The translations under genes were made by a program, and so were the position numbers. DNA of 64,000 bases from Sulfurimonas sp. HSL-1656 (GTDB lineage: Bacteria > Campylobacterota > Campylobacteria > Campylobacterales > Sulfurimonadaceae): the NCBI RefSeq assembly GCF_039645585.1, contig NZ_CP147915.1, positions 1,240,001-1,304,000 of the forward strand. The letters run 5' to 3'. This document shows, piece by piece, positions 1 to 64,000 of the stretch; within the stretch, counting starts at the first letter, position 1; the number at the start of each line of letters is the position of its first letter. The notes beneath the pieces were generated by a model that saw only the letters and a list, made by a program, of their open reading frames with translations, was not told the DNA's origin and did not search any database.

Positions 1-831
1 GACAACCTGCCGCGCGAAAAGCGCCCGGAGAGCGGTCTGCTCCGTTTCCGCAAAGAGCTCGGCGTCTTCGCCAACCTGCGCCCGGCCGTCGTTTACGACG
101 AACTGGTCAACGCCAGCTCCCTCAAGCCTGAAATCGTCAAAGGCGTCGACCTGATGGTCGTGCGCGAACTGATCGGCGGGATCTACTTCGGCGAACCGAA
201 GGGCTGGGAAGGGGACAAGGCCTACAACACGATGGTCTACACCAAGCCCGAAGTCGTGCGTATCGCCCATACGGCCTTCAAGATCGCGATGGAGCGTAAC
301 AAGAAGGTCTGTTCCGTCGACAAGGCAAACGTGCTTGATGTCTCCCAGATGTGGCGCGAAACCGTCGAAGAGGTTGCCAAGGAGTATCCGGAAGTCTCCC
401 TGTCGCACATGTACGTCGACAATGCCGCGATGCAGCTCATCCGTGACCCGAAACAGTTCGACGTCATCCTGACCGGCAACATTTTCGGCGACATCCTCAG
501 TGACGAAGCGAGCATGCTTTCCGGTTCCATCGGGCTGCTCCCCTCCGCATCCGTCGGGGCGAAGATCGGCGTTTACGAGCCGATCCATGGCTCCGCACCG
601 GACATCGCGGGGCAGGGGATCGCCAACCCGATCGCGACGATCGCCAGCGCATCCATGATGCTCCGCTTCGCCCTGGGCGAAAACGAGGCGGCAGACCGTA
701 TCGACGCGGCCATCAAGCACGCCCTCAAAGACGGTTACCGTACGCGCGACCTCGCCAACTACGACGCCAAAGAGCTCTGTTCCACCAGTGAAATGGGCGA
801 CATCATCGCCAACTACGCGGCCAAAGAATGA
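1..831 (+). CDS. leuB: 3-isopropylmalate dehydrogenase, 5' end cut by the window
   Basis: Frame 1 is open from the first base, giving the last 276 residues. The family is about 355-360 long, so roughly 80 N-terminal residues are missing. LeuB oxidatively decarboxylates 3-isopropylmalate with NAD in cytoplasmic leucine synthesis. Visible signatures are the substrate-binding stretch [15 protein letters not shown], the DKANVLD segment, the metal-site run [11 protein letters not shown] and the NAD-loop [18 protein letters not shown]. The TGA stop shares ATGA with the next gene, which suggests translational coupling. Confidence 0.95.
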
Positions 832-1664
832 AAGAGTACCGGGTACTGATCGATTGTCGTGACGAAAAAGGGCTCGTCTACAAAGTCTCGAGCATCTTTT
901 TCAAGTACGACCTGAACATCCTCTCCAACAGCGAGTTCGTCGACAGCGAAACGAACCTCTTCTTTATGCGCAGCGTCGTCAGCGGTTTTATTGACGGCAA
1001 CGACTTGGAGAAGGAGCTGCGCGCCGTGCTGCCCGAAAAGGCGAACCTGCGTATCATCGCCCCGGAGAAGAAGAACATCGTCCTGATGGTCACGAAGGAG
1101 TCCCACGCGCTGGGGGACCTGCTGATTCGCTACGAAGCCGGTGAACTCGACGCCAACATCCTCGGGGTCGTTTCCAACTACGATCTGCTCCAACCGCTGA
1201 TCGAGAAGTTCGGCATCCCTTTTTACACGGTGTCGCACGAGGGGCTCAGCCGCGACGCGCACGAGCAGAAGGTACTCGAATGCCTGGCCGGTTTCGGCGA
1301 GATCGACTATATCGTCCTGGCGAAGTATATGCGTATCCTGACCCCGAATTTCGTCGAGGCGTACGCGAACAAGATCCTGAACATCCACCACTCCTTCCTG
1401 CCGGCATTTATCGGGGCGAACCCCTACAAGCAGGCCTATGAGCGCGGCGTGAAGATCATCGGGGCGACGGCACACTTCGTCAACAACGACCTCGACGAGG
1501 GGCCGATCATCTCCCAGGACGTCAAGCACGTCGACCACGCCCACAACTGGCAGGAGATGCAGCGCCTCGGGCGCGATATCGAGAAGATCGTCCTCTCCCG
1601 GGCCCTGCGCCTGGCCCTCGAGGACCGCATCTTCGTCTACGGGAACCGGACCGTTATTTTTTAA
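828..1664 (+). CDS. purU: formyltetrahydrofolate deformylase
   Basis: The 278-residue protein has an N-terminal ACT domain (about 1-80, starting [15 protein letters not shown]) and a formyltransferase-type hydrolase domain. PurU hydrolyses 10-formyl-THF to formate and THF, balancing one-carbon pools for purine synthesis. The IHHSFLPAF motif near residue 187 and the [16 protein letters not shown] run near 212-227 carry the Asn/His/Asp active-site residues of the family. Length matches PurU rather than the shorter PurN, which lacks the ACT domain. It starts inside the leuB stop (ATGA), so the two are probably co-transcribed. Confidence 0.93.
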
Positions 1665-1752
1665 CTAAACGCCAAATGAACAAAACAAGGATACCGCTCG
1701 CGCAGCGATGTTTCCTCGAAAGTCCATTTGTCTACGCTGCCGCTAAGGCACG

Positions 1753-1792
1753 TTGTCCTCGCTTTGCTGCGGAATTCCGCTTTGCTGCATCG
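1753..1792. repeat. intergenic repeat, copy 1 (inverted second copy at 42190-42229)
   Basis: This 40-base stretch lies between purU and trmL. It begins TTGTCCTCGC and contains two direct copies of CGCTTTGCTGC flanking an AATTC centre. The reverse complement of 42190-42229 matches it at 34 of 40 positions, with the same two-copy layout. Function is unknown. It could be a small dispersed element or two degenerate GC-rich linkers. Confidence 0.5.
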
Positions 1793-1830
1793 TCAGTAGG
1801 CCCACGCGCTTTGCGCTTTTAAAGGCACTC

Positions 1831-2301
1831 ATGTTTAACATCGTTCTCGTCCATCCTCAGATCCCCAATAATACCGGCGCCATCGGGCGCCTCTGCGTCA
1901 ACACGGGCGCCACGCTGCACCTGATCGAACCGCTGGGATTTGATATCAGCGAAAAGGCGGTCAGAAGGGCGGGACTGGATTACTGGCACAAGATCGACTT
2001 GCACGTCTGGGAGAGCCTGGAGGCTTTCAGCGCAGCGCATCCCGATGCCACGCGCTACCACCTGGCGACGACCAAAACGGAGCAGCCCTACTTTGAACAT
2101 ACCTTCAAGGCGGGGGACTACCTCTTTTTCGGCAGCGAGACCGCCGGGATCCCGGCCGATGTTCTCAGTACGCACCCGGAAGCCTGCATGACGATCCCCA
2201 TGACGCGGGAGGGGCGCAGCCTCAATCTGGCGATCAGCTGCGGGATTATCCTTTACAAAGCGATTGAGCAGAACTTTGAGACCTACAAGGAGATGATGTG
2301 A
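1831..2301 (+). CDS. trmL: tRNA (cytidine/uridine-34 2'-O)-methyltransferase
   Basis: This 156-residue SPOUT methyltransferase uses SAM to methylate the ribose of the tRNA wobble base. The N-terminal motif HPQIPNNTGAIGRLC, the FGSETAGIP loop and the C-terminal knot motif REGRSLNLAISCGI are typical of TrmL. The frame is open further upstream, but ATG 1831 starts at the conserved MFNIVLVHPQIP sequence and has AAAGG five bases before it, so I chose it. Length matches the family. The stop overlaps the GTG of the next small gene. Confidence 0.92.
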   Translation: MFNIVLVHPQIPNNTGAIGRLCVNTGATLHLIEPLGFDISEKAVRRAGLDYWHKIDLHVWESLEAFSAAHPDATRYHLATTKTEQPYFEHTFKAGDYLFFGSETAGIPADVLSTHPEACMTIPMTREGRSLNLAISCGIILYKAIEQNFETYKEMM

Positions 2302-2456
2302 ACGGAGTAATCGATACGATCATGCTGATCCTCTTCGTGCTTTTCATGTTTGTGATTTTCAGCGGCTACCATCGCCAGAAATTCGAAGAGCGCGAAGCGG
2401 AAGAGAAACGCAAAGAGGCGGAGGATACGGACACATCCTCCGATACAAAGGCCTAG
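2298..2456 (+). CDS. small single-span membrane protein (52 aa)
   Basis: A GTG start overlaps the trmL stop (GTGA) and opens 52 codons. Residues 8-22 form one hydrophobic span (IMLILFVLFMFVIF). A very charged Glu/Lys/Arg cytoplasmic-type tail follows (REAEEKRKEAED). This layout is common for small membrane-anchored proteins of unknown role. I do not recognise the family. Overlap with trmL suggests co-translation, but no functional link is evident. Confidence 0.65.
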   Translation: MNGVIDTIMLILFVLFMFVIFSGYHRQKFEEREAEEKRKEAEDTDTSSDTKA

Positions 2457-2458
2457 GC

Positions 2459-2542
2459 TCAGAGCAGCCTGTCCGCCAGTCTCTCCAGAGAATGTTCGAA
2501 CTTCTCAAACCATGATTCCGCTTTTCTGATCATCTGTGCCAT
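2459..2542 (-). CDS. possible 27-aa amphipathic small protein
   Basis: On the minus strand an ATG at 2542 is preceded by AAAGGGAG at about seven bases, a strong ribosome site. It opens a 27-codon frame starting MAQMIRKAESWFEKF and ending in ERLADRLL. The spacing of Trp/Phe/Leu against Lys/Glu/Arg would make one amphipathic helix. It lies tail to tail with the preceding small membrane gene. The evidence is only the ribosome site and helix pattern, so it is tentative. Confidence 0.4.
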   Translation of the reverse strand: MAQMIRKAESWFEKFEHSLERLADRLL

Positions 2543-2620
2543 GGGTGCTCCCTTTGTCATTCGATTTGACCCATTGTAGGTCCAGGCGACATCTTTCTTT
2601 TAAAATATTGCAATTTGACA

Positions 2621-2655
2621 TATAATTTTGCTACGATCTCTCATCGTTATACGAT
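2621..2655 (+). promoter_or_regulatory. promoter and palindromic operator of the S24 regulator
   Basis: A perfect TATAAT lies at 2621-2626 in AT-rich DNA without a clear -35 box, as is usual in Campylobacterota. Seventeen bases downstream, 2643-2655 is a perfect palindrome, ATCGT-TAT-ACGAT. It is well placed for autorepression by the regulator starting at 2695, but which protein binds it is inference. Confidence 0.5.
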
Positions 2656-2694
2656 TATGCTGTAGAAAACAACGCGTGAAACAAGGAGCCGAAA

Positions 2695-3354
2695 ATGAAA
2701 GAGTTTGCCGACATCGTTGAGGAGATCAAGGATATCGTTTCCGGCGAGCTTCCGGGGAAAAAGGTGTTCGACAAGGATGTCGCGTCACTGCTCGGGATCT
2801 CTCAGATGAACTTTGCCACCCTGAAAAAACGCAACAAGATCCCCTATGAGGAGCTGCTCAATTTCTGCGCCAAGCGTTCCATCGCGATTAACTGGCTGCT
2901 CTTTGGGCAGTCGCCAGAAAGCCTCATCGAACCGACCAACAAGTTCTATATGGTCCGTTATTTCAGCGAGATCAGTGCTTCCGCCGGCGGCGGGGCGGAC
3001 GTGTTTGACGAGGGGTCCGAACCGATGATGCTGAGTGCGAACTTCGTGCAGACGCTCGGCGGGGAGCAGGAGTTGCGCTACATCGAGGCGATCAATGTCA
3101 GCGGCGATTCGATGGAACCGACCTTCAGCTACGGCGACATCATCTTCGTCAACCGGAGCAAAAAAGATATCGGCCGGGGCGGGATTTTTACCATCAATAC
3201 CGAAGGCGGCCTCTTCATCAAACGCCTCCACAAGCGAATAGATGGTAAAATCGACATTATTTCTGACAACAAAGAGTATCCCGTCCAGACCGCCTCACCC
3301 GATGCCATCGAGATCATCGGGCGTGTTGTCGGACGGTTCGGTCAGGTCGATTAA
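2695..3354 (+). CDS. HTH / S24 (LexA-CI type) transcriptional regulator
   Basis: The 219-residue protein has an N-terminal helix-turn-helix of the CI-repressor type (about 20-70, with VASLLGISQMNFATLKKR) and a C-terminal S24 peptidase fold. SASAGGG near residue 100 resembles the Ala-Gly self-cleavage site. The nucleophile Ser is in GDSMEP near 139 and the general-base Lys in FIKRL near 175. Proteins of this build repress stress or prophage genes and are inactivated by self-cleavage, often with RecA. No phage genes lie next to it, so it may be a chromosomal stress regulator. ATG 2695 has AAGGAG upstream. Confidence 0.8.
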   Translation: MKEFADIVEEIKDIVSGELPGKKVFDKDVASLLGISQMNFATLKKRNKIPYEELLNFCAKRSIAINWLLFGQSPESLIEPTNKFYMVRYFSEISASAGGGADVFDEGSEPMMLSANFVQTLGGEQELRYIEAINVSGDSMEPTFSYGDIIFVNRSKKDIGRGGIFTINTEGGLFIKRLHKRIDGKIDIISDNKEYPVQTASPDAIEIIGRVVGRFGQVD

Positions 3355-3383
3355 CCGTCCCCGCGGCGGGAGCCGGAGTCATA

Positions 3384-4730
3384 ATGTTTTCCCACCAACG
3401 CCCTTTGACCGCCGTTGCGGCAGCGCTTTTGCTGCTCTCCCTGGGCGGCTGTACCCCCAAAATGCTCCAAGACACGGCCTCCGTCCCGCTGTTGCCCCCT
3501 CCGGCGGGGGTGGAGGACCTTCAGCGCTTTCCCCAGCAGATCGATCCCTATCTTATCCGGCTCAACGAACGCAACGCCACCCTGCCGCTGCAAAACATGT
3601 ACAAAACCGAATACTACAAGGTGTGGCAGGACGATTATGTCCCCGAAGCGCTGGAAGACGCCAAGTGGCCTTTTGACGTCTACCGCCCGGAAAACGCCTA
3701 CGGGCAGAACCTCCAGCCCCTCTCGCAGGCGTGGTTCTATGCAATGCTGCGCGAAGCGGACTGGCAGGCGTACGGCAGCACTGCCGGACGCGCCGTGGCA
3801 CTGCACCGCCTGGATCTGCGAAACTTCCCGACGCACAAGCCGCTGTTTCACGACCCCTCGGTAGCGGGTGAGGGGTTCCCGTTTGATTACCTGCAGAACA
3901 GCACCGTTTTTGCCGGCGAACCGCTCTACCTTTCGCACTATTCCAAAAGCGGGGCGTGGGCCTACGTCCTGACCTCCTACGCGACGGGCTGGGTCCCCTC
4001 CGAGCGTATTGCCCCGGTCGGCAGGGCAGAACGGGACGTTCTGCAGGCACAGCCGCTGGTAGGTCTGCTTGAAGACCGGATGCCGATCCACTCCCTCCGG
4101 GGACAGTATATGTTCGAAGGGTATGTGGGCATGGTCCTGCCGCTGCAGCAAAAAAGCGCGGCACAGTGGCGTGTCGACCCGGCAGGCCATGCCGGTACGG
4201 CGGAGATCCCGCATCATGCGGCGGCCGCACTCCCCATGACGTTTACGCGTGAAAATATGCGGCGGGTTATCACACCGGTGATGCAGACAACCTACGGTTG
4301 GGGCGGCCTCTACGGCGAGCGGGACTGCTCCTCGACACTGCGGGACATCTTCGCACCCTTCGGCCTCTGGCTGCCGCGCAACTCCTACAAGCAGTCCCGG
4401 GTGGGGACGGTCGTCTCCTTCGAAGGCCTTGACGACGCTGCAAAACTGTCCAGGATCGCCGCCGAGGGCAAGCCCTTTGAAACACTGATCTACCTCAAGG
4501 GGCATATCCTGCTCTACCTGGGGATCTACGACGGCGAGCCGGCGGTCCTGCATACGGTCTGGGGTGTCAAAACCGTTGACGACGAGGGGAATTTCGGCCG
4601 GCACATCATCGGGAAAACCGTCATCTCATCCCTGCGTCTCGGGCACGAGCTGGAAGGGTACAGCGACGAGTATTCACTGCTGCATAAAGTGGAAAGTATG
4701 AATTTCGTTTTCGAACAGGAGGAGGAGTAG
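3384..4730 (+). CDS. SH3 / NlpC-P60 peptidoglycan hydrolase lipoprotein
   Basis: The 448-residue protein starts with a lipoprotein signal (LLLLSLGGC, Cys about 23), so it should be anchored in the envelope. The middle resembles bacterial SH3 domains (GAWAYVLTSYATGWVPSERI). The C-terminal third is NlpC/P60-like, with catalytic Cys in YGERDCSST near 315 and His candidates in KGHILLYLG and LHTVWG. Such enzymes cut D-Glu-mDAP bonds in stem peptides. It follows the S24 regulator closely on the same strand and may share its transcript. Substrate specificity cannot be read from sequence. Confidence 0.8.
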   Translation: MFSHQRPLTAVAAALLLLSLGGCTPKMLQDTASVPLLPPPAGVEDLQRFPQQIDPYLIRLNERNATLPLQNMYKTEYYKVWQDDYVPEALEDAKWPFDVYRPENAYGQNLQPLSQAWFYAMLREADWQAYGSTAGRAVALHRLDLRNFPTHKPLFHDPSVAGEGFPFDYLQNSTVFAGEPLYLSHYSKSGAWAYVLTSYATGWVPSERIAPVGRAERDVLQAQPLVGLLEDRMPIHSLRGQYMFEGYVGMVLPLQQKSAAQWRVDPAGHAGTAEIPHHAAAALPMTFTRENMRRVITPVMQTTYGWGGLYGERDCSSTLRDIFAPFGLWLPRNSYKQSRVGTVVSFEGLDDAAKLSRIAAEGKPFETLIYLKGHILLYLGIYDGEPAVLHTVWGVKTVDDEGNFGRHIIGKTVISSLRLGHELEGYSDEYSLLHKVESMNFVFEQEEE

Positions 4731-4748
4731 GTACCGCGGAGGCGGTAC
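4731..4748. terminator. bidirectional hairpin between convergent genes
   Basis: The perfect inverted repeat GTACCGC-ggag-GCGGTAC fills the whole gap between the stop of the NlpC/P60 gene and the stop of dapD on the other strand. No strong T-run follows on either side, so termination efficiency is uncertain. Confidence 0.55.
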
Positions 4749-5945
4749 TTAGTGAAGGTCGGCGTTGAGCTTGACTTCGCGGCGGGAGCGCAGGGCGACC
4801 ATCTCGCCGGTAAAAGAGTCCTGGCGGTAGTGGATGCCGTTGAGGCCTGCGAGATCCTTCCCTTTGAACCAGTCGCCTTCGAGTTCGACACCCGGGTTGG
4901 CGGCTTTGATCTTTTCGAGCTCTTCGTATTCGATCAGGAACTTCGTCCCTTCGAGGATGGCGATGCCCGCATCGATGATACAGGCGTCACCCAGCGGGAT
5001 GCCGCAGACGGAGTTAGCGCCGAGGAGGCAGTTTTTCCCAATGGAAATAGGGTTGCCGTCGGTACCGCTGAGGACGCCGAGGATGGATGCCCCGCCGCCC
5101 ACGTCGGAACCGTCACCGACGACCGCGGAGCTGGAGATACGCCCCTCGACCATGCTGACACCCGTCGTACCGGCATTGAAGTTGATGTAACTTGCCCCCG
5201 GCATAACGGTCGTACCGGCATGCAGCTGGGCACCGAAGCGGACCTTGGACGTTTCAAGGATACGGGTGTTGTCCGCCGGGATAATGTGCTGCAGGAAGCG
5301 CGGAAACTTGTCAACGAAATCGATATGCGGGTACTGGCCGGAGAATTTCAGCTCGATCTCGTTTTCACGGAGCCAGTCGAGTTCGATCGGCTGACCATCG
5401 CTCCAGGCGACGTTCGGCAGGGCACCGAAGGCACCGCCCAGGTTGATGCTGCGCAGGGCGACTTTGCCCAGGGACATCGCGTAGAGCTTCAGGTAGGTGG
5501 CCTCGACGCTCTGGCACGGCGCATCGTTGAAGATGAAGACGACGCGGAACTCGCCGTCGCGCATGCCGCTCTCTTTGATCTGGTTGTACAGCGCCGAGAT
5601 CACCTGGATGTTCTTGTGTGCATCACCGTAAGCCTCATCCGCGTAGGGCGTGAAAGCGTTCAGACAGCTCTCGAGGAACGGCAGGGTCACTTTACAGATC
5701 GCCTCGTCGCCGTTGATATCTACCGGGCAGCCGCTCTCGCCGAGCGCCTCCATGAAGATGGCTGCACTGCCGAAGTTTTCATTCCAGTTGACGACCGGGT
5801 AGGTCGCCTGCAGGATCTTGTCGGTGTTCAGCTGGCCGAAGTCGACCCGGCAGATACCGAAGGCGACCGGCGCCTTGTACCCTTCGCCGTTTTGAATGTC
5901 AGCCACTTTGGCCTTGAATGCGTCTGCAGTTTCAATCATTTCCAT
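4749..5945 (-). CDS. dapD: 2,3,4,5-tetrahydropyridine-2,6-dicarboxylate N-succinyltransferase, long form
   Basis: This is a 398-residue left-handed beta-helix acyltransferase. It transfers succinyl from succinyl-CoA to tetrahydrodipicolinate on the way to meso-DAP and lysine. The hexapeptide region (about 235-345, for example GTTVMPGASYINFNAGT and GDACIIDAGIAILEGTKF) is clear. The extended N-terminal domain is the long type found in Campylobacterota and some other groups, against about 275 residues in E. coli. The start at 5945 has AAGGA nine bases upstream. An in-frame ATG two codons later is possible. Confidence 0.9.
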   Translation of the reverse strand: MEMIETADAFKAKVADIQNGEGYKAPVAFGICRVDFGQLNTDKILQATYPVVNWNENFGSAAIFMEALGESGCPVDINGDEAICKVTLPFLESCLNAFTPYADEAYGDAHKNIQVISALYNQIKESGMRDGEFRVVFIFNDAPCQSVEATYLKLYAMSLGKVALRSINLGGAFGALPNVAWSDGQPIELDWLRENEIELKFSGQYPHIDFVDKFPRFLQHIIPADNTRILETSKVRFGAQLHAGTTVMPGASYINFNAGTTGVSMVEGRISSSAVVGDGSDVGGGASILGVLSGTDGNPISIGKNCLLGANSVCGIPLGDACIIDAGIAILEGTKFLIEYEELEKIKAANPGVELEGDWFKGKDLAGLNGIHYRQDSFTGEMVALRSRREVKLNADLH

Positions 5946-6117
5946 AGAGCAGGTTCCTTGAATTTTTTCGGAATTTTAACACAGACCAGCTCTGATAACC
6001 CTGCATCTGTGCCGTTGGGAGGATTTTCTAAGGCGCGTATTAAGCCGTATTGTTGATGCAAAACCGAAGCTGTGGGTTAGAAGTTGCGGTGTTATACTTT
6101 CGCAAAGGATTGAAGCA

Positions 6118-6597
6118 ATGAGCAACTGGTCGACGCTATTACAGTCGGATGATTACCTGGGAGTCAAAAAGTATCTGAAAGAGGGTGCCGACGTCAACGA
6201 AAAGAGCGAGCACGGTGAATCCGTCGTCTCGCAGGCCCTTCGGCTGCGCTGCAGCGATGAACTGCTCGAGCTGCTCGTCGCATCAGGCGCGGACCTCTTC
6301 GATGCCGACGACGAGGGGGTGAGCGTGTTTGATGTCGCCATCACCTACAACAACCCGATGATGGTTCAGAAGATGATCGACGAGGGGATCGACGTCAATG
6401 AAACCCGGCGTACGAGCGGGTTTACCCCGCTGATGGCCGCGGTCTGCTATAACCGTAAGGCGATCGTCGAGATGCTGATGTCGAACGGTGCGAACACCGC
6501 CATCAAAGACAAGCTGGGACTCACCGGCGCCGATTACGCCCGCAAAACCCACCGCAAGCAGATGCTAGGGCTCCTGGGAGAAGAGGAGGGCGCGTAA
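6118..6597 (+). CDS. ankyrin-repeat protein
   Basis: The 159-residue protein is built of about four ankyrin repeats. Consensus pieces are [33 protein letters not shown] and [22 protein letters not shown]. There is no signal peptide, so it is probably a cytoplasmic protein-binding module. A TATACT box lies just upstream and AAAGGATTG precedes the ATG. Its stop overlaps the htpX start (TAATGG), which suggests co-translation with the membrane protease. The partner is unknown. Confidence 0.8.
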
Positions 6598-7469
6598 TGG
6601 AACAGGCCAAGACCGTTTTACTGCTTTCGTTCCTGGCCGTGCTCTTTGTCATGCTCGGCGGCTATTTCGGCGGGGTGACCGGCGCACTGATCGGGCTGCT
6701 CCTGGCCGGCGGCATGAACTTTTATGCCTATTTCTACTCGGACAAGATGCTCCTGCGGCACTACCATGCCGAACCGGTCACGCCGAAACAGAACCCGCGG
6801 CTCTACCGGATCATCAGCTCTCTTGCGCATAAAGCCGGGCTTCCGGTACCGGCCATCTACATCATTCACGAGGCAACCCCGAACGCCTTTGCGACGGGAC
6901 GTGACCCCGAGCACGCGGCCGTCGCTATCACCGAGGGGCTGCTGCGGATGCTTGACGACGAAGAGGTCGAGGCCGTTATGGCCCACGAACTCTCCCATGT
7001 CAAGCACCGTGATATGCTTATTGCCACGGTGGCGGCCTCCATCGCCGGGGCCATCGCGATGATCGCCAACATGATGCAGTTCGGCGCCATGTTCGGCAAC
7101 AACCGTGACCGCAACCCCATCATTATGATCGTGCTCTCACTGCTGCTGCCGGTGGCTGCCAGCGTCATCCAGATGACAATAAGCCGTTCCCGCGAGTTTA
7201 TGGCGGATGCCGGTGCCGCACGGATCACCGGGCACCCCGAATGGCTGCAGCGCGCTCTGCGCAAACTCGAAACCTCCAATGCCCGCGGCAGCGTCCAGGG
7301 CGCGACCCCGGAAAACGCACACCTTTTTATCGTTTCCCCCTTCAGCGGGAAACAGGTCTCCTTCGGGGATCTGTTCCGCACCCACCCGACGACGGAGCAG
7401 CGCATCGCCCGCCTGGAGCTGCTCAAAACAGAGGGCACGACCCGGCATTTCGAACGCCACTACCGCTAA
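6597..7469 (+). CDS. htpX: membrane zinc metalloprotease HtpX (M48)
   Basis: This 290-residue M48B peptidase helps degrade misfolded inner-membrane proteins. Two N-terminal spans (about 5-22 and 24-45) precede the zinc motif HELSH near 129-133 in [15 protein letters not shown]. Two further hydrophobic stretches and the third-ligand Glu region [15 protein letters not shown] follow. Length is normal for HtpX. The gene is coupled to the ankyrin gene upstream, and its stop overlaps by four bases the stop of the convergent RHH-like gene. Confidence 0.93.
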
Positions 7470-7666
7470 AAAAGCTTCTCCTGGCGTTCGTTCTCGAGCG
7501 GCTTGCGCTTCTCCTTGCTCAGCCACTCTTCGAGCAGGTGCTCGACGACCTTGCTCAGGCTCATTTTATAGCGCTGACGCGCATATTTCATGCTTTCGTT
7601 CCACACCTCTTTATCGACAATAAGCGAACGGGTTATCTCGTTTTTCGGCTTCATGATATCATCCAA
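7466..7666 (-). CDS. small ribbon-helix-helix-like protein
   Basis: The 66-residue protein has a beta-strand plus two-helix pattern ([13 protein letters not shown], then [24 protein letters not shown]) like short RHH (Arc/CopG) DNA-binding proteins. It could be an orphan regulator or a lone antitoxin. No toxin gene adjoins it. AT-rich DNA with TATAAT-like boxes lies upstream on the minus strand. An alternative start four codons in (MKPKNE) is possible, since neither start has a strong ribosome site. Confidence 0.6.
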
Positions 7667-7777
7667 TATTAATTATATACAAAATTATATAGTAATTTTA
7701 AAGATGCGTCAAACAGGGGCTGACGGTTAAAGCCTTTTTAAAAGAGGGGAGAATAGAATGGTTGCCAAGGAGTGTCT

Positions 7778-8155
7778 ATGAACCTGTCCAACGTTATTTC
7801 CGGCTTCTTTATCATCCTTGCGCTGACGACGAACTTCGGTTTCTTTTACGGGGAACCGACGGTCATTGCCGAGCACAGCCGGTATGAACTTTTTGCGGCG
7901 ATCATCTTCAACCTGATCGCGACCGTCTACAAACTGGGGGACAAGACGCAGATCGGGGCCGTACTGCTGGCCACCAGCCTCGTCGCCGATATTCAGCTGA
8001 TCAGCTCCGCATCGGTCTGGGCTTTCGGCGAGTACGTCGTCGGCATGAATACGGAGGTGGTCGTTGCCATTATCTCCCTTTCGGGCGGGGCCATGATCGC
8101 CAATATCGTTTCCGTCATCCTCTTTACGGCGGAAACCATCAAATCGAAGCGCTGA
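7778..8155 (+). CDS. four-span membrane protein next to a K+ channel
   Basis: The 125-residue protein is largely hydrophobic with about four predicted spans (IISGFFIILALTTNF, LFAAIIFNLIATVY, IGAVLLATSLVADI, GGAMIANIVSVILF). ATG 7778 was preferred to GTG 7772 because AAGGAG sits six bases before it. I do not firmly recognise the family; it resembles small membrane proteins found beside TrkA-type channel genes in Campylobacterota (DUF6394 is a guess). It ends four bases before the channel gene, so it may be an accessory subunit. Confidence 0.6.
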   Translation: MNLSNVISGFFIILALTTNFGFFYGEPTVIAEHSRYELFAAIIFNLIATVYKLGDKTQIGAVLLATSLVADIQLISSASVWAFGEYVVGMNTEVVVAIISLSGGAMIANIVSVILFTAETIKSKR

Positions 8156-8159
8156 GGCC

Positions 8160-9860
8160 GTGGACAATACTGCACTGTTCCTGATCATCCGGCGCCTCCG
8201 GGTGCCGATGTTCGTCCTCATTACGACCTTCGCCGTCTCCATCCTGGGGATGGTGCTCATCCCCGGCGTGGACGAGCAGGGGAAGGCGTACCACCTGACC
8301 TTTTTTGACGCCTTCTATTTTGTCACCTACACCGCTTCGACGATCGGTTTCGGAGAGACGCCCTATACTTTCACCTACCCGCAGCGGCTCTGGGTCTCCT
8401 TTTCCATCTACCTCTCCGTCATCGGCTGGTTTTATGCCATCGGTGCCATTGTCGCATTGATGCAGGACAAGGTCCTTGCCTCGCAGATCGACCTGGCGAA
8501 GTTCAGAGGAAAGATCCACAATATCCGCGAACCGTTCATTATTTTCGTCGGCTACAACCTGCTAGCCAAAAGCATTATCCGAAAGCTGAGCGACGAGGGG
8601 ATACAGTCCGTCGTCATCGAGAACGACGCGATGCGGATCGATGAGATGGTTCTGGCCAACTACACCCTGGAGATACCTGCGCTGCACGGCGACATCAACG
8701 ATCCCGACGTGCTGCGCATGGCAGGTATCAACAAGCCGCAGTGCCAGGCGGTCGTCTCGCTCTCCAGCGACGACGCGATGAACCTCCACACGGCGATGGC
8801 GGCAAAACTGCTCAACCCCAAGGTGAAGGTGATCGTCGAGGCGACCTACGAGGAGTACGCGGACAACCTCAACACGATCGGTATCGAGATCGTCGAAAAC
8901 CCCTTCAAGATCGTCGCCAAACGCCTCTATATGGGTTTGCGTGCGCCATCCCTGCTGATGCTGGAGCAGTGGATCTACGGCGAACCGCTGCAGCTGCACC
9001 CCCGCGACATGCTCCCGACCGAGGGCAAGTATATCGTCTGCGGATACGGCCGGATGGGCAAGGCGCTTCGCATCGCGCTCAAGCGCGCCGGCATCGAGTA
9101 TGTCTTTATCGAGACGAACCCGAAAAAAGTGCGCCAGCTGCGCAAGGACGACGTCCATATCATGGTCGGCGAAGGCCAGGACAAGAGGCTGCTGCTTGAA
9201 GCAGGCGTCAAAGAGGCTTCCTGCATCATCGCGGGCATGAACGACGACTTTATCAACCTCAGCATCGTCATGGCGGCGAAGAAACTCAATCCGGGCATCT
9301 TCACCATCGCCCGCCAGAACAACATCCACGACGACAGCGTTTTCAAGGCCGCGGACATCGACCGGGTCACCATCGTCAAGAACCTGCTGATCAACCAGAC
9401 CTACATCGCCATTGCGCGGCCGCTCAGCGAGCGTTTTCTGCAGCTCATCAAAAACAAGGGGGCGGAGTGGGGCGACGGTCTCATCATGACCCTCAAACAG
9501 ATCATCGGGGATAATCCGGACAAGCTGGAGACGGCCGTGGACGAGGAACACGCCTACGCGCTCTGCCGCCATCTGGAAAAGGGCCGCACGGCGCCACTGG
9601 AAATATTGCTGCGGAGCCGAAAGGATCACCGTCACTGCAACCAGGCGGTTGCGCTTTACCTTCGGCGCGGCGAGGAGGATTTCCTGCTCCCGGACCCGGA
9701 CATGCCGCTTCAGATCGGCGACCAGCTGCTCTTTGCCGGGGACCGGGAGTCATTCGAGGATATCGCCTACAGTATGGAGAACCTCTATGAACTCGAATAC
9801 GTCCTCGAAGGCAAAAGCTGCGCAACCTCGGTGAGCTGCCGACTCCATACGGGACGCTGA
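8160..9860 (+). CDS. RCK-gated potassium channel (TrkA-N type)
   Basis: The 566-residue protein has two N-terminal membrane spans around a pore loop with the filter-like TIGFGE at about 61-66. Two Rossmann-fold TrkA-N/RCK domains follow (about 125-250, starting IIFVGYNLLAKSIIRKL, and 290-420, starting YIVCGYGRMGKALRIAL). A TrkA-C-like tail ends the protein. Such channels pass K+ under control of nucleotides bound to the RCK domains. The start is GTG, four bases after the small membrane gene. Its stop abuts that of the convergent phosphoesterase gene with no gap. Confidence 0.87.
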   Translation: MDNTALFLIIRRLRVPMFVLITTFAVSILGMVLIPGVDEQGKAYHLTFFDAFYFVTYTASTIGFGETPYTFTYPQRLWVSFSIYLSVIGWFYAIGAIVALMQDKVLASQIDLAKFRGKIHNIREPFIIFVGYNLLAKSIIRKLSDEGIQSVVIENDAMRIDEMVLANYTLEIPALHGDINDPDVLRMAGINKPQCQAVVSLSSDDAMNLHTAMAAKLLNPKVKVIVEATYEEYADNLNTIGIEIVENPFKIVAKRLYMGLRAPSLLMLEQWIYGEPLQLHPRDMLPTEGKYIVCGYGRMGKALRIALKRAGIEYVFIETNPKKVRQLRKDDVHIMVGEGQDKRLLLEAGVKEASCIIAGMNDDFINLSIVMAAKKLNPGIFTIARQNNIHDDSVFKAADIDRVTIVKNLLINQTYIAIARPLSERFLQLIKNKGAEWGDGLIMTLKQIIGDNPDKLETAVDEEHAYALCRHLEKGRTAPLEILLRSRKDHRHCNQAVALYLRRGEEDFLLPDPDMPLQIGDQLLFAGDRESFEDIAYSMENLYELEYVLEGKSCATSVSCRLHTGR

Positions 9861-10982
9861 TCAGACGATATCGAGTACGCCGATCTCGCTGGGGGCAAGT
9901 ACCCGCAGCGGCGGTCCCCAGTAGCCCGTCCCCCGGCTGACGTAGATCTGTTTTTTCTCATCGACGCGGTAGAGTCCTGCAAGGTAGGGCTGGTCGATCA
10001 TGACCAGCAGGCCGAAGGGAAAGATCTGCCCGCCGTGGGTATGGCCGCTGAGCATCAGGTCATACGCCTTGTGCTGCATGATCCGCGTGCTTTTGGGCTG
10101 ATGGGCGAGGACGACCGTTTTGAGGGCGGGGTCGCACTCCGAAAAGGCCGCTTCGACATCGTAGGGCATGACGCCCATGCGCTTGGAGATCAGGTCGTTG
10201 ATGCCCACGAGGTTGAAGCGGTCGGCAATGCGGACGCTTTGGTTGTCGAGCACCGCGATGCCGAGGACATCGCGGAGGTGGGCGACAATCTCCTCCACGC
10301 CGTGAAAATACTCGTGATTGCCGGTAATAAAGTAGGTCCCGAATCGCGACTGCAGGGATGTGAGCGGCTGCAGCATCTCGGCGACATGTTCGATCTTGCG
10401 GTCGACAAGATCGCCCGTAATGACGACCATGTCCGGGCGCAATGCATTGATACGCTCCACGCACGATGCCATGAACTCCCTGCGGATCGCCAATCCGACG
10501 TGGACGTCACTGAGCTGGACGATGCGGAAAGGTTCGGCATCCGCTTCCCCGAGCGAGATGCGTTCAAAGCGCAGCATGGGCCGGCGAAGCCCGCCGATCA
10601 GGCCCCCGAAAAGGTAACTGACCGCAGCGATGATCATGGTGAGATCAAAGCCGATCTTGATGAAGCGTCGGCGTTCGGGCTGAAAAGGGATACGCTCGGC
10701 CGCCGAATGCATCAGGTCGTAGACGAGGGCGACGAAAAAGAGGATAAAGGTGATGCCGACGCTGCTGCTGAGCAGGTAGTAGAGTATCGGCGAATCGGGA
10801 AGGAGGTGGGTCAGTGTCTGAAAGACGAAAAAGACCTCGACGACGAAAAGAGTGAGCGCGATCGATTTCCACGCTGCGGCCCTGCCGAAATGAAGCCGCC
10901 GGAAGAAACGGCGGTAGACGTAGAGGTTCAGCGCACCCATGACGGCGGTGAAGACAAAGCCGAAAAGCAAAAAGCGTATCAT
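9861..10982 (-). CDS. membrane metallophosphoesterase
   Basis: The 373-residue protein has about four N-terminal spans (to residue 130) and a calcineurin-like phosphoesterase domain. Metal-binding motifs are in order: QLSDVHVG, ITGDLVDRK, GNHEYFHG, LAHQPK and SGHTHGGQIFP. This build matches the YaeI-type enzymes thought to hydrolyse UDP-diacylglucosamine or other phosphoesters at the membrane, but the substrate cannot be told here. The start ATG overlaps the stop of the CinA-like gene upstream. Confidence 0.87.
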   Translation of the reverse strand: MIRFLLFGFVFTAVMGALNLYVYRRFFRRLHFGRAAAWKSIALTLFVVEVFFVFQTLTHLLPDSPILYYLLSSSVGITFILFFVALVYDLMHSAAERIPFQPERRRFIKIGFDLTMIIAAVSYLFGGLIGGLRRPMLRFERISLGEADAEPFRIVQLSDVHVGLAIRREFMASCVERINALRPDMVVITGDLVDRKIEHVAEMLQPLTSLQSRFGTYFITGNHEYFHGVEEIVAHLRDVLGIAVLDNQSVRIADRFNLVGINDLISKRMGVMPYDVEAAFSECDPALKTVVLAHQPKSTRIMQHKAYDLMLSGHTHGGQIFPFGLLVMIDQPYLAGLYRVDEKKQIYVSRGTGYWGPPLRVLAPSEIGVLDIV

Positions 10983-11719
10983 GAGATCTGGTAGGCGATC
11001 TCTGCGTTGTGCAGGAAGTCGGTGAAGAGCGCAAAAGCATTATCAACGGCAGGGCTTTCGCTGCCGGCGACGGAGATCTCGACACGGGGAACACCATCCC
11101 GCAACATCGGAAGCGAAGAGAACTCAATCGCCTCAGGCACCTTTTTCATCACGTCGATAAGCGTATTCTCGCTCGTCTCTGCAATCAGTGTCTTTCGGAA
11201 AACATGTTTTTGCTGGGAATAGTGCCCATTGATGGCAGCTTCGATCATCGGGTGCGCCATCTCCGGGAAGCCCGGGACGAAAAAGTACCGGTGTTCCAGG
11301 GCGAACCCGGACATGTTGTTGACGGGGTTTTTGAGCAGGGTCACGCCGACGGGCAGGTCCGCCATATGGATACGGTGCGGACGTGCCTCGTCGCCGAAGC
11401 GTTCGATGATGTCCTGTTCGAACTGGAAATGGCGCCGCAGCGGTTGGCCGGTAAAGACCTTGGCGGCGATGGGACGGGTGAGATCGTCCGGGGTGGAGCC
11501 GATCCCCCCGAAGCTGAAGAGCACGGCATCGGGGTCGGCGAGAACCATCCGGTAGGCCGCTTCGATGAGTACGGCATCGTCCTTGATCACCATCGAGGCG
11601 AAAAGGGTGTGACCGTACGCTGCCAGCGCTTCTTTGAGGAAGGTGAAGTGTTTGTCGTTCCGACGTCCGTTGAGGATCTCGGTGCCGATGATGACGGCAT
11701 AAAAATGTGGCGTATTCAT
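10979..11719 (-). CDS. CinA N-terminal-like / molybdopterin-binding domain protein
   Basis: The 246-residue protein carries the MoaB/MogA-like fold of CinA's N-terminal part: VIIGTEILNGRRNDKH, then LFSFGGIGSTPDDLTRPIAAK, which matches the GGLGPTxDD motif. The C-terminal amidohydrolase half of full CinA is absent. Such proteins are annotated competence/damage-inducible or nucleotide-pyrophosphatase-like; the actual substrate is unknown. A TATAAT lies about 13 bases before the start on the minus strand. The stop overlaps the phosphoesterase start. Confidence 0.83.
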   Translation of the reverse strand: MNTPHFYAVIIGTEILNGRRNDKHFTFLKEALAAYGHTLFASMVIKDDAVLIEAAYRMVLADPDAVLFSFGGIGSTPDDLTRPIAAKVFTGQPLRRHFQFEQDIIERFGDEARPHRIHMADLPVGVTLLKNPVNNMSGFALEHRYFFVPGFPEMAHPMIEAAINGHYSQQKHVFRKTLIAETSENTLIDVMKKVPEAIEFSSLPMLRDGVPRVEISVAGSESPAVDNAFALFTDFLHNAEIAYQIS

Positions 11720-11747
11720 AGGGATATTATAGCGTCTAAGTGGGGAA

Positions 11748-11764
11748 GGGCGGGGCTGCCGCCC
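11748..11764 (-). terminator. hairpin after adenylate kinase
   Basis: GGGCGG-ggctg-CCGCCC is a perfect six-base-pair stem just past the stop of the minus-strand adk gene. It has no T-run, so it could attenuate rather than fully terminate. Confidence 0.4.
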
Positions 11765-11769
11765 GGCGC

Positions 11770-13000
<1,231 letters not shown>

Positions 13001-13004
<4 letters not shown>

Positions 13005-14761
13005 GACTGGCTTTTGGATTCTCTGGTGCGGATATGCAGCTCACGCAGCTGCGCGTTGTCGACGCTGCTCGGGGCCTGGGTGAGCAGACAGGAAGCCTTC
13101 TGCGTTTTCGGGAAGGCGATGACGTCGCGGATGCTGTCTTTTTTGGCGAGCAGCATGATAAGGCGGTCGAAGCCGATCGCGAAACCGCCGTGCGGCGGTG
13201 CACCGAACTTGAGGGCATCGAGCAGGAAGCCGAATTTCTCCTGTGCTTCCTCCTCTTCGATGCCGAGAAGTTTGAAGATCTCCTCCTGGACATCCTGCTT
13301 GTGGATACGGATGGAACCGCCGCCGAGCTCGACACCGTTGAGGACGATGTCGTAGGCGATGGATTCGATATCTTCGACATGCTCTTTGTTGAGGTCTTTG
13401 GGCATTGTAAAGGGGTGGTGAAGCGCTTTGACACGCCCCTCGTCGATCTCGAACATCGGGAAGTCGACGACCCAGAGGAACTCGAAGCGGTCTTTGTCGA
13501 CGAGGTTCATCTTTTCGTGCTCGGCGATGAAGATACGGAAACGGCCCATGTAGTCCCAGACGGTGTGCTTGTCACCGGCACCGAAGAAGACGACGTCGCC
13601 GACTTCAAGCTCGGTGCGATCGATGATCGCCTGGATATCTTCGTCTGAGAAGAACTTCGTCAGCGGTCCCTTGAGACCGTCCTCTTTCATCTGGAAGTAG
13701 CCGAGCCCCTTCGCACCGAATTTGCGGACGAAGTCTTCGAAGCTCTTCATTTCGCGCTTGGAGAAGACGAGGTCGGCCCCCGGGACGCGCAGCGCTTTGA
13801 TGCGGTTCATCTTCGGGTTTTTGGCGATGGCGGTAAAGACCTCGTTGTCACAGCGCTCGAAAATGTCGATGACGTCGACCATCTCCAGGCCGTAGCGCAT
13901 GTCCGGCTTGTCGGAACCGTACTTTTCCATCGCTTCGCTGTGCGGCATACGCGGGAAAGGCGCCTGGACGTCGTGGCCGGCGGCTTTGAACATCCCGACG
14001 ATCAGTTTTTCGGCGACGGCGATAACCTCTTCCTGGTCACAGAAGCTCATCTCGACATCGATCTGGGTAAATTCGGGCTGGCGGTCGGCACGGAGGTCCT
14101 CGTCACGGAAACACTTGGCGATCTGGAAGTAGCGGTCGAACCCGCCGACCATCAGCAGCTGCTTGAAGAGCTGCGGGGACTGGGGCAGGGCGTAGAATTC
14201 GCCTTCGTGGACACGGCTGGGCACGAGGTAGTCGCGCGCACCCTCCGGCGTGGATTTTGTCAGGATAGGTGTTTCCACTTCGAGAAAACCGAGTTCGTCG
14301 AGTACGTTGCGCGCCGCGATGGCCGCTTTGGAGCGCAGTCTGAACGTATCGAAAGAGGCGGTGGAGCGCAGGTCGAGGTAGCGGTATTTGAGCTTCGTCT
14401 CTTCACCGACGGACTCGTCGCCGATGACGAAGGGCATCGGGGCGGAGCGGTTCTCGATAACGAGCTCGTCGACAACGACTTCAATGGCCCCGGTTTTGAG
14501 GCGCGGGTTGATCAGGCCTTCACCGCGCAGACGGATGGTCCCTTTGGCGATGAGGACAAATTCGTCGCGGACGTCATTGGCGATCTTGTGCGCTTCGGCG
14601 TTGTCCGCCGGGTCGCAGACGAGCTGGATCAGGCCGCTCTTGTCGCGCAGGTCGATAAAGATGATGCCGCCGTGGTCACGGTAACTGTTCGCCCACCCGG
14701 CGAGTTCGACGCGCTCGCCGACGTTGTTTTCGTTTAAATCGGTACAGTAATGGCTTCTCAA
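13001..14761 (-). CDS. aspS: aspartyl-tRNA synthetase (probably Asp/Asn non-discriminating)
   Basis: This 586-residue class II synthetase has an OB anticodon-binding domain (about 15-105, [21 protein letters not shown]), the bacterial GAD insert and catalytic motifs. Motif 2 is in [18 protein letters not shown] and motif 3 in [14 protein letters not shown]. It charges tRNA-Asp. In Campylobacterota lacking AsnRS it also charges tRNA-Asn for GatCAB, which is known for relatives and inferred here. The start lies 78 bases from the divergent ABC exporter gene. Confidence 0.94.
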
Positions 14762-14839
14762 AACGTAGGGTCCTTGTGCCGGAAGGTCTAATGCCTACGG
14801 CAAAAATTTTCGCGATTATATCGCAAGGGGGATTCAGCA

Positions 14840-16669
14840 TTGCTAAAGCAGAGGGTGAAGATGGGTTTCTTGGGATTTTCTGGTAGTATTACAGTAAAAA
14901 GCAGACATTTGAATACCAAGATCACCTTCGGTTCCCTTTTTCAGTCACTCCATGCCCAGCGGCGGGATTTTGAGCGCGCCAACGCTTCGGGCATTCTTGC
15001 CACGCTGCTTTTCCTGCCCATTCCCATCCTGATCCCGCTGCTGATCGACGAAGTGCTGCTGCAGCACCCGGGGAAACTGACCGAATATTTCTCCGTGCTC
15101 GGTATTGAAAAAACGGGTGCGATGATCGCCGGTACACTGACCGTCGTACTGCTGCTGCGCGCGGCCGTCTTTCTGCTCAACAACCTCAAAACCCGTTATG
15201 CAATGAAAATCGCGCAGAAAAGCGCCTATACGATCCGTCACCGACTGTTGCATCACTTGGAGCGGATCAGCCTCGCCGAGTATGAGTCGGTCAAAACCGG
15301 GGCGATCGTCACGAAAACCATACGCGACGTGGAGCAGATAAGCTCGTTTCTGGGGCAGTTGGCCAGTACGGCGCTGACGTCGGTGCTGATGTTCATCGGC
15401 ATCCTGGGCATTATGTTTTATATCAGCTGGCCGCTCACGCTGCTGCTGGTCATACTCAATCCTGTTTTCCTGGGCGTTTCAAAGATCCTGGGACGTCGGG
15501 CCGGGGTACTGCTGCGGCGCCAGCATGAGGCGTATGAGTCTTACCAGGAGATGCTCGGCGAAGTCCTGGAGCTCTTCATGCAGGTGCGGGCCAGCAACCA
15601 GGAACACAATTTCTTCGGGCTGCTGAAAACAAAAGCGGATACCATTAAAAATGCTTCGATGGATTACGGGTACCGTTCGTCGGTTGCCATCAGTTCCTCG
15701 ACCCTGCTTACAAGTATTGTGATTGATCTTTTCAAGATTCTCGGCGTCGCAGTCGTCGTCTACTCCGATCTCAGCATCGGGATGATGCTCGCTTTTCTCT
15801 TTTACCTCTCCCCGGTCGCCGCCCCGGTGCAGCAGTTTATGAGCCTTGTCATTTCGTTTCAGTCCATCAAGCCCTCCATGGAGCGGCTGAACGAGCTGTT
15901 TTCGATGCAGCGCGAACCGCACTATCCGACTAAAAAGAACCCCTTTGACGGGAAACCGACCGTATCGGCAGCGCTGGAAGATGTCACCTTCGGGTATGAC
16001 GAGACGAAACCCGTCCTCAAAACGATCACCCTCCAGGCGCAAAAAGGGCAGAAGATCGCCCTGATAGGTCCCAGCGGCTCGGGCAAAAGTACCATTGCGC
16101 AGCTGCTTGTCGGCTTTTACCCGGTGGCAAGCGGTACTGTCACTTACGACGGTGTCCCCATTACAGATATCGGACTGTCGGTGGTGCGGGAGCATGTTGC
16201 GCTGATGCTGCAGGATTCGCTCTTCTTCAACGACACGATCAGGATGAACCTGACCCTGGGCGACGCCACGGAGGAATCGAAGATCCGTGACGCCCTGCGG
16301 TCTGCCCAGCTCGAAGCGTTTATCGATTCGCTTGAGGACGGTCTCGATACCATGATCGGCAAGAACGGCATCAAACTCTCCGGCGGCCAGCGCCAGCGCC
16401 TGGCGATCGCCCGGATGATCCTCAGCGATCCGCAGGTCGTCATCTTCGACGAAGCGACCTCTGCGCTGGACAACGAGACGGAAATGCGTCTTTACGATAG
16501 CCTGGCGCCGTTCCTGGAAGGGCGTACCGTGATCATTATCGCCCACCGCATTACAACGATGAGGCAGGCCGACTATATCTACCTGCTCTCAAGACAGGAA
16601 ATTATGTTCGAAGGAACGTATGACGAACTGAACCGGCTCGGGCTGGTACGCGAGCATTTCGGTGTCTGA
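14840..16669 (+). CDS. ABC transporter, fused membrane and ATPase domains; lasso-peptide exporter (D)
   Basis: The 609-residue half-transporter has six membrane spans (about 45-330) and one ATPase domain. Walker A is GPSGSGKST near 410, the signature KLSGGQRQR near 512 and Walker B VVIFDEATSALD. There is no N-terminal C39 peptidase, which fits a lasso system where a B2 enzyme cuts the leader. It overlaps the B2 gene by eight bases. TTG 14840 has AAGGGGGA upstream, but ATG 14861 with GAGGG is an equally good start. Export of the cluster's own peptide, and self-immunity, is inferred from context. Confidence 0.85.
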   Translation: MLKQRVKMGFLGFSGSITVKSRHLNTKITFGSLFQSLHAQRRDFERANASGILATLLFLPIPILIPLLIDEVLLQHPGKLTEYFSVLGIEKTGAMIAGTLTVVLLLRAAVFLLNNLKTRYAMKIAQKSAYTIRHRLLHHLERISLAEYESVKTGAIVTKTIRDVEQISSFLGQLASTALTSVLMFIGILGIMFYISWPLTLLLVILNPVFLGVSKILGRRAGVLLRRQHEAYESYQEMLGEVLELFMQVRASNQEHNFFGLLKTKADTIKNASMDYGYRSSVAISSSTLLTSIVIDLFKILGVAVVVYSDLSIGMMLAFLFYLSPVAAPVQQFMSLVISFQSIKPSMERLNELFSMQREPHYPTKKNPFDGKPTVSAALEDVTFGYDETKPVLKTITLQAQKGQKIALIGPSGSGKSTIAQLLVGFYPVASGTVTYDGVPITDIGLSVVREHVALMLQDSLFFNDTIRMNLTLGDATEESKIRDALRSAQLEAFIDSLEDGLDTMIGKNGIKLSGGQRQRLAIARMILSDPQVVIFDEATSALDNETEMRLYDSLAPFLEGRTVIIIAHRITTMRQADYIYLLSRQEIMFEGTYDELNRLGLVREHFGV

Positions 16670-17117
16670 TAAAATCAGAAAGTTTCTGGCACTCTCCGGG
16701 CCGGAAAAACGGCTCTTTTTGGAGGCTTTTGCCGGACTGGGCATGATGCGTTTTGCCATCACGGCGATGCCATTCAAGCGACTCGTGCACAAACTCGAAC
16801 AGTCGAAGGGGGAGAGGGTTCCGCCGTCGCTGTCGGCAGAGCAGGTGTCCGGGGCAAAGGCTGTTTCAAAAGCGGTCATCTCGGCCGCAAACAATACACC
16901 CTGGGAGAGTGCCTGCCTCGTCCAGTCACTGACGGCACAGCGCATGCTTCAGCGTCAAGGTATTCCAGGCGTTTTTTACCTCGGCGTCCATCGCGACAAT
17001 ACGAAGGACGGAAACATGCGGGCGCATGCCTGGCTGCTCTGCGGCGATCTCGTCGTCACAGGAGAAGGGTTTGACGGCTTTACCGTCCTCTCCTCTTTTG
17101 CATGGGGGCCTCAATGA
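16662..17117 (+). CDS. lasso-peptide leader peptidase B2 (transglutaminase-like)
   Basis: The 151-residue protein matches the stand-alone B2 layout: helical N-terminus, then WESACLVQSLTAQRML with catalytic Cys near 85, LGVH near 107-110 and RAHAWLLCGDLVV with catalytic His near 122. The third residue is probably Asp129 or Asp138. B2 removes the leader just before the first core residue. Unlike McjB it has no leader-binding domain in its N-terminus, so a separate B1 is needed; the PqqD-like gene at 21506 can supply it. The GTG start overlaps the exporter stop. Confidence 0.85.
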   Translation: MSDKIRKFLALSGPEKRLFLEAFAGLGMMRFAITAMPFKRLVHKLEQSKGERVPPSLSAEQVSGAKAVSKAVISAANNTPWESACLVQSLTAQRMLQRQGIPGVFYLGVHRDNTKDGNMRAHAWLLCGDLVVTGEGFDGFTVLSSFAWGPQ

Positions 17118-17998
17118 TCGTCTACGGAACAGAAATTTCAAGCGATATAGCCTTCCCGCTGGAACTGCCCGAAACGGGAGCGGTAAAATACGCCCTTACA
17201 CTATCGTCACGGCCTACGGAATCTCTCAAAGCTTCCATCACCTGCGGCTTCCCCATCTATTATGCCCACGGCAGAAAAGTCTACCTCTACACCGACAGGC
17301 TCTTTGACGGTGCGGACAGGGGACAGCCGTGGCACTATGAGGTCAAAGACGTTTGCAGTTTTTACTGGATCGGCGGCGAATCTGAAATCTATTACGAACT
17401 GCATAAAGAGGGCGATGCGGCGCTTCTTGCCTTCTGGTTCATCCATTTGCTGCTCCCGCTCTATTTCTCCTTTGAAGAGATGTATGACTTTTTTCATGCG
17501 GGTGCCGTCGAGATTGACGGCCGCCCGGTACTTTTCATTGCACCATCCATGGGCGGAAAATCGACGATGACGGATTATTTTATCCGGCAGGGCCATACGC
17601 TTGTTTCGGATGACAAGGTGCCGACCTTTATAGACGGCGACCGGTTCATTGCCGTCGGTGCACACCCTTACCACCGCCCCTACAGAAAATTCGAAGAGCT
17701 CGGCTACCATGTGGCGGGTTTTATGACGGACTTCAAACCTATCAGCGCATTCTACGTCCTTGAAAAAGCTGATGCCGAAGCAACCGTTGCGATTGAAGAG
17801 ATAACGGGGTTCCGAAAATTTGAGGCGCTGCTTCCCAATTACCTCTTTCTATTCGCTTTCCTAAAGGAAAAGCGCCTCAAGTACCTCTCCGCACTGCTAA
17901 ACCAGGTCAACGTCTACACCATTCGTGTTCCCCACGATCTGGATCGGCTCAGCGAAGTCCATGCCGCCATTTGCGTGCATCACAGAGGTATTGAATGA
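17114..17998 (+). CDS. HprK-like kinase of the lasso cluster
   Basis: The frame encodes 294 residues from ATG 17114, which overlaps the B2 stop as ATGA and has GGGG before it; an ATG four codons upstream is also possible. The P-loop FIAPSMGGKSTM near 145, the SDDKVP segment and HPYHRPYRKFEE resemble HPr serine kinase domains. In paeninodin-type clusters such kinases (PadeK, ThcK) phosphorylate a serine near the precursor C-terminus. This precursor ends GGASG, so Ser at the penultimate position is the candidate. No HPr gene is nearby, which argues against classical HprK. Confidence 0.8.
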   Translation: MIVYGTEISSDIAFPLELPETGAVKYALTLSSRPTESLKASITCGFPIYYAHGRKVYLYTDRLFDGADRGQPWHYEVKDVCSFYWIGGESEIYYELHKEGDAALLAFWFIHLLLPLYFSFEEMYDFFHAGAVEIDGRPVLFIAPSMGGKSTMTDYFIRQGHTLVSDDKVPTFIDGDRFIAVGAHPYHRPYRKFEELGYHVAGFMTDFKPISAFYVLEKADAEATVAIEEITGFRKFEALLPNYLFLFAFLKEKRLKYLSALLNQVNVYTIRVPHDLDRLSEVHAAICVHHRGIE

Positions 17999-20094
17999 GC
18001 GGATTCTTCGGCATCTTCAATCGAAACGACAACCCGGTGGAGCCTGCCGTTGCCGATGCTATGCTCGAGGCCTTTTCTTATTGGAAGCCTGACGAACGCT
18101 CGGTCAGACTGGGCGGTACAGTAGCGCTGGGACACGCCATGCTGCACAATACCCCCGAATCATTTCATGAGCATCTGCCGCTGGAGCAGGAGAGCTTGTT
18201 GCTGACAATGGACGCACGGATCGACAACCGCGCAGAACTGTTTGAACAGCTGGAGCTCCCCGGCCGGCCTACAGAAGAGATCGGTGACAGCGAGTTCATT
18301 CTGGCCGCCTACCGGAAATGGGGAGAGTCTTGCCCGCAATACCTGCTGGGTGACTTCGCATTCGCTATTTGGGACAGTGCGAAAAATCGGCTTTTTTGCG
18401 CACGGGACCATATGGGCGTCAAGCCCTTCTACTATGCCATGGACAATGATCTCTTTGTCTTCGGAAATGACATGCGTGGGTTGCTGGCGCACGACGGTAT
18501 TCCGAAAGCGTTAAGTGATGAGGCCGCTGCGATCTATCTGGAGAAGGGGGAGCTTTGGCACCCTACGTTGACATTTTACAATGCGGTCAAAAAGCTCCCG
18601 CCGGCTACGACGCTCACGGTCACGACTGCATCTGCAACCTTTCATACCTACTGGGATATCGAAACGATTCGTCGTGACAGATCCGGGACATTCGACGAGT
18701 ACGACATAAAACTCCGAGCTCTTCTCGAAGACGCCGTTAAAGTGCGTCTAAGAACACAGTATCCCGTTGCGTCGCATCTGAGCGGCGGGCTGGACTCTTC
18801 AACGATCAGTGTCCTTGCCGCACGTATGCTTGCCCGGAGGGGAGAAAAGCTTAAAACCTATAGCTGGATTGCACCGCCGCAGGCAGAGGATGACGCCTCT
18901 CATTACGAATGGGCAAACAGCCAGCAGATCGCGAGTAAGGAAAATATCGATCTGGAGCATATCGGTCTCGACGGGAAAGCCTTATCGGAAATTCTTTCGG
19001 GACTTGATATCTCTTTGAATGATACTGTTGACCTGTGGTATGAATTCGTTCTACGAAAATCGGCACATCAACAGCAGATTCGAACGGTTCTATCGGGGTG
19101 GGGCGGTGATGAGTTCGTTACCTACCATGGCAGAGCCATTTTTGCCGACCTGGTCCATCAGGGCAAATTTTTAAAAGCGCTCAGAGGACTTTGGTCGGAA
19201 TGTGTGACTACTCATCATCAAAAGCGCTGCTTCTTGCGCCGCTGCTACCGGGAAATACTTCTTCCTTTCATGCCCCGGAATCTCCTCTGTTACATGCCAA
19301 GAGTTAATTGCAATGTCGAAGAACACCTGCATTGTGCACGGGACGATTTTGCCCGTTACGCCAGGAAAAGAAAAAAACCATCTACGTTCATGTACCAAAA
19401 AAGTATTCCTGCCGATCAGCTTGCATATTATCGCCAAGGGCACATTCTTGCACGCCTTGAGTCGTGGTCTGCTTCGGCCTATGAGAATCGTCTGGAGTAC
19501 AGGTTTCCTTTATTGGATAAACGACTGATCGAGTTTTCGCTTTCACTGCCCGAACAGTATTACTATCAAAAACAGCAAAACCGTTATCTCTTCCGCCACG
19601 CTGTTCAAGAAATTCTGCCAGAAGAAATACGACTCGGCAATTTCAAGAAAGAACCCAAAAGGGTACAGCAGATAATCGATACGGAAATGGAGTCTTTCAA
19701 CTACCTGCTTGACATAATAACCAGGGATGAAATGTGCGATTGCAGGAACCGTTATATCCATCCTGAGAGGTTGCGCCGGTCACTGATAAAATTGATAAAT
19801 AGTGATTTTGTGTTTGATTACAAAACCATAGAAACGGTAAATGAAACAGTTAGGACTTTTTTGCTTGGAAGAGCTGGCTTTTCCGTTAATTTATGCTACT
19901 GTTTTGACAAATGTCAGGTTGAGAGGCATAGAATGACTAGGAATGAAAAAAACGATTACGACAAAAAGGTGTGGTGCAAACCACAAATGAAAATACTGGA
20001 TGTCAAGTCTACGATGGGCGGGAATAACCCCAAAAACAATGAAAGCTTGACGGCAGACCACTATCTGGATGTTTTTGGCGGTGCAAGCGGATAA
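17995..20094 (+). CDS. lasso cyclase (Asn-synthetase-like) with precursor peptide fused at its C-terminus
   Basis: The open frame is 699 codons. Residues 1-210 resemble a class II glutaminase domain, but residue 2 is Ser (MSGFFGIF) instead of the nucleophile Cys, so ammonia release is unlikely. The synthetase domain has the ATP-loop SHLSGGLDSSTI near 260-271 and the C-terminal region EYRFPLLDKRLIEFS. It would adenylate an acidic side chain to close the macrolactam. From residue 647 on, the frame continues without a stop into a complete paeninodin-like precursor. The 3' third is visibly AT-richer than the neighbouring housekeeping genes, a sign of transfer. It starts in ATGA overlap with the kinase. 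Confidence 0.85.
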   Translation: MSGFFGIFNRNDNPVEPAVADAMLEAFSYWKPDERSVRLGGTVALGHAMLHNTPESFHEHLPLEQESLLLTMDARIDNRAELFEQLELPGRPTEEIGDSEFILAAYRKWGESCPQYLLGDFAFAIWDSAKNRLFCARDHMGVKPFYYAMDNDLFVFGNDMRGLLAHDGIPKALSDEAAAIYLEKGELWHPTLTFYNAVKKLPPATTLTVTTASATFHTYWDIETIRRDRSGTFDEYDIKLRALLEDAVKVRLRTQYPVASHLSGGLDSSTISVLAARMLARRGEKLKTYSWIAPPQAEDDASHYEWANSQQIASKENIDLEHIGLDGKALSEILSGLDISLNDTVDLWYEFVLRKSAHQQQIRTVLSGWGGDEFVTYHGRAIFADLVHQGKFLKALRGLWSECVTTHHQKRCFLRRCYREILLPFMPRNLLCYMPRVNCNVEEHLHCARDDFARYARKRKKPSTFMYQKSIPADQLAYYRQGHILARLESWSASAYENRLEYRFPLLDKRLIEFSLSLPEQYYYQKQQNRYLFRHAVQEILPEEIRLGNFKKEPKRVQQIIDTEMESFNYLLDIITRDEMCDCRNRYIHPERLRRSLIKLINSDFVFDYKTIETVNETVRTFLLGRAGFSVNLCYCFDKCQVERHRMTRNEKNDYDKKVWCKPQMKILDVKSTMGGNNPKNNESLTADHYLDVFGGASG
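19933..20094 (+). CDS. lasso-peptide precursor (A), in frame inside the cyclase 3' end
   Basis: An internal ATG at 19933 lies six bases after GAGAGG and would yield 53 residues. The leader has the paeninodin-type pattern: W14-x-K-P17, LDV at 22-24, and Thr27-Met28 just before the core. Thr at the second-last leader position is the classic cleavage mark. The core starts at Gly29; its first nine residues GGNNPKNNE allow a Gly1-Glu9 macrolactam. The 16-residue tail holds His15, Tyr16 and Phe20 as possible plugs and ends GGASG. It may be made from this internal start, or be cut from the cyclase fusion. Sequence alone cannot decide. Confidence 0.8.
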   Translation: MTRNEKNDYDKKVWCKPQMKILDVKSTMGGNNPKNNESLTADHYLDVFGGASG

Positions 20095-20104
20095 TCACAC
20101 CAGA

Positions 20105-20131
20105 GATTGGGAAGCACATTCGTTCCCAATC
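20105..20131. terminator. hairpin between cyclase/precursor and subtilisin genes
   Basis: GATTGGGAA and TTCCCAATC form a perfect nine-base-pair stem around a nine-base loop, in the gap between two convergent genes. A second small stem, GTCTG-atg-CAGAC, follows at 20136-20148. Together they probably end both transcripts. Confidence 0.6.
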
Positions 20132-20152
20132 ATCTGTCTGATGCAGACCAGA

Positions 20153-21304
20153 TTATTGAATCGCAAAGTCCGGCCGTACAAGCCCGGCACCCTGTTCTTC
20201 CAAAGGCAGCCCAAGATCTTCGGCGCTGCTTTTTAATTTTGTTTTGACTTCATCCGGTGTAAGCGTCGGGTAAACGGAAAGTACAAGCGCTGCTGACGCC
20301 GTCACGTGAGGCGTTGCCATGCTTGTACCGTTCATGGACGTGTAGCCGGCATTAAGATAGGTGGAGTAGATACCGACACCTGGGGCTGCGAGGTCGATTT
20401 CCGGTCCGTAGCTGGAGCTTGCCGCCAGGTTCCCGTTGATATCGACAGAAGAGACCGCAATGGTTTCGGGATATCTGGCCGGGTAAAGCATGGTCCCGCC
20501 AGATGCACCGTTATTTCCGGCGGCTGCTACCTGTACAATTCCCGCGGCGTGCATTGCGGCAACAGCATCTGTCAGGGATTGGACGGTACTCGTCGCTCCG
20601 AAGCTCATGTTCACCACCTGCATATGGTTGTCGATACACCACTGCATCCCGTCAAGAATATCCGACAAGTTCCCCGTATTGTCACTGCCGAGTACCTTTA
20701 CCACATAGAGGTTGATCTGCGGTGCCGCACCGATGACGCCGATGGTATTGTTGGCAGCTGCCATGATCCCGCTGACATGGGTGCCGTGCCCGTTATCGTC
20801 TTCCGCGCTCTTATGCGGGTTAAGCGCACTGAAATTCCCTTTGATGTTGTCTGTCAGGTCAGGGTGGTCAAGATCCGCCCCCGTATCAAGTACGGCAACG
20901 TTGATCATTGTCCCGTTGGTTTCCGGCCAGGCAAGGTCCGCTTCAATCCGATCAACACCCCATGTCAGCTCTTGAGCAGGCTGGGGAAGGGGATCGACGG
21001 GTTTCGCGGCCCCATTCAGTACGATATCATCGTCAATCCGGAGAATATTTTGATTGTCAATGTCAAGCAATGCATTGAATGCCGCATCCGGAAGCGATAC
21101 CGCAAAACCATTGACAATACGAAGTGGTTTGACCGGAATAACCCCAAGGTCTCTAAGCAGTGCGGCCTGCTGAACAGGGTTTGAAAACTCTGGTGTAAAG
21201 ACAACGATTTTTTGTCTCACATTGGCTGCAACTACGTTATTGGCAACAACAGTGGCTACAAGCAACATAAGTAGATGCCGTACTGGACGAAAACGCTTCA
21301 ACAT
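20153..21304 (-). CDS. secreted subtilisin-like serine protease (S8)
   Basis: The 383-residue protein has a signal peptide (to about 27), an I9-like propeptide (about 30-95) and an S8 catalytic domain. The triad is visible: Asp in VAVLDTGADLDHPD near 141, His in NGHGTHVSG near 176 and Ser in NGTSMATPH near 332. The oxyanion Asn lies in AAAGNNGASGG. It is a complete exported peptidase. It sits tail to tail with the cyclase and divergently from B1, so it may belong to the lasso cluster or be a neighbour transferred with it. A role in maturation or degradation is only a guess. Confidence 0.85.
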   Translation of the reverse strand: MLKRFRPVRHLLMLLVATVVANNVVAANVRQKIVVFTPEFSNPVQQAALLRDLGVIPVKPLRIVNGFAVSLPDAAFNALLDIDNQNILRIDDDIVLNGAAKPVDPLPQPAQELTWGVDRIEADLAWPETNGTMINVAVLDTGADLDHPDLTDNIKGNFSALNPHKSAEDDNGHGTHVSGIMAAANNTIGVIGAAPQINLYVVKVLGSDNTGNLSDILDGMQWCIDNHMQVVNMSFGATSTVQSLTDAVAAMHAAGIVQVAAAGNNGASGGTMLYPARYPETIAVSSVDINGNLAASSSYGPEIDLAAPGVGIYSTYLNAGYTSMNGTSMATPHVTASAALVLSVYPTLTPDEVKTKLKSSAEDLGLPLEEQGAGLVRPDFAIQ

Positions 21305-21505
21305 AACAACCTCCTTCTAATAGCCCCAATCGTAACAAATTCATTCTTTATTGGCGCTGTTTCATACAAATTAAAAATAACCTATTTTAATATTGTTATT
21401 TGTTGTTTATCTCACCAAATTTTTGTAACATATAAAAAACATTAATATTTTAAACAAATAATAATATATATCCGATCTATTGTATAATTCTGTAAAGGAT
21501 TGACG
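21305..21505. promoter_or_regulatory. AT-rich divergent promoter region
   Basis: About 200 bases of very AT-rich DNA separate the minus-strand protease from the plus-strand B1 gene. TATAAT occurs at 21483-21488, but it lies only 18 bases before the B1 start, so a TATATAT further up may serve instead. It should hold promoters for both genes. No palindromic operator was noticed. Confidence 0.5.
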
Positions 21506-21778
21506 GTGGATTATTCAAAGAGAATTGCTGTAGCTGATACGGTTTTTTCGCAAAGGGTAGACGATGAAATCGTTCTGCTCGATATGGAGAGCGAAAACTA
21601 TTTCGGTCTCGACAGCGTCGCAACCGATATATGGCAGCTGCTGCAGGACGGAAAGACCTTCCAAGAGACAGTGGATGCGCTTCGTAATATGTATGAAGTC
21701 GATCAAGATGTATTGAAAAAAGATCTTGAAACATTTGTAGAAACCTTAATTAACAAAAAACTCGCCAAAATAGCATGA
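21506..21778 (+). CDS. PqqD-like leader-binding protein (lasso B1)
   Basis: The 90-residue protein has the PqqD/RRE pattern: three strands (VFSQRVDDEIVLLDMESENYF), then GLDSVATDIWQLLQDGKTFQETVDAL and a helical end. Such domains bind RiPP leader peptides and present them to the B2 peptidase and cyclase. GTG 21506 is preferred because AAGGA lies six bases before it; the upstream TTG 21500 touches the ribosome site. It is separated from B2 by the kinase, cyclase and protease genes, so its pairing with them is inferred from the missing RRE in B2. Confidence 0.75.
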   Translation: MDYSKRIAVADTVFSQRVDDEIVLLDMESENYFGLDSVATDIWQLLQDGKTFQETVDALRNMYEVDQDVLKKDLETFVETLINKKLAKIA

Positions 21779-21872
21779 AAATGCTATAATCGCCGGTAAC
21801 AAGCGCTTCCGGCGGCTCCCACATCTGATTTGCCCCAATGATCAGCGTATATGCTCAAACTGAAGGAGTCCC

Positions 21873-22637
21873 GTGCCTTTCCCCGTGAAATCAATACTGC
21901 TGTGTTTTCTGACTGTGACCGCTCTTCAGGCTTTCGAAACGGACATCGAGATCGGGGCAGGGGTGTGGAACGCCAAAGCCTCAGGTGATCTGACCTATGA
22001 TGAGAGCGGGGGAAGCGTCACCGCCGTGGGGGACCTGGGGTACAAGAATGAGAACAACTTCTATTTGCATGCAGATTTCAAACCCCTGAATGTATCCCCA
22101 TTCGTACCGAACCTCAAGCTCGAGTACACGTCGATTGCCTACGAGGGGCGTACCAAAGGCTCAGTCACGTGGGGGCCGTTTCTCTATCAGGCCGATGCAC
22201 CGAATAAAGTGACCGCATTGGAGTACGATGCGACCTTCTACTATTCGTTTTCCGACCTGATTTCGTGGATGTCATTCGACGCCGGCATCAATGTGAAATA
22301 CGTTAAAACGCGCTATACCATCGATGACAGCTCTATCCATTATGATGAAAGCGACATTACAACGCTGCCGCAGCTCTACCTTCATGCCCGCGTTCCTGTT
22401 ATGCAGCTGCCCGCTTCGGTCGATCTCACTTACTACTATTATGATGAAGGCAGCTTCACCCTCTATGACTTCCGGTTGTCAGGACGGTATGATTTCGATA
22501 CGGTGACGACCTATTTCAGACCTTCGGTGGAACTCGGGTACCGTATTCACCGGCTCTGGCTGCAAAAACCGAGTTACAACACGAAGATCGATCTTCATTT
22601 GAGCGGCATTTACCTCGACGCCTCGCTGCATTTTTAG
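21873..22637 (+). CDS. outer-membrane beta-barrel protein
   Basis: The 254-residue protein has a short signal peptide (about 18) and many alternating hydrophobic-polar strands ending in a C-terminal Phe (LYLDASLHF-like end), typical of an outer-membrane barrel. It resembles the TIGR04219-type putative outer-membrane proteins, an assignment from memory. GTG 21873 has GAAGGAG in front. It follows the B1 gene by 94 bases and precedes nadK; no role in the lasso system is evident, although a peptide channel cannot be excluded. Confidence 0.7.
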   Translation: MPFPVKSILLCFLTVTALQAFETDIEIGAGVWNAKASGDLTYDESGGSVTAVGDLGYKNENNFYLHADFKPLNVSPFVPNLKLEYTSIAYEGRTKGSVTWGPFLYQADAPNKVTALEYDATFYYSFSDLISWMSFDAGINVKYVKTRYTIDDSSIHYDESDITTLPQLYLHARVPVMQLPASVDLTYYYYDEGSFTLYDFRLSGRYDFDTVTTYFRPSVELGYRIHRLWLQKPSYNTKIDLHLSGIYLDASLHF

Positions 22638-22689
22638 CAACCAGACACGAAAGCCGGGCCTGACTGTTTGGCGTGGTATAATCTGTCCC

Positions 22690-23556
22690 ATGAATGAAAC
22701 AGCGCAGATTCCTCTGAAAAAAGTCGGCATTATCCTACGGCCTTCGACGCCGGAACTCAAAGAGGTGTTTTACCGGGTCAAGCAGATCTTCGAAGGCCAT
22801 GGCATCGAAGTCCTCATTGACAACCTCAGCGGCGGCATGATCGGCGTGCTCGGGCAGCAGTTCGACATCCTCTGCCGGGAGAGCGATCTGCTGGCGACCA
22901 TCGGCGGGGACGGAACCCTCATCTCCGCGGTACGGCGTTCGCACAGTTTCGGCAAACCGGTGATGGGGATCCATGCCGGGAAACTGGGATTCCTGGCAGA
23001 CGTGGCACTCGATGAACTCGATGAGATCCTCGCCCAGATCAAAGCAGGGGAGTACCGCATCGACGAACGGGCAATGCTGCAGGCGGTCATTACGACCGCG
23101 GCGGGAGAGAAGCGTGTCGTCGCTTTCAACGACATCGTGATCACGCGCCCCTCCATCTCCAAGATGATCCATGTCGAGACTTTCGTCGACGGCAAGAACT
23201 TCAACACCTATTTCGGCGACGGCGTCATCATCTCGACCCCGACGGGTTCGACGGCCTATAACCTCTCTGCCGGAGGCCCGGTGCTCTTCCCGCTGACCAA
23301 AGTCTTCGCATTGACCCCGATCTGCCCGCATTCGCTGACACAGCGGCCGGTCGTTCTGCCGGGGCAGTATGACATCGAAGTCAGGACACCCGACCAGAGT
23401 GCACTAGCCGTCGTGGATGGACAGGATATGTACGAGTTCGGTGAGGGGGACAGCATCCGCATCTCCCTCGCCGATATGCCGGCAAAACTGCTGCACCGAA
23501 AAGCTTTCAACTACTTTGACGTGCTCAAAGAAAAACTGAACTGGGGTGAAGGATGA
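22690..23556 (+). CDS. nadK: NAD kinase
   Basis: The 288-residue cytoplasmic enzyme phosphorylates NAD to NADP with ATP. It shows the GGDGT motif (TIGGDGTLISA near 76), the NE/D motif in FNDIVITRPS and the conserved TGSTAYNLSAGGP near 190. Length is normal. It heads a long same-strand chain: its stop overlaps the recN ATG (ATGA). TATAAT-like bases occur at about 22677-22682, so a promoter just upstream is likely. Confidence 0.94.
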   Translation: MNETAQIPLKKVGIILRPSTPELKEVFYRVKQIFEGHGIEVLIDNLSGGMIGVLGQQFDILCRESDLLATIGGDGTLISAVRRSHSFGKPVMGIHAGKLGFLADVALDELDEILAQIKAGEYRIDERAMLQAVITTAAGEKRVVAFNDIVITRPSISKMIHVETFVDGKNFNTYFGDGVIISTPTGSTAYNLSAGGPVLFPLTKVFALTPICPHSLTQRPVVLPGQYDIEVRTPDQSALAVVDGQDMYEFGEGDSIRISLADMPAKLLHRKAFNYFDVLKEKLNWGEG

Positions 23557-25112
23557 TCGAACATTTCCATATGCGTGACTGCTTGACGTTTGAAGAGGTC
23601 TCTATCGACCTGAAACCGGGGTTGATCGTCTTTTCCGGTCCCAGCGGCAGCGGTAAATCCGTTTTCATGCGCTCGATTCTCGCCTCATTCGGCCTGGACG
23701 ACCCTATTGCATCGCTCAGTGAATCGGTCGTTTCATGGCAGATCGACGAAAGTGCCAGCGGGCTGCTCAATGAAAGCCCCAATGTCCTGCGTGAGGTCAA
23801 AAAAGAGAAGGCACGCTATTTTTTCAACAATCAGGCCATCTCCCGTGCCGCGGCGGCAGAGCTCAGCAGGACCCATCTGCGGCATCTGAGCCTCAAAGAT
23901 TACAGTGATTTCGATTCGGATGCGCTCCTGCAGCTGATCGACATGACGGTAAGTCTCACCGATGACAAGCACCCCCACCGTCTCGAGCTCTATCACCAGG
24001 GCTACCTGAGGCTGAAACACCTTGAACAGGAGCTTGATCGCCTCAAGTCCGATGAACGCAAACTGCGTGATCAGGAGGAGTTCGCCCGCTTCGAGGTGAA
24101 CAAGATCAATGAGATCGGTCCGGAAGCCGATGAATATGAGACCCTGCTCGAGGTTAAAAAGTCCCTCTCCAAAAAAGAGAAGATCGAAGAGAAGATCGTG
24201 CATGCCCAGCAGATCTTCGAGTATGAGCACGTCGTCAATGAGGTATTGGTTTCATTGGATGTCGACAGCGCATTTTTCGATGATGCGATGAATGAATTGC
24301 GTACCCGCTTCGATTCGGCCCAGGAGCGCTTTAACGACCTGGAGGGGACGGACATCGAGCATGTGCTCGACCGGCTTGAACAGCTGTCGGATCTCAAACG
24401 CCGCTACGGCAGTATCGAAGAGGCATTGGCCTACCGCGACAGCAAGCAAAAAGAGCTCGAGGTCTACGAATCTCTCGAAGAACACGTCAAGGCGATGCAG
24501 CAGGAACTCAATACCCTTTACACCTCCCTGACGCAGAGCGCGGCACAGATCTCGCTGGCACGTAGCGGGGCACTGTACGGACTGAATGATTCCATCAACA
24601 GCTACCTGCACCAACTCTACCTCGACGGCGCCGAACTGACGCTGGCCCACGGCGATTTCGGCCCCGCAGGGCAGGACCGCGCCTCTTTGCAGCTCAAAGG
24701 CGCGTCGCTGCAGCAGATCAGCGCCGGCGAATTCAACCGCCTGCGGCTGGCACTTCTGGCCGTCAAGTCCGAAGGGATGCAGGGGCAGCAGGGGGTGTTG
24801 ATGCTTGACGAGATCGACGCCAACCTCAGCGGCGAGGAGTCCATGAGCGTGGCCCGCGTACTGCGGACGCTCAGTCAGCATTTCCAGATCCTCGTCATCT
24901 CCCACCAGCCGCAGCTCACCGCCATGGGCGAGCAGCATTTCCTTGTCACGAAGGACGACCACAGCAGCGTACGGGAACTGGCGACGCAGGAGGAGCGCAT
25001 GGAGGAGATTGCGCGGATCGTCAGCGGCGACACCGTTTCGGAAAAAGCGCGTCATCTCGCCCGCGAGCTCCTCGATGCGGCCCATGGAAACAGCACCGGG
25101 AAGGCTGTATGA
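23553..25112 (+). CDS. recN: DNA repair protein RecN (SMC-like)
   Basis: The 519-residue protein has an N-terminal Walker A (SGPSGSGKSVF near 29-39), a long coiled coil (about 150-340) and the C-terminal ABC part with Walker B LMLDEIDANLSGEES followed by ISHQPQL. RecN acts in double-strand-break repair and chromosome cohesion. It is somewhat shorter than the 550-residue E. coli form, as in other Campylobacterota. It overlaps nadK and tatD by four bases each. Confidence 0.92.
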   Translation: MIEHFHMRDCLTFEEVSIDLKPGLIVFSGPSGSGKSVFMRSILASFGLDDPIASLSESVVSWQIDESASGLLNESPNVLREVKKEKARYFFNNQAISRAAAAELSRTHLRHLSLKDYSDFDSDALLQLIDMTVSLTDDKHPHRLELYHQGYLRLKHLEQELDRLKSDERKLRDQEEFARFEVNKINEIGPEADEYETLLEVKKSLSKKEKIEEKIVHAQQIFEYEHVVNEVLVSLDVDSAFFDDAMNELRTRFDSAQERFNDLEGTDIEHVLDRLEQLSDLKRRYGSIEEALAYRDSKQKELEVYESLEEHVKAMQQELNTLYTSLTQSAAQISLARSGALYGLNDSINSYLHQLYLDGAELTLAHGDFGPAGQDRASLQLKGASLQQISAGEFNRLRLALLAVKSEGMQGQQGVLMLDEIDANLSGEESMSVARVLRTLSQHFQILVISHQPQLTAMGEQHFLVTKDDHSSVRELATQEERMEEIARIVSGDTVSEKARHLARELLDAAHGNSTGKAV

Positions 25113-25885
25113 TTATCGACACGCACATTCATCTTGACGACGAACGCTACGAAGAGGATCTCGAAGCGGTATTGGAACGTGCCGCAGAGCAGGGGGTTGA
25201 AGCGCTGATCATTCCGGGCGCCGACGCCGTGACCCTGCCGCGCGCCATTGCCATTGCCGAAGCGCATGAAAACGTCTACTTCGCCGTCGGGATCCACCCG
25301 TACGATCTTGAAGGGTTCGATACGGCAGCTTTCGACGAGTTCCTCACGCACCCGAAATGCGTTGCCGTGGGAGAGTGCGGACTGGATTACTTCCGCCTTG
25401 AAGGCAGCGAAGCGGAGCAGGAAGCCGAAAAGCAGAAACAGGCAGAGGTGTTCCGCGCCCAGATCCGGATCGCTCTGGCCTACGGCAAACCGCTCATTGT
25501 GCATATTCGTAACGCCAGCCATGATGCCCGTGTGATCCTCGAGGAGGAGGGCGCGGCAAAAGTCGGGGGTGTCCTGCACTGCTACAATGCCGACGAGGAG
25601 CTGCTCGTCCTTGCCGGTCAGAACTTCTATTACGGCATCGGCGGCGTGCTGACCTTTAAAAATGCACGTAAGCTGGTGCAGGTCCTGCCGAGTATCCCCA
25701 AAGAGCGGCTGCTCATCGAAACGGACGGCCCCTACCTGACGCCGCATCCGCACCGCGGCGAACGTAATGAGCCGGCCTATACGAAGCTGGTGGCACAGAA
25801 GATGGGTGAACTGCTCGAAATGCCGGCAGAGGCCGTTGAAACACTGACCACAAAGAATGCATCACGCCTTTTCGGGATTTCCTAA
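25109..25885 (+). CDS. tatD: TatD-family metal-dependent DNase
   Basis: The 258-residue TIM-barrel hydrolase starts with IDTHIHLDD (metal His pair), then VGECGLDYFR, PLIVHIRNA, GVLHCY and the final ETDGPYL. These are the five metal sites of the family. Known members are 3'-5' DNases used in repair or DNA clearance. It is translationally coupled to recN by ATGA, which supports a repair role. Confidence 0.92.
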   Translation: MIIDTHIHLDDERYEEDLEAVLERAAEQGVEALIIPGADAVTLPRAIAIAEAHENVYFAVGIHPYDLEGFDTAAFDEFLTHPKCVAVGECGLDYFRLEGSEAEQEAEKQKQAEVFRAQIRIALAYGKPLIVHIRNASHDARVILEEEGAAKVGGVLHCYNADEELLVLAGQNFYYGIGGVLTFKNARKLVQVLPSIPKERLLIETDGPYLTPHPHRGERNEPAYTKLVAQKMGELLEMPAEAVETLTTKNASRLFGIS

Positions 25886-25930
25886 CCGCGTCTCACTATG
25901 CTATAATGGGGCCCAAAAAGAGGTGGTGTA

Positions 25931-27157
25931 TTGGTGATCGGACGTATATTTGCAGCTATTTTTTTGCTTCCGGCACTGCTTTTCGGGGCACTGACGTTTG
26001 AGTCGAACTCGAACCGGGAAGCCCAGATCGTACGAGCCTTCGACCTTCCGCTCTCTTTTCTCAACGACGCGAAACTGCAAAAGATCATCAGCAAAAAACG
26101 CAAAGAGTACCAGCGCCACGGCTTCTTTAAAAGCCTCGACCAGGCCTACCTTTTCATTCCCATGATCAAGGACTCCCTGGCCCACTCGGACGTTCCTGAC
26201 GAGTTCCTCTTCCTTGCGATGGCCGAGTCCGGCTTCTCCATCGATGCCTACTCCCGCAAAAAGGCCTCCGGGCTCTGGCAGTTTATGCCGGAAACCGGGC
26301 GCATCTTCGGTCTGCAGATCAACGACTACGTCGACGAACGCAAAGACCTCCTCAAATCGACCAATGCCGCGCTCACCTACCTTGAAACCCTCCACGCGCG
26401 CTTCAACAAGTGGTACCTGGCCGCCATTGCCTACAACTGCGGGGAAGGGCGTCTTTTCAGGGCCATCAAAAAGGCGGGCACCGATGACATCAACGTTCTG
26501 CTCGACGAGAAGAAGCGCTACCTTCCCAGAGAGAGCCGCAACTACATCCGCAAGATCGTGGCGCTGACGCTGCTGGCGGCCGACGAGGACTTTATGATCA
26601 ACCAGGAGTACGCCTACCTGCTCAACCGTGCAAACGCCTACTCCATCGCCCAGGTCGAAGTGGCCCGCGGCGAACGCATCAGCCGCGTCGCCAAGCTGAT
26701 CAATATGCCCCCCTACAAGCTGGCATCGCTCAACCGCCATCTCAACTATGATTTCGTCCCGCCCCATGACAAAAAGTACTCGATCTACATCCCCTACGTC
26801 AAACTGAACGAGTTCCGTCAGAACTACAAGCCCGCACCCCTGGAGACCTTCTATATGCTGCACAGCGTCGAGTCGGGCGAGAACCTTTCGCGCATCGGCA
26901 AGAAATACCGGGTCCCCTACAAAATGATCAAAGAGTTTAACCGCCTGCACTCCAATGTACTGCGTATCGGACAGAAGCTCGTTATCCCGGTCTCCAGACC
27001 GCTGGACCTCAAAAACGGCAAATACATCGTCAAGCGGGGCGACTCCCTTGAGGCGATCGCGCGCAATTTCGAAACGACCGTCTCCAGCCTGAAAAAGCTC
27101 AATAACCTCCAGGGGAACCTGATCCGTGTCGGTGACCGGCTGAGTATCTATGATTAA
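25931..27157 (+). CDS. mltD: MltD-type membrane-bound lytic transglycosylase with LysM repeats
   Basis: The 408-residue protein has a signal peptide (about 20), a catalytic SLT domain (about 75-200) with Glu in AESGFSIDAYSRKKASGLWQ, and C-terminal LysM repeats (about 235-405; MLHSVESGENLSRIGKKY and IVKRGDSLEAIARNF are the clear ones). It cleaves glycan strands to 1,6-anhydro ends in the periplasm. TTG 25931 or GTG 25934 can start it, both after AGAGGTGG. It ends inside the rlpA start, so hydrolase and RlpA are coupled. Confidence 0.9.
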   Translation: MVIGRIFAAIFLLPALLFGALTFESNSNREAQIVRAFDLPLSFLNDAKLQKIISKKRKEYQRHGFFKSLDQAYLFIPMIKDSLAHSDVPDEFLFLAMAESGFSIDAYSRKKASGLWQFMPETGRIFGLQINDYVDERKDLLKSTNAALTYLETLHARFNKWYLAAIAYNCGEGRLFRAIKKAGTDDINVLLDEKKRYLPRESRNYIRKIVALTLLAADEDFMINQEYAYLLNRANAYSIAQVEVARGERISRVAKLINMPPYKLASLNRHLNYDFVPPHDKKYSIYIPYVKLNEFRQNYKPAPLETFYMLHSVESGENLSRIGKKYRVPYKMIKEFNRLHSNVLRIGQKLVIPVSRPLDLKNGKYIVKRGDSLEAIARNFETTVSSLKKLNNLQGNLIRVGDRLSIYD

Positions 27158-27941
27158 GCTGCTTCCTTTTCTGGCACTGCTCCTCCTGATGGCCGGGTGC
27201 AGTACCCGGGGCATGTCATCCCGTACTGCGTATGAGGCGCCGTCTCCGGCCGTCGCCACCCGTACAACCCCCGCGGCATCGACCTACAAACACCCGACGA
27301 TGCGCCCCTATACGGTCAACGGGCGCCGCTACTTTCCCACCGTCGTGCAGAAGGGCGACACCTTCGACGGCAGGGCCAGCTGGTACGGTCCCGACTTTCA
27401 CGGCAAACTGACCTCCAACGGCGAGCGCTACGACATGTATTCGGCCACCGCCGCGCACAAGACCCTGCCGATGAACACCATCGTCCGTGTCACCAACAAG
27501 CGCAACGGGCACCAGACCGTCGTACGGATCAACGACAGGGGGCCCTTCGTCGCCTCGCGGATCATCGACCTCTCCAAAAAGGCGGCGACGGACCTGGATA
27601 TGGTCGGGGCCGGGACAACGGACGTACATCTCGAGGTGCTCGGTTTCGCCGGCAAGGGCGAACGCGTCATCCCGACGGAGGCGGCGCTGCGTGCGGGGCC
27701 GGCCGAGCAGATCGTCACTGCCTTCTATATCCAGATCGGTGCCTTCCGGCGCTTCGAGGGGGCATCCATCACCCAGCAGAAATACAACGGGTTTGAAGGG
27801 TATAAAACGATCATCAAGGATACTGAGTATAATAACGAAAGACTTTTCCGTGTCTGGCTCGGAAAGTTCAAAAGCGAGGCCGAAGCGCACGATTTTATTG
27901 CATCGTCACCCTTTGAGCACGCCTTTATCGTAAGGAAATAA
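27150..27941 (+). CDS. rlpA: RlpA-like septal lipoprotein / transglycosylase
   Basis: The 263-residue protein has a lipoprotein signal (LLLLMAGC, Cys about 15), a double-psi beta-barrel (about 70-165: GRASWYGPDFHGKLTSNGERYD, VRINDRGPF) and a C-terminal SPOR domain (about 190-262). RlpA proteins cut peptide-free glycan strands at the septum and bind denuded peptidoglycan through SPOR. The ATG overlaps the mltD stop by eight bases, a sensible functional pair. Confidence 0.9.
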   Translation: MIKLLPFLALLLLMAGCSTRGMSSRTAYEAPSPAVATRTTPAASTYKHPTMRPYTVNGRRYFPTVVQKGDTFDGRASWYGPDFHGKLTSNGERYDMYSATAAHKTLPMNTIVRVTNKRNGHQTVVRINDRGPFVASRIIDLSKKAATDLDMVGAGTTDVHLEVLGFAGKGERVIPTEAALRAGPAEQIVTAFYIQIGAFRRFEGASITQQKYNGFEGYKTIIKDTEYNNERLFRVWLGKFKSEAEAHDFIASSPFEHAFIVRK

Positions 27942-27943
27942 GT

Positions 27944-28516
27944 ATGATCGTCAAAGAGCGCAATACCAAAGAGACGCAGATCCGTGTAGAGCTTGAACTC
28001 TACGGAGAGGGCAAAAGCAGCATCAATACCGGTGTGGGCTTTTTCGACCACATGCTCGAAGCCTTCTCCAAACACGCGCTGATCGATCTGAACGTCTCCT
28101 GCAAAGGCGACACGCACATTGACGACCACCACAGTGTCGAGGATGTCGGCATCGTCATCGCCATGGCGCTGGCCGAAGCGATCTACCCGATCGAAAAGGT
28201 GGAGCGCTTCGGCAATGCCGTCGTCGTCATGGATGAAGCGAGTGTCAGCTGCGACATGGACCTGAGCAACCGTCCCTACCTCTATTACGACGTACCCGTC
28301 AGCGGCAAGGTCGGAAATTTCGATACGGAACTGGCCGAGGAGTTCTTCCGGGCCATCGTTTTCAACTCCCGTATCTGCGCGCATATCGTCATGCAGCGCG
28401 GTAAAAACCGCCACCACATCATTGAAGCGGCCTTCAAGGCATTCGCCGTGGCGCTGCGCCGCGCGGTAACCCGCAACGAACGCGTCACCGTTCCGAGCAC
28501 AAAGGGCGTTTTGTGA
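27944..28516 (+). CDS. hisB: imidazoleglycerol-phosphate dehydratase
   Basis: This 190-residue monofunctional HisB dehydrates IGP in histidine synthesis. Metal-binding motifs GFFDHMLEAFSKHA and DDHHSVED and the later RGKNRHHIIEAAFKAFA are intact. The phosphatase half of the E. coli fusion is absent, as in most bacteria. It stands alone from other his genes, two bases after rlpA, and its stop overlaps the kdsC GTG. Confidence 0.95.
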   Translation: MIVKERNTKETQIRVELELYGEGKSSINTGVGFFDHMLEAFSKHALIDLNVSCKGDTHIDDHHSVEDVGIVIAMALAEAIYPIEKVERFGNAVVVMDEASVSCDMDLSNRPYLYYDVPVSGKVGNFDTELAEEFFRAIVFNSRICAHIVMQRGKNRHHIIEAAFKAFAVALRRAVTRNERVTVPSTKGVL

Positions 28517-29010
28517 TCAAACTGCTCGTGCTGGACGTCGACGGCTGCCTGACCAACGGGCAGATCATCTACGGCGAAAGCGGGGAGGAGATCAAAGCCT
28601 TCAACGTCAAAGACGGTCTGGCGATCAAAAGCTGGATGCGCCTCGGGCACGAGGTCGCCATCATTACAGGGCGCCGTTCGGGTATCGTCAAACGCCGCGC
28701 GGATGAACTGGGGATTTTGCACCTCTACCAGGGCGTCAAAGATAAGCGCAAACGTCTGGAGATGCTCTGCAGCGACCTTGATATCGACGTAACGACGGAG
28801 GTTGCAGCCATCGGCGACGACCTGAACGACCTGAAAATGCTGGAGCTGGCCGCCGTCTCCTTTGCACCGGCGGATGCGTCATCCTACATTACCGGGCGCG
28901 TGGACCATGTCCTGGCACGCCGTGGCGGCGAAGCGGCCGTGCGGGAGATGATCGAAGCGTTGATGCGCCGCAACGGCGAGGAAGAGGCTTTCCTCGCGCA
29001 GTGGCAATGA
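28513..29010 (+). CDS. kdsC: KDO-8-phosphate phosphatase
   Basis: The 165-residue HAD phosphatase dephosphorylates KDO8P for LPS core synthesis. Motif I is LVLDVDGCLTNG, motif II IITGR, and motif IV AIGDDLNDLKML. It has no cap domain, as expected for tetrameric KdsC. The GTG start overlaps the hisB stop. kdsC-lptC-lptA is the same order as in the E. coli LPS locus. Confidence 0.93.
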   Translation: MIKLLVLDVDGCLTNGQIIYGESGEEIKAFNVKDGLAIKSWMRLGHEVAIITGRRSGIVKRRADELGILHLYQGVKDKRKRLEMLCSDLDIDVTTEVAAIGDDLNDLKMLELAAVSFAPADASSYITGRVDHVLARRGGEAAVREMIEALMRRNGEEEAFLAQWQ

Positions 29011-29525
29011 GCGTCTCGACCTTTTACCTGCTCATCGGCGCAGTGCTGGGGAGCATTTTTTTCTTTTTCAAACCGTTGCAGGTCGATATCGCCACCCCCG
29101 GCGAGCTGGCACAGATCGAACTGGAGCGTTTTACGGTCTATGAAGTCGCGGCTGACGGGGTCAAAACGATCCTCGCCGGAACGCACGCATCACGCTTCCC
29201 CGACCGCTACGAGGTTGAAGACCTCAACCTCACTGACCGCTCCGAGGGGCACGTAGAGACGATGCAGGCCCGCAAAGGGATCTACAAAGAACCGCTGATC
29301 TCCCTGGACGGGGATGTCCGTTTCCGGCGGGATGACGGCTATACCTTCGAAACGCAGAAGGCCGATTACAACCAGAGCTCAGGCGACGTGCGCGCCCCGG
29401 GCAGTTTCGTACTGTGGCAGGCCAGCGACCGCGTTGACGGCAGGAACCTGTTCTACAACATTAAAAGCGGCGACATCACCGCGAAAAAGATCGTCGGAGT
29501 TTATACCATGAAGGAGAAAATGTGA
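29007..29525 (+). CDS. lptC: LPS export protein LptC
   Basis: The 172-residue protein has one N-terminal membrane span (about 5-22, FYLLIGAVLGSIFFFF) and a periplasmic beta-jellyroll. LptC joins the LptB2FG exporter to the LptA bridge. Identity rests on size, topology and position between kdsC and lptA, as sequence is weakly conserved in this family. ATG 29007 overlaps the kdsC stop as ATGA and is preferred to GTG 29001. Confidence 0.8.
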   Translation: MSVSTFYLLIGAVLGSIFFFFKPLQVDIATPGELAQIELERFTVYEVAADGVKTILAGTHASRFPDRYEVEDLNLTDRSEGHVETMQARKGIYKEPLISLDGDVRFRRDDGYTFETQKADYNQSSGDVRAPGSFVLWQASDRVDGRNLFYNIKSGDITAKKIVGVYTMKEKM

Positions 29526-30001
29526 AGTCCGCTTTAGCCCTTATCGTCACCATCGCAGCGGCAGGGAGCCTCTATGCGGCCGAACAGCTCAAGATCGCTG
29601 CCGACGCTTTTACGGCCAACGAAAAAGAGGGGCGCTCGGTATTCGAGGGGCATGTGCGTATCAAGATGGGGAGCGACGAACTCAATGCGTCGCGTGTCGA
29701 GGTCTTTACCGCCGCGGACCGCACGCCGACGAAGTATATCGCCAGCGGCGACGCCTCCTTTTTCCTCAAGGCCGATAACGGCGCGACGTACAGCGGCCGG
29801 GCGCAGAAGGTCATCTACCTCCCGCTGAAAGAGCAGTACAGTTTCTACGGCGACGTGCACCTGATGCAGCACGATGAGCACAAGCAGATCGACGGCGAAG
29901 AGGTCGTCGTCAATATCCAGGAGGGCACGGCCGCGGCCAGAGGGGCGGAGCGCCAGCCTGTCATCATGATCTTCAACCTTCCCGAGGAGAAAAAGAAGTG
30001 A
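29522..30001 (+). CDS. lptA: periplasmic LPS bridge protein LptA
   Basis: The 159-residue protein has a signal peptide (about 19, ending SLYA) and an OstA-like domain of repeating strands (KIAADAFTANEKEGRSVFEGHVRI, RAQKVIYLPLKEQYSFYGDV). It carries LPS across the periplasm. The GTG start overlaps the lptC stop. The lptB gene is not next to it, unlike in E. coli. Confidence 0.88.
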   Translation: MKSALALIVTIAAAGSLYAAEQLKIAADAFTANEKEGRSVFEGHVRIKMGSDELNASRVEVFTAADRTPTKYIASGDASFFLKADNGATYSGRAQKVIYLPLKEQYSFYGDVHLMQHDEHKQIDGEEVVVNIQEGTAAARGAERQPVIMIFNLPEEKKK

Positions 30002-30621
30002 TCGAGGTCGTCGAGGCGCATTTCAACACCAGCGCCGCCAACATTTCCCAGTCTCCGGACAACGACACCGTCAACGAGATCGCCTTTATGGCACGCTCCA
30101 ATGCGGGGAAAAGTTCGCTGCTCAACGCCTTGTGCAACCATAAAAACCTCGCGAAGGTCTCTGCAACGCCGGGCAAGACACGCCTGATCAACTACTTTGA
30201 CGCGACCTTCATGGACCGCGACAACCAAGAAAAGCTTAATGCCCTGCTGGTAGACCTCCCGGGGTTCGGATACGCCAAAGTCTCCAAGACCCTCAAGAGC
30301 GACTGGGAAAAGAACCTCACGGACTTCATCACCCAGCGCGAACAGATCCGTGTCTTCGTGCACCTTGTCGACGCCCGCCACCCCGACCTCCCTATCGACC
30401 GCTCCGTCGCCGAATACCTTGAACAGATCCGCCGGCCGGGCCAAACGGTGCTGCGTGTCTTTACGAAATCGGACAAGCTCAACCAGAAAGAGCTCGGTGC
30501 ACTGCTGCGGGACTACCCCGGCGCGCTGGTCGTCTCCAGCAGCAAGAAGCGCGGCATCGCAAAACTGGCCGCGCGCCTTTACGATCTTCTCACCGGAACC
30601 GACGATGTCCATCCACTTTAG
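29998..30621 (+). CDS. engB: ribosome-biogenesis GTPase YsxC/EngB
   Basis: The 207-residue protein is a TRAFAC GTPase required for large-subunit assembly. G1 is ARSNAGKSSLLNAL near 30-43, G3 VDLPGFGYA, G4 TKSDKLN and G5 SSSKKRG. Length fits EngB. GTG 29998 overlaps the lptA stop. Confidence 0.93.
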   Translation: MIEVVEAHFNTSAANISQSPDNDTVNEIAFMARSNAGKSSLLNALCNHKNLAKVSATPGKTRLINYFDATFMDRDNQEKLNALLVDLPGFGYAKVSKTLKSDWEKNLTDFITQREQIRVFVHLVDARHPDLPIDRSVAEYLEQIRRPGQTVLRVFTKSDKLNQKELGALLRDYPGALVVSSSKKRGIAKLAARLYDLLTGTDDVHPL

Positions 30622-31066
30622 AAAAGCGACCCTGGCCGATATCCCGGCGATGCAGCGCCTCGTAGCCCCCAAAGTCGAAGACGGCACCATCCTCGTGCGC
30701 AGCAACGACGAGCTGGCTACCAATATCCGCTCCTACATTCTCGCCTTCGACGGCGAACGCCTCATCGGCTTTACGGCGCTGCATGTGCATTCGCCCGAAC
30801 TGGCCGAGATCCGCTCCCTGATCGTCGATGAACCCTACCGTAACCAGGGCATCGGGGCCGAACTGGTCAGCCTCTCCATCGAAGAGGGGAAAAAGCTGGG
30901 GCTCAAACGGGTGCTGGCACTGACCTATGCCGCCCGTTTCTTCGAAAAACTCTCCTTTTCCGAGATCCCCAAAGAGAGCCTGCCCGAACACAAGATCTGG
31001 GCCGACTGCATCAAATGCAAGCACTTTCCGGTATGCAACGAAATCGCGCTGATCAAAACCCTCTGA
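30605..31066 (+). CDS. GNAT acetyltransferase, probable short N-acetylglutamate synthase
   Basis: The 153-residue protein has a GNAT fold: IHFRKATLADIPAMQRLV at the start and the acetyl-CoA motif YRNQGIGAELV near 78-88. The end HKIWADCIKCKHFPVCNEIAL contains three spaced cysteines. This pattern resembles the short stand-alone N-acetylglutamate synthases (first step of arginine synthesis) of bacteria lacking classical ArgA. It overlaps engB by 17 bases. The exact acceptor is inferred. Confidence 0.75.
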   Translation: MSIHFRKATLADIPAMQRLVAPKVEDGTILVRSNDELATNIRSYILAFDGERLIGFTALHVHSPELAEIRSLIVDEPYRNQGIGAELVSLSIEEGKKLGLKRVLALTYAARFFEKLSFSEIPKESLPEHKIWADCIKCKHFPVCNEIALIKTL

Positions 31067-31485
31067 CCTGGATTTTTTTCGCACTCCTCTTCGTACCCTA
31101 CGAAGCGCTGAGCATGCACTATCTCTATCTGCCGCCGCTCTTCGGCGTCCTCTTTTTTCTCTATATCCGGGCGCTTGACAGGCACTCCTCCTTTGCCTTT
31201 TTCGTCATTGTCGTTTTGCTGATCATTGCGGAGACCGCCAAGGGTTACCTGCTGCTCAGTACGCTCTTTTTCTACACCGTCAGCTACTTCCTCATCCTGC
31301 CGCGCATCAAGAGCATCGTCTCCTGCCACCTCTGCCTCAATGCCATCATCGTGCTGCTCGCCTATGTCGGCTACTGGGCATTTACGGCCCTGTTTGCGAA
31401 CATGTTCGCCCTCCCGCTGCCGCAGCTTGATTTCAAGGTCATCTTCTATATGATGATCGAGTTCTTCCTGGTGGGGCTGCTGTGA
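31033..31485 (+). CDS. MreD-like rod-shape membrane protein
   Basis: About 150 residues with five hydrophobic spans (WIFFALLFVPYEAL, LPPLFGVLFFLYI, FAFFVIVVLLIIAE, LLSTLFFYTVSYFLI, AIIVLLAYVGYWAF). The gene immediately precedes mrdA, the usual place for mreD in a rod-shape operon. Similarity rests on topology and position, not on motifs. The start is uncertain: ATG 31033 or ATG 31015, both inside the acetyltransferase gene. Confidence 0.6.
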   Translation: MQRNRADQNPLTWIFFALLFVPYEALSMHYLYLPPLFGVLFFLYIRALDRHSSFAFFVIVVLLIIAETAKGYLLLSTLFFYTVSYFLILPRIKSIVSCHLCLNAIIVLLAYVGYWAFTALFANMFALPLPQLDFKVIFYMMIEFFLVGLL

Positions 31486-33266
31486 GAACCCGTATCCTTA
31501 TCGCCCTGTTCATCTTTATCTGGGTCTCGCTGCTGAGCCGCGTCTACTACCTGAGCGTCCACTCCAACCGCTACTACGAACAGCTCTCGACGGAGAACAC
31601 CCTGAAAACGGAACGTATCGCCCCGGTCCGCGGCGAGATCCTCGACCGTAACTTCAGGCCGCTCGCCATCAACAAGCTGGGTTTCAAGATCGAGGTGATG
31701 CCGCACCTGAGCACCCAGAAGCGTCTCGAGAGCCTCCAGAGTACCCTGGAGCGGATCCAGCGGCTGCTGCCGATGCTCGACGCGGAAAAGATGCTCAAGG
31801 TCTACAAGCAGAATGATTCGCACTACAACCACCGGGAAATCGCCGTCGCGGACTTTATCTCCTACGAAGACATCCTTCCCGTCTACTCGGAGCTGAACCT
31901 GCTGGAAAACGTCAAAATCTCCCCGGCCCCGATGCGCTACTACCCCTACCAGAAGATCGCGGCCCATATTATCGGCTACACGGCAAAATCCAACCAGCAG
32001 GAGATCGAACGCGACCCGGTCCTGAAATTGACGGGAATCGTCGGCAAATCCGGGCTGGAGAAGCAGTACAACACTTACCTCGAGGGGGTTCCTGGGGAAC
32101 GTACCGTACAGATGAATGCACTGAACGAGGAGATCTCCGTCCTCGAGACACACAAGCCGCTGGAGAACCGGAACCTTGTCCTGACCGTCGACATGCGGCT
32201 GCAGCAGTACATAAGCCGAATGATGGAGGGAAACGCGGGTGCCGTAATCGTCATGGGCCTCGACGGCGAAATCCTCTCCGCGGGCAGTTACCCCGAATAC
32301 AACCCCAATACTTTCGTATCGGGTATCTCGGGAGCAAAATGGAACGCACTGATCAACGACCTGGACATGCCCTTTACCAACAAGATCGTCAACGGGCTCT
32401 ATCCCCCGGGCTCAACGATCAAACCCTCCATCGGGATGATCTACCTCGACAGCGGCATCAGCCAGTGGTGGTACGTGACCTGCACCGGGACCATGGAGCT
32501 GGGGAACCGGAACTTCCGCTGCTGGAAAAGCTGGGGGCACGGCAAGACCGACCTGCACAAGGCGATCCGGGAGAGCTGCGACGACTATTTCTACAAAGGC
32601 AGCCTCAAAGTCGGGATCGAAAAGATCAGCGACGGGCTCAAAAGCTTCGGTCTCGGCGATAAAACGGGCATAGACCTTCCCAACGAGTTCATCGGGACGA
32701 TCCCCAACCGCGCCTGGAAGCGGGAACGCTACAACGAACCGTGGTACATCGGGGAGACGCTCAATACGTCCATCGGGCAGGGGAGCGTACTCGTCACGCC
32801 GCTGCAGATCGCCCAGAACACGGCCCTCATTGCCGGCGGGAAGCTGCCCCAGCCGCGGCTGGCGCGCATGATCGACAACAACCTGACCCAGCCGGTCTAC
32901 CGCGACGTCCTGACCGCCAGGCAGAAAGCGGATCTTCCCATCATCCGCCGGGCGATGCGCCAGGTCTGCAGCCACCCCAAAGGGACGGCCTCCGCACAGA
33001 TTACGACCAAGGTGGCCATTGCGGGCAAGACGGGGACCGCACAGGTTATCGGGATCCCGCAGGCGACGAAAAAGCGTATCAAAGAGGAAGATATGGCCTA
33101 CTATACGCGTTCACACGCCTGGTTAACAACCTACGGGCCCTACCGCCACCCGCAGTATGTCGTCACCGCGCTGATCGAACACGGCGGTCACGGGGCATCG
33201 GCCGCCGGCGACATTGTCTCCGGCATCTACGACAAACTTGCCGAGTTCGGTTATATCAAAAAGTAG
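31482..33266 (+). CDS. mrdA: penicillin-binding protein 2 (elongation transpeptidase)
   Basis: The 594-residue protein has one N-terminal span (about 5-20), a dimerisation region and a transpeptidase domain. The active Ser is in STIKPS near 310, the second motif SCD follows near 365 (RESCDDYFYKG), and KTGTAQ lies near 516. PBP2 cross-links peptidoglycan in the rod complex with RodA, MreC and MreD. The GTG start overlaps the mreD-like stop. It closes the long plus-strand chain from nadK. Confidence 0.93.
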   Translation: MRTRILIALFIFIWVSLLSRVYYLSVHSNRYYEQLSTENTLKTERIAPVRGEILDRNFRPLAINKLGFKIEVMPHLSTQKRLESLQSTLERIQRLLPMLDAEKMLKVYKQNDSHYNHREIAVADFISYEDILPVYSELNLLENVKISPAPMRYYPYQKIAAHIIGYTAKSNQQEIERDPVLKLTGIVGKSGLEKQYNTYLEGVPGERTVQMNALNEEISVLETHKPLENRNLVLTVDMRLQQYISRMMEGNAGAVIVMGLDGEILSAGSYPEYNPNTFVSGISGAKWNALINDLDMPFTNKIVNGLYPPGSTIKPSIGMIYLDSGISQWWYVTCTGTMELGNRNFRCWKSWGHGKTDLHKAIRESCDDYFYKGSLKVGIEKISDGLKSFGLGDKTGIDLPNEFIGTIPNRAWKRERYNEPWYIGETLNTSIGQGSVLVTPLQIAQNTALIAGGKLPQPRLARMIDNNLTQPVYRDVLTARQKADLPIIRRAMRQVCSHPKGTASAQITTKVAIAGKTGTAQVIGIPQATKKRIKEEDMAYYTRSHAWLTTYGPYRHPQYVVTALIEHGGHGASAAGDIVSGIYDKLAEFGYIKK

Positions 33267-33287
33267 AAAGCAGAATACGCCCCGAGA

Positions 33288-34217
33288 TCAGTGCCCGAGC
33301 GCGCTTTTGACGAAGAGGGCGAAGATCATCAGCAGGATGATCCCGCCGGCTTTGCTGTAGAGTTTGTTGGCAAGCACGAGGAGCAGGGCGAGGGAAGCGG
33401 CCATCATGATATAGATGTCGCCCAGGTTCGAACCGCTGATGGGAAGGGGACGGATCAGTGCCGCGCCCCCGAGGACCATGGCGAAGTTCGCCACGTTTGA
33501 ACCGATGATATTCCCGATGCTCAGATCGGCATTCCCTTTTTTCAGGGCGACCAGGGAAACGACCAGCTCGGGCAGCGACGTCCCGAAGGCGATCAGGAGC
33601 AGACCGATGACCCATTCGCTGACCCCGAGGCTGCGGGCGATCATGCTGGCGCTCTCGACGACGAAGTGCGCGCCGCCGATTGTCATCACGAAGCCGGCGA
33701 ACAGCAGGGCGATCGTTTTCCCCCAGGCAAATGCCTCTTTTTCCAGACTCTCATCAATCTCCTCGGTCAGCTCCGAACCGTCCGTGGAGAAGAGAAAGTA
33801 GAGGTAGGCCGCCATCAGCGTGACAAAGATCACCCCCTCGAAACGGCCGATGACTCCGTCGTAAGCCGCCAGGAAGTAGAGGATAACGGGAAAAAGGATC
33901 CAGGCGCTGTCGCGGTTGAAAAGGTCGCGGGCGGGGTTCATTTTTTTCGCCAGGACAAAGACCAGCCCCAGCACCAGGGTGATATTCATCGTCACACTCC
34001 CGACGACGTTTGCGACGGCCAGTTCGGGTTTGGCATACCACGATGCCATCATGGATGCCGCCATCTCCGGAAGGGAGGTCCCGAACCCGACCAGCGTCGC
34101 ACCGATGACGAAGTGGGAGATGTTGTAGTGCAGGGCGATACGCTCGGATTCGCGGATGATGAAATCCGCCCCCCAGATCAGTGTAGCCATTGCGGCAACG
34201 AAAACAAGGTATTCCAT
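33288..34217 (-). CDS. yrbG: CaCA-family Ca2+/Na+ antiporter (YrbG-like)
   Basis: The 309-residue protein has about ten spans and two inverted alpha repeats with ion-binding motifs GFGTSLPEMAASM near 48 and AFGTSLPELVVSL near 205. Members exchange Ca2+ for Na+ or H+; the ion is not certain. In E. coli yrbG sits beside kdsC-lptCA; here it lies close but on the opposite strand. Its ATG overlaps the ybeY stop. Confidence 0.88.
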   Translation of the reverse strand: MEYLVFVAAMATLIWGADFIIRESERIALHYNISHFVIGATLVGFGTSLPEMAASMMASWYAKPELAVANVVGSVTMNITLVLGLVFVLAKKMNPARDLFNRDSAWILFPVILYFLAAYDGVIGRFEGVIFVTLMAAYLYFLFSTDGSELTEEIDESLEKEAFAWGKTIALLFAGFVMTIGGAHFVVESASMIARSLGVSEWVIGLLLIAFGTSLPELVVSLVALKKGNADLSIGNIIGSNVANFAMVLGGAALIRPLPISGSNLGDIYIMMAASLALLLVLANKLYSKAGGIILLMIFALFVKSALGH

Positions 34218-34651
34218 TACGCCTCCTCTTCGGTACGGACGATAAGACTGCTCGGCAGCCCGAGCGCAGTGATGATCTCTTCCTCTTTGCGGCGCATTTC
34301 ACCGTCATCGATCTCATGGTCAAAGCCCAGCAGGTGCAGCACCCCGTGCAAGAAGAGCAGGGCGCACTCCTGCGCTTCGCTGTGGCCGAAACGCGCCGCG
34401 CCGCTTTTGACATGGTCGGCACTGATGACAATGCTCCCGATCGGCGCCATCGGCATGGGGTCATAGGGAAAGCTCAGCACATCGGTCGCTTTGTCGATGC
34501 CGCGGTGCTCCTTGTTGAGGACGCGGATCGTTTCGTCGTCACAGATGATGAGCTCCATATCGCCCGCGTTCAGCGTGTCGGCAATGGTCTCCATAAGGGT
34601 ATAGTCCGGTTCAAATTCCGTCTGGTTATCGATATCAATCATAGACGGCAT
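34217..34651 (-). CDS. ybeY: endoribonuclease YbeY
   Basis: About 144 residues. The zinc motif HxxxHxxGxxH is complete in FLHGVLHLLGFDHEID, near residue 110. YbeY acts in 16S rRNA 3' maturation and ribosome quality control. Several in-frame ATGs exist (34675, 34651, 34642). I list 34651 (MPSMIDIDNQ), but 34642 (MIDIDNQ) also fits the family N-terminus, and no start has a strong ribosome site. Confidence 0.9.
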   Translation of the reverse strand: MPSMIDIDNQTEFEPDYTLMETIADTLNAGDMELIICDDETIRVLNKEHRGIDKATDVLSFPYDPMPMAPIGSIVISADHVKSGAARFGHSEAQECALLFLHGVLHLLGFDHEIDDGEMRRKEEEIITALGLPSSLIVRTEEEA

Positions 34652-34717
34652 TCTAGCCAATCTGTGCTTTAGCATGCCGTTACTGAAACGTTTTTGCCGC
34701 TATGGTACAATCGGTGC

Positions 34718-35227
34718 ATGATTACCCGAAGAAGCCTCCTGCTGGGGGGCGCGGCGCTCCTGCTGCTGCCCGTTGAGAGCAGCGCGGATTACGCCCGCCC
34801 CGTGACCATCCTCAAAGAGCCTTACCAGACCATCGCCACCGTGCAGCGCGACCTTTTTCCCGGCGGCGGTACGGCCCCCTCGCCGCAACTGCTCAAAGCG
34901 ATCGACTACCTCGGCGGCGTGATGCACGATGACTATATCGATGACGATGATAAACGCTTCCTCGCAAACGGCGCACTCTGGCTCAACGAATACACCGGAA
35001 AGGAATTCGGCAGCGCCTACTACCGCCTCACACCGTCGCAGCGCGAGGAGGTTTTACAATGGCTCTCCGGAACGCCCTGGGGGGAGAGCTGGCTCTGGAG
35101 CCTCATCTCCTACCTGTTCGAAGCCCTGCTGTGCGACCCCGTCTACGGGGCGAACACCCATGAGGCGGGGTGGCACTGGCTGGGACATGAACCCGGCTAT
35201 CCGCGCCCCAAGGCTGCATTGATATGA
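34718..35227 (+). CDS. Tat-exported small subunit of a GMC dehydrogenase (gluconate 2-DH subunit 3-like)
   Basis: The 169-residue protein begins with a twin-arginine-type signal (MITRRSLLLGGAALLLLP). The rest resembles gluconate 2-dehydrogenase subunit 3: QTIATVQRDLFPGG near the start and WLNEYTGKEFGSAYYRLTPSQ. Such subunits carry the flavin partner out through Tat. Its stop overlaps the ATG of the GMC enzyme (ATGA). TACAAT at 34706-34711 may be the -10 box, leaving a very short leader. Confidence 0.75.
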   Translation: MITRRSLLLGGAALLLLPVESSADYARPVTILKEPYQTIATVQRDLFPGGGTAPSPQLLKAIDYLGGVMHDDYIDDDDKRFLANGALWLNEYTGKEFGSAYYRLTPSQREEVLQWLSGTPWGESWLWSLISYLFEALLCDPVYGANTHEAGWHWLGHEPGYPRPKAALI

Positions 35228-36912
35228 AACAATATGACATCTGCATCATCGGCAGTGGAGCGGGGGCAGCGCCCGTGGCCTATGAGCTGAGCCGCGCAGG
35301 CTACAGCGTCCTCGTGCTTGAGAAGGGTCCCTACCTGACGGAGAAGGATTTCACCAAGGATGAGATCGCCGTCAGCCGCCGCAGTATCTATACCCCGCGT
35401 CTCAAGGATGAGCAGCATGTCGTCGAGACCTATAACAGTGACGGCAGCATTGATCGCGTGACCGCGGCGGAATCGGGCTGGAACTTCTGGAACGGCTCCA
35501 TGGTCGGCGGCTCTTCGAACCTGATGAGCGGCTATTTCCACCGGATGAAACCGGTCGATTTCAAACTCCGCTCCACTTTCGGGGCCATCGAGGGGGCCAA
35601 CGTCGTCGACTGGCCCATCACCTACGAAGAGATGGAGCCCTATTTCACGAAGGTGGAGCAGGTCGTCGGCGTCTCGGGCCGGGTCGTGGAACACCCCTTC
35701 CAGGAGCAGCGCTCCACCAGGGACTTCCCCTTCCCGCCGACCTGGGAACAGCCCATTTCCGGCTGGTTCGATGCGGCCTGCGAAGCACTTGGGTACCACA
35801 GCATCCCCACACCGAGGGCCGTACTCCCCTACGACGCACTGGGGCGGAGCGGCTGCTCCTACTCGAATTTCTGCGGCAGCTACGGCTGTGCGACGGGGGC
35901 AAAAGGGAACGCCCGCGCGGCGCTGCTGGAGAAGGCCAAAGCGACGGGACGGTGCGATATTCTCCCGGATGTTTTCGTCTACAGGCTCGATGCAGACCGT
36001 CATCATGTCACGGCCGCACACTATTTTGATGCCGACGGCAACTCCCACACCGTCACGGCGGGCACTTTTGTCGTTGCCGCCCAGGCGATCGAGAGCGTGC
36101 GCCTGCTGTTCAACTCGCGCAATAAATACTACCCTGACGGCCTCGGCAATGCCAACGGACAGCTGGGGAAGAACCTGATCTTTTCCGCGGGCGGCAGCGG
36201 GCAGGGGAGGTTCGAATTTTCCCGCCTGAACGAACGGCAGCGCTTTGAGCTGATGACCCGCGGCGCCTTTGTCAACCGCTCCCTGCAGGACTGGTACGTC
36301 TATCACCGGGAGGGGCGCACCTACAAAGGGGGCACTATCGATTTCCTTTTTGAGCACGCCAACCCTGTCAGCCGTGCCATGCGCGAACTGTATGATGATG
36401 ACGGCAACCTGGTCTGGGGCAGCAGGCTGCAGAAGCGTCTTGAACACGCCTTCAAAGCCTCCCGTGTGTTCGTGTTCGAAGTCTTCAACGACTGGCTCCC
36501 GACGGACAACTGTTTCATCGGGGTCGACGAGGGAGTGCGGGACAAATGGGGCATGCCCGTCGGGAAGATCCGTCTTTACGGCCACCCGCATGACCTTGAA
36601 GTCGGTGCATTTCTGGCCGGCAAGGCCGAAAACGTGCTGCGGCAGATGGGTGCGGTGGAGATCCAAAGCGACATATCGTCCGCCCCGCCGCCGAACCTCG
36701 TTGCCGGCGGATGCCGTTTCGGGAAGGACCCCAAAGCGTCCGTGCTGGACCCCTCGTGCAAAGTGCACGGGATCGACAACCTCTACGTCTCCGACGGCAG
36801 TTTCATGCCCACGGGCGGCAGCGTACCCTACACCTGGACCATCTACGCCAACGCTTTCCGGGTCGCCGATGCCATCAAGGCGGCGCTCAAAGCCAAGCCC
36901 AACAGGCTATAA
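35224..36912 (+). CDS. GMC-type FAD dehydrogenase (periplasmic, large subunit)
   Basis: The 562-residue protein opens with the FAD Rossmann motif IIGSGAGAAPVAYELSRAG and VLVLEKGP. The GMC C-terminal domain ends GSVPYTWTIYANAFRVADAI with the conserved HGIDNLYVSDGSFMPT. It should oxidise a sugar acid or alcohol, passing electrons to a cytochrome or quinone. No cytochrome gene follows, so the acceptor is unknown. It lacks its own signal and probably rides out with the Tat subunit. Confidence 0.85.
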   Translation: MKQYDICIIGSGAGAAPVAYELSRAGYSVLVLEKGPYLTEKDFTKDEIAVSRRSIYTPRLKDEQHVVETYNSDGSIDRVTAAESGWNFWNGSMVGGSSNLMSGYFHRMKPVDFKLRSTFGAIEGANVVDWPITYEEMEPYFTKVEQVVGVSGRVVEHPFQEQRSTRDFPFPPTWEQPISGWFDAACEALGYHSIPTPRAVLPYDALGRSGCSYSNFCGSYGCATGAKGNARAALLEKAKATGRCDILPDVFVYRLDADRHHVTAAHYFDADGNSHTVTAGTFVVAAQAIESVRLLFNSRNKYYPDGLGNANGQLGKNLIFSAGGSGQGRFEFSRLNERQRFELMTRGAFVNRSLQDWYVYHREGRTYKGGTIDFLFEHANPVSRAMRELYDDDGNLVWGSRLQKRLEHAFKASRVFVFEVFNDWLPTDNCFIGVDEGVRDKWGMPVGKIRLYGHPHDLEVGAFLAGKAENVLRQMGAVEIQSDISSAPPPNLVAGGCRFGKDPKASVLDPSCKVHGIDNLYVSDGSFMPTGGSVPYTWTIYANAFRVADAIKAALKAKPNRL

Positions 36913-36913
36913 T
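36908..36913 (+). promoter_or_regulatory. TATAAT box before queC
   Basis: A perfect TATAAT overlaps the stop of the GMC gene, about 30 bases before the queC start. It suggests queC has its own promoter. Confidence 0.5.
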
Positions 36914-36942
36914 GGCACCTATCAATACACAAGGAAATCAAC

Positions 36943-37608
36943 GTGGGTAAAAAAGCGGTCTGTATCATGAGCGGAGGGATGGATTCGACACTCGCGGCCT
37001 ATATGCTCCGCGCCCAGGGGTATGAGATCGTCGCGGTCCATTTCAACTACGACCAGCGGACCCAGCAAAAAGAGCTCGAGAGCTTCCGCGCGATTACCGC
37101 GCGCCTCGGCACCGCACAAACCTACGAAATCGACCTGGACTTTTTCGCTGCGATCGGCGCATCGGCCCTGACCGACAGGAGCATCGAGGTCCCGACGGGC
37201 GGGATCGAGCCCGGTGTCCCGGTCACTTACGTACCCTTCCGCAACGGCATCTTTCTGAGCATCGCGTCCGCTATTGCCGAGAAAGAGGGGGCTGCCGTCA
37301 TCGGCATCGGCGTCGTCGAGGAGGATTCCAGCGGCTACCCCGACTGCCGGGAAGCGTACATCGAGGCGATGCAGCGTGCCGTCAACCTCGGGACGAAGGA
37401 TGAAACGAACCTGACCATCGCCATGCCGCTCGTGCACCTGAAAAAAGAGCAGATCGTCGCCGAGGCCATTGCATACAACGTCCCCCTGGAACTCACCTGG
37501 AGCTGTTACCGTGACGAGGCCGAAGCCTGCGGTGTCTGCGACAGCTGCCGTCTGCGCCTGAAGGGGTTTGAACTGGCCGGCGTACGGGACCCAATTCCCT
37601 ATCGTTAA
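36943..37608 (+). CDS. queC: 7-cyano-7-deazaguanine synthase
   Basis: The 221-residue enzyme turns CDG into preQ0 with ATP and ammonia in queuosine synthesis. The PP-loop SGGMDSTLAAY (10-20) and the zinc cysteines in SCYRDEAEACGVCDSCRLR are intact. GTG 36943 has AAGGA seven bases before it. No preQ1 riboswitch or other queuosine gene is visible beside it. Confidence 0.93.
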   Translation: MGKKAVCIMSGGMDSTLAAYMLRAQGYEIVAVHFNYDQRTQQKELESFRAITARLGTAQTYEIDLDFFAAIGASALTDRSIEVPTGGIEPGVPVTYVPFRNGIFLSIASAIAEKEGAAVIGIGVVEEDSSGYPDCREAYIEAMQRAVNLGTKDETNLTIAMPLVHLKKEQIVAEAIAYNVPLELTWSCYRDEAEACGVCDSCRLRLKGFELAGVRDPIPYR

Positions 37609-37679
37609 AAACGGTGTCTCCTAAGCCTGTCGAAAACTGTTGTACAATACAATAACGGAAGTTGATATAAAGGAGCCAG

Positions 37680-38900
37680 ATGACAGAGTTTGTACAAGTT
37701 GCGCGACAACCCATCATCGATGCTGCCAATGCGACGTACGGCTACGAACTTCTACACCGTGAAGGTGAGAATAATGCCGCAAATCCCGCATTGACACATC
37801 GTCTAATGTCCGCGCAAGTAATGCTGAGCGTATTCAATCTGATCGGAAGAGAGCGAGCAGTAGGGGAGGATCTTGCATTTTTCAATATCTCCCCCGCCTT
37901 TTTGATGACGGACATCATTGAGGCCTTCCGCCCCGACCAGTGCGTCTTCGAGATCGCGGCAAACGAACCGCTGAGACACAATGAAATCGCCAAGCTGAAA
38001 CTTCTGTTTGACAAGGGCTACCGCTTCGCCCTGGACAACTTCGTCGTTACGGCCAACAGTATTGCCCAGTTCCAAACTGTCCTGCCGTACATTGCCTATC
38101 TCAAGATCGATATTCAGAATAACGACATTGAGCAGGTTGCTGAACATGCCGAGGTACTGAAGGCCAACCACAAGCTTATTGCGCAGAAGGTCGAAAGCAT
38201 CGACGAGTTCTCCGCCTACCAGGGGCTCGGGTTTAATTATTTCCAGGGCTACTACATCCAGCACCCGGTCCCGGTCAAACATTACCGCCTCGAACCGAAG
38301 CACATCGGTGTCAGCCGCCTTTACAAAATGCTCGATACGGTGCCTTTCTATGAGTTCGCCAAAGAGTTCGAACGCCACAACGAGCTCACCATCCAGTTCT
38401 TCCAGTACCTCATTTCCACCGGGATGAAACGCTATGACGCCACGCGCTCCGTACGCGCGATGATCATGGATATCGGTCCCGATGTGATGCGCCGCTGGTT
38501 CATGCTGATCATCTATGCAAAGGGCGGGGCGGACATCAGCGTCGAAAAAGGACCTTTTTCCCGCTTCTTCGAAGAGCGGATCGACCTGATGAACACCATT
38601 GTTTCCAATGTCCACAGCGCCGACCCGGAGCGCCGCAGCGACGAACTGCGCCTGCTGGCCATCTTTTCGACCCTCATCGACATCTACCAGATCCCTTTTG
38701 ATACGCTCATGGGCTCGTTCGAGATCACGAAGAACCTTGAAAAATGGATCGCGGCGCGCAAAGGGCGCTTCAGCCTGCTGTACAAGGCCGTCAACCAGCT
38801 GCAGCACTCGCCCCTCGATATCGAGAAGGTGAACCGTGTCCTCAAGGCTTTCAAGACCGACTACGACGAGGTCAGTGTCAAGATGAACCACCGGGTGTAG
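37680..38900 (+). CDS. EAL-HDOD signalling protein with degenerate EAL domain
   Basis: The 406-residue protein has an EAL-like N-terminal part (about 1-200) followed by an HDOD domain (about 205-380, MLDTVPFYEFAKEFERHNELTIQFFQYL). The usual EAL signature is replaced by YELLHR and several metal ligands look absent, so c-di-GMP hydrolysis is unlikely. This YuxH-type build is used in regulation of motility and stress in other bacteria. AAAGGAG precedes the ATG. The glycosylase gene starts immediately after its stop. Confidence 0.85.
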   Translation: MTEFVQVARQPIIDAANATYGYELLHREGENNAANPALTHRLMSAQVMLSVFNLIGRERAVGEDLAFFNISPAFLMTDIIEAFRPDQCVFEIAANEPLRHNEIAKLKLLFDKGYRFALDNFVVTANSIAQFQTVLPYIAYLKIDIQNNDIEQVAEHAEVLKANHKLIAQKVESIDEFSAYQGLGFNYFQGYYIQHPVPVKHYRLEPKHIGVSRLYKMLDTVPFYEFAKEFERHNELTIQFFQYLISTGMKRYDATRSVRAMIMDIGPDVMRRWFMLIIYAKGGADISVEKGPFSRFFEERIDLMNTIVSNVHSADPERRSDELRLLAIFSTLIDIYQIPFDTLMGSFEITKNLEKWIAARKGRFSLLYKAVNQLQHSPLDIEKVNRVLKAFKTDYDEVSVKMNHRV

Positions 38901-39398
38901 ATGCGCCTGGAACACCCCTTCGACCCCATTGCCGACGACCGTTCCCGCGTCCTGGTCCTCGGTTCCTTTCCCAGCATCGCCTCTTTCGAAGCCGCTTTTT
39001 ACTACGCCCACCCGCGCAACCAGTTCTGGCCCATAATGGAACAGCTTTTTGACGTCGCGCTCCCGGACAAAACGGCGCGGCGCGCTTTTGCCCTGGAGCA
39101 GGGGATCGCCCTGTGGGACAGCTATGCCTCCCTGGTGCGCAGCGAAAACAACTCCAGCGACGCCAACCTCAGCGAGCTCACCCCCAACGACATCCCCGCT
39201 TTCCTGGCAGCGCACCCCGCCATCAGGCATATCTTCTGCACCGGCAGAAAAGCATACGAGGGGTGCGTCAAGGCATTTCCGGACCTTCCCGTCCCCTGTA
39301 CGCTGCTCCCCTCGACCTCTCCGGCCTACGCTGCAATGCGCTTTGATGCCAAACTGGAAGCCTATCGCCAACTCAAAGCAGTCCTCGATGCAGATTGA
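38901..39398 (+). CDS. DNA-deoxyinosine glycosylase (UDG family 6)
   Basis: The 165-residue protein matches the hypoxanthine-DNA glycosylase family: VLGSFPSIASFEAAFYYAHPRNQFWPIM, then GIALWDSYASLVR and the C-terminal LLPSTSPAYAA (the uracil-glycosylase-type substrate loop). It removes deaminated adenine from DNA. Gene starts directly at the stop of the EAL-HDOD gene and overlaps the next by 11 bases. Confidence 0.82.
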   Translation: MRLEHPFDPIADDRSRVLVLGSFPSIASFEAAFYYAHPRNQFWPIMEQLFDVALPDKTARRAFALEQGIALWDSYASLVRSENNSSDANLSELTPNDIPAFLAAHPAIRHIFCTGRKAYEGCVKAFPDLPVPCTLLPSTSPAYAAMRFDAKLEAYRQLKAVLDAD

Positions 39399-40017
39399 AT
39401 GTGACGGCATCCGTGTCGAACACCGGATCAATCCCCGCATAAAGCATGCCTACCTGAGCGTCGCTGACGACGGTACGGTCGTGCTCAAGTCCAACGGCCG
39501 CGGACTAAGGCATCTGCAGGCGTTCGTTGCTTCCAAGCGCGAATGGATCCTGCGCCAGCAGGCCCGTGTTTCTTCACAGCCTTCGATGCGGCTGGGCGAA
39601 AGCCTTCTCTATCTGGGAGATATCGTTACTCTTGAGGAGATCGACACCGCGTTTCAGGCCCACTCGCCCGAAGCGCTCCGCCGAAGCTACGACCGCTTTT
39701 ACCGTGATCGCGCCGAAGCGCTGCTGTGCGAAAAAACCGCCATGTTCGCCGAACAGATGGGGGTCTCCTACGAAGCCATTCGTTTCCGGAAAATGAAACG
39801 GCGCTGGGGGAGCTGCTCGAAGACGGGGGTTATCACTTACAACACCCTCCTGCTGCAGCTGGAAGAAGCGATGGTCGACTACACCGTCGTGCACGAACTG
39901 GCGCACCGCGTCCACTTCAACCACTCCGCCGATTTCCACGCCCTCGTCGCCTCGGTACTCCCCGACGAAAAGGCGCTGCGCCGACGCATGCGACTCCGCA
40001 AGGCCAGCTACTACTGA
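39388..40017 (+). CDS. YgjP-like zinc metallopeptidase (DUF45)
   Basis: About 209 residues from ATG 39388, inside the end of the glycosylase gene. The zinc motif HELAHRVHFNHS near 170 has the WLMM-type HExxH, and RFRKMKRRWGSCSKTGVITYN is the family hallmark. Members are related to SprT/M48 peptidases; the substrate is unknown. Context with a glycosylase does not clarify it. Confidence 0.83.
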   Translation: MQIECDGIRVEHRINPRIKHAYLSVADDGTVVLKSNGRGLRHLQAFVASKREWILRQQARVSSQPSMRLGESLLYLGDIVTLEEIDTAFQAHSPEALRRSYDRFYRDRAEALLCEKTAMFAEQMGVSYEAIRFRKMKRRWGSCSKTGVITYNTLLLQLEEAMVDYTVVHELAHRVHFNHSADFHALVASVLPDEKALRRRMRLRKASYY

Positions 40018-40072
40018 TACGTTTTTGAACGATTAATGCTCCCGCTCTATACTGATGGGACGAGGAGAAGCC

Positions 40073-40999
40073 ATGAAAATTTTTATACTGATTCTGGCCC
40101 TGTTCCTGCTCCCGGTTATTGCCGCGGAGTCCGGCGCGTACAGACCGGTGGGCAACTGGAAGCCGCTGAGCCCGCAGGAAGAAGCGGTCATCGTCCACAA
40201 AGCCACGGAGCGACCCTACAGCGGCGAACTGCTCTACAACAAGGCCAAGGGCACCTACGTCTGCAAACGCTGCGGCGCGAAGCTCTACCGCTCCGAGGAC
40301 AAGTTCGATTCACACTGCGGCTGGCCGTCGTTTGACGACGAGATCCCCGGCGCCGTCAAACGCGTTCCCGACCCCGACGGCTACCGTACAGAGATCGTCT
40401 GTGCCAGCTGCGGCGCCCACCTGGGGCACGTTTTCAGCGGCGAGCACCTGACGCAGAAGAACCTGCGCCACTGTGTCAACTCCATCTCCATGGCGTTTAT
40501 CCCCGACGAGAAGGTCGCTTACTTCGCCGGCGGCTGTTTCTGGGGTGTGGAGTACTATCTGGAGAAGATCCCGGGCGTCAAATCGGTCGTCTCGGGCTTC
40601 ATGGGCGGATCGAAAAAAGATCCCGGTTATTACGATGTGATCAAGGGGAACACGGGCCACCTTGAGACCGTCGCCGTCACCTACGACCCTTCAAAGGTCG
40701 ACTACGAGACCCTCGCCAAAACCTTCTTCGAGATCCATGACCCCACCCAGGAGGGGCGGCAGGGGCCCGATGTCGGCGCCCAGTACCAGAGCGCCGTCTT
40801 CTATAACAACGCTGCGGAAAAAGCAACGGTGCAGAAGCTCATCGACCGCCTGCGCAGGAACGGCTATGACGTCAAAACGAGACTGATCGGGGCATCAGCA
40901 TTTTATAAAGCGGAGGACTACCACCAGGATTATTACGAGCGTCACCGCAAGCAGCCCTACTGCCACGGCTTCGTCGACCGCTTTAAAGAGAAGAACTAG
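40073..40999 (+). CDS. secreted peptide-methionine sulfoxide reductase, MsrB-MsrA fusion
   Basis: 308 residues with a signal peptide (about 19). MsrB comes first: zinc cysteines CKRCGAKLY and CASCGAHLGHVF, catalytic Cys in RHCVNSISMAF. MsrA follows with GGCFWGVEYY near 158. The two halves reduce R- and S-methionine sulfoxide in the periplasm, protecting exported proteins. The order B-A is the less common order of the fusion. ATG 40073 has GAGGAG before it. The stop shares CTAG with the convergent dctP stop. Confidence 0.92.
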   Translation: MKIFILILALFLLPVIAAESGAYRPVGNWKPLSPQEEAVIVHKATERPYSGELLYNKAKGTYVCKRCGAKLYRSEDKFDSHCGWPSFDDEIPGAVKRVPDPDGYRTEIVCASCGAHLGHVFSGEHLTQKNLRHCVNSISMAFIPDEKVAYFAGGCFWGVEYYLEKIPGVKSVVSGFMGGSKKDPGYYDVIKGNTGHLETVAVTYDPSKVDYETLAKTFFEIHDPTQEGRQGPDVGAQYQSAVFYNNAAEKATVQKLIDRLRRNGYDVKTRLIGASAFYKAEDYHQDYYERHRKQPYCHGFVDRFKEKN

Positions 41000-42129
41000 C
41001 GGACGTTGAGGAAGTAGCGCAGGCTGGCGTCGCTGAAGGTCTTGCTCCTGGCAAGGTAGGCATAGGCACTCTCAAAAACACGTTTGAAATCACTGCTCTG
41101 GGCACTCTGCTCGGCGATGACCTCGGAGAGCGCCTGTTTGGCGGCCTCGGTGACGGCGTCGGGAAAACGCATCAGTTTGACGCCGTTGGCTTCGAGCGAG
41201 GCCATCGCCTCGGCGTTTTTCGCCTGGAATTCGAAGGTCATCGTACTGTTGAGCTCATTGACGGCACACTCCAGGATAGCCTGCTGCTCTGCCGAGAGCC
41301 GCTCCCACGTATGTTTGCTGAACGTCATCTCCAGGATGGAACCCGGTTCGTGCCAGCCCGAATAGTAGTAGGGCGCAACCTTGTAAAAGCCCATCTTCAT
41401 GTCGAGGTAGGGGCCGACCCACTCCGTCGCGTCGATGACGCCGCGCTCCAAAGAGGTGTAGATCTCCCCGGCGGGCAGCAGCACGGGGTTGACGCCCAGT
41501 TTCGACATCACTTCGCCGCCAAGGCCCGGGATACGCATTTTGAGGCCGTTCATATCCTCCAGCGTCTCGATCGGCTTTCGGAACCAGCCGCCCATCTGGA
41601 TATTGGTGTTACCGCCGGCGAAGGGGTAGAGGTTGTAGCGGCCGTAAAGTTCACGCCATAGCTCCTGCCCGCCGCCGTAGAGGATCCAGCCGTTGAGCTC
41701 CTCGGCCGTCATACCGAAAGGAAAACCGCTGAAAAGGGAGAAGGCTGCATTCTTGCCTTTCCAGTAATACGGTCCCGAATGGAATCCGTCGATCTGGCCG
41801 CTGCTGGCCGCATCGAAGACGGCGAGGGCAGGGACGAGGGTATTTTTGGGGAAGAGTTTGATGCTGAGCTGCCCGCCGCTGATCTGCGCAACGCGCTCGG
41901 CGAAGCGGTCGACACCGGTGCCCATAATGGGGAAGTGCGCCGGCCAGCTCGTCGCGATCTTGAGCTCCGTCTTTTTGCCGCGGTTGACATGGACGGTTTT
42001 GCCGGCCGTGTCATCCTGCTTCGGATGCTTGCTGTAATCGATCGCTACGCGGTTGCCGTCGTTGCAGCCTTCAAGCAGGACCGCCGACGATGTCGACGCC
42101 GCGGCGGTCAGGAAAGTACGTCTATCCAT
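40996..42129 (-). CDS. TRAP transporter substrate-binding protein (DctP type)
   Basis: 377 residues with a twin-arginine or lipoprotein-like signal (MDRRTFLTAAASTSSAVLLEGC). The DctP fold shows in TSWPAHFPIMGTGVDRFAERV, the ligand-Arg region LKMRIPGLGGEVMSKLG and VIDATEWVGPYLDMKMGFYK. It binds an organic acid in the periplasm for a TRAP permease. No DctQ/DctM genes lie beside it, so the permease is elsewhere. The ligand is not predictable, although the family includes 2-oxo acids and dicarboxylates. Confidence 0.87.
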   Translation of the reverse strand: MDRRTFLTAAASTSSAVLLEGCNDGNRVAIDYSKHPKQDDTAGKTVHVNRGKKTELKIATSWPAHFPIMGTGVDRFAERVAQISGGQLSIKLFPKNTLVPALAVFDAASSGQIDGFHSGPYYWKGKNAAFSLFSGFPFGMTAEELNGWILYGGGQELWRELYGRYNLYPFAGGNTNIQMGGWFRKPIETLEDMNGLKMRIPGLGGEVMSKLGVNPVLLPAGEIYTSLERGVIDATEWVGPYLDMKMGFYKVAPYYYSGWHEPGSILEMTFSKHTWERLSAEQQAILECAVNELNSTMTFEFQAKNAEAMASLEANGVKLMRFPDAVTEAAKQALSEVIAEQSAQSSDFKRVFESAYAYLARSKTFSDASLRYFLNVR

Positions 42130-42189
42130 CTATAAACTCCTATATAATTGCCCACTTTTTTTCGCATATCACACCCATTTCGCTGCCGC

Positions 42190-42229
42190 CGATGTAGCGC
42201 AGCGGAATTTCGCAGCGCAGCGAGGACAA
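42190..42229. repeat. intergenic repeat, copy 2 (inverted match of 1753-1792)
   Basis: Reverse complement matches the copy at 1753-1792 in 34 of 40 bases, with the same pair of CGCT-GCTGC-type subrepeats around AATTTC. It lies in the 170-base gap upstream of dctP. Confidence 0.5.
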
Positions 42230-42268
42230 AGCAACCGTGTGCTTCAGTGCCACAGCGGCCAGCGTAGT

Positions 42269-42289
42269 CCTGGGGACTTTGTTCCCAGG
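42269..42289. terminator. strong hairpin downstream of the calcium antiporter gene
   Basis: CCTGGGGAC-ttt-GTTCCCAGG forms nine pairs, one of them G-T. It lies about ten bases past the stop of the minus-strand antiporter gene. There is no long T-run. It probably ends that transcript before dctP. Confidence 0.55.
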
Positions 42290-42299
42290 GCGTTCCAAC

Positions 42300-43460
42300 C
42301 TAGTAAAACGCGGCAATAATGGCATAACAGATAAAGAAAAAGAGGTGCGACGTCCCCTCGAAATAGTTCGTATAGCCGTCATCCGTCGTTTTCCATGCCA
42401 GCACGATGGTAAGAATGAGCGCCCCGACCTGCAGGGTGTTAAAGTCCAGCGTCAGCGGGTGGGCGGTCGTATAGGAGAGCGCCAGCAGCGCGGGGACCGT
42501 CAGCATGATCGACACCGTCGAGGCTCCCATGGCGATGTTGATAACCCGCTGAATCTGGTCGTTTCGTGCCGCCGTAATTGCCGTCATGATCTCCGGGGCA
42601 ACGGAGATGATCGCGATGATGAGACCCGCCAGGCCGACCGGGAAGTCGTACTCCTGTACAAGCGACATCCCTTCATTCGCGAAGATCTCCGCTACGATGC
42701 CGATCAGGGCGATCAGGGCGAAGATGACGACAAAATTACCGACGGTCGAAAGGCGTTCGAAGGCGTCCGGCTGCTCCTCATCGGCCTCTTCGCCTTCTGC
42801 CAGGCGGCGTTTATAGCGGAAGATGCGGCTGCGGGCCGTCGCTTTGAAAAAGTGAGAGTGTGTCTTTGTCTGGAAAATGAAAATGACGATATAGAAACAG
42901 AAGAGTACGAACCCGATGATGTTGCTTGCAAGGATCAGGTCATGGTGCGACTCTGAGGTAAAGTGCATGATGCTCGGCACGAGCAGCGCGGAGGTCGCCA
43001 CGAGCAGGATCGTCGTATAGGTGCTCGAGGTGTCTTCGTTGTGTTCCTGCTCCTTGAACGCCAGCCCGCCGATAAAGACCGCCAAGCCCAGCAGGACGTT
43101 CATGTCGACGATGACGGCGGAGATGATACCCCCTTTGACCGTGTCGACTGCTCTGGGGTCATTGTGCGACGTCATCAGGACCATGTAAAGCAGGATGATC
43201 TCGACGATCACGGCACTGAAAGTGAGTACGAAGGAACCGTAGGGCTCTTCGAGGCGTTCGGCGAGCACTTCGGCGACTTCGGCGACGGTCATGGAGAGCA
43301 GGGCGATGGATACGGCGGAGAGTGTCGTAGCGAGATAGGCGTTATGATAGTGATGGAAAACGAAAGCGATTACGCCCAGTACGATCCCGTACACGGCGAC
43401 TTTATTTTGAGAGAGTCCTTCCTGCAGCGTCAGGGGACTCGATGAGGGGTCTGCGTTCAA
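42300..43460 (-). CDS. Ca2+/H+ antiporter (ChaA/Cax type)
   Basis: The 386-residue protein has about eleven spans. The two alpha repeats include AVIVEIILLYMVLM near 84-98 and ISVAPEIMTAITAARND near 280. An acidic loop (EGEEADEEQPDAFE) splits the two halves, as in Cax proteins. It expels Ca2+ (or Na+/K+) using the proton gradient. It is a different subfamily from the YrbG-like antiporter at 33288-34217. Confidence 0.85.
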   Translation of the reverse strand: MNADPSSSPLTLQEGLSQNKVAVYGIVLGVIAFVFHHYHNAYLATTLSAVSIALLSMTVAEVAEVLAERLEEPYGSFVLTFSAVIVEIILLYMVLMTSHNDPRAVDTVKGGIISAVIVDMNVLLGLAVFIGGLAFKEQEHNEDTSSTYTTILLVATSALLVPSIMHFTSESHHDLILASNIIGFVLFCFYIVIFIFQTKTHSHFFKATARSRIFRYKRRLAEGEEADEEQPDAFERLSTVGNFVVIFALIALIGIVAEIFANEGMSLVQEYDFPVGLAGLIIAIISVAPEIMTAITAARNDQIQRVINIAMGASTVSIMLTVPALLALSYTTAHPLTLDFNTLQVGALILTIVLAWKTTDDGYTNYFEGTSHLFFFICYAIIAAFY

Positions 43461-43471
43461 CGCAATTGCTC

Positions 43472-44470
43472 CTAGAAGAGGGTTGGTGTTTCGGTTTTGA
43501 TATGCATCGTCTCCAGCAGGCGTTTGTCCTGTCCGCCGATCAATGCAAAATGAAAAGGAACCGTTTTTAGTAGCTGCATTATATCTTCTTGGGTCTCATA
43601 TAGCAAGAATGTGTCGTGATCGTCGGGTGCCATGGCAGAACCCTTCGGCATCAAATAAATGATTTTGGCCCACTTCGCTTCGCTGCGGATAAAATCCACC
43701 TCGCGCAGCAGCAACGAGAGGTCCGGTTCGAAAATAAGCACCTTGCCGCCCTGGCCGAAGGTCTTGACCCGGAGGTCGTCGCCGACGAAGACGGGAACGA
43801 AGTGCGTGCTTCCCTGCATCCCGCCGACAATGAATGTCAAGCCCTGCGACTTGGCGAATTGATAAAGATGGCCAAGGTAGGGGAGAAAGAAAGGGGAGAG
43901 CTGCATCCGCTCGTAGTAGACGTCGTCAAGGACAAACGAAGTTTCAAAAAGGGTCTGCTCCGCAATGTCGACGGGAACGTTACCCGTCTTGGGCAGCGGC
44001 AGCACCTGCACGAAGAGATCCTCGCAGCGTTTGCGTTCGGGTACGAAGACCCAGCTGCCCTCACGAAGCTCCCAAAGATCGTAGAAATGACTGCGGAGCG
44101 TCCCCTGCCAGACGTAGCAGCGCGGATCTTTGAGCATCTGGGAGGCTACGGCAAGGGTGACGTCGTCGCAGCTGTAGACATGCAGCGACTTCTCCAGCAT
44201 GCGGAAACGCAGCAGGCGCAGCAGCGTATACTCGACCGACTCCACTTTCAGCCAAGCGATTTCGGGGTCGGTCACCGTACACGCCTCTTCATAGAGCACG
44301 GCATAGGCGCCGTTGGCCACCGCCCTGGGGATGTCCGCCGCATCAAAGGCGATAAAAAGATCACCACGTCTCACCTTCTGGACGTCAAGAACAATGGCGT
44401 CGACAAGCGTCACCGCCGGGTCGGACATCATCTCCGCCCCCGTCAATGAGAGGAGGTTCTGGAGCCTCAT
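43472..44470 (-). CDS. protein with a Mur-ligase N-domain-like region, function unknown
   Basis: The 332-residue protein opens like the UDP-binding N-domain of MurE/MurF: VDAIVLDVQKVRRGDLFIAFDA and ANGAYAVLYEE. The ATP-loop GKT of true Mur ligases is not seen and the rest is unfamiliar, with a possible second alpha/beta domain near 220-330 (VLIFEPDLSLLLREVDFI). It is probably not catalytically a ligase. It could bind a UDP-sugar. Start overlaps the metG stop by ATGA, so it is co-translated with it. Likely lineage-specific. Confidence 0.55.
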   Translation of the reverse strand: MRLQNLLSLTGAEMMSDPAVTLVDAIVLDVQKVRRGDLFIAFDAADIPRAVANGAYAVLYEEACTVTDPEIAWLKVESVEYTLLRLLRFRMLEKSLHVYSCDDVTLAVASQMLKDPRCYVWQGTLRSHFYDLWELREGSWVFVPERKRCEDLFVQVLPLPKTGNVPVDIAEQTLFETSFVLDDVYYERMQLSPFFLPYLGHLYQFAKSQGLTFIVGGMQGSTHFVPVFVGDDLRVKTFGQGGKVLIFEPDLSLLLREVDFIRSEAKWAKIIYLMPKGSAMAPDDHDTFLLYETQEDIMQLLKTVPFHFALIGGQDKRLLETMHIKTETPTLF

Positions 44471-46407
44471 CCGACCGAACTGCCTGCCTTTCTCGGTGCT
44501 TCGGGGCGCATCAGCGAGAGCCCTTCGTCATCCTTGGCTGCCAGCAGCATCCCTTCGGAGACCATGCCCATCAATTTGGCGGGTTTCAGGTTCGCAACGA
44601 CGCAGACCTGCGTGCCGACGAGGCTCTGCGCCTCGTAATATTCGCGGATCCCTGCCACGACCTGGCGCGGTTTCTCCTCGCCGACGTCGACCTGGAGCTT
44701 GAGCAGTTTCTTGCTTTTGGGCACCTCTTCGGCTTCGACGATGGTCCCGATCTTGAGCTGAGTCTGGAAGAACTGGTCGATGGTGATCAGGTTGTCCGCT
44801 TCGGCCGGTGCCGCCGCTTTCGCTTTTTTCGGCGCCTCCTCCTCTTTGGCATTCGGCTGTGCCGCCGGGGCCTGGTCCATCAGCGGGGCTTCGATACGCG
44901 GGAAGAGGGGCGGGACCTGCTTGATCGTGAAGGTCGGCAGCAGTTTGCCGCCTTTGACGAGATCGTTATACGCGTTGGTGTCGATGGCGAATCCGAGCGC
45001 ATCCGCAATCGTCGCCGTCGTTTTCGGCATGAAAGGGTGCAGCAGCACGGAGGCTTTGGCAAGGATGTTGGCCACCAGTGCCACCAGCGCCAGCGCCTCC
45101 TCTTTTTTGCCCTCTTTCATCTTGACCCACGGCGCATGCGCCTCGATCGCCTTGTTACCGATCGTAAAGAGCTTCCACAGCTCTTCGAGGAAACGGTGCG
45201 TCTGGACCTCGTCCAGGAAGCGCTCGACACTGCCGAGCACGGCTTCGACCTCTTCCATCTCCGCTTTGTGGTAGGTCATGACGTCACTGCTGTCGATGAC
45301 GAAATCGGAGTATTTGCCGCTCATACCGATAATGCGGTTGAGCAGGTTCCCCAGGTCGTTGCTGAGATCGGAGTTGATCCGGTCGATCAGGGCGCGCTGG
45401 GAGAAGTCGCCGTCCTGCCCGAAGGGGACTTCGCGCATCATGAAGTAGCGCAGGTTCTCCAGGCCGTAGACATCGGCGACCTCTTTGGGGCTGACGACGT
45501 TGCCTTTGGACTTGCTCATCTTCTCGCCGTCGCGGGTCCACCAGCCATGCGCACCGATATGCTTGGGCAGCGGGAGGTCCAGGCTCATCAGGAACGCCGG
45601 CCAGTAGATCGCGTGGAAGCGGAGGATATCCTTGCCCACGAGCTGCATCTGTGCCGGCCAGAACTCCATTTTCGCCTCGTCGCGGCCGTAGCCGAGCGCC
45701 GTGATATAGTTGAGCAGGGCGTCGAGCCAGACGTACATGACGTGCTTGTTGTCCCCGACGGATTCGGGAAGCGGCACGCCCCAGGTAAAGCTCGTACGGG
45801 TCACGGAAAGGTCATTCAGACCGCCCTTGACGAAGTTGATGACCTCGTTGCGGCGGGATTTCGGCAGGATAAAGTCCTGGTGCGCTTCGTAATAATCCAG
45901 CAGCTTCTGCTCATACGCCGAAAGCTTGAAGAAGTAGCTCTCCTCTTTGACGATAGTGGTCGAGCGGCCGCAGTCCGGACAGAACTCCCCGTCAATGAGC
46001 TGGGTTTCGGGAAAGAAGGTCTCGCAGCTGACGCAGTAGTGTCCCTCGTAGTTGCCTTTGTAGATATCCCCCTTGGCGTACATCTTCTCAAACGCCTTCT
46101 GGACACCGGTCATATGGTCCTTGTCCGTCGTACGGATGAACTGGTCGAAACTGATGCCGAATTCGTCCCAGAGGTTGCGGAAGCTGGCGCTGATCTCGTC
46201 GGCGAACTGCTGCGTCGGTTTCTCGAACTTCTTCGCCGACTCTTCGATCTTCTGGCCGTGTTCGTCCGTCCCCGTCAGGAAATAGACCTCTTCGCCGATC
46301 AGACGGTGGTAGCGGGCCAGCGCATCCGCGATAAAGGTTGTATAGGCGTGGCCGATATGCGCCTCGCCGTTGACGTAGTAGATGGGGGTGGTGACGTAAT
46401 AGCTCAT
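44467..46407 (-). CDS. metG: methionyl-tRNA synthetase
   Basis: 646 residues. HIGHAY near 15 and KMSKSKGNV near 297 are the class I motifs. A zinc knuckle lies in CVSCETFFPETQLIDGEFC. The C-terminal 100 residues form a Trbp111-like tRNA-binding domain (DQFFQTQLKIGTIVEAEEV). The frame is open further upstream, but ATG 46407 opens the conserved MSYYVTTPIYYVN. It precedes the Mur-like gene. Confidence 0.95.
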   Translation of the reverse strand: MSYYVTTPIYYVNGEAHIGHAYTTFIADALARYHRLIGEEVYFLTGTDEHGQKIEESAKKFEKPTQQFADEISASFRNLWDEFGISFDQFIRTTDKDHMTGVQKAFEKMYAKGDIYKGNYEGHYCVSCETFFPETQLIDGEFCPDCGRSTTIVKEESYFFKLSAYEQKLLDYYEAHQDFILPKSRRNEVINFVKGGLNDLSVTRTSFTWGVPLPESVGDNKHVMYVWLDALLNYITALGYGRDEAKMEFWPAQMQLVGKDILRFHAIYWPAFLMSLDLPLPKHIGAHGWWTRDGEKMSKSKGNVVSPKEVADVYGLENLRYFMMREVPFGQDGDFSQRALIDRINSDLSNDLGNLLNRIIGMSGKYSDFVIDSSDVMTYHKAEMEEVEAVLGSVERFLDEVQTHRFLEELWKLFTIGNKAIEAHAPWVKMKEGKKEEALALVALVANILAKASVLLHPFMPKTTATIADALGFAIDTNAYNDLVKGGKLLPTFTIKQVPPLFPRIEAPLMDQAPAAQPNAKEEEAPKKAKAAAPAEADNLITIDQFFQTQLKIGTIVEAEEVPKSKKLLKLQVDVGEEKPRQVVAGIREYYEAQSLVGTQVCVVANLKPAKLMGMVSEGMLLAAKDDEGLSLMRPEAPRKAGSSVG

Positions 46408-46424
46408 ACTCTCTAATATCCTTG

Positions 46425-46628
46425 TTAAAATTCGAATCCGCCGGTCTCGCCCTTGGACATGCTGTCGTAGACGGCGGCGACGTAGCTCTTGCGCACGTCG
46501 CATCCCAGGCAGTGCTCGCAGATGCTGCAGCTCTTAACGCCGTGCTCGGCCTGGCACGCCTGCAGTTTCTCGATCATTGCATCGAGCTGCAGTTCGAAAC
46601 GGTCTTTTTCCGCGTCACTCTGCGCCAT
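46425..46628 (-). CDS. small cysteine-rich protein
   Basis: 67 residues. A cluster of cysteines in [18 protein letters not shown] suggests zinc or iron-sulfur binding. The N-terminus is helical. I recognise no family. It lies between fbp and metG on the same strand, overlapping the fbp 3' end by 14 bases. Probably a conserved small protein of the lineage. Confidence 0.6.
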
Positions 46629-47469
46629 AGGCCGCTTTTACCTTGCCGATTTCGTATTTGGAACCGAAGAAGCACGGGGTCGTTTCATGCGGATCGCTGC
46701 AGGGCAGGTCCATCAGGCGGTTCCCTTTCTCGTCAACCGCCGCGCCGCCGGCCATCTCGTAGACGAATGCAAACGGGAAGACTTCGAAGAGCTTTCTCAG
46801 TTTGCCGTCGGGTTTGTCCGTCGTGCCCGGGTAGCTGAAGAGTCCGCCCCCTTTGAGCAGGATCTGATGCAGGTCGGGGACCATGCCGCCGGAGTAGCGC
46901 AGGCGGTATCCCTCTGCAAAGAGGCCGTCGATGAGCTGTTTGTGGTGGGAAGGCCAGTGCTGCTGGGTACCGCCAGGAGCGTTGAGCTTGCCTTTTTCGC
47001 CGATCTTGATCTGCTCGAGCTCTTTGAAACGGCCGTGGCGCCAGGTGTAGTGGCGGACGTTGTTCTTATAGGCCGTCACCATCTCCGTACGCGGCCCGTA
47101 GACGACGTAGACGGAAGCGATCATCTTCTGCGCGCTCCATTCGCCGTCGTAGATACCGAAAATGGAACCGACGCTCAGGTCGACGTCGATCAGGCTGGAG
47201 CCGTCGAGGGGGTCATAGGCGATGCAGAGCTGGCCGCCTTCGTGCAGGATCTCTTCTTCTTCTTTCTCCTCGCTGGCAATCGCCTTGACGAGCGGAAGGC
47301 GGGAGAACTCCTCGGCGATGATCAGGTCGCTCTGGATGTCGAGCTTGAGTTGAACGTCTCCGGACTGGTTGGAGTGGGCCGAATAGTCGGTATCTTCGTT
47401 GGTGATCGCTTCGTGAATACGGTGCGCTGCACGTTCAATGGCTTCAAAGACGGGGGCGAGTGTCTGCAT
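46615..47469 (-). CDS. fbp: fructose-1,6-bisphosphatase class I
   Basis: 284 residues. The metal motif [23 protein letters not shown] near 90-112 and the active-site [14 protein letters not shown] are complete. It hydrolyses FBP to F6P for gluconeogenesis or the reductive cycle, which fits an autotrophic Campylobacterota using the reductive TCA cycle. The frame is open upstream, but ATG 47469 has AAGGAGATATA before it. It overlaps the mobB stop. Confidence 0.94.
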
Positions 47470-47972
47470 TATATCTCCTTGGCATGGTTGAGGATCCACC
47501 CGACGACGGCGTCGGGGTCGTTGAGATCGAGGACGGCGACCTTGTCGGGAAGGTTATAGTCGTCCAGCGTGACGCTGTCGTCGACGGCGAGGGCGTTCAT
47601 ATAGGGAAAATAGGCCTCGTCGATGCGGTCGCGGAAGATGCTGATCCGCGGCAGCGGCAGGGTTTTGAGGCCCTCGACGAGCAGGATGTCGAAGTGGCCG
47701 AAGAGCTTGATCAGTTCGTCGAGCTCATGGTGGCGGTGGGAGAAGAGGGTGGTGCGGCTCGGCGAGGTTACGATAACTTCAGCACCCGTATCGGTGAACT
47801 TGTAACTGTCCTTGCCAGGGATGTCAAAACGCGCTTTGTCCTTCGGGTCGTTCTTGATGATGGCGACCTCTTTGCCGTGCTCATGCATCAGCTTGGCGGC
47901 CACTTTGACGATCAGTGTCGTTTTTCCGCTGTTCGAAGGGCCGGTAAAGGCAACGGCAAGACGTTTTTTCAT
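47469..47972 (-). CDS. mobB: molybdopterin-guanine dinucleotide biosynthesis adaptor MobB
   Basis: 167 residues with P-loop [16 protein letters not shown] (9-24) and the MobB end motifs [21 protein letters not shown]. MobB is a GTP-binding helper for MobA in making bis-MGD. It implies molybdenum enzymes such as formate or nitrate reductase elsewhere. Coupled to fbp by a shared base at the stop-start junction. Confidence 0.88.
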
Positions 47973-48113
47973 GGTAACTGCATCCCCGGGATCTCTCCCT
48001 TTAAATATGGGGGATTATAGTCCACAATGGTTGAAAATCTCTTAAGATGGGCGCAAATGGGCAGCGCGGCGACATTCCGCTATAATGCTGAAAATCATGC
48101 TTTCCGGAGTCCC

Positions 48114-48587
48114 ATGCGCTTTTGGCCCACCCTCTTGATCACCGCCGTACTCTTTTCCGCATGCAGCAAAGAGAGCGCCTTCACCCACTTCACCAAGCTC
48201 GACAGCCGGCATGAGAGGGCGGTGGCGAACCTCAAACGCGTGACGCTGACCGATGAGGCCAACCGTACCGCCGCCCTGATCAGCATCCTGCACCTCAATC
48301 CCGTCGATCCGCAGCTCTACGGCCAAAGGCCGTCATTCTTCATCGCCCTTTTCGACCGCGGCGGACGGACGCTCGAGGATTATAACGTGACCCTCAACGG
48401 CAAAACGCCCGTCGGGCTGGCCCAGCTGGACGAGAACTGCTCGCTGCGGGAGCTGATGCCGCTGAACAACCCGTGGAACCGCTACTACCAGCTGCTATTC
48501 CGTCCGACGAAGGAGGCGAATCTTACTTTGTTTTTCGGAACCGGTCCGTTTTTAAAGGGTGAAGTAACGTTTCACACAGATCAATAA
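48114..48587 (+). CDS. small lipoprotein of unknown function
   Basis: 157 residues. Lipobox LLITAVLFSAC with Cys near 17. The rest has a beta-rich pattern with no known motif. TATAAT at 48081-48086 and GGAG before ATG 48114 mark promoter and start. Its last 65 bases overlap the 3' end of the convergent slt gene, with both ends intact. Confidence 0.7.
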   Translation: MRFWPTLLITAVLFSACSKESAFTHFTKLDSRHERAVANLKRVTLTDEANRTAALISILHLNPVDPQLYGQRPSFFIALFDRGGRTLEDYNVTLNGKTPVGLAQLDENCSLRELMPLNNPWNRYYQLLFRPTKEANLTLFFGTGPFLKGEVTFHTDQ

Positions 48588-50160
48588 GCGAAACCGGCTC
48601 GCCCAGTATCTTCTTATAGACCACGTAGTTGGTCAGCACTTTCTTCCCGTACTCCCGCGTCTCCGTCGTCCGCATCAGTTCCATGCTCAAAAAAGGCTCG
48701 TAGAGGCCGGGGTTGAACTTGTCACTGAGCAGGTAGCGTTTGGTAAAGCCGATACCCCCGTTGTAGGCATAGGCGATGAAAAGGGGGTGGTAAACGCGGT
48801 ACTGCAGCCACGCGATATGGGGCTTGGCATAGAGCAGGTTGATATGCGGGTCGAACATATCGAACAGCGTCTCGCGCCCGCAATCCACCTGGCCGTCCAT
48901 CGCGCGGCACAGGAACGGCATCATCTGCATCAGCCCCAGGGCGTAGGAGTGCGACAGGGCCGCCGGGATAAAGCGGCTCTCCTGGCGCATCAGCGCATAG
49001 ACGATCGCCTTCGTGTCCGTGTCGACATCCGCCAGTTCCGCATCATAGGGCATGACATAGCCCTGCAGGCGGTAACGCGACGCTTTTTCGATGATAAACG
49101 ACTGCAGCGGCACGAGGTTTTTCGCGTCGTACCGTTTGGCCAGCGCATAGAGTTCGTTTTTCGGTGTACGGCCGATGGTGTCGAGCAGGTCGTTCCAGAC
49201 AAAGGGGTCGGAGAGGTTCAGGTCTGAGACGGCATCGGACGTCTGCAGCTGCGAATAGTAGTTTTCCGGGAACGTCCCCGTTTTCTCCATCGCGTAAAGG
49301 GTATAAAAGTTGATGTCCCAGCTCTGTGCGAGTAGCTTCCACATCAGGTCGTTCTTCTCGGAAGCCAGCGCCTGCCAGAAAAGCGCCTTGTCCTTGTCAC
49401 TCTGGTAGTAGGCCTTGTCGCCGGAGCGCTGGAAGAGTTCGATGGCCCGCGACTTTGTCCCGCGCAGCAGCTGGTTCAACCCCAGGTAAAAGAGCCCCCG
49501 CGGATCAAGCCCCTCGACGGCATCGACCTTGGTGAGGGCCCAGCCGAATTTCGAGAGCTTCTCATCGTTGATCGTACTCATCACCGCCGTCGTAAACCCC
49601 GGTGCCTTCACCAGCGCCTGCATATAATCGTAATCGGGGATGAAGTTGAACTGCCTGCGTTTGGAGGCGCCGTAGCTGCCGTTATAGACCCGGAGGAAGA
49701 GGGCGGGGCTGTATTGCCTGTAGTGTGCAGAGAGGTTCGTGTCGTCAAGGACTTCGGCGGCCGCTTTGAGGCCGGGGTCGCCCACCAGGTCGACAACCCG
49801 TGTGCGGGCGTCTTTGTGCATCGCGGAGAGTTTCCCGACCGAGACCGCGAGCTTCGCGCACCCGGAGTCGTCGGTACGGATCAGCTCCTTGACGCCCATT
49901 TTCATACACTGAACGGTATATGCGACTTCAGGCCGGTCGCTCTTCTGCGCGTACGTGAAGAACATCCGCTGGCCGGCATTGCGGACCAGGTAGAACGCTT
50001 CGTCCGCCTGTTCGGAGGTGATGTTCTGGTCGAAATACTGCCAGATCATGAAATTGCGGGCGTTTGAAGGGGGCTTGGAACGGATTTCGTCCAGGGTGAT
50101 GTCGGCGTACAGCGGCAGCACGCCGAGCAGCAGCGTCGCGAGGGCGGCCCTCAGAAACAT
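48523..50160 (-). CDS. slt: soluble lytic transglycosylase Slt
   Basis: 545 residues. A signal peptide (about 19, LPLYA) is followed by a helical ring domain (about 25-380) and a C-terminal SLT domain with catalytic Glu in LMRQESRFIPAALSHSYALG near 430. It cuts glycan strands in the periplasm. The frame is open upstream, but ATG 50160 begins the signal peptide. It lies two bases from yggT. Confidence 0.9.
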   Translation of the reverse strand: MFLRAALATLLLGVLPLYADITLDEIRSKPPSNARNFMIWQYFDQNITSEQADEAFYLVRNAGQRMFFTYAQKSDRPEVAYTVQCMKMGVKELIRTDDSGCAKLAVSVGKLSAMHKDARTRVVDLVGDPGLKAAAEVLDDTNLSAHYRQYSPALFLRVYNGSYGASKRRQFNFIPDYDYMQALVKAPGFTTAVMSTINDEKLSKFGWALTKVDAVEGLDPRGLFYLGLNQLLRGTKSRAIELFQRSGDKAYYQSDKDKALFWQALASEKNDLMWKLLAQSWDINFYTLYAMEKTGTFPENYYSQLQTSDAVSDLNLSDPFVWNDLLDTIGRTPKNELYALAKRYDAKNLVPLQSFIIEKASRYRLQGYVMPYDAELADVDTDTKAIVYALMRQESRFIPAALSHSYALGLMQMMPFLCRAMDGQVDCGRETLFDMFDPHINLLYAKPHIAWLQYRVYHPLFIAYAYNGGIGFTKRYLLSDKFNPGLYEPFLSMELMRTTETREYGKKVLTNYVVYKKILGEPVSLIDLCETLLHPLKTDRFRKTK

Positions 50161-50162
50161 GC

Positions 50163-50459
50163 CTAGAGCGCACCTGCCAACGCGTAGACCAGGCGAACGA
50201 AGATGACGTCGATCACCTGCAGGCCGATAATGATGATAAGCGGGGCCAGGTCGATACCGTTGAAGACTGTCGGGACGTAGCGGCGCAGCAGGCTGTAAGC
50301 CGGTTCGGTCAGGCGGTAGAGCACCTGCACGATGGGGTTGGTCGGATCGGGGCGCACCCAGGTGAGCAGCGCGGCAATGATGACGACCCAGATATAGACA
50401 TTGATGAGCGTATGGACGATACCGCCGAGCCCGGCGATGATGCTTCCGAAGGTACTCAT
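50163..50459 (-). CDS. yggT: YggT family membrane protein
   Basis: 98 residues with two hydrophobic regions, [20 protein letters not shown] and [20 protein letters not shown], and the family motif [18 protein letters not shown]. YggT proteins are linked to osmotic or division functions, but no activity is established. The ATG overlaps the gltX stop. Confidence 0.85.
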
Positions 50460-51754
50460 TTGACGATCTCCCCGAGGTAGGATTTGATCTCCGTATAGAC
50501 GTCGGCCAGCTCCGGACCGTGTTCGGCACCGGTCAGCAGCAGGCGCAGGGACTTGAAGAGCTGTTTGCCCTTGATGCCCGTCGTGTCGACGACATGCTGC
50601 TTGAGGTCGTCGAAGGCTTCGAAGTAAGGGGCTGCCTTGATGGCAGCGCGGATCGCCTCGGCACTCTCGGCGAACTCATCCGGGATCTCCTTCGGCGCGA
50701 ACACCGCTGCCACCTTCGCCTTCAGCTCCTTCGTCGTGCTGGCCTCTTCCAGGTAAAGCTTGGCCAGTCTGCCGATAGCATCGTCAGCGAATCCGACATA
50801 GCGCGAGAGTTCTTTATCATCCATGCGGCGGAGGTGTTCGCGGTTGATATGACGCAGCTTGTCGATGCTGAAACGCGCCGGTGCGCGGGAGATGTTTTTC
50901 AGGTCGAACCAGGCGACTGCCTCGGCCATCGTAAAGACCTCTTCAGGCGTCTTGTTGCCGATGAGAATAAGGTAGTTGGCGATCGCTTCGGGCAGGAACC
51001 CCTCTTCGAGCATCCACTTGACGCTCGACGCGTTATCGCGCTTGCTCATCTTTTTGCCCTCGTCATTGAGGATAATCGGCAGGTGGGCGTATTCGACCTT
51101 CTTGTCGTAGCCCAGGGCATCGCGGACCGCAATCTGCTTGGAGGTATTGGAGAAGTGGTCCTCGCCGCGGATGACCAGGGAGATGTCGCCGAGCATATCG
51201 TCGATAGCACAGGCAAAGTTGTAGGTCGGGAACTTTTCCGCGCGCAGGATAATGAAACTGTCGATATCCGCCGGGTCGAACGTCGCCGAACCCTTGATGA
51301 TGTCCTCGACCGTGATCGGCGCATCGGGGCGCTTCAGGCGGACCGTAAACGGGTTTTCGTTGTCAATCGTCGCTTCGGGCGGAAGGTGCGTACAGGCGTC
51401 ATCATAGCGGAAGGGCTTTTTCTGCTCCTTGGCCAACTCGCGTTTGTGATCAAGCTCCTCGGGGGTGCAGAAACAGTTGAATGCCTTCTTCTCCTGCAGC
51501 AGCTGGATCGCCATGGCGCGGTGAAAACGCAGGTTGTTGCTCTGGTAGATAACATCGATATATTCGATCCCGAAAAGGGCCAGGATCTGCAGGATCTCTT
51601 TATCCTTGCCTTCAATATTCCGCTCTTTGTCCGTATCTTCGATCCGGATCAGCAGCGGCTCATTGCGCTGGCGGGAGAGGAGGGCGTTGAAAATGGCAAC
51701 GCGAAGGTTTCCGATGTGCATATCTCCTGTCGGGCTTGGGGCAAAACGCAGCAT
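50456..51754 (-). CDS. gltX: glutamyl-tRNA synthetase
   Basis: 432 residues. [19 protein letters not shown] holds the HIGH-like motif and KKMSKRDN near 237 the KMSKS motif. It charges tRNA-Glu, or tRNA-Gln with Glu in bacteria with GatCAB. Such bacteria often carry two GltX. The longer open frame upstream lacks family homology, so ATG 51754 was chosen. A tRNA-Glu gene lies about 1 kb away. Confidence 0.93.
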
Positions 51755-51896
51755 AGAAAGGTTCCTGATTTTTTTGTGAAATATTAACGAAACAAGCTTA
51801 ATGGCGGAGCCGCCTATCACATTTAATCGTGACGGCAACGCTGCGTCCATCCGGCGGATTAGGCGGCCGCTATGTAAATTGGGGTAGACTGTCGCT

Positions 51897-52430
51897 ATGA
51901 AAGCATTATTGATTGATCCCGACACCCAATCCGTTTCCGTCCAGGATTTCGACGGACAGCCCCACAGCCTTTACACCCTTTTCGGCTCCCTCCTTGTCGA
52001 CGGCAACGCCCTGCTGAAGGCCCATACGGTCTACAGCGGCGGCGAAGCGTTCGAAAAAGGGCAGCAGGGCTTCTTTCTCGGCGAAAAGCTGCTATTCGGC
52101 AAGGCGCTGGTCGTCGGCATGGCCGATATCGAAGAGGTGGATGCAACCATCGAGGCGGAGACCCTGCAGCAGCTCATCCGCTACGACTTGCCTGCATTCT
52201 ATCAAACGGCGATCTCCCTGCTCCCCTCGGATTTTGCCTTTGACCAGGTCTATGCACTCGAAGGGATGGAGGGGGCGACCGCCGAATGGGTCCTCTACGC
52301 CTTCAGCCTCGCCGACGAAGCGACGCAAACCTATTTTCTTGACGAACTGAAAAAGACGGTATCGGGGGAAGAGGGCGTGCATCCCTACCTTGAGAAAATG
52401 GGTAATCTCGCCATCCGTTCGATGCAGTAG
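51897..52430 (+). CDS. conserved hypothetical protein
   Basis: 177 residues, soluble and acidic, no signal or span. The N-terminus ([18 protein letters not shown]) is followed by a region like [23 protein letters not shown] recognise no family. It has no close same-strand neighbour. The 142-base upstream gap contains a GGCGG-ag-CCGCC hairpin and weak promoter-like bases. Confidence 0.65.
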
Positions 52431-52482
52431 ATAGGCTAAATGTGCCTCGCTCAGGGGCGCACCTCAAAAAAGGCACAAAAAG

Positions 52483-52605
52483 TCACTCCTCGCGGCGCTG
52501 TTGCTCCTCTTTTTCAAATATCCTGTTATTGTATTGTATGGTTCCGATCCCTACAAAAGCAGCAAAAAGTGCGATAATGCCTAGAATAATTTCTCCCGCT
52601 GTCAT
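52483..52605 (-). CDS. small single-span membrane protein (40 aa)
   Basis: On the minus strand an ATG at 52605 lies eight bases after AGAGGA and opens a 40-codon frame. Residues 6-23 are hydrophobic (IILGIIALFAAFVGIG) and the tail is charged (FEKEEQQRREE). The ribosome site, the span and the charged tail make it credible as a real small gene. Function unknown. Confidence 0.55.
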   Translation of the reverse strand: MTAGEIILGIIALFAAFVGIGTIQYNNRIFEKEEQQRREE

Positions 52606-52789
52606 GTGAAATTTCCTCTGAATGCATATTTTGTTGTCATCGGACAAATCTACTCCACCCGGAATAAAAAGCAGCTTCCATTACAAAAGGATCATTTAGG
52701 CATAAAAATACACAAAGAATCGTACGGCTACGGAATAATGTAAAGATGATAAAAAAACTTGAAAATGTTGAAGAAAGGAAGTTTGGAAG

Positions 52790-52864
52790 TGGTGACCCCA
52801 CGGAGACTCGAACTCCGGTAACCAGAATGAAAATCTGGGATCCTAACCGCTAGACGATGGGGCC
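52790..52864 (-). tRNA. tRNA-Glu (UUC)
   Basis: Read on the minus strand, GGCCCCA pairs with TGGGGTC, and a D-arm and T-arm (GGAGTTCGAGTCTCC) are in place. The anticodon stem is CCAGA/TCTGG with loop TTTTCAT, anticodon TTC, so Glu. The 3' CCA is encoded at 52790-52792. A TATAAT on the minus strand about 40 bases upstream is a likely promoter, and a T-run follows downstream. Confidence 0.95.
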
Positions 52865-52923
52865 ACTTGGTGACAACAATTTTGTTGAGCCGAAATTATA
52901 TTTCCGGGACGCTTAACAATCTC

Positions 52924-52951
52924 TTAAATGCCGCCATCTTGCGGCATTTAA
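52924..52951 (-). terminator. terminator of the receiver-RHH gene
   Basis: TTAAATGCCGC and GCGGCATTTAA form a perfect eleven-base-pair stem with a six-base loop, seven bases past the stop on the minus strand. A T-rich stretch follows. Good rho-independent candidate. Confidence 0.7.
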
Positions 52952-52957
52952 ATGAAA

Positions 52958-53503
52958 TTACATATAGAATTCGCGAAGGGCGCGGATAATGACCGCATTT
53001 TTGGAGATGCTTTCCGCCTTGGCGTTGTCGTTGACGAGGTCATACAGGTCAAGGGGCAGGGAGATAGAGAAAGTCTTCGTTTCAACTTTTTTCTTGCGCT
53101 TCACCATATTGGTGACGTTTTGAAGCAGTTCGATAATCTTTTTCGTATCGATAGGCTTCTGGATGAAGCTGTTGACACCGATTTCGATTGTCTCGGAGAT
53201 CTTCTGGATATCGTTGCTTGCAGAGATGACAACGACCATCTGCTGCGGGTTCATCTCACGGATCTTGCGCGCAAGCTCGATACCGTCCATTTCCGGCATG
53301 ATAATGTCAACAAAGACGATATCCGGTTTTTTCTCTTTGAAAAGCTCCAGGGCTTCTTTACCATTAAAAGCGGATGTAACATCCTTAAAGAAGTTCTTGA
53401 ACGTTGAACTGAGCAGTTCGTTCGCAACTGCTTCGTCTTCAACGACCATCGCACTCATCTTTTTCGTCTCTTCGGTCAGCTGAACCAGGTCAACATTTTT
53501 CAT
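52958..53503 (-). CDS. response regulator: receiver domain fused to a ribbon-helix-helix domain
   Basis: 181 residues. The CheY-like receiver (about 15-135) has AMVVEDE at its start, phospho-acceptor Asp in IVFVDIIMPEMDG and Lys in FIQKPID. The last 40 residues (KTFSISLPLDLYDLVNDNAK then SKNAVIIRALREF) have the strand plus two-helix pattern of CopG/Arc-type DNA-binding domains. So output is probably DNA binding by an RHH dimer, an unusual pairing. No histidine kinase is next to it. Start 53503 has GAGGAA eight bases before it. Confidence 0.82.
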   Translation of the reverse strand: MKNVDLVQLTEETKKMSAMVVEDEAVANELLSSTFKNFFKDVTSAFNGKEALELFKEKKPDIVFVDIIMPEMDGIELARKIREMNPQQMVVVISASNDIQKISETIEIGVNSFIQKPIDTKKIIELLQNVTNMVKRKKKVETKTFSISLPLDLYDLVNDNAKAESISKNAVIIRALREFYM

Positions 53504-53650
53504 TTCTGTTTCCTCATGATGATTTCTGTATGTATTTTACACTGTTATTTAGCAAACAACGTTAACGGAATTAAAATTGTTTACTCGTGATATTACGTTG
53601 CAAAATTATAGTAACAATTAAATTACACAAACTTAAATTTATGGGAAAAA

Positions 53651-53848
53651 TCAATATTTTTTAAATTGCTCGAGCCATTCGAGGTTGGATTCGACCGCTT
53701 TTTCCTTCTGGTCCAGGAGAGAAGCGATGATCGATTTGAGGGTCTGCTCGTCCATAAAAGCAAGCATATTGGGGTTGATGTGGGTATCGCCGCCGTAGCC
53801 GTTCAATAGTTTTTCGATGTCGTTGATCAATTCCTGTTTCGTATTCAC
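53651..53848 (-). CDS. small conserved hypothetical protein downstream of gltA
   Basis: 65 residues, charged and helical (KQELINDIEKLLNGYGGDTH, LLDQKEKAVESNLEWLEQF), no span. Its ATG overlaps the gltA stop by four bases, so it is co-translated with citrate synthase. Function unknown; position suggests a small accessory of the same transcript. Confidence 0.65.
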   Translation of the reverse strand: MNTKQELINDIEKLLNGYGGDTHINPNMLAFMDEQTLKSIIASLLDQKEKAVESNLEWLEQFKKY

Positions 53849-55119
53849 TCAGGTACACTCCTTGTTTCAGGCCCGATATAGCGTTGACGCGGACGGGCAA
53901 TCTTTTTCTCCGCATCGGCGTGGAATTCTAACCACTGTGCCAGCCAACCCACGGTACGGCCGATCACAAATATGATGGTAAACATCTCTTTGGGGATCTT
54001 GAGCGCCGTCAGGATCAACCCCGAATAGAAATCAATGTTCGGATAGAGCTTCCGCGAAATAAAATAGTCGTCGCTGAGGGCGACCGCTTCGATCTTCTCG
54101 GCGATCTGCAGCAGCTCGTTGTCGACATCAAGTTCATCTTTCATCTCGTCAAGCAGTTTCTTCAGGATTTTAGCACGCGGATCGAAATTTTTGTAAACGC
54201 GGTGTCCGAAGCCCATTAACCTGAAATCGTCTTCGGGGTCCTTTGTGCGGGCAATGAATTCGTCGACACGCTCTACGGAACCGATGTATTCAAGCTGTGC
54301 GATGACCGACTCGTTTGCCCCGCCGTGGGCCCGTCCCCACAGGGCATTGATACCCGCCGTAATCGCCGCATAGGGGTGCGCCCCCGTCGAGGCAACGGAA
54401 CGGACCACCGTCGTGGAGGCATTCTGCTCGTGGTCGGCATGGAGGGTGAAGATCGTATCGAGAGCACGAACCTGCACCTCGGGTATCTTCAGGTTCTGCC
54501 CGGGGTAGGCGTGAATCATATAGAGAAAGTTTTCGGTATAGGAGCGCTCAAGGTCGGGATAGATGAAGGGAATCCCGAGGGAACGCCGGTAGGCGAACGC
54601 CGCCAGGGTAGGGACCTTGGCCAGCAGCCGGCGGCGCATCACCTGCAGGTCCTCGTCGTTGCGCATCATGATATGTTCCGAATAGAAGGTCGAGAGCGCG
54701 GAGACGGCGGAGGAGAGCATCGCCATGGGGTGGGCGTTGTCCGGAAAAGAGTAGAAGAGGTTCTTCAATCCCTCGTGGACATACGCCCTTTTACGGAATT
54801 CATAATCGTACGCCGCCAGTTCCTCCGGAGAGGGGAGTTCGCCGTTAAGCAGCAGATAGCAGACCTCGAGGTAGCTCTTTTTCATCGCCAGCTCTTCGAT
54901 GGGGTAGCCGCGGTAGCGCAACTCACCCTTGGCCCCATCTATATAAGTAATGGTTGAGCTGCAGCTGGCCGTAGAGGTAAATCCGGGATCGTACGTAAAC
55001 ATTCCCGTCTGTTTGAAAAGGTCACGGATATCGATCACATCCTGACCCACAGTCGGATGCATGATGCTGAATTCGTAGCTGTTTCCCGTGCGATTGTCAG
55101 TCAAGGTCACTGTTGCCAT
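53845..55119 (-). CDS. gltA: citrate synthase
   Basis: 424 residues of the type II citrate synthase. The active-site His in the ADHEQNAST segment, the GHRVYKNFDPR run and the substrate Arg in the C-terminal REGEFHADAEK-like end (EFHADAEKKIARPRQ) are visible. It condenses oxaloacetate and acetyl-CoA. ATG 55119 has AAAGGAG in front; an upstream ATG 55149 lacks a ribosome site. It is the last chromosomal gene before the provirus block. Confidence 0.94.
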   Translation of the reverse strand: MATVTLTDNRTGNSYEFSIMHPTVGQDVIDIRDLFKQTGMFTYDPGFTSTASCSSTITYIDGAKGELRYRGYPIEELAMKKSYLEVCYLLLNGELPSPEELAAYDYEFRKRAYVHEGLKNLFYSFPDNAHPMAMLSSAVSALSTFYSEHIMMRNDEDLQVMRRRLLAKVPTLAAFAYRRSLGIPFIYPDLERSYTENFLYMIHAYPGQNLKIPEVQVRALDTIFTLHADHEQNASTTVVRSVASTGAHPYAAITAGINALWGRAHGGANESVIAQLEYIGSVERVDEFIARTKDPEDDFRLMGFGHRVYKNFDPRAKILKKLLDEMKDELDVDNELLQIAEKIEAVALSDDYFISRKLYPNIDFYSGLILTALKIPKEMFTIIFVIGRTVGWLAQWLEFHADAEKKIARPRQRYIGPETRSVPE

Positions 55120-55423
55120 GGCGAACTCCTTTCCGATGTATTCTTCCAAAGGATACCTAAAAACAAATGCAAAGCGCCAAAGGTCTGCTTATCATTAATC
55201 GCCGTTTCAAAAGATATTTATCTAGTTAACATAATGTATATTCTCTTGAAAACAATTTTCATCGCCCCCCGTACCTTCCGTGCCTTTCTGGCATCAGGTT
55301 AACAAAATATAAATTTTGCTTCTGGCCTTTCGGCCCTCAAACCTTAAACGCAAAGCCGCCAAAGCCTCCCCCGAAATATCCCATGAACCTTAAGCCAAAA
55401 ATTCCTTGAAAAGGACACCTAAA
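55120..55423. other. junction between gltA and the provirus block, with short repeats
   Basis: No gene is supported in these 304 bases. The first half is AT-rich and should hold the gltA promoter on the minus strand. AAAGGATACCTAAAA (55148-55162) recurs with one mismatch at 55410-55424, at the ribosome site of the first viral gene. AAATGCAAAGCGCCAAAGG (55165-55183) recurs imperfectly at 55346-55366. TGAAAA-caa-TTTTCA (55248-55262) is a palindrome and GGCC-TTTC-GGCC (55324-55335) a small stem. One of these may mark the left attachment site. Confidence 0.4.
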
Positions 55424-56056
55424 ATGGGATACCACGTATCGATACCGAAACGGATCATCTACGACAAGCGGCTGCGCGACGTTGACCTCCGCCTCTACAC
55501 GATCATCGCGGAGGCATGTAACGCACAGGGCTTCTCTGAGATCACAAACGGTAAGCTGATGGAACTTTCCGGCAAGGCTGAAAGACCACTTCAGAAGTCG
55601 CTTAAATCTCTCCAGGACGGAAACTACATCGTTGTCGTCCACAACGTCAAGGCGTCGGACGTATACCCGAAGAACCTCCCCCGCGTAATCTGGCTCGAAG
55701 AGGCGCACGCATCGCACAAAGGCAAGGCGGCCCGTGAACGCAGGAAGACCCGCGAAAACGATTACCGCCTCTTCGTACAGTGGCTCAAAGCGGACTGTAA
55801 AAACATTTACATCCCGGTCGAGATCGGCGGCCTCGTCCACAAGTACATGATCCACAGCGACGGCCTGCTCTATCGCTATGAAACCGGGGAACGCCCTTCC
55901 CTCATGAGCAGCGAAGACAGCGCGGAGGTCTACAAAAAGATGTTCCGCAAAAAGAGCGTGGTTATCCGGTTCATGGAAGACGGCGGCCACAGTACGGCCA
56001 TTGCCAACCTCGCCCAACTGGCGCAGCAGAAAAGGATCGACCATGACAATCAATGA
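55424..56056 (+). CDS. winged-helix protein, possible replication initiator or regulator
   Basis: 210 residues. The N-terminal 75 (VSIPKRIIYDKRLRDVDLRL, ITNGKLMELSGKAERPLQK) have the helix-turn-helix pattern of phage and plasmid replication-initiator or RepA N-terminal domains. The middle is basic (KAARERRKTREN). It could start viral replication or control the operon. ATG 55424 has AAGGA nine bases before it and was chosen over TTG 55406. First gene of the viral block. Confidence 0.6.
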   Translation: MGYHVSIPKRIIYDKRLRDVDLRLYTIIAEACNAQGFSEITNGKLMELSGKAERPLQKSLKSLQDGNYIVVVHNVKASDVYPKNLPRVIWLEEAHASHKGKAARERRKTRENDYRLFVQWLKADCKNIYIPVEIGGLVHKYMIHSDGLLYRYETGERPSLMSSEDSAEVYKKMFRKKSVVIRFMEDGGHSTAIANLAQLAQQKRIDHDNQ

Positions 56057-56381
56057 CCTCGAAACAAATCCTTTCTTCGGCGTTGTGCTCGACTTCGCAA
56101 TCGAGAACAGTATGGAGAAGCGCCGTTTCCCTTCCCGGCTCGTCCAGGACCGTCTCGTCATGCACACCAACACCGGGAACGGGTATGAAACGCAGATCGC
56201 CGGGGCCGTCTATGAGTCAAACCACGCGAACGGCTTTCACCTGACACCATCCGGTGCGCTGCGGATCATCAAAGGCACGGCCCGCGATGAAGACGTGGCC
56301 GACCTCGAGCACGACCTTAACGTCGCCGCAGAAAGCGGCCTATTCCTCCCGGACGCCGAAGCGTTCGAAATGTACTTCTAA
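56043..56381 (+). CDS. viral hypothetical protein
   Basis: 112 residues from ATG 56043, overlapping the winged-helix gene by 14 bases; the upstream in-frame region only repeats that gene's end in another frame. Soluble, acidic, no recognisable motif. Phrase HTNTGNGYETQIAGAVYESN suggests a beta segment. Function unknown. Confidence 0.55.
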   Translation: MTINDLETNPFFGVVLDFAIENSMEKRRFPSRLVQDRLVMHTNTGNGYETQIAGAVYESNHANGFHLTPSGALRIIKGTARDEDVADLEHDLNVAAESGLFLPDAEAFEMYF

Positions 56382-56390
56382 GGAGCACAA

Positions 56391-56639
56391 ATGAAAATCA
56401 CCGAAACATCAAACACGATCCTGGCTGCGGCCGATCTTCTCGACATCCCTACGATTGAAGCCGCAAAGGCCAAAACGATCCCGTATGAAAACGTGACCGT
56501 CCAGGAACGCTACACGATCAAGAACTTCTGGAAGAAGCCCTCTTTCTGGGTCGTGATCGGAACGGCCATCACCGCGGGAGCCGGCGGGGACTACTTCCAC
56601 GCCGTTACGGCCGTCTTCTCACTCTTCGGGGGTAACTGA
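56391..56639 (+). CDS. small viral membrane protein
   Basis: 82 residues. The C-terminal half has a hydrophobic stretch (SFWVVIGTAITAGAGG) and a second weaker one (FHAVTAVFSLFGG). AAGGAGCACAA precedes the ATG. The stop shares TGATGG with the next gene. Likely a virion-membrane protein. Confidence 0.6.
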   Translation: MKITETSNTILAAADLLDIPTIEAAKAKTIPYENVTVQERYTIKNFWKKPSFWVVIGTAITAGAGGDYFHAVTAVFSLFGGN

Positions 56640-56971
56640 TGGATGAAGCGAAAAAAGAACTGAATACGCCGCCGGAATCTATACCGGCGGAACCGCAGCT
56701 GGTTGAACTCGACGAAGATCAGCTCGACCAGATCGCCGACCGCCTGAGCGGAAACATAACCGCTGAAGTGACAAAGGCCGTCAAAGAGAAAATGGAACTC
56801 GCAGCGCAGGCCCCTGCCCCCCAACCTGAGCCGGAAACGGAACCGGAAAAGAAGCGCGGCTTCCCTTTCATCATCGTCGGCATCTTTAGCCTCGTCGGTA
56901 TCGCTGCATTCATCGCCGTGAAGGCCAAAAAGCCCGAAGGGACGGCACAGGGGGCCGAAAATGCAGGTTAA
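56639..56971 (+). CDS. viral protein with Pro/Glu-rich linker and one membrane span
   Basis: 110 residues. An acidic N-terminus (VELDEDQLDQIADRL) leads to a proline-glutamate linker (APAPQPEPETEPE) and one span (FPFIIVGIFSLVGIAAFIAV). The build resembles small virion-membrane proteins. The ATG overlaps the previous stop. Confidence 0.6.
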   Translation: MDEAKKELNTPPESIPAEPQLVELDEDQLDQIADRLSGNITAEVTKAVKEKMELAAQAPAPQPEPETEPEKKRGFPFIIVGIFSLVGIAAFIAVKAKKPEGTAQGAENAG

Positions 56972-57545
56972 CGGAACGGACAACGGAATCGCTACGGGAA
57001 CGGGTAGCGGAGACGCTGCGGAAGTGGCGGACGCTATCGCCGGGGAACAACACACCTCTGCTTTCAACCGTGCGGAGCTGATGGAAAAGACAGGCGCGGA
57101 GCTGGCACAGTTGGCAGCGCCCTATTCCGACAAAAAGCTCTCGACGCTCGAACGTATGAGCAAAGCGAAGCTCTGCGACATCATCATGAAAGGCGGCGAA
57201 GAGAAAGGCGACGACGCTCCGAAGGCCAGAGCGGCCAGAACGGAGAGCGAAACGGAGCAGATTATCAACATGGGCCTGACGGTGCTCGAAGCGTTCAAAC
57301 AGAACCGTGACGGCAAACCGCTTAACCCGTTAGCACGTGAAATGTTCCAGAAACAGGCCATTATCGCCCTGGACGAACAGGTGCAGCAGGACCGCGTAAA
57401 TCTCAACACTGCCTCAAAAGTGATGCTCTTCGGAGCGGGTGCCGTTGTGGTGATCGACGGTATCTTCGGGCTTGAAAACTCCCCTGCCCTACTCTCGAAG
57501 CTTAAAAATAAACTTTTCAGCCGGAAAAAGGAGGCGGAAAAGTGA
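56961..57545 (+). CDS. viral membrane-anchored protein
   Basis: 194 residues, helical and charged through the middle (EQIINMGLTVLEAFKQNRDG), with one C-terminal span (VMLFGAGAVVVIDGIFGL) and a basic tail (KNKLFSRKKEAEK). It overlaps the preceding gene by 11 bases and the packaging ATPase gene by four, so it is translated with the ATPase. It might anchor the packaging vertex in the membrane, which is a guess from position. Confidence 0.6.
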   Translation: MQVNGTDNGIATGTGSGDAAEVADAIAGEQHTSAFNRAELMEKTGAELAQLAAPYSDKKLSTLERMSKAKLCDIIMKGGEEKGDDAPKARAARTESETEQIINMGLTVLEAFKQNRDGKPLNPLAREMFQKQAIIALDEQVQQDRVNLNTASKVMLFGAGAVVVIDGIFGLENSPALLSKLKNKLFSRKKEAEK

Positions 57546-58180
57546 TCCAAAACCAGATCGTGACCGTGATCGGGCATAAAGGCTACGGTAAAACGAAGCT
57601 TACTGAGTTGTTAGCACTTCTCAAACGCCGTCCAACGATCATCGCGGACCCGCGCTATCAGTACGAGCCTAAACCGTGGCGCGTCCACTTTGGCAGCGTG
57701 GAGCAGTTCCGCAAATGGATCCACGATCGCGACAACATCGCCACCTTCTACGAATACAAATTCGAACTGGTTGTCCAGGGCGTTGACCCTGACAGCTTCG
57801 AAGTACTGGCGTGGATCGTCATGAAGATGAAGGCCATCACGTTTCTCGTCGACGAGGTTGACATGTTCGCCCCGCCTACCATGAACAACAAGAAAGCCTT
57901 TTATCACCTGATTCACTACGGACGTCACAACCGGATTGACATCATCACGACGTCACGACGACCTCCAAATATAAGTCGTAACCTTACAGCTATGACAGAC
58001 CTATTTTTCTTCTCAAAAATCCGCGAAAACACGGACAAAAAGTATATGGAGAACTATATAGGAAAAGAGCACGCAGAAACGGCGAAGCGCTTGGAGCGCT
58101 TTCACTTCCTGATGATTGGAGAAGACTTGGAAAAGGCGCAGATCATCAGCATCCCGCGCAAAGCGGCGGAGGCGATATGA
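57542..58180 (+). CDS. A32-like DNA-packaging ATPase
   Basis: 212 residues, no membrane span. Walker A is GHKGYGKT (11-18), Walker B ITFLVDE (99-105), and a sensor-type segment HYGRHNRIDIITTSRRPP follows (125-142). This FtsK/HerA-like layout, with this size, matches packaging ATPases of PRD1- and PM2-type viruses. Zot of filamentous phages is longer and has a membrane anchor. GTG 57542 overlaps the previous stop. The nearby capsid-like gene supports the reading. Confidence 0.75.
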   Translation: MIQNQIVTVIGHKGYGKTKLTELLALLKRRPTIIADPRYQYEPKPWRVHFGSVEQFRKWIHDRDNIATFYEYKFELVVQGVDPDSFEVLAWIVMKMKAITFLVDEVDMFAPPTMNNKKAFYHLIHYGRHNRIDIITTSRRPPNISRNLTAMTDLFFFSKIRENTDKKYMENYIGKEHAETAKRLERFHFLMIGEDLEKAQIISIPRKAAEAI

Positions 58181-58413
58181 CACACTATCTCAAAATTGAA
58201 AAAGATCATTTCATTGCAGTGAAGCAATACAAGAAAAAAGCTGAAATGCGTAGGAATGATAGAGGGTTCGAAGTAGATGATGAAATCATACTTTGTGAAA
58301 TTGAAAACGGTGTTGAGACTGGTGAAAAGTGGCATGTTTATATCACCCACATTCAAACAGGAATGCAATATGGAATTGCGGATGGATTCGCAATGCTTTC
58401 CATCGAATTTTGA
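58177..58413 (+). CDS. DUF3850 / ASCH-like small protein
   Basis: 78 residues. LKIEKDHFIAVKQYKKKAEMR followed by NDRGFEVDDEIILCEI matches the DUF3850 pattern (ASCH-like fold, probable RNA binding). AT-rich compared with the flanking structural genes, which suggests separate acquisition as cargo. ATG overlaps the ATPase stop. Confidence 0.7.
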   Translation: MTHYLKIEKDHFIAVKQYKKKAEMRRNDRGFEVDDEIILCEIENGVETGEKWHVYITHIQTGMQYGIADGFAMLSIEF

Positions 58414-58423
58414 AAGGAAATAA

Positions 58424-58606
58424 ATGGAACAGACAGAACATAAATACAAGGTCTACCGGAAAAAACAGCATATTGAAGTTGTAGGTACATTCCCGAACGG
58501 CGACGTAATCGTCCAGAACAAAGGCGACGATTCTGACCAGTGGAAGATCGACAAAGAAACCTTCGAACGTCAATACGTTGAAGTGAAACAGAAAAATAAA
58601 AAATGA
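58424..58606 (+). CDS. viral hypothetical protein
   Basis: 60 residues, soluble and charged (KYKVYRKKQHIEVV, FPNGDVIVQNKGDD), with a beta-rich pattern. Also AT-rich. GAAAGGAA precedes the ATG. No family recognised. Its stop overlaps the ATG of the next small gene (ATGA). Confidence 0.55.
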   Translation: MEQTEHKYKVYRKKQHIEVVGTFPNGDVIVQNKGDDSDQWKIDKETFERQYVEVKQKNKK

Positions 58607-58710
58607 ATGATTGTCCTATCGGGTGCTTAAATGTTTTCCTATTGTTGGTAGCACTTTTTTTGACCCCGTTTGCAATGATTTACGCATTAATAAAGACAAT
58701 TTGTTCGTAA
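58603..58710 (+). CDS. small hydrophobic viral protein (35 aa)
   Basis: ATGA overlap with the preceding gene opens 35 codons. Residues 8-32 are one long hydrophobic span (VFLLLVALFLTPFAMIYALI) with cysteines at 4, 8 and 34. It could be a holin-like or virion-membrane protein. Confidence 0.5.
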   Translation: MNDCPIGCLNVFLLLVALFLTPFAMIYALIKTICS

Positions 58711-58819
58711 CCACAGAGCGCCTTTAGGGGCGTTCGATGGCTTCGGCCAAAATCTTATTCTATGTCACGTTGATCGTTTGGAGATCAGCGCGGCGTGTTT
58801 CCATAGGAGGAAATACAAA
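58711..58819 (+). promoter_or_regulatory. intergenic stem and leader before the capsid operon
   Basis: AGCGCC-tttagg-GGCGTT (58716-58733) forms a six-pair stem with one G-T pair. It is followed by 87 bases ending in AGGAGG, a near-perfect ribosome site, before ATG 58820. This is the only gap above 40 bases within the viral block, so a terminator plus late promoter is plausible. Confidence 0.4.
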
Positions 58820-58912
58820 ATGAAAAAAACCTACATCACGGCGTTTGTCGTCGGTATGCTCGTCGGCCTCGGCTCTGACATTCTCAGCGTTAAAGCGGGG
58901 GTGAACGTATGA
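58820..58912 (+). CDS. tiny viral protein (30 aa)
   Basis: Strong AGGAGG nine bases before ATG 58820. The 30 residues have a hydrophobic core (AFVVGMLVGLGSDIL) after a basic start (MKKT). Stop overlaps the next ATG (ATGA). Likely a virion-membrane micro-protein. Confidence 0.55.
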   Translation: MKKTYITAFVVGMLVGLGSDILSVKAGVNV

Positions 58913-59025
58913 AGCTGATCAACACCACCATGATCCTCTCTGCTCTGGCAACACTGGCCGGTATCGCAACGTACAAGAAAGTCGCTTCGCCGACCGTCCG
59001 CAAAACGCTCGGAGGTAATGCATAA
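58909..59025 (+). CDS. tiny viral protein (38 aa)
   Basis: ATGA overlap with the previous gene; 38 residues with one hydrophobic helix (MILSALATLAGIAT) and a basic C-terminus (KKVASPTVRKTLGG). Its TAA overlaps the ATG of the capsid gene (TAATGG), and its 3' end provides the GGAGG ribosome site for capsid translation. Confidence 0.6.
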   Translation: MKLINTTMILSALATLAGIATYKKVASPTVRKTLGGNA

Positions 59026-59981
59026 TGGCACGTATCTACCTCCACAAGGCAGGACAGGCGGCATTTACACCGACAACGCAATCGCGCATTGAACTCCCGC
59101 GCAACTTCCACATGCACAACCTTGTGTGCAAGCTCGTTGTCAACCACGACAACGCTGCGGCCGTTTCCCTTCTCAGCGGCGGATTCCTGAACCTGATCAA
59201 CCAGATTCAGATTGTTTCGAACGGCAGCAAGACGCACAAGCATGTTGACACGAAAAAGCTCTCCCACAATACCCTGTACAACATCGGCAAAAACATGACG
59301 AAAAGTGTCGTCACGACCGTTTCGTCGGCTGGCAACATTTCGACGATCTATTTCGCCATCGACTTCAGTATGCTCGGCATGGCCCGCCCGTATGACACCA
59401 TCGAGAACACGGCCCTTTACACGACGTTCGACATGCTCATCGACTGGGCATCTGAAGCAAGCATCGGTACAGGTGTAACCGTCAACAGCGCGACGCTCTT
59501 CGTCTCCTCGAACGAACTTGTCGGATATGCACGCAATCCGGGTGAACGAATCGCACACAACATCGAAACGCAGCTCAGTAAAGAGATCACGAGTAGCACG
59601 ACAGAGTTCCAGATCGACCTCCCGGTCAAAAAGGTTTACCGCCGCCTGCTCATCGCCGCTACTGTCGACGGTGTTGTCAACAATTCCGTTGTGAACAGCG
59701 TGAAGCTGAAAAGCGGTACGACGGTGATCGCTGAATGGGATGCCGATGATCTTCGCGCCTTCAACATCCGCAAAAACCGCATCATCACCGAATCGGATGC
59801 CGACGGCCTTCTGCTCATCGACTTCTGTGCCCGCGGGAAACTCTCCGATGCACTCGACACGAACGGACAGTTCAATACGCTCGAACTCGTCCTCAGTGTC
59901 ACCAAACAGGCCGGTACGAACAATGTGACGGTCTACACTGACGAATTCCAGACAGAGAATACAGTCGAAGTGCAGAAATAA
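59025..59981 (+). CDS. probable double-jelly-roll major capsid protein
   Basis: 318 residues with two beta-rich halves (about 1-150 and 165-318). The start IELPRNFHMHNLVCKLVVN, then FLNLINQIQIVSNGSKTHKHV, is the pattern seen at the start of double-jelly-roll capsid proteins (I-x-LPR, a strand, then NLIxxIxIxxNG). The second half repeats it in FQIDLPVKKVYRRLLIAATV and VKLKSGTTVIAEWDADDL. No signal or span. It is the largest gene in the block and the best supplied with a ribosome site, as expected for a capsid. Assignment rests on pattern; a structure prediction would settle it. Confidence 0.7.
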   Translation: MARIYLHKAGQAAFTPTTQSRIELPRNFHMHNLVCKLVVNHDNAAAVSLLSGGFLNLINQIQIVSNGSKTHKHVDTKKLSHNTLYNIGKNMTKSVVTTVSSAGNISTIYFAIDFSMLGMARPYDTIENTALYTTFDMLIDWASEASIGTGVTVNSATLFVSSNELVGYARNPGERIAHNIETQLSKEITSSTTEFQIDLPVKKVYRRLLIAATVDGVVNNSVVNSVKLKSGTTVIAEWDADDLRAFNIRKNRIITESDADGLLLIDFCARGKLSDALDTNGQFNTLELVLSVTKQAGTNNVTVYTDEFQTENTVEVQK

Positions 59982-59992
59982 AAGGGGAATCC

Positions 59993-60256
59993 ATGTTTGA
60001 AGAAGATGGATTTTTCAGCGGCCTCAGCGCAAAAGACATTCTCGGTTACGGCCTTGAATCGTACAAGACGAAAGAGAGCATCACAAAGAACCAGGCGGAC
60101 AAGGCCGCGTCTGATGCTCAAACAAAAGCGTACGAGCAGCAGCAGCAGAAAGCCACGATGCCTACAGGTTTCACCATCGACAAAAAAACAGGGATCTATC
60201 TTGGTCTCGGCGTCGGTGCGATCCTGCTCGGGATCCTCGCAATGAAGGCTAAGTAA
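59993..60256 (+). CDS. small viral membrane protein
   Basis: 87 residues. A helical Gln-rich middle (ASDAQTKAYEQQQQKATMP) precedes a C-terminal span (IYLGLGVGAILLGILAM). GGGGAATCC precedes the ATG, 12 bases after the capsid gene. Probably a minor capsid or membrane protein linking shell and membrane. Confidence 0.6.
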   Translation: MFEEDGFFSGLSAKDILGYGLESYKTKESITKNQADKAASDAQTKAYEQQQQKATMPTGFTIDKKTGIYLGLGVGAILLGILAMKAK

Positions 60257-60639
60257 TGAACCTTCTCGGCAGCAGCTCGAACAACACATCCAGCCAGACG
60301 CTGACGAATACGCTCTCGTTCAACCCTATCATGAACATTGGCGACAGCAATGACGCCAAAACAGGGTTTGATGCTCAAACACGTGCTGACAGCACTGCTA
60401 CAACGAGCAACAAAGACGAATTCGGTCTTAGTTCTGGTGTGGCTTTAGGTTCAGGAGCTAGCGCATCAGGCGGCCCGGTTGGAGTCGGTGACGATGTACA
60501 GCCCACAGAGCAGCAGGCGGCGAAAACGTCTGTACTGTCTGGTCTTGCAGGTAACACACCTGCCATGATCTTTGGTGTCGTCGTCATCATTGGCATCGTA
60601 GCGGCTATCACCGCTTCGTCCAGGAAAAAGGGTAACTGA
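60256..60639 (+). CDS. Ser/Thr/Gly-rich viral membrane protein
   Basis: 127 residues. The first 80 are low-complexity Ser/Thr/Asn/Gly (SSNNTSSQTLTNTLS, SGASASGGPVGVG) and the end is one span plus a basic tail (MIFGVVVIIGIVAAITASSRKKG). It overlaps both neighbours by a base or so. A membrane-anchored outer or penton-region protein is possible. Confidence 0.6.
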   Translation: MNLLGSSSNNTSSQTLTNTLSFNPIMNIGDSNDAKTGFDAQTRADSTATTSNKDEFGLSSGVALGSGASASGGPVGVGDDVQPTEQQAAKTSVLSGLAGNTPAMIFGVVVIIGIVAAITASSRKKGN

Positions 60640-61034
60640 TGTGCTGCTCTATCGGCGATATCACCGGAGGCATCACAAAAGCTGTAGGCGGAGTCGTTGA
60701 TAGTGTAGGTGGATTGCTCGGAGGCGGAGGAAGTCAAGGAACGACAACTTCGAATCAGGACAGCACCGCAAACGTCACCGTCACGCCGGAAACGAACGTG
60801 ACGACGAACGTCGACCTGGAACCGCTCGCCGCAGTGCTGGCAGCTTCCGGTGCATCAACGACCAAAGCACTCAACAACGAAGCCGCGGCGAAACGTGACG
60901 CGGCAGCACTCGAATACCAAAACGCGGCACTGACACGGGCCACCGTGTCCGGATACATCGAGAAGGTCTTTTACGTTGCGATTATCGTCGGCGGGATCGT
61001 CTATCTCGGTAAAAAGAAAAAAGGAGGGAAATGA
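60639..61034 (+). CDS. viral membrane protein with Gly-rich N-terminus
   Basis: 131 residues. Gly-rich, weakly hydrophobic start (GGVVDSVGGLLGGGGSQ), a polar beta-like middle (NVTVTPETNVTTNVDLEPL), a helical stretch and a C-terminal span with basic tail (VFYVAIIVGGIVYLGKKKKGG). Together with the two preceding genes it forms a set of similar build. Confidence 0.6.
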   Translation: MCCSIGDITGGITKAVGGVVDSVGGLLGGGGSQGTTTSNQDSTANVTVTPETNVTTNVDLEPLAAVLAASGASTTKALNNEAAAKRDAAALEYQNAALTRATVSGYIEKVFYVAIIVGGIVYLGKKKKGGK

Positions 61035-61753
61035 AACCCTACATCATCATCCCGAAAAGCATCACAAACGGCCTGAAGGATGTGGAGATCGGGACGGCCG
61101 GGGGATACTTAGTTGTCCTCGATGCTCCCGCACTGGCAAACATTACCGTCAAGCTCAACGACCAGAACAACGACCCGATCCCGCTTGAAAAGTTTCAGGG
61201 GATCGAGGCGAAAGGAGTAACTAAAGTCTTTGTTTCCGCCGATGCAGTCGCAGGAGGGATCATCAAACTCGCGCAGGCGAAAACGGCGGAGGACTTCCGC
61301 ATCCTGACGCAGATCAGCCAGGTCGATATCAACAGCCTCGGCGGGTATGACCAAAATGCACTTGATCAGCTTACGGCTGCTTTCTCTGCATCGCTTCCGG
61401 CTGTGCTTGACAAAGTTGTTGATAAATATGATCTTCCCCAAAATCATAGAGCTTCTACTAATGCAGGTACATTAACAATTCTCTTTGACTTCTATGCTGA
61501 CTGTGACAAAATGACTGTAAGAATGTTCTGTTATAACACTTCCCCTGATACGTTGTACTGGGGGAATGTTGTAGCATATTACGATAGTGAAATCGTTGCA
61601 AATGCATCTGTGAAAACATTTACAGACCAACCTTACATAGAGTTTACAATAGAAAATTGTAGAGGGAAGCACTTGGTAATTAGTGGAATTTCTGGAAATG
61701 GGACTTTCACCAAAGTCGGCTGTATGTTAAGCCTTTACACACTTAAAGCATAA
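61031..61753 (+). CDS. mosaic spike or receptor-binding candidate
   Basis: 240 residues. The N-terminal half (to about 130) is GC-rich like its neighbours and beta-rich (YIIIPKSITNGLKDVEIGTA). From about base 61400 the gene becomes sharply AT-rich and the protein turns to a different beta pattern (TLTILFDFYADCDKMTVRMF). This looks like a conserved virion-anchoring part joined to an exchanged receptor-binding part. No named family. ATGA overlap with the previous gene. Confidence 0.6.
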   Translation: MKPYIIIPKSITNGLKDVEIGTAGGYLVVLDAPALANITVKLNDQNNDPIPLEKFQGIEAKGVTKVFVSADAVAGGIIKLAQAKTAEDFRILTQISQVDINSLGGYDQNALDQLTAAFSASLPAVLDKVVDKYDLPQNHRASTNAGTLTILFDFYADCDKMTVRMFCYNTSPDTLYWGNVVAYYDSEIVANASVKTFTDQPYIEFTIENCRGKHLVISGISGNGTFTKVGCMLSLYTLKA

Positions 61754-61762
61754 GGATTAAAT

Positions 61763-61975
61763 TTGACACCTGAAGAACAAGCAGTAATTGAAGCATTGCT
61801 CAATCCTGACGAAGTAATTGTTTCGATTACTTACACGAAAATTATGGAAGATTCTAGAGGGTTTCCAATCTTCTCAACTGATTATGTAAACCCTCCTTCT
61901 CAATACAGACACATAACTACAATTTATCCGTATGGTGTCGCAATTCTTCAAGACCTCGGATATGTTGCGCCGTGA
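61763..61975 (+). CDS. small AT-rich viral protein after the spike gene
   Basis: 70 residues from TTG 61763 with AAGGA seven bases before it. Acidic helical start (TPEEQAVIEALLNPDEV) then a beta-type segment. The base composition matches the AT-rich half of the spike candidate, so the two probably moved together. It may be a chaperone or partner of the spike. Confidence 0.5.
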   Translation: MTPEEQAVIEALLNPDEVIVSITYTKIMEDSRGFPIFSTDYVNPPSQYRHITTIYPYGVAILQDLGYVAP

Positions 61976-62033
61976 CAGAGCGCTAATCACCGCAGCAGCC
62001 TTCGCGCTGCTCTACTTCGAAAGGAGCTTTTTT

Positions 62034-62537
62034 TTGTACGGATTACCCTCAAAAGCCGCGCTTGTCGAAATCGTCGACAACGTTGTAAGCGTACTCGGCG
62101 GCGGCGAACCTGCACGGCTTCTTTTGCTTGAAACAGCGGCGGCCGAAACGGACATGGGAAACGCTATTGACCGCTCTTGGTTTACCGGGATCGGGCTGAT
62201 GCAGTTCGACCCTATCGGCTTCGATGATGTCAAAGAGCGGACCCCGGCGCGGATCAAAAAGATCGTGAACCAGTATTTCGGCATCGATATCGACCGGGCG
62301 ACGATCAATGACCTTCGTTGGTCCCCCATGCTCTCAGTCGTCTTCGCCCGTCTGAAATATAGACTTATCCCTGAACCGATACCGAAAAAACTTATCAGTT
62401 CAGTTCCGTTCGACATAGATGATCCTGAAATGATCGATGGGAGAGATGCTTACTGGAAACGTCATTACAACTCGATGGCCGGGGCCGGGACGCCGGAACA
62501 CTACGTGAAGGCGGCACAACGCAATGGAATTGCCTGA
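62034..62537 (+). CDS. lytic transglycosylase-like viral lysin
   Basis: 167 residues. Catalytic Glu is in LLLETAAAETDMGNA, followed by the GLMQ motif in FTGIGLMQFDPIGFDD and the end AYWKRHYNSMAGAGTPEHYV, the order of SLT/lysozyme-like enzymes. It should open the host wall at entry or exit. The frame is open to 61932, but TTG 62034 lies seven bases after AAGGAG, the best ribosome site, and starts in a non-coding-like spacer. ATG 61962 is the alternative. Confidence 0.7.
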   Translation: MYGLPSKAALVEIVDNVVSVLGGGEPARLLLLETAAAETDMGNAIDRSWFTGIGLMQFDPIGFDDVKERTPARIKKIVNQYFGIDIDRATINDLRWSPMLSVVFARLKYRLIPEPIPKKLISSVPFDIDDPEMIDGRDAYWKRHYNSMAGAGTPEHYVKAAQRNGIA

Positions 62538-62949
62538 CTCATCAATCTTTGGAATGGTAGGCGAAGGATACAGCTACCTTTTCGGGTCAAATGATCCTGG
62601 AATGTCACAATCATCTGAACCTGACCAGAACCAAAACGTACTCGGTATCACTGAAACGGAAAACGGTGGGGTGAGTGCATCGTTCGGTGAAGGAAGCGTC
62701 GCGCAGCAAGTCTACGACGCAACGCCGGATTGGCTCAAATACCTGACCTTCGACAGCTACACGACGGCCGACCCGTCAAACGGCAACTTCAACACCTCCA
62801 CGCAGTTTGAAAAGGACGTGGCGGACATTGCCGACGGTATCGGATCAAAACTTCTCAAGTACGGCGCTTACGCCGCCCTGCTCTTCATCGGGTTCACCTC
62901 GCTCAAAGAGTACACGGCGGAGCGGTCCAGAAAGGCCGCCCGTGCTTGA
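62524..62949 (+). CDS. viral membrane protein
   Basis: 141 residues overlapping the lysin end by 14 bases. Polar N-terminal two-thirds (DPSNGNFNTSTQFEKDV) and one span near 115-132 (LLKYGAYAALLFIGFTSL) before a basic tail (EYTAERSRKAARA). No family recognised. Confidence 0.55.
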   Translation: MELPDSSIFGMVGEGYSYLFGSNDPGMSQSSEPDQNQNVLGITETENGGVSASFGEGSVAQQVYDATPDWLKYLTFDSYTTADPSNGNFNTSTQFEKDVADIADGIGSKLLKYGAYAALLFIGFTSLKEYTAERSRKAARA

Positions 62950-63145
62950 GCTGCTCGACTTCATCAAAGACTACGTCGATGTGATCATGCTGCTCGTGAT
63001 CTACCCGCTCGTCAACGGTGTCCGCTACCTGAAATCCATTAATGACAAAATCGTTATAATCAGCAGCGATCACACCAACTTCAAACGGACGGTACGGGAA
63101 CATGACAGACGGATCACAAAACTCGAAGTCAAAGTGGGGCCCTAG
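62942..63145 (+). CDS. small membrane protein with helical tail, spanin-like build
   Basis: 67 residues from GTG 62942. A hydrophobic span (VDVIMLLVIYPLVNGV) is followed by a charged helix (HTNFKRTVREHDRRITKLEV). This resembles an inner spanin or short accessory of the lysis set. Overlaps the preceding gene by eight bases and contains the start of the next in another frame. Confidence 0.5.
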   Translation: MLELLDFIKDYVDVIMLLVIYPLVNGVRYLKSINDKIVIISSDHTNFKRTVREHDRRITKLEVKVGP

Positions 63146-63239
63146 CGCCCTGCTCTACTTTCTGGCCGCCGCGTGCGGCCTTGCTATCGCTCTAACCGCC
63201 GACTACATAGACGGCGGGATCATCTTCACACTTCAATAA
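63102..63239 (+). CDS. small membrane protein starting inside the previous gene
   Basis: 45 residues from ATG 63102, in a different frame from the spanin-like gene and overlapping its last 44 bases; ACGGGA precedes it. One span (LLYFLAAACGLAIALTADYI). No lipobox, so not an Rz1-type lipoprotein, although the overlap resembles Rz/Rz1. Confidence 0.45.
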   Translation: MTDGSQNSKSKWGPSALLYFLAAACGLAIALTADYIDGGIIFTLQ

Positions 63240-63249
63240 CAGGACCATC

Positions 63250-63642
63250 ATGAAAAAAATCATCATCGCGGCCGTCGCCGCAGCACTCACATTGACCGGA
63301 TGCGGCGAAAGCAGCAGTAGCAGCGGGGACAGCAGCAGCACCACGACGCAGTACAACGTCACGCTTGGAACCGGATCGACCGGGCAGACGCTTACCTATG
63401 ACTGTGGCGGCGCCGTCGTTGACAATCTGACCATCAACGGCACGAACAACCAGATCGAAATGAAGAACTGCGACGTTCAAACGTTGATCTACAACGCTGA
63501 TACCTCCGCAATCGCTTTCACAGGTACGTCAGACATGCAGACGATCCAGTACAGCGGCAGCGGCCAGAACTACGTTTATGCGCCGCAATTCATCCTCGAC
63601 CGCATCCCGGACACGCTCGGCTTCGTCGAAACGGCAATCTGA
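63250..63642 (+). CDS. viral lipoprotein
   Basis: 130 residues with a clear lipobox (AAALTLTGC, Cys near 18), a Ser-rich spacer (ESSSSSGDSSSTTTQ) and a beta-rich domain (GAVVDNLTINGTNNQIEM). It will be anchored in the outer membrane. It could be a superinfection-exclusion or lysis lipoprotein. It is the last gene of the visible block. Confidence 0.6.
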   Translation: MKKIIIAAVAAALTLTGCGESSSSSGDSSSTTTQYNVTLGTGSTGQTLTYDCGGAVVDNLTINGTNNQIEMKNCDVQTLIYNADTSAIAFTGTSDMQTIQYSGSGQNYVYAPQFILDRIPDTLGFVETAI

Positions 63643-64000
63643 CCGTCCGCGTCACGGTAAAGCGTGACGGATCGATCGCAATTCGCCGCTGCCGCGTCAC
63701 GTTTTTCCCTCCTGGAATAGTCACAGTTTTTTATCCTGGCGCGTCACGGCGCGCGGCGGGAAAAATCACCCCCTTCATAAATCGCCGTAAACGCATTTTA
63801 TGCCGTTGTGCATATCTGACCTCGTTTTTTAGGTAAAAATCGAAATTTGGCCCGTTTCCGCTCGAATCCTGCACTATTCCGATCCATCAAACGAAACCTT
63901 CAGCCATAAATCAACCGAAAGCCGAACACCTTCAACCCTTTCCGCTGCGCGAAGCGCACCCTAGAGCGCGTCGCCCTTCGGCGAGGCAAGCGATATCACT
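63643..64000. other. non-coding right flank with repeated CGCGTCAC motifs
   Basis: No gene is supported. CGCGTCAC occurs at 63648-63655, 63693-63700 and 63740-63747, spaced 45 and 47 bases, with an inverted copy GTGACG at 63664-63669. TGCGC-gaa-GCGCA and TCGCC-cttc-GGCGA stems lie near 63940-63990. This may be an iteron-type origin, an attachment region or a terminator set. AACCTTCAGCCATAAAT (63895-63911) resembles 55386-55402 at 15 of 17 bases. Confidence 0.45.

Follow-up and report, generated by a model that had tools for sequence, protein, structure and literature searches.

Most DNA-binding response regulators have outputs that belong to a small number of helix-turn-helix types. In the OmpR/PhoB, NarL and NtrC families a receiver with a conserved phosphorylation site is followed by a linker and a C-terminal DNA-binding output, either a winged helix or a LuxR-type or Fis-type domain, and phosphorylation of the Asp is expected to control binding. 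Ribbon-helix-helix (RHH) domains read DNA by a β ribbon and need a dimer to fold; they are normally obligate intertwined dimers. Free-standing CopG and Arc are not known to carry a signal-input domain; NikR (Helicobacter/E. coli) combines an N-terminal RHH with a metal-binding domain and its DNA binding is controlled by a signal.

The window, by which we mean the whole 64,000-nucleotide stretch of Sulfurimonas sp. HSL-1656 DNA that was analysed, encodes on its minus strand a putative receiver-RHH response regulator (52958..53503; 181 aa, ATG start), which is delimited by its open reading frame, Pfam matches and full-length orthologues. The protein resembles the OmpR/PhoB, NarL and NtrC regulators in its order of receiver, linker and C-terminal output, but its predicted output is a 37-residue RHH domain. 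It resembles CopG, Arc and AmrZ (PF01402 and relatives) in the predicted fold and in the short repeated sequences of its relatives' own promoters, but here the RHH domain sits at the C-terminus, behind a receiver in the same chain. As in NikR, the RHH is attached to a regulatory domain, with the difference that the input is a receiver. The closest published combination found is that of the Lokiarchaeum Arc-type RHH-HisKA-REC proteins, whose origin is uncertain (PMC5847659); these also hold RHH and receiver in one polypeptide, but in the passage that names them the RHH comes first, followed by HisKA and REC, and the arrangement given there is not that of a response regulator with an RHH output (PMC5847659). 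Searches of open-licence PubMed Central papers brought up no account of a response regulator that joins a receiver to an RHH output, and the combination may be listed somewhere else, for example in subscription papers or domain-architecture databases. We put at roughly 70% the probability that the protein is a two-component response regulator with a DNA-binding RHH output, which is switched by phosphorylation, binds TGTT repeats and controls its own gene.

The receiver domain (residues 18–130; 53114..53452, minus strand) is matched by PF00072 over residues 19–127 (E 1.1e-26, 93.6 bits against a Pfam cut-off of 30.2). The acidic pair Glu22/Asp23, Asp66 (codon 53306-53308, minus strand), Ser94 and Lys116 are invariant in 36 of 36 aligned sequences, and we take their roles, including that of Asp66 as phospho-acceptor, from alignment to a CheY protein. 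Judged by sequence, the window protein thus has the response-regulator features that were tested, namely the PF00072 match and the conserved active-site residues. Active-site and tail motifs are present in all 81 proteins compared, the window protein included. Among the best 60 of 274 matches in a search of solved structures, the best were CheY-type receivers and the matched stretches were essentially the receiver part. An OmpR/PhoB winged-helix output is absent, as only ~50 residues follow the receiver and these match RHH. Between the two domains lies a linker (residues 131–143; 53075..53113, minus strand) with a Lys/Arg run, the least conserved segment of the protein; pLDDT falls below 50 at residues 138–143 in the full-length model, which is uneven overall (47.5–78.7 pLDDT across five models). 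A link to defence systems was considered and rejected, as the PADLOC matches were weak (best E 0.0005) and lay over the receiver part.

The sequence-only reading had proposed that a receiver is fused to an RHH output formed by the last ~40 residues, and this is borne out by sequence, conservation and predicted structure taken together. The tail (residues 144–180; 52964..53074, minus strand) of the window protein matches PF01402 RHH_1 over residues 145–180 with an E-value of 0.0089 and 16.4 bits, below the cut-off of 20.5. The same family is matched at E ≤1 by all 36 aligned sequences, the window protein and 35 orthologues (best 4.5e-5), and on this sequence evidence the match exceeds chance. 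Ten orthologues rescored singly reached 15.8–23.2 bits, two of them above the cut-off (21.1 and 23.2) and eight at 15.8–18.7. When the tail profile was compared by sequence with solved structures there was no relevant match, only FucU at E 0.7.

Structure prediction of the tail (residues 127–181; mean pLDDT 82.5, with block means of 88–96 from residue 147 onward) gave a short first helix, an extended segment at 144–150 and helices at 151–164 and 168–180, which is not the plain helix that would have spoken against the proposal. DSSP assigns no strand at 144–150 in the monomer model, where the segment is extended and unpaired. In RHH proteins this strand pairs with that of the second subunit, and its absence may be explained by the pairing strand being missing from a monomer model. 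The tail is predicted to adopt a strand-helix-helix fold, with the N-terminal strand expected from the extended segment. In a Foldseek search the first matches were Arc, StnY and AmrZ, at weak E-values (0.1–0.2, best 0.1), with CopG also among the matches, and the best TM normalised to the target, 0.86, belonged to Arc 1baz lower in the list. VIA-align superposed the tail on Arc and CopG with Z of 5.4–5.7 and rmsd of 1.2–1.4 Å over 41 residues; its top seven rows were Arc, CopG and PutA (Z 5.3–5.7), AmrZ and NikR were also superposed, and 45 of the 50 rows shown are recognisable as RHH proteins. All Z values of the tail are below 8, a range in which, as the tool itself cautions, matches may be only middling, and the case for RHH is for this reason built on sequence profile, conservation and structure jointly.

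Of the protein's domains, the tail has changed least. Mean pairwise column identity over the 36 sequences is 0.91 in the tail, 0.80 in the receiver and 0.63 in the linker (131–141), and the strand (144–150) and the turn (164–167) stand at 1.00, being identical in 36 of 36. Within the receiver, residues 88–130 (α4-β5-α5) are better conserved (0.89) than the first half (0.75). At the nucleotide level, 153 pairs of 18 sequences gave pN of 0.083 for the tail, 0.125 for the receiver and 0.26 for the linker, with pS of 0.75–0.82 in each. Both the 36-sequence alignment and the 18-sequence tail alignment were drawn from the 81 sequences. Outside the same-family alignment the strand varies, reading TFSITLP in four orthologues from a second family and IFSITLP in one from a third, variants that change Ser148 and Thr144. 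One orthologue (L096, 5001-5546) has an in-frame stop inside the RHH tail, reflecting either a sequencing error or a pseudogene; it was left out of the 36-sequence alignment and kept in the 81-protein motif and locus counts.

Orthologues at E ≤1e-45 occur in 48 of 397 genomes of the phylum, made up of 43 from among 51 listed genomes of the same family, presumably that of Sulfurimonas and Sulfuricurvum, four of the second family and one of the third. The 80 loci kept from 98 confirmed relatives are mostly from Sulfurimonas, Sulfuricurvum, Helicobacteraceae or Campylobacterales. When the tail alone was used as query against 200 genomes, 19 matched at E ≤0.01, 17 of them with the same receiver-RHH fusion and two weakly. 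The window genome holds only one other RHH_1 candidate at E ≤1, a 74-residue frame below the cut-off. A mobile origin of the tail was also considered and dropped, since tblastn with 43 aa at E ≤1 returned a single weak plasmid match (E 0.4) and none in phages.

The promoters of the regulator gene carry repeated TGTT(A) half-sites across relatives, which are exactly 10 bp apart in about half of the promoters. The promoter set was derived from the 80 loci, of which three were dropped for too little upstream sequence, leaving 77 and the window; the coding end of the small ORF upstream was removed by a pattern-based mask, and stretches below 70 nt, those holding N and near-duplicates were then discarded, which left 48. 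TGTT-N6-TGTT (AACA-N6-AACA on the other strand) is found in 23 of these 48 promoters and in 3 of 254 upstream regions taken from these loci as controls, the controls being richer in G+C (0.32 vs 0.24), and TGTTA in 48/48 vs 113/254; without deduplication the exact repeat occurs in 29 of 78. AACA-N6-AACA came top of an unbiased scan of words, with a Fisher value of 3e-18; shared descent of the promoters makes this value overstate the significance, and ten random splits of the controls gave nothing better than 2.6e-4 for their top words. Before masking, when codons of the small ORF still contributed to the words counted, the repeat stood in 24 of 53 promoters vs 1.75 expected from dinucleotide shuffles. 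Copies on one strand are most often 10, 16 and 26 bp apart, and lesser peaks lie at 3 and 6. Among the four promoters of the second family, TGTT recurs at 10-bp spacing in one (L197) and at 16-bp spacing in two (L196, L198).

In the window, the intergenic region upstream of the regulator (53504..53650, minus strand) contains TATAAT at 53605-53610 and TGTTA at 53612-53616. The exact TGTT-N6-TGTT was not found in this promoter, and one-mismatch copies number three vs 0.69 expected, a count reached by 4.4% of shuffles; one of them, ATCACGAGTAAACA (53578-53591, minus strand, AACA-N6-AACA), lies just downstream of TATAAT. TGTTA occurs twice vs 1.4 expected. The longer pattern TATAAT-N3-AACA-N6-AACA occurs ten times in 60 genomes, vs four times for a reversed control, and is absent from the window genome. 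Six of the ten lie within 150 nt upstream of the regulator (G013, G014, G015, G019, G021 and G032) and four elsewhere; as the pattern was read from these promoters, and five of the six are in the set, the count shows rarity elsewhere and is not an independent discovery. The four matches elsewhere, from one pattern in 60 genomes, were dropped as regulon candidates, being equal in number to those of the reversed control.

The repeat in relatives may be the binding site of the receiver-RHH protein itself. It could also belong to another regulator or be a core promoter feature, with the RHH protein binding elsewhere, a reading that we regard as unlikely. Campylobacterota promoters have periodic T-rich tracts, the copies in the window are degenerate, and TATAAT has the repeat before it in some loci and after it in others, all of which would suit this reading. 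The comparison within TATAAT-bearing promoters argues the other way, with TGTT-N6-TGTT in 22 of 43 orthologue promoters and 1 of 77 controls, as does the clustering of the exact longer pattern at one gene, albeit a pattern chosen from these promoters, and a 10-bp spacing suits RHH dimers. A stem-like inverted repeat was seen by eye shortly before the regulator start codon in five Sulfuricurvum loci (L079, L086, L090, L091 and L101), for example GCGACAT...ATGTCGC in L086 and GTGATAT...ATATCAC in L091; its arms seem to change together, and it is possibly a leader hairpin or a second operator.

A candidate kinase partner is found beside the regulator in some lineages. At least 600 nt of downstream sequence was available for 72 of the 80 loci. 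In 12 of these a histidine kinase with the motif HQWRQP lies 658–695 nt past the regulator stop, always on the opposite strand (tail-to-tail), and in the remaining 60 no kinase with this motif turned up in the downstream sequence scanned, which was at most 3 kb. The motif was absent from all 69 stretches searched within 3 kb upstream of the regulator and occurred twice in 214,707 bases of further flank. A kinase fragment at a contig end lacks it and is outside the 12 (L045). Nine of ten downstream proteins tested against Pfam have PAS and histidine kinase domains, and the tenth (L106) is a GGDEF protein; the protein downstream in L103 (L200) has PAS and kinase domains by Pfam. TGTT-N6-TGTT was not seen upstream of ten adjacent kinase genes, the stretch in L107 being only 8 nt.

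In the second family, a FIST-type kinase is tail-to-tail with the regulator in all four genomes that have the regulator gene, ~100 bp apart in L195 and overlapping by ~11 bp in L196–L198; both kinases tested by Pfam (L195, L196) have FIST and HATPase_c domains. Two FIST-domain histidine kinases lie in tandem at 1067-5196 of L195, and the FIST kinase at 5674-7719 of L196 adjoins the regulator.

A query with the kinase helix of L047 (genome G013) was run against 41 genomes; six of them (G011, G013 itself, G014, G016, G019 and G023) have a copy with 69% identity or more, all six adjoining the regulator. The next best was 64%, and the window genome reached at most 57%, in an unlinked gene. Because the copies at or above 69% all stand beside the regulator, and the window genome reaches only 57%, the kinase accompanies the regulator in part of the lineages, whereas that of the window lacks it or has another in its place. 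No histidine kinase lies beside the regulator in the window genome, and its best candidates for an orthologue of the adjacent kinase (L202, L203 and L201, the last an open frame of 659 aa in which some segments look membrane-like) were rejected, their kinase helix being at most 57% identical.

The regulator is surrounded in the window by gltA, a 65-aa ORF, tRNA-Glu and gltX. The 65-aa ORF (53651..53848, minus strand) lies directly upstream and is a conserved, stable neighbour; it precedes the regulator in 56 of 58 loci and is found in 37 of 60 relatives overall, with nothing above the cut-off in Pfam/NCBIfam. It is found in G002, G017, G025 and G036, where no full-length regulator was seen, and was not found in G014 and G023, both of which have one. 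The tRNA-Glu gene (52790..52864, minus strand) lies just downstream, where some relatives have the kinase gene. As the 65-aa ORF and the regulator occur apart, and the downstream neighbours vary among relatives, a function deduced from gene neighbours was rejected and the neighbourhood is read as a stable position only.

The tail might alternatively serve mainly for dimerisation or protein contact, making the protein CheY-like or an antitoxin-like partner and not a transcription factor. RHH domains do occur in antitoxins, several of them among the VIA-align rows, and no target gene is indicated except the regulator itself. This proposal nevertheless appears improbable: the ribbon residues expected to point towards DNA are the same in all 36 sequences, the relatives' promoters of the regulator gene carry repeated half-sites, and the conserved neighbours recognised by eye look like housekeeping genes. 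Another helical output, such as an RNA-binding ANTAR domain, is scarcely credible, for although the RNA-bound response regulator EutV is among the full-length fold matches, it aligns with an rmsd of ~7 Å and a target TM of ~0.5, the tail alone matches RHH proteins by predicted structure, and every aligned sequence matches RHH_1 at E ≤1.

In the favoured model of a phosphorylation-switched RHH regulator, tails would pair into RHH dimers and the two-stranded ribbon, with Thr144, Ser146 and Ser148 facing DNA, would read a TGTT half-site. Phosphorylation of Asp66 would alter receiver dimerisation or free the tail, after which dimers could bind neighbouring half-sites cooperatively; one consequence would be control, probably repression, of its own gene, and the receiver-RHH protein is probably self-regulating. 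In the window genome the kinase would have to act from elsewhere. The initial suggestion that phosphorylation could control RHH dimer pairing is here modified: as RHH domains are normally obligate dimers and such an output needs the dimer to fold, the switch must work by another route, and it is more likely that phosphorylation governs how receivers dimerise, masking, or the cooperative contacts that RHH dimers make with each other along a repeated operator. This view fits the higher conservation of the α4-β5-α5 half of the receiver and the 10-bp promoter repeats of relatives.

We give even odds to the broader proposal of a separate class of response-regulator output, in which a phospho-controlled RHH repressor binds in arrays to the 10-bp repeats of its own promoter, is kept across the Sulfurimonas/Sulfuricurvum family, and works with PAS or FIST kinases, which would be interchangeable and would have been lost in some lineages. 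If true, this would add a class of response-regulator output, provide environmental sulfur bacteria of one family with a conserved regulator whose operator can be tested, and offer a small system in which to study how phosphorylation controls cooperative ribbon binding.

Elsewhere in the window, a run of phage-like genes occupies 55406-62949 on the plus strand and looks like a tailless, possibly double-jelly-roll, prophage. It includes a frame that weakly matches a replication initiator (55406-56056), a phrog_3108 protein of 201 aa, and a 318-aa protein (59025-59981) of phrog_28223 (unknown function) without a solved relative, for which capsid protein is a guess. A 212-aa ATPase at 57542-58180 is a relative of B204, the genome-packaging ATPase of STIV (E 2.4e-5), and also matches phrog_2666 (head and packaging).
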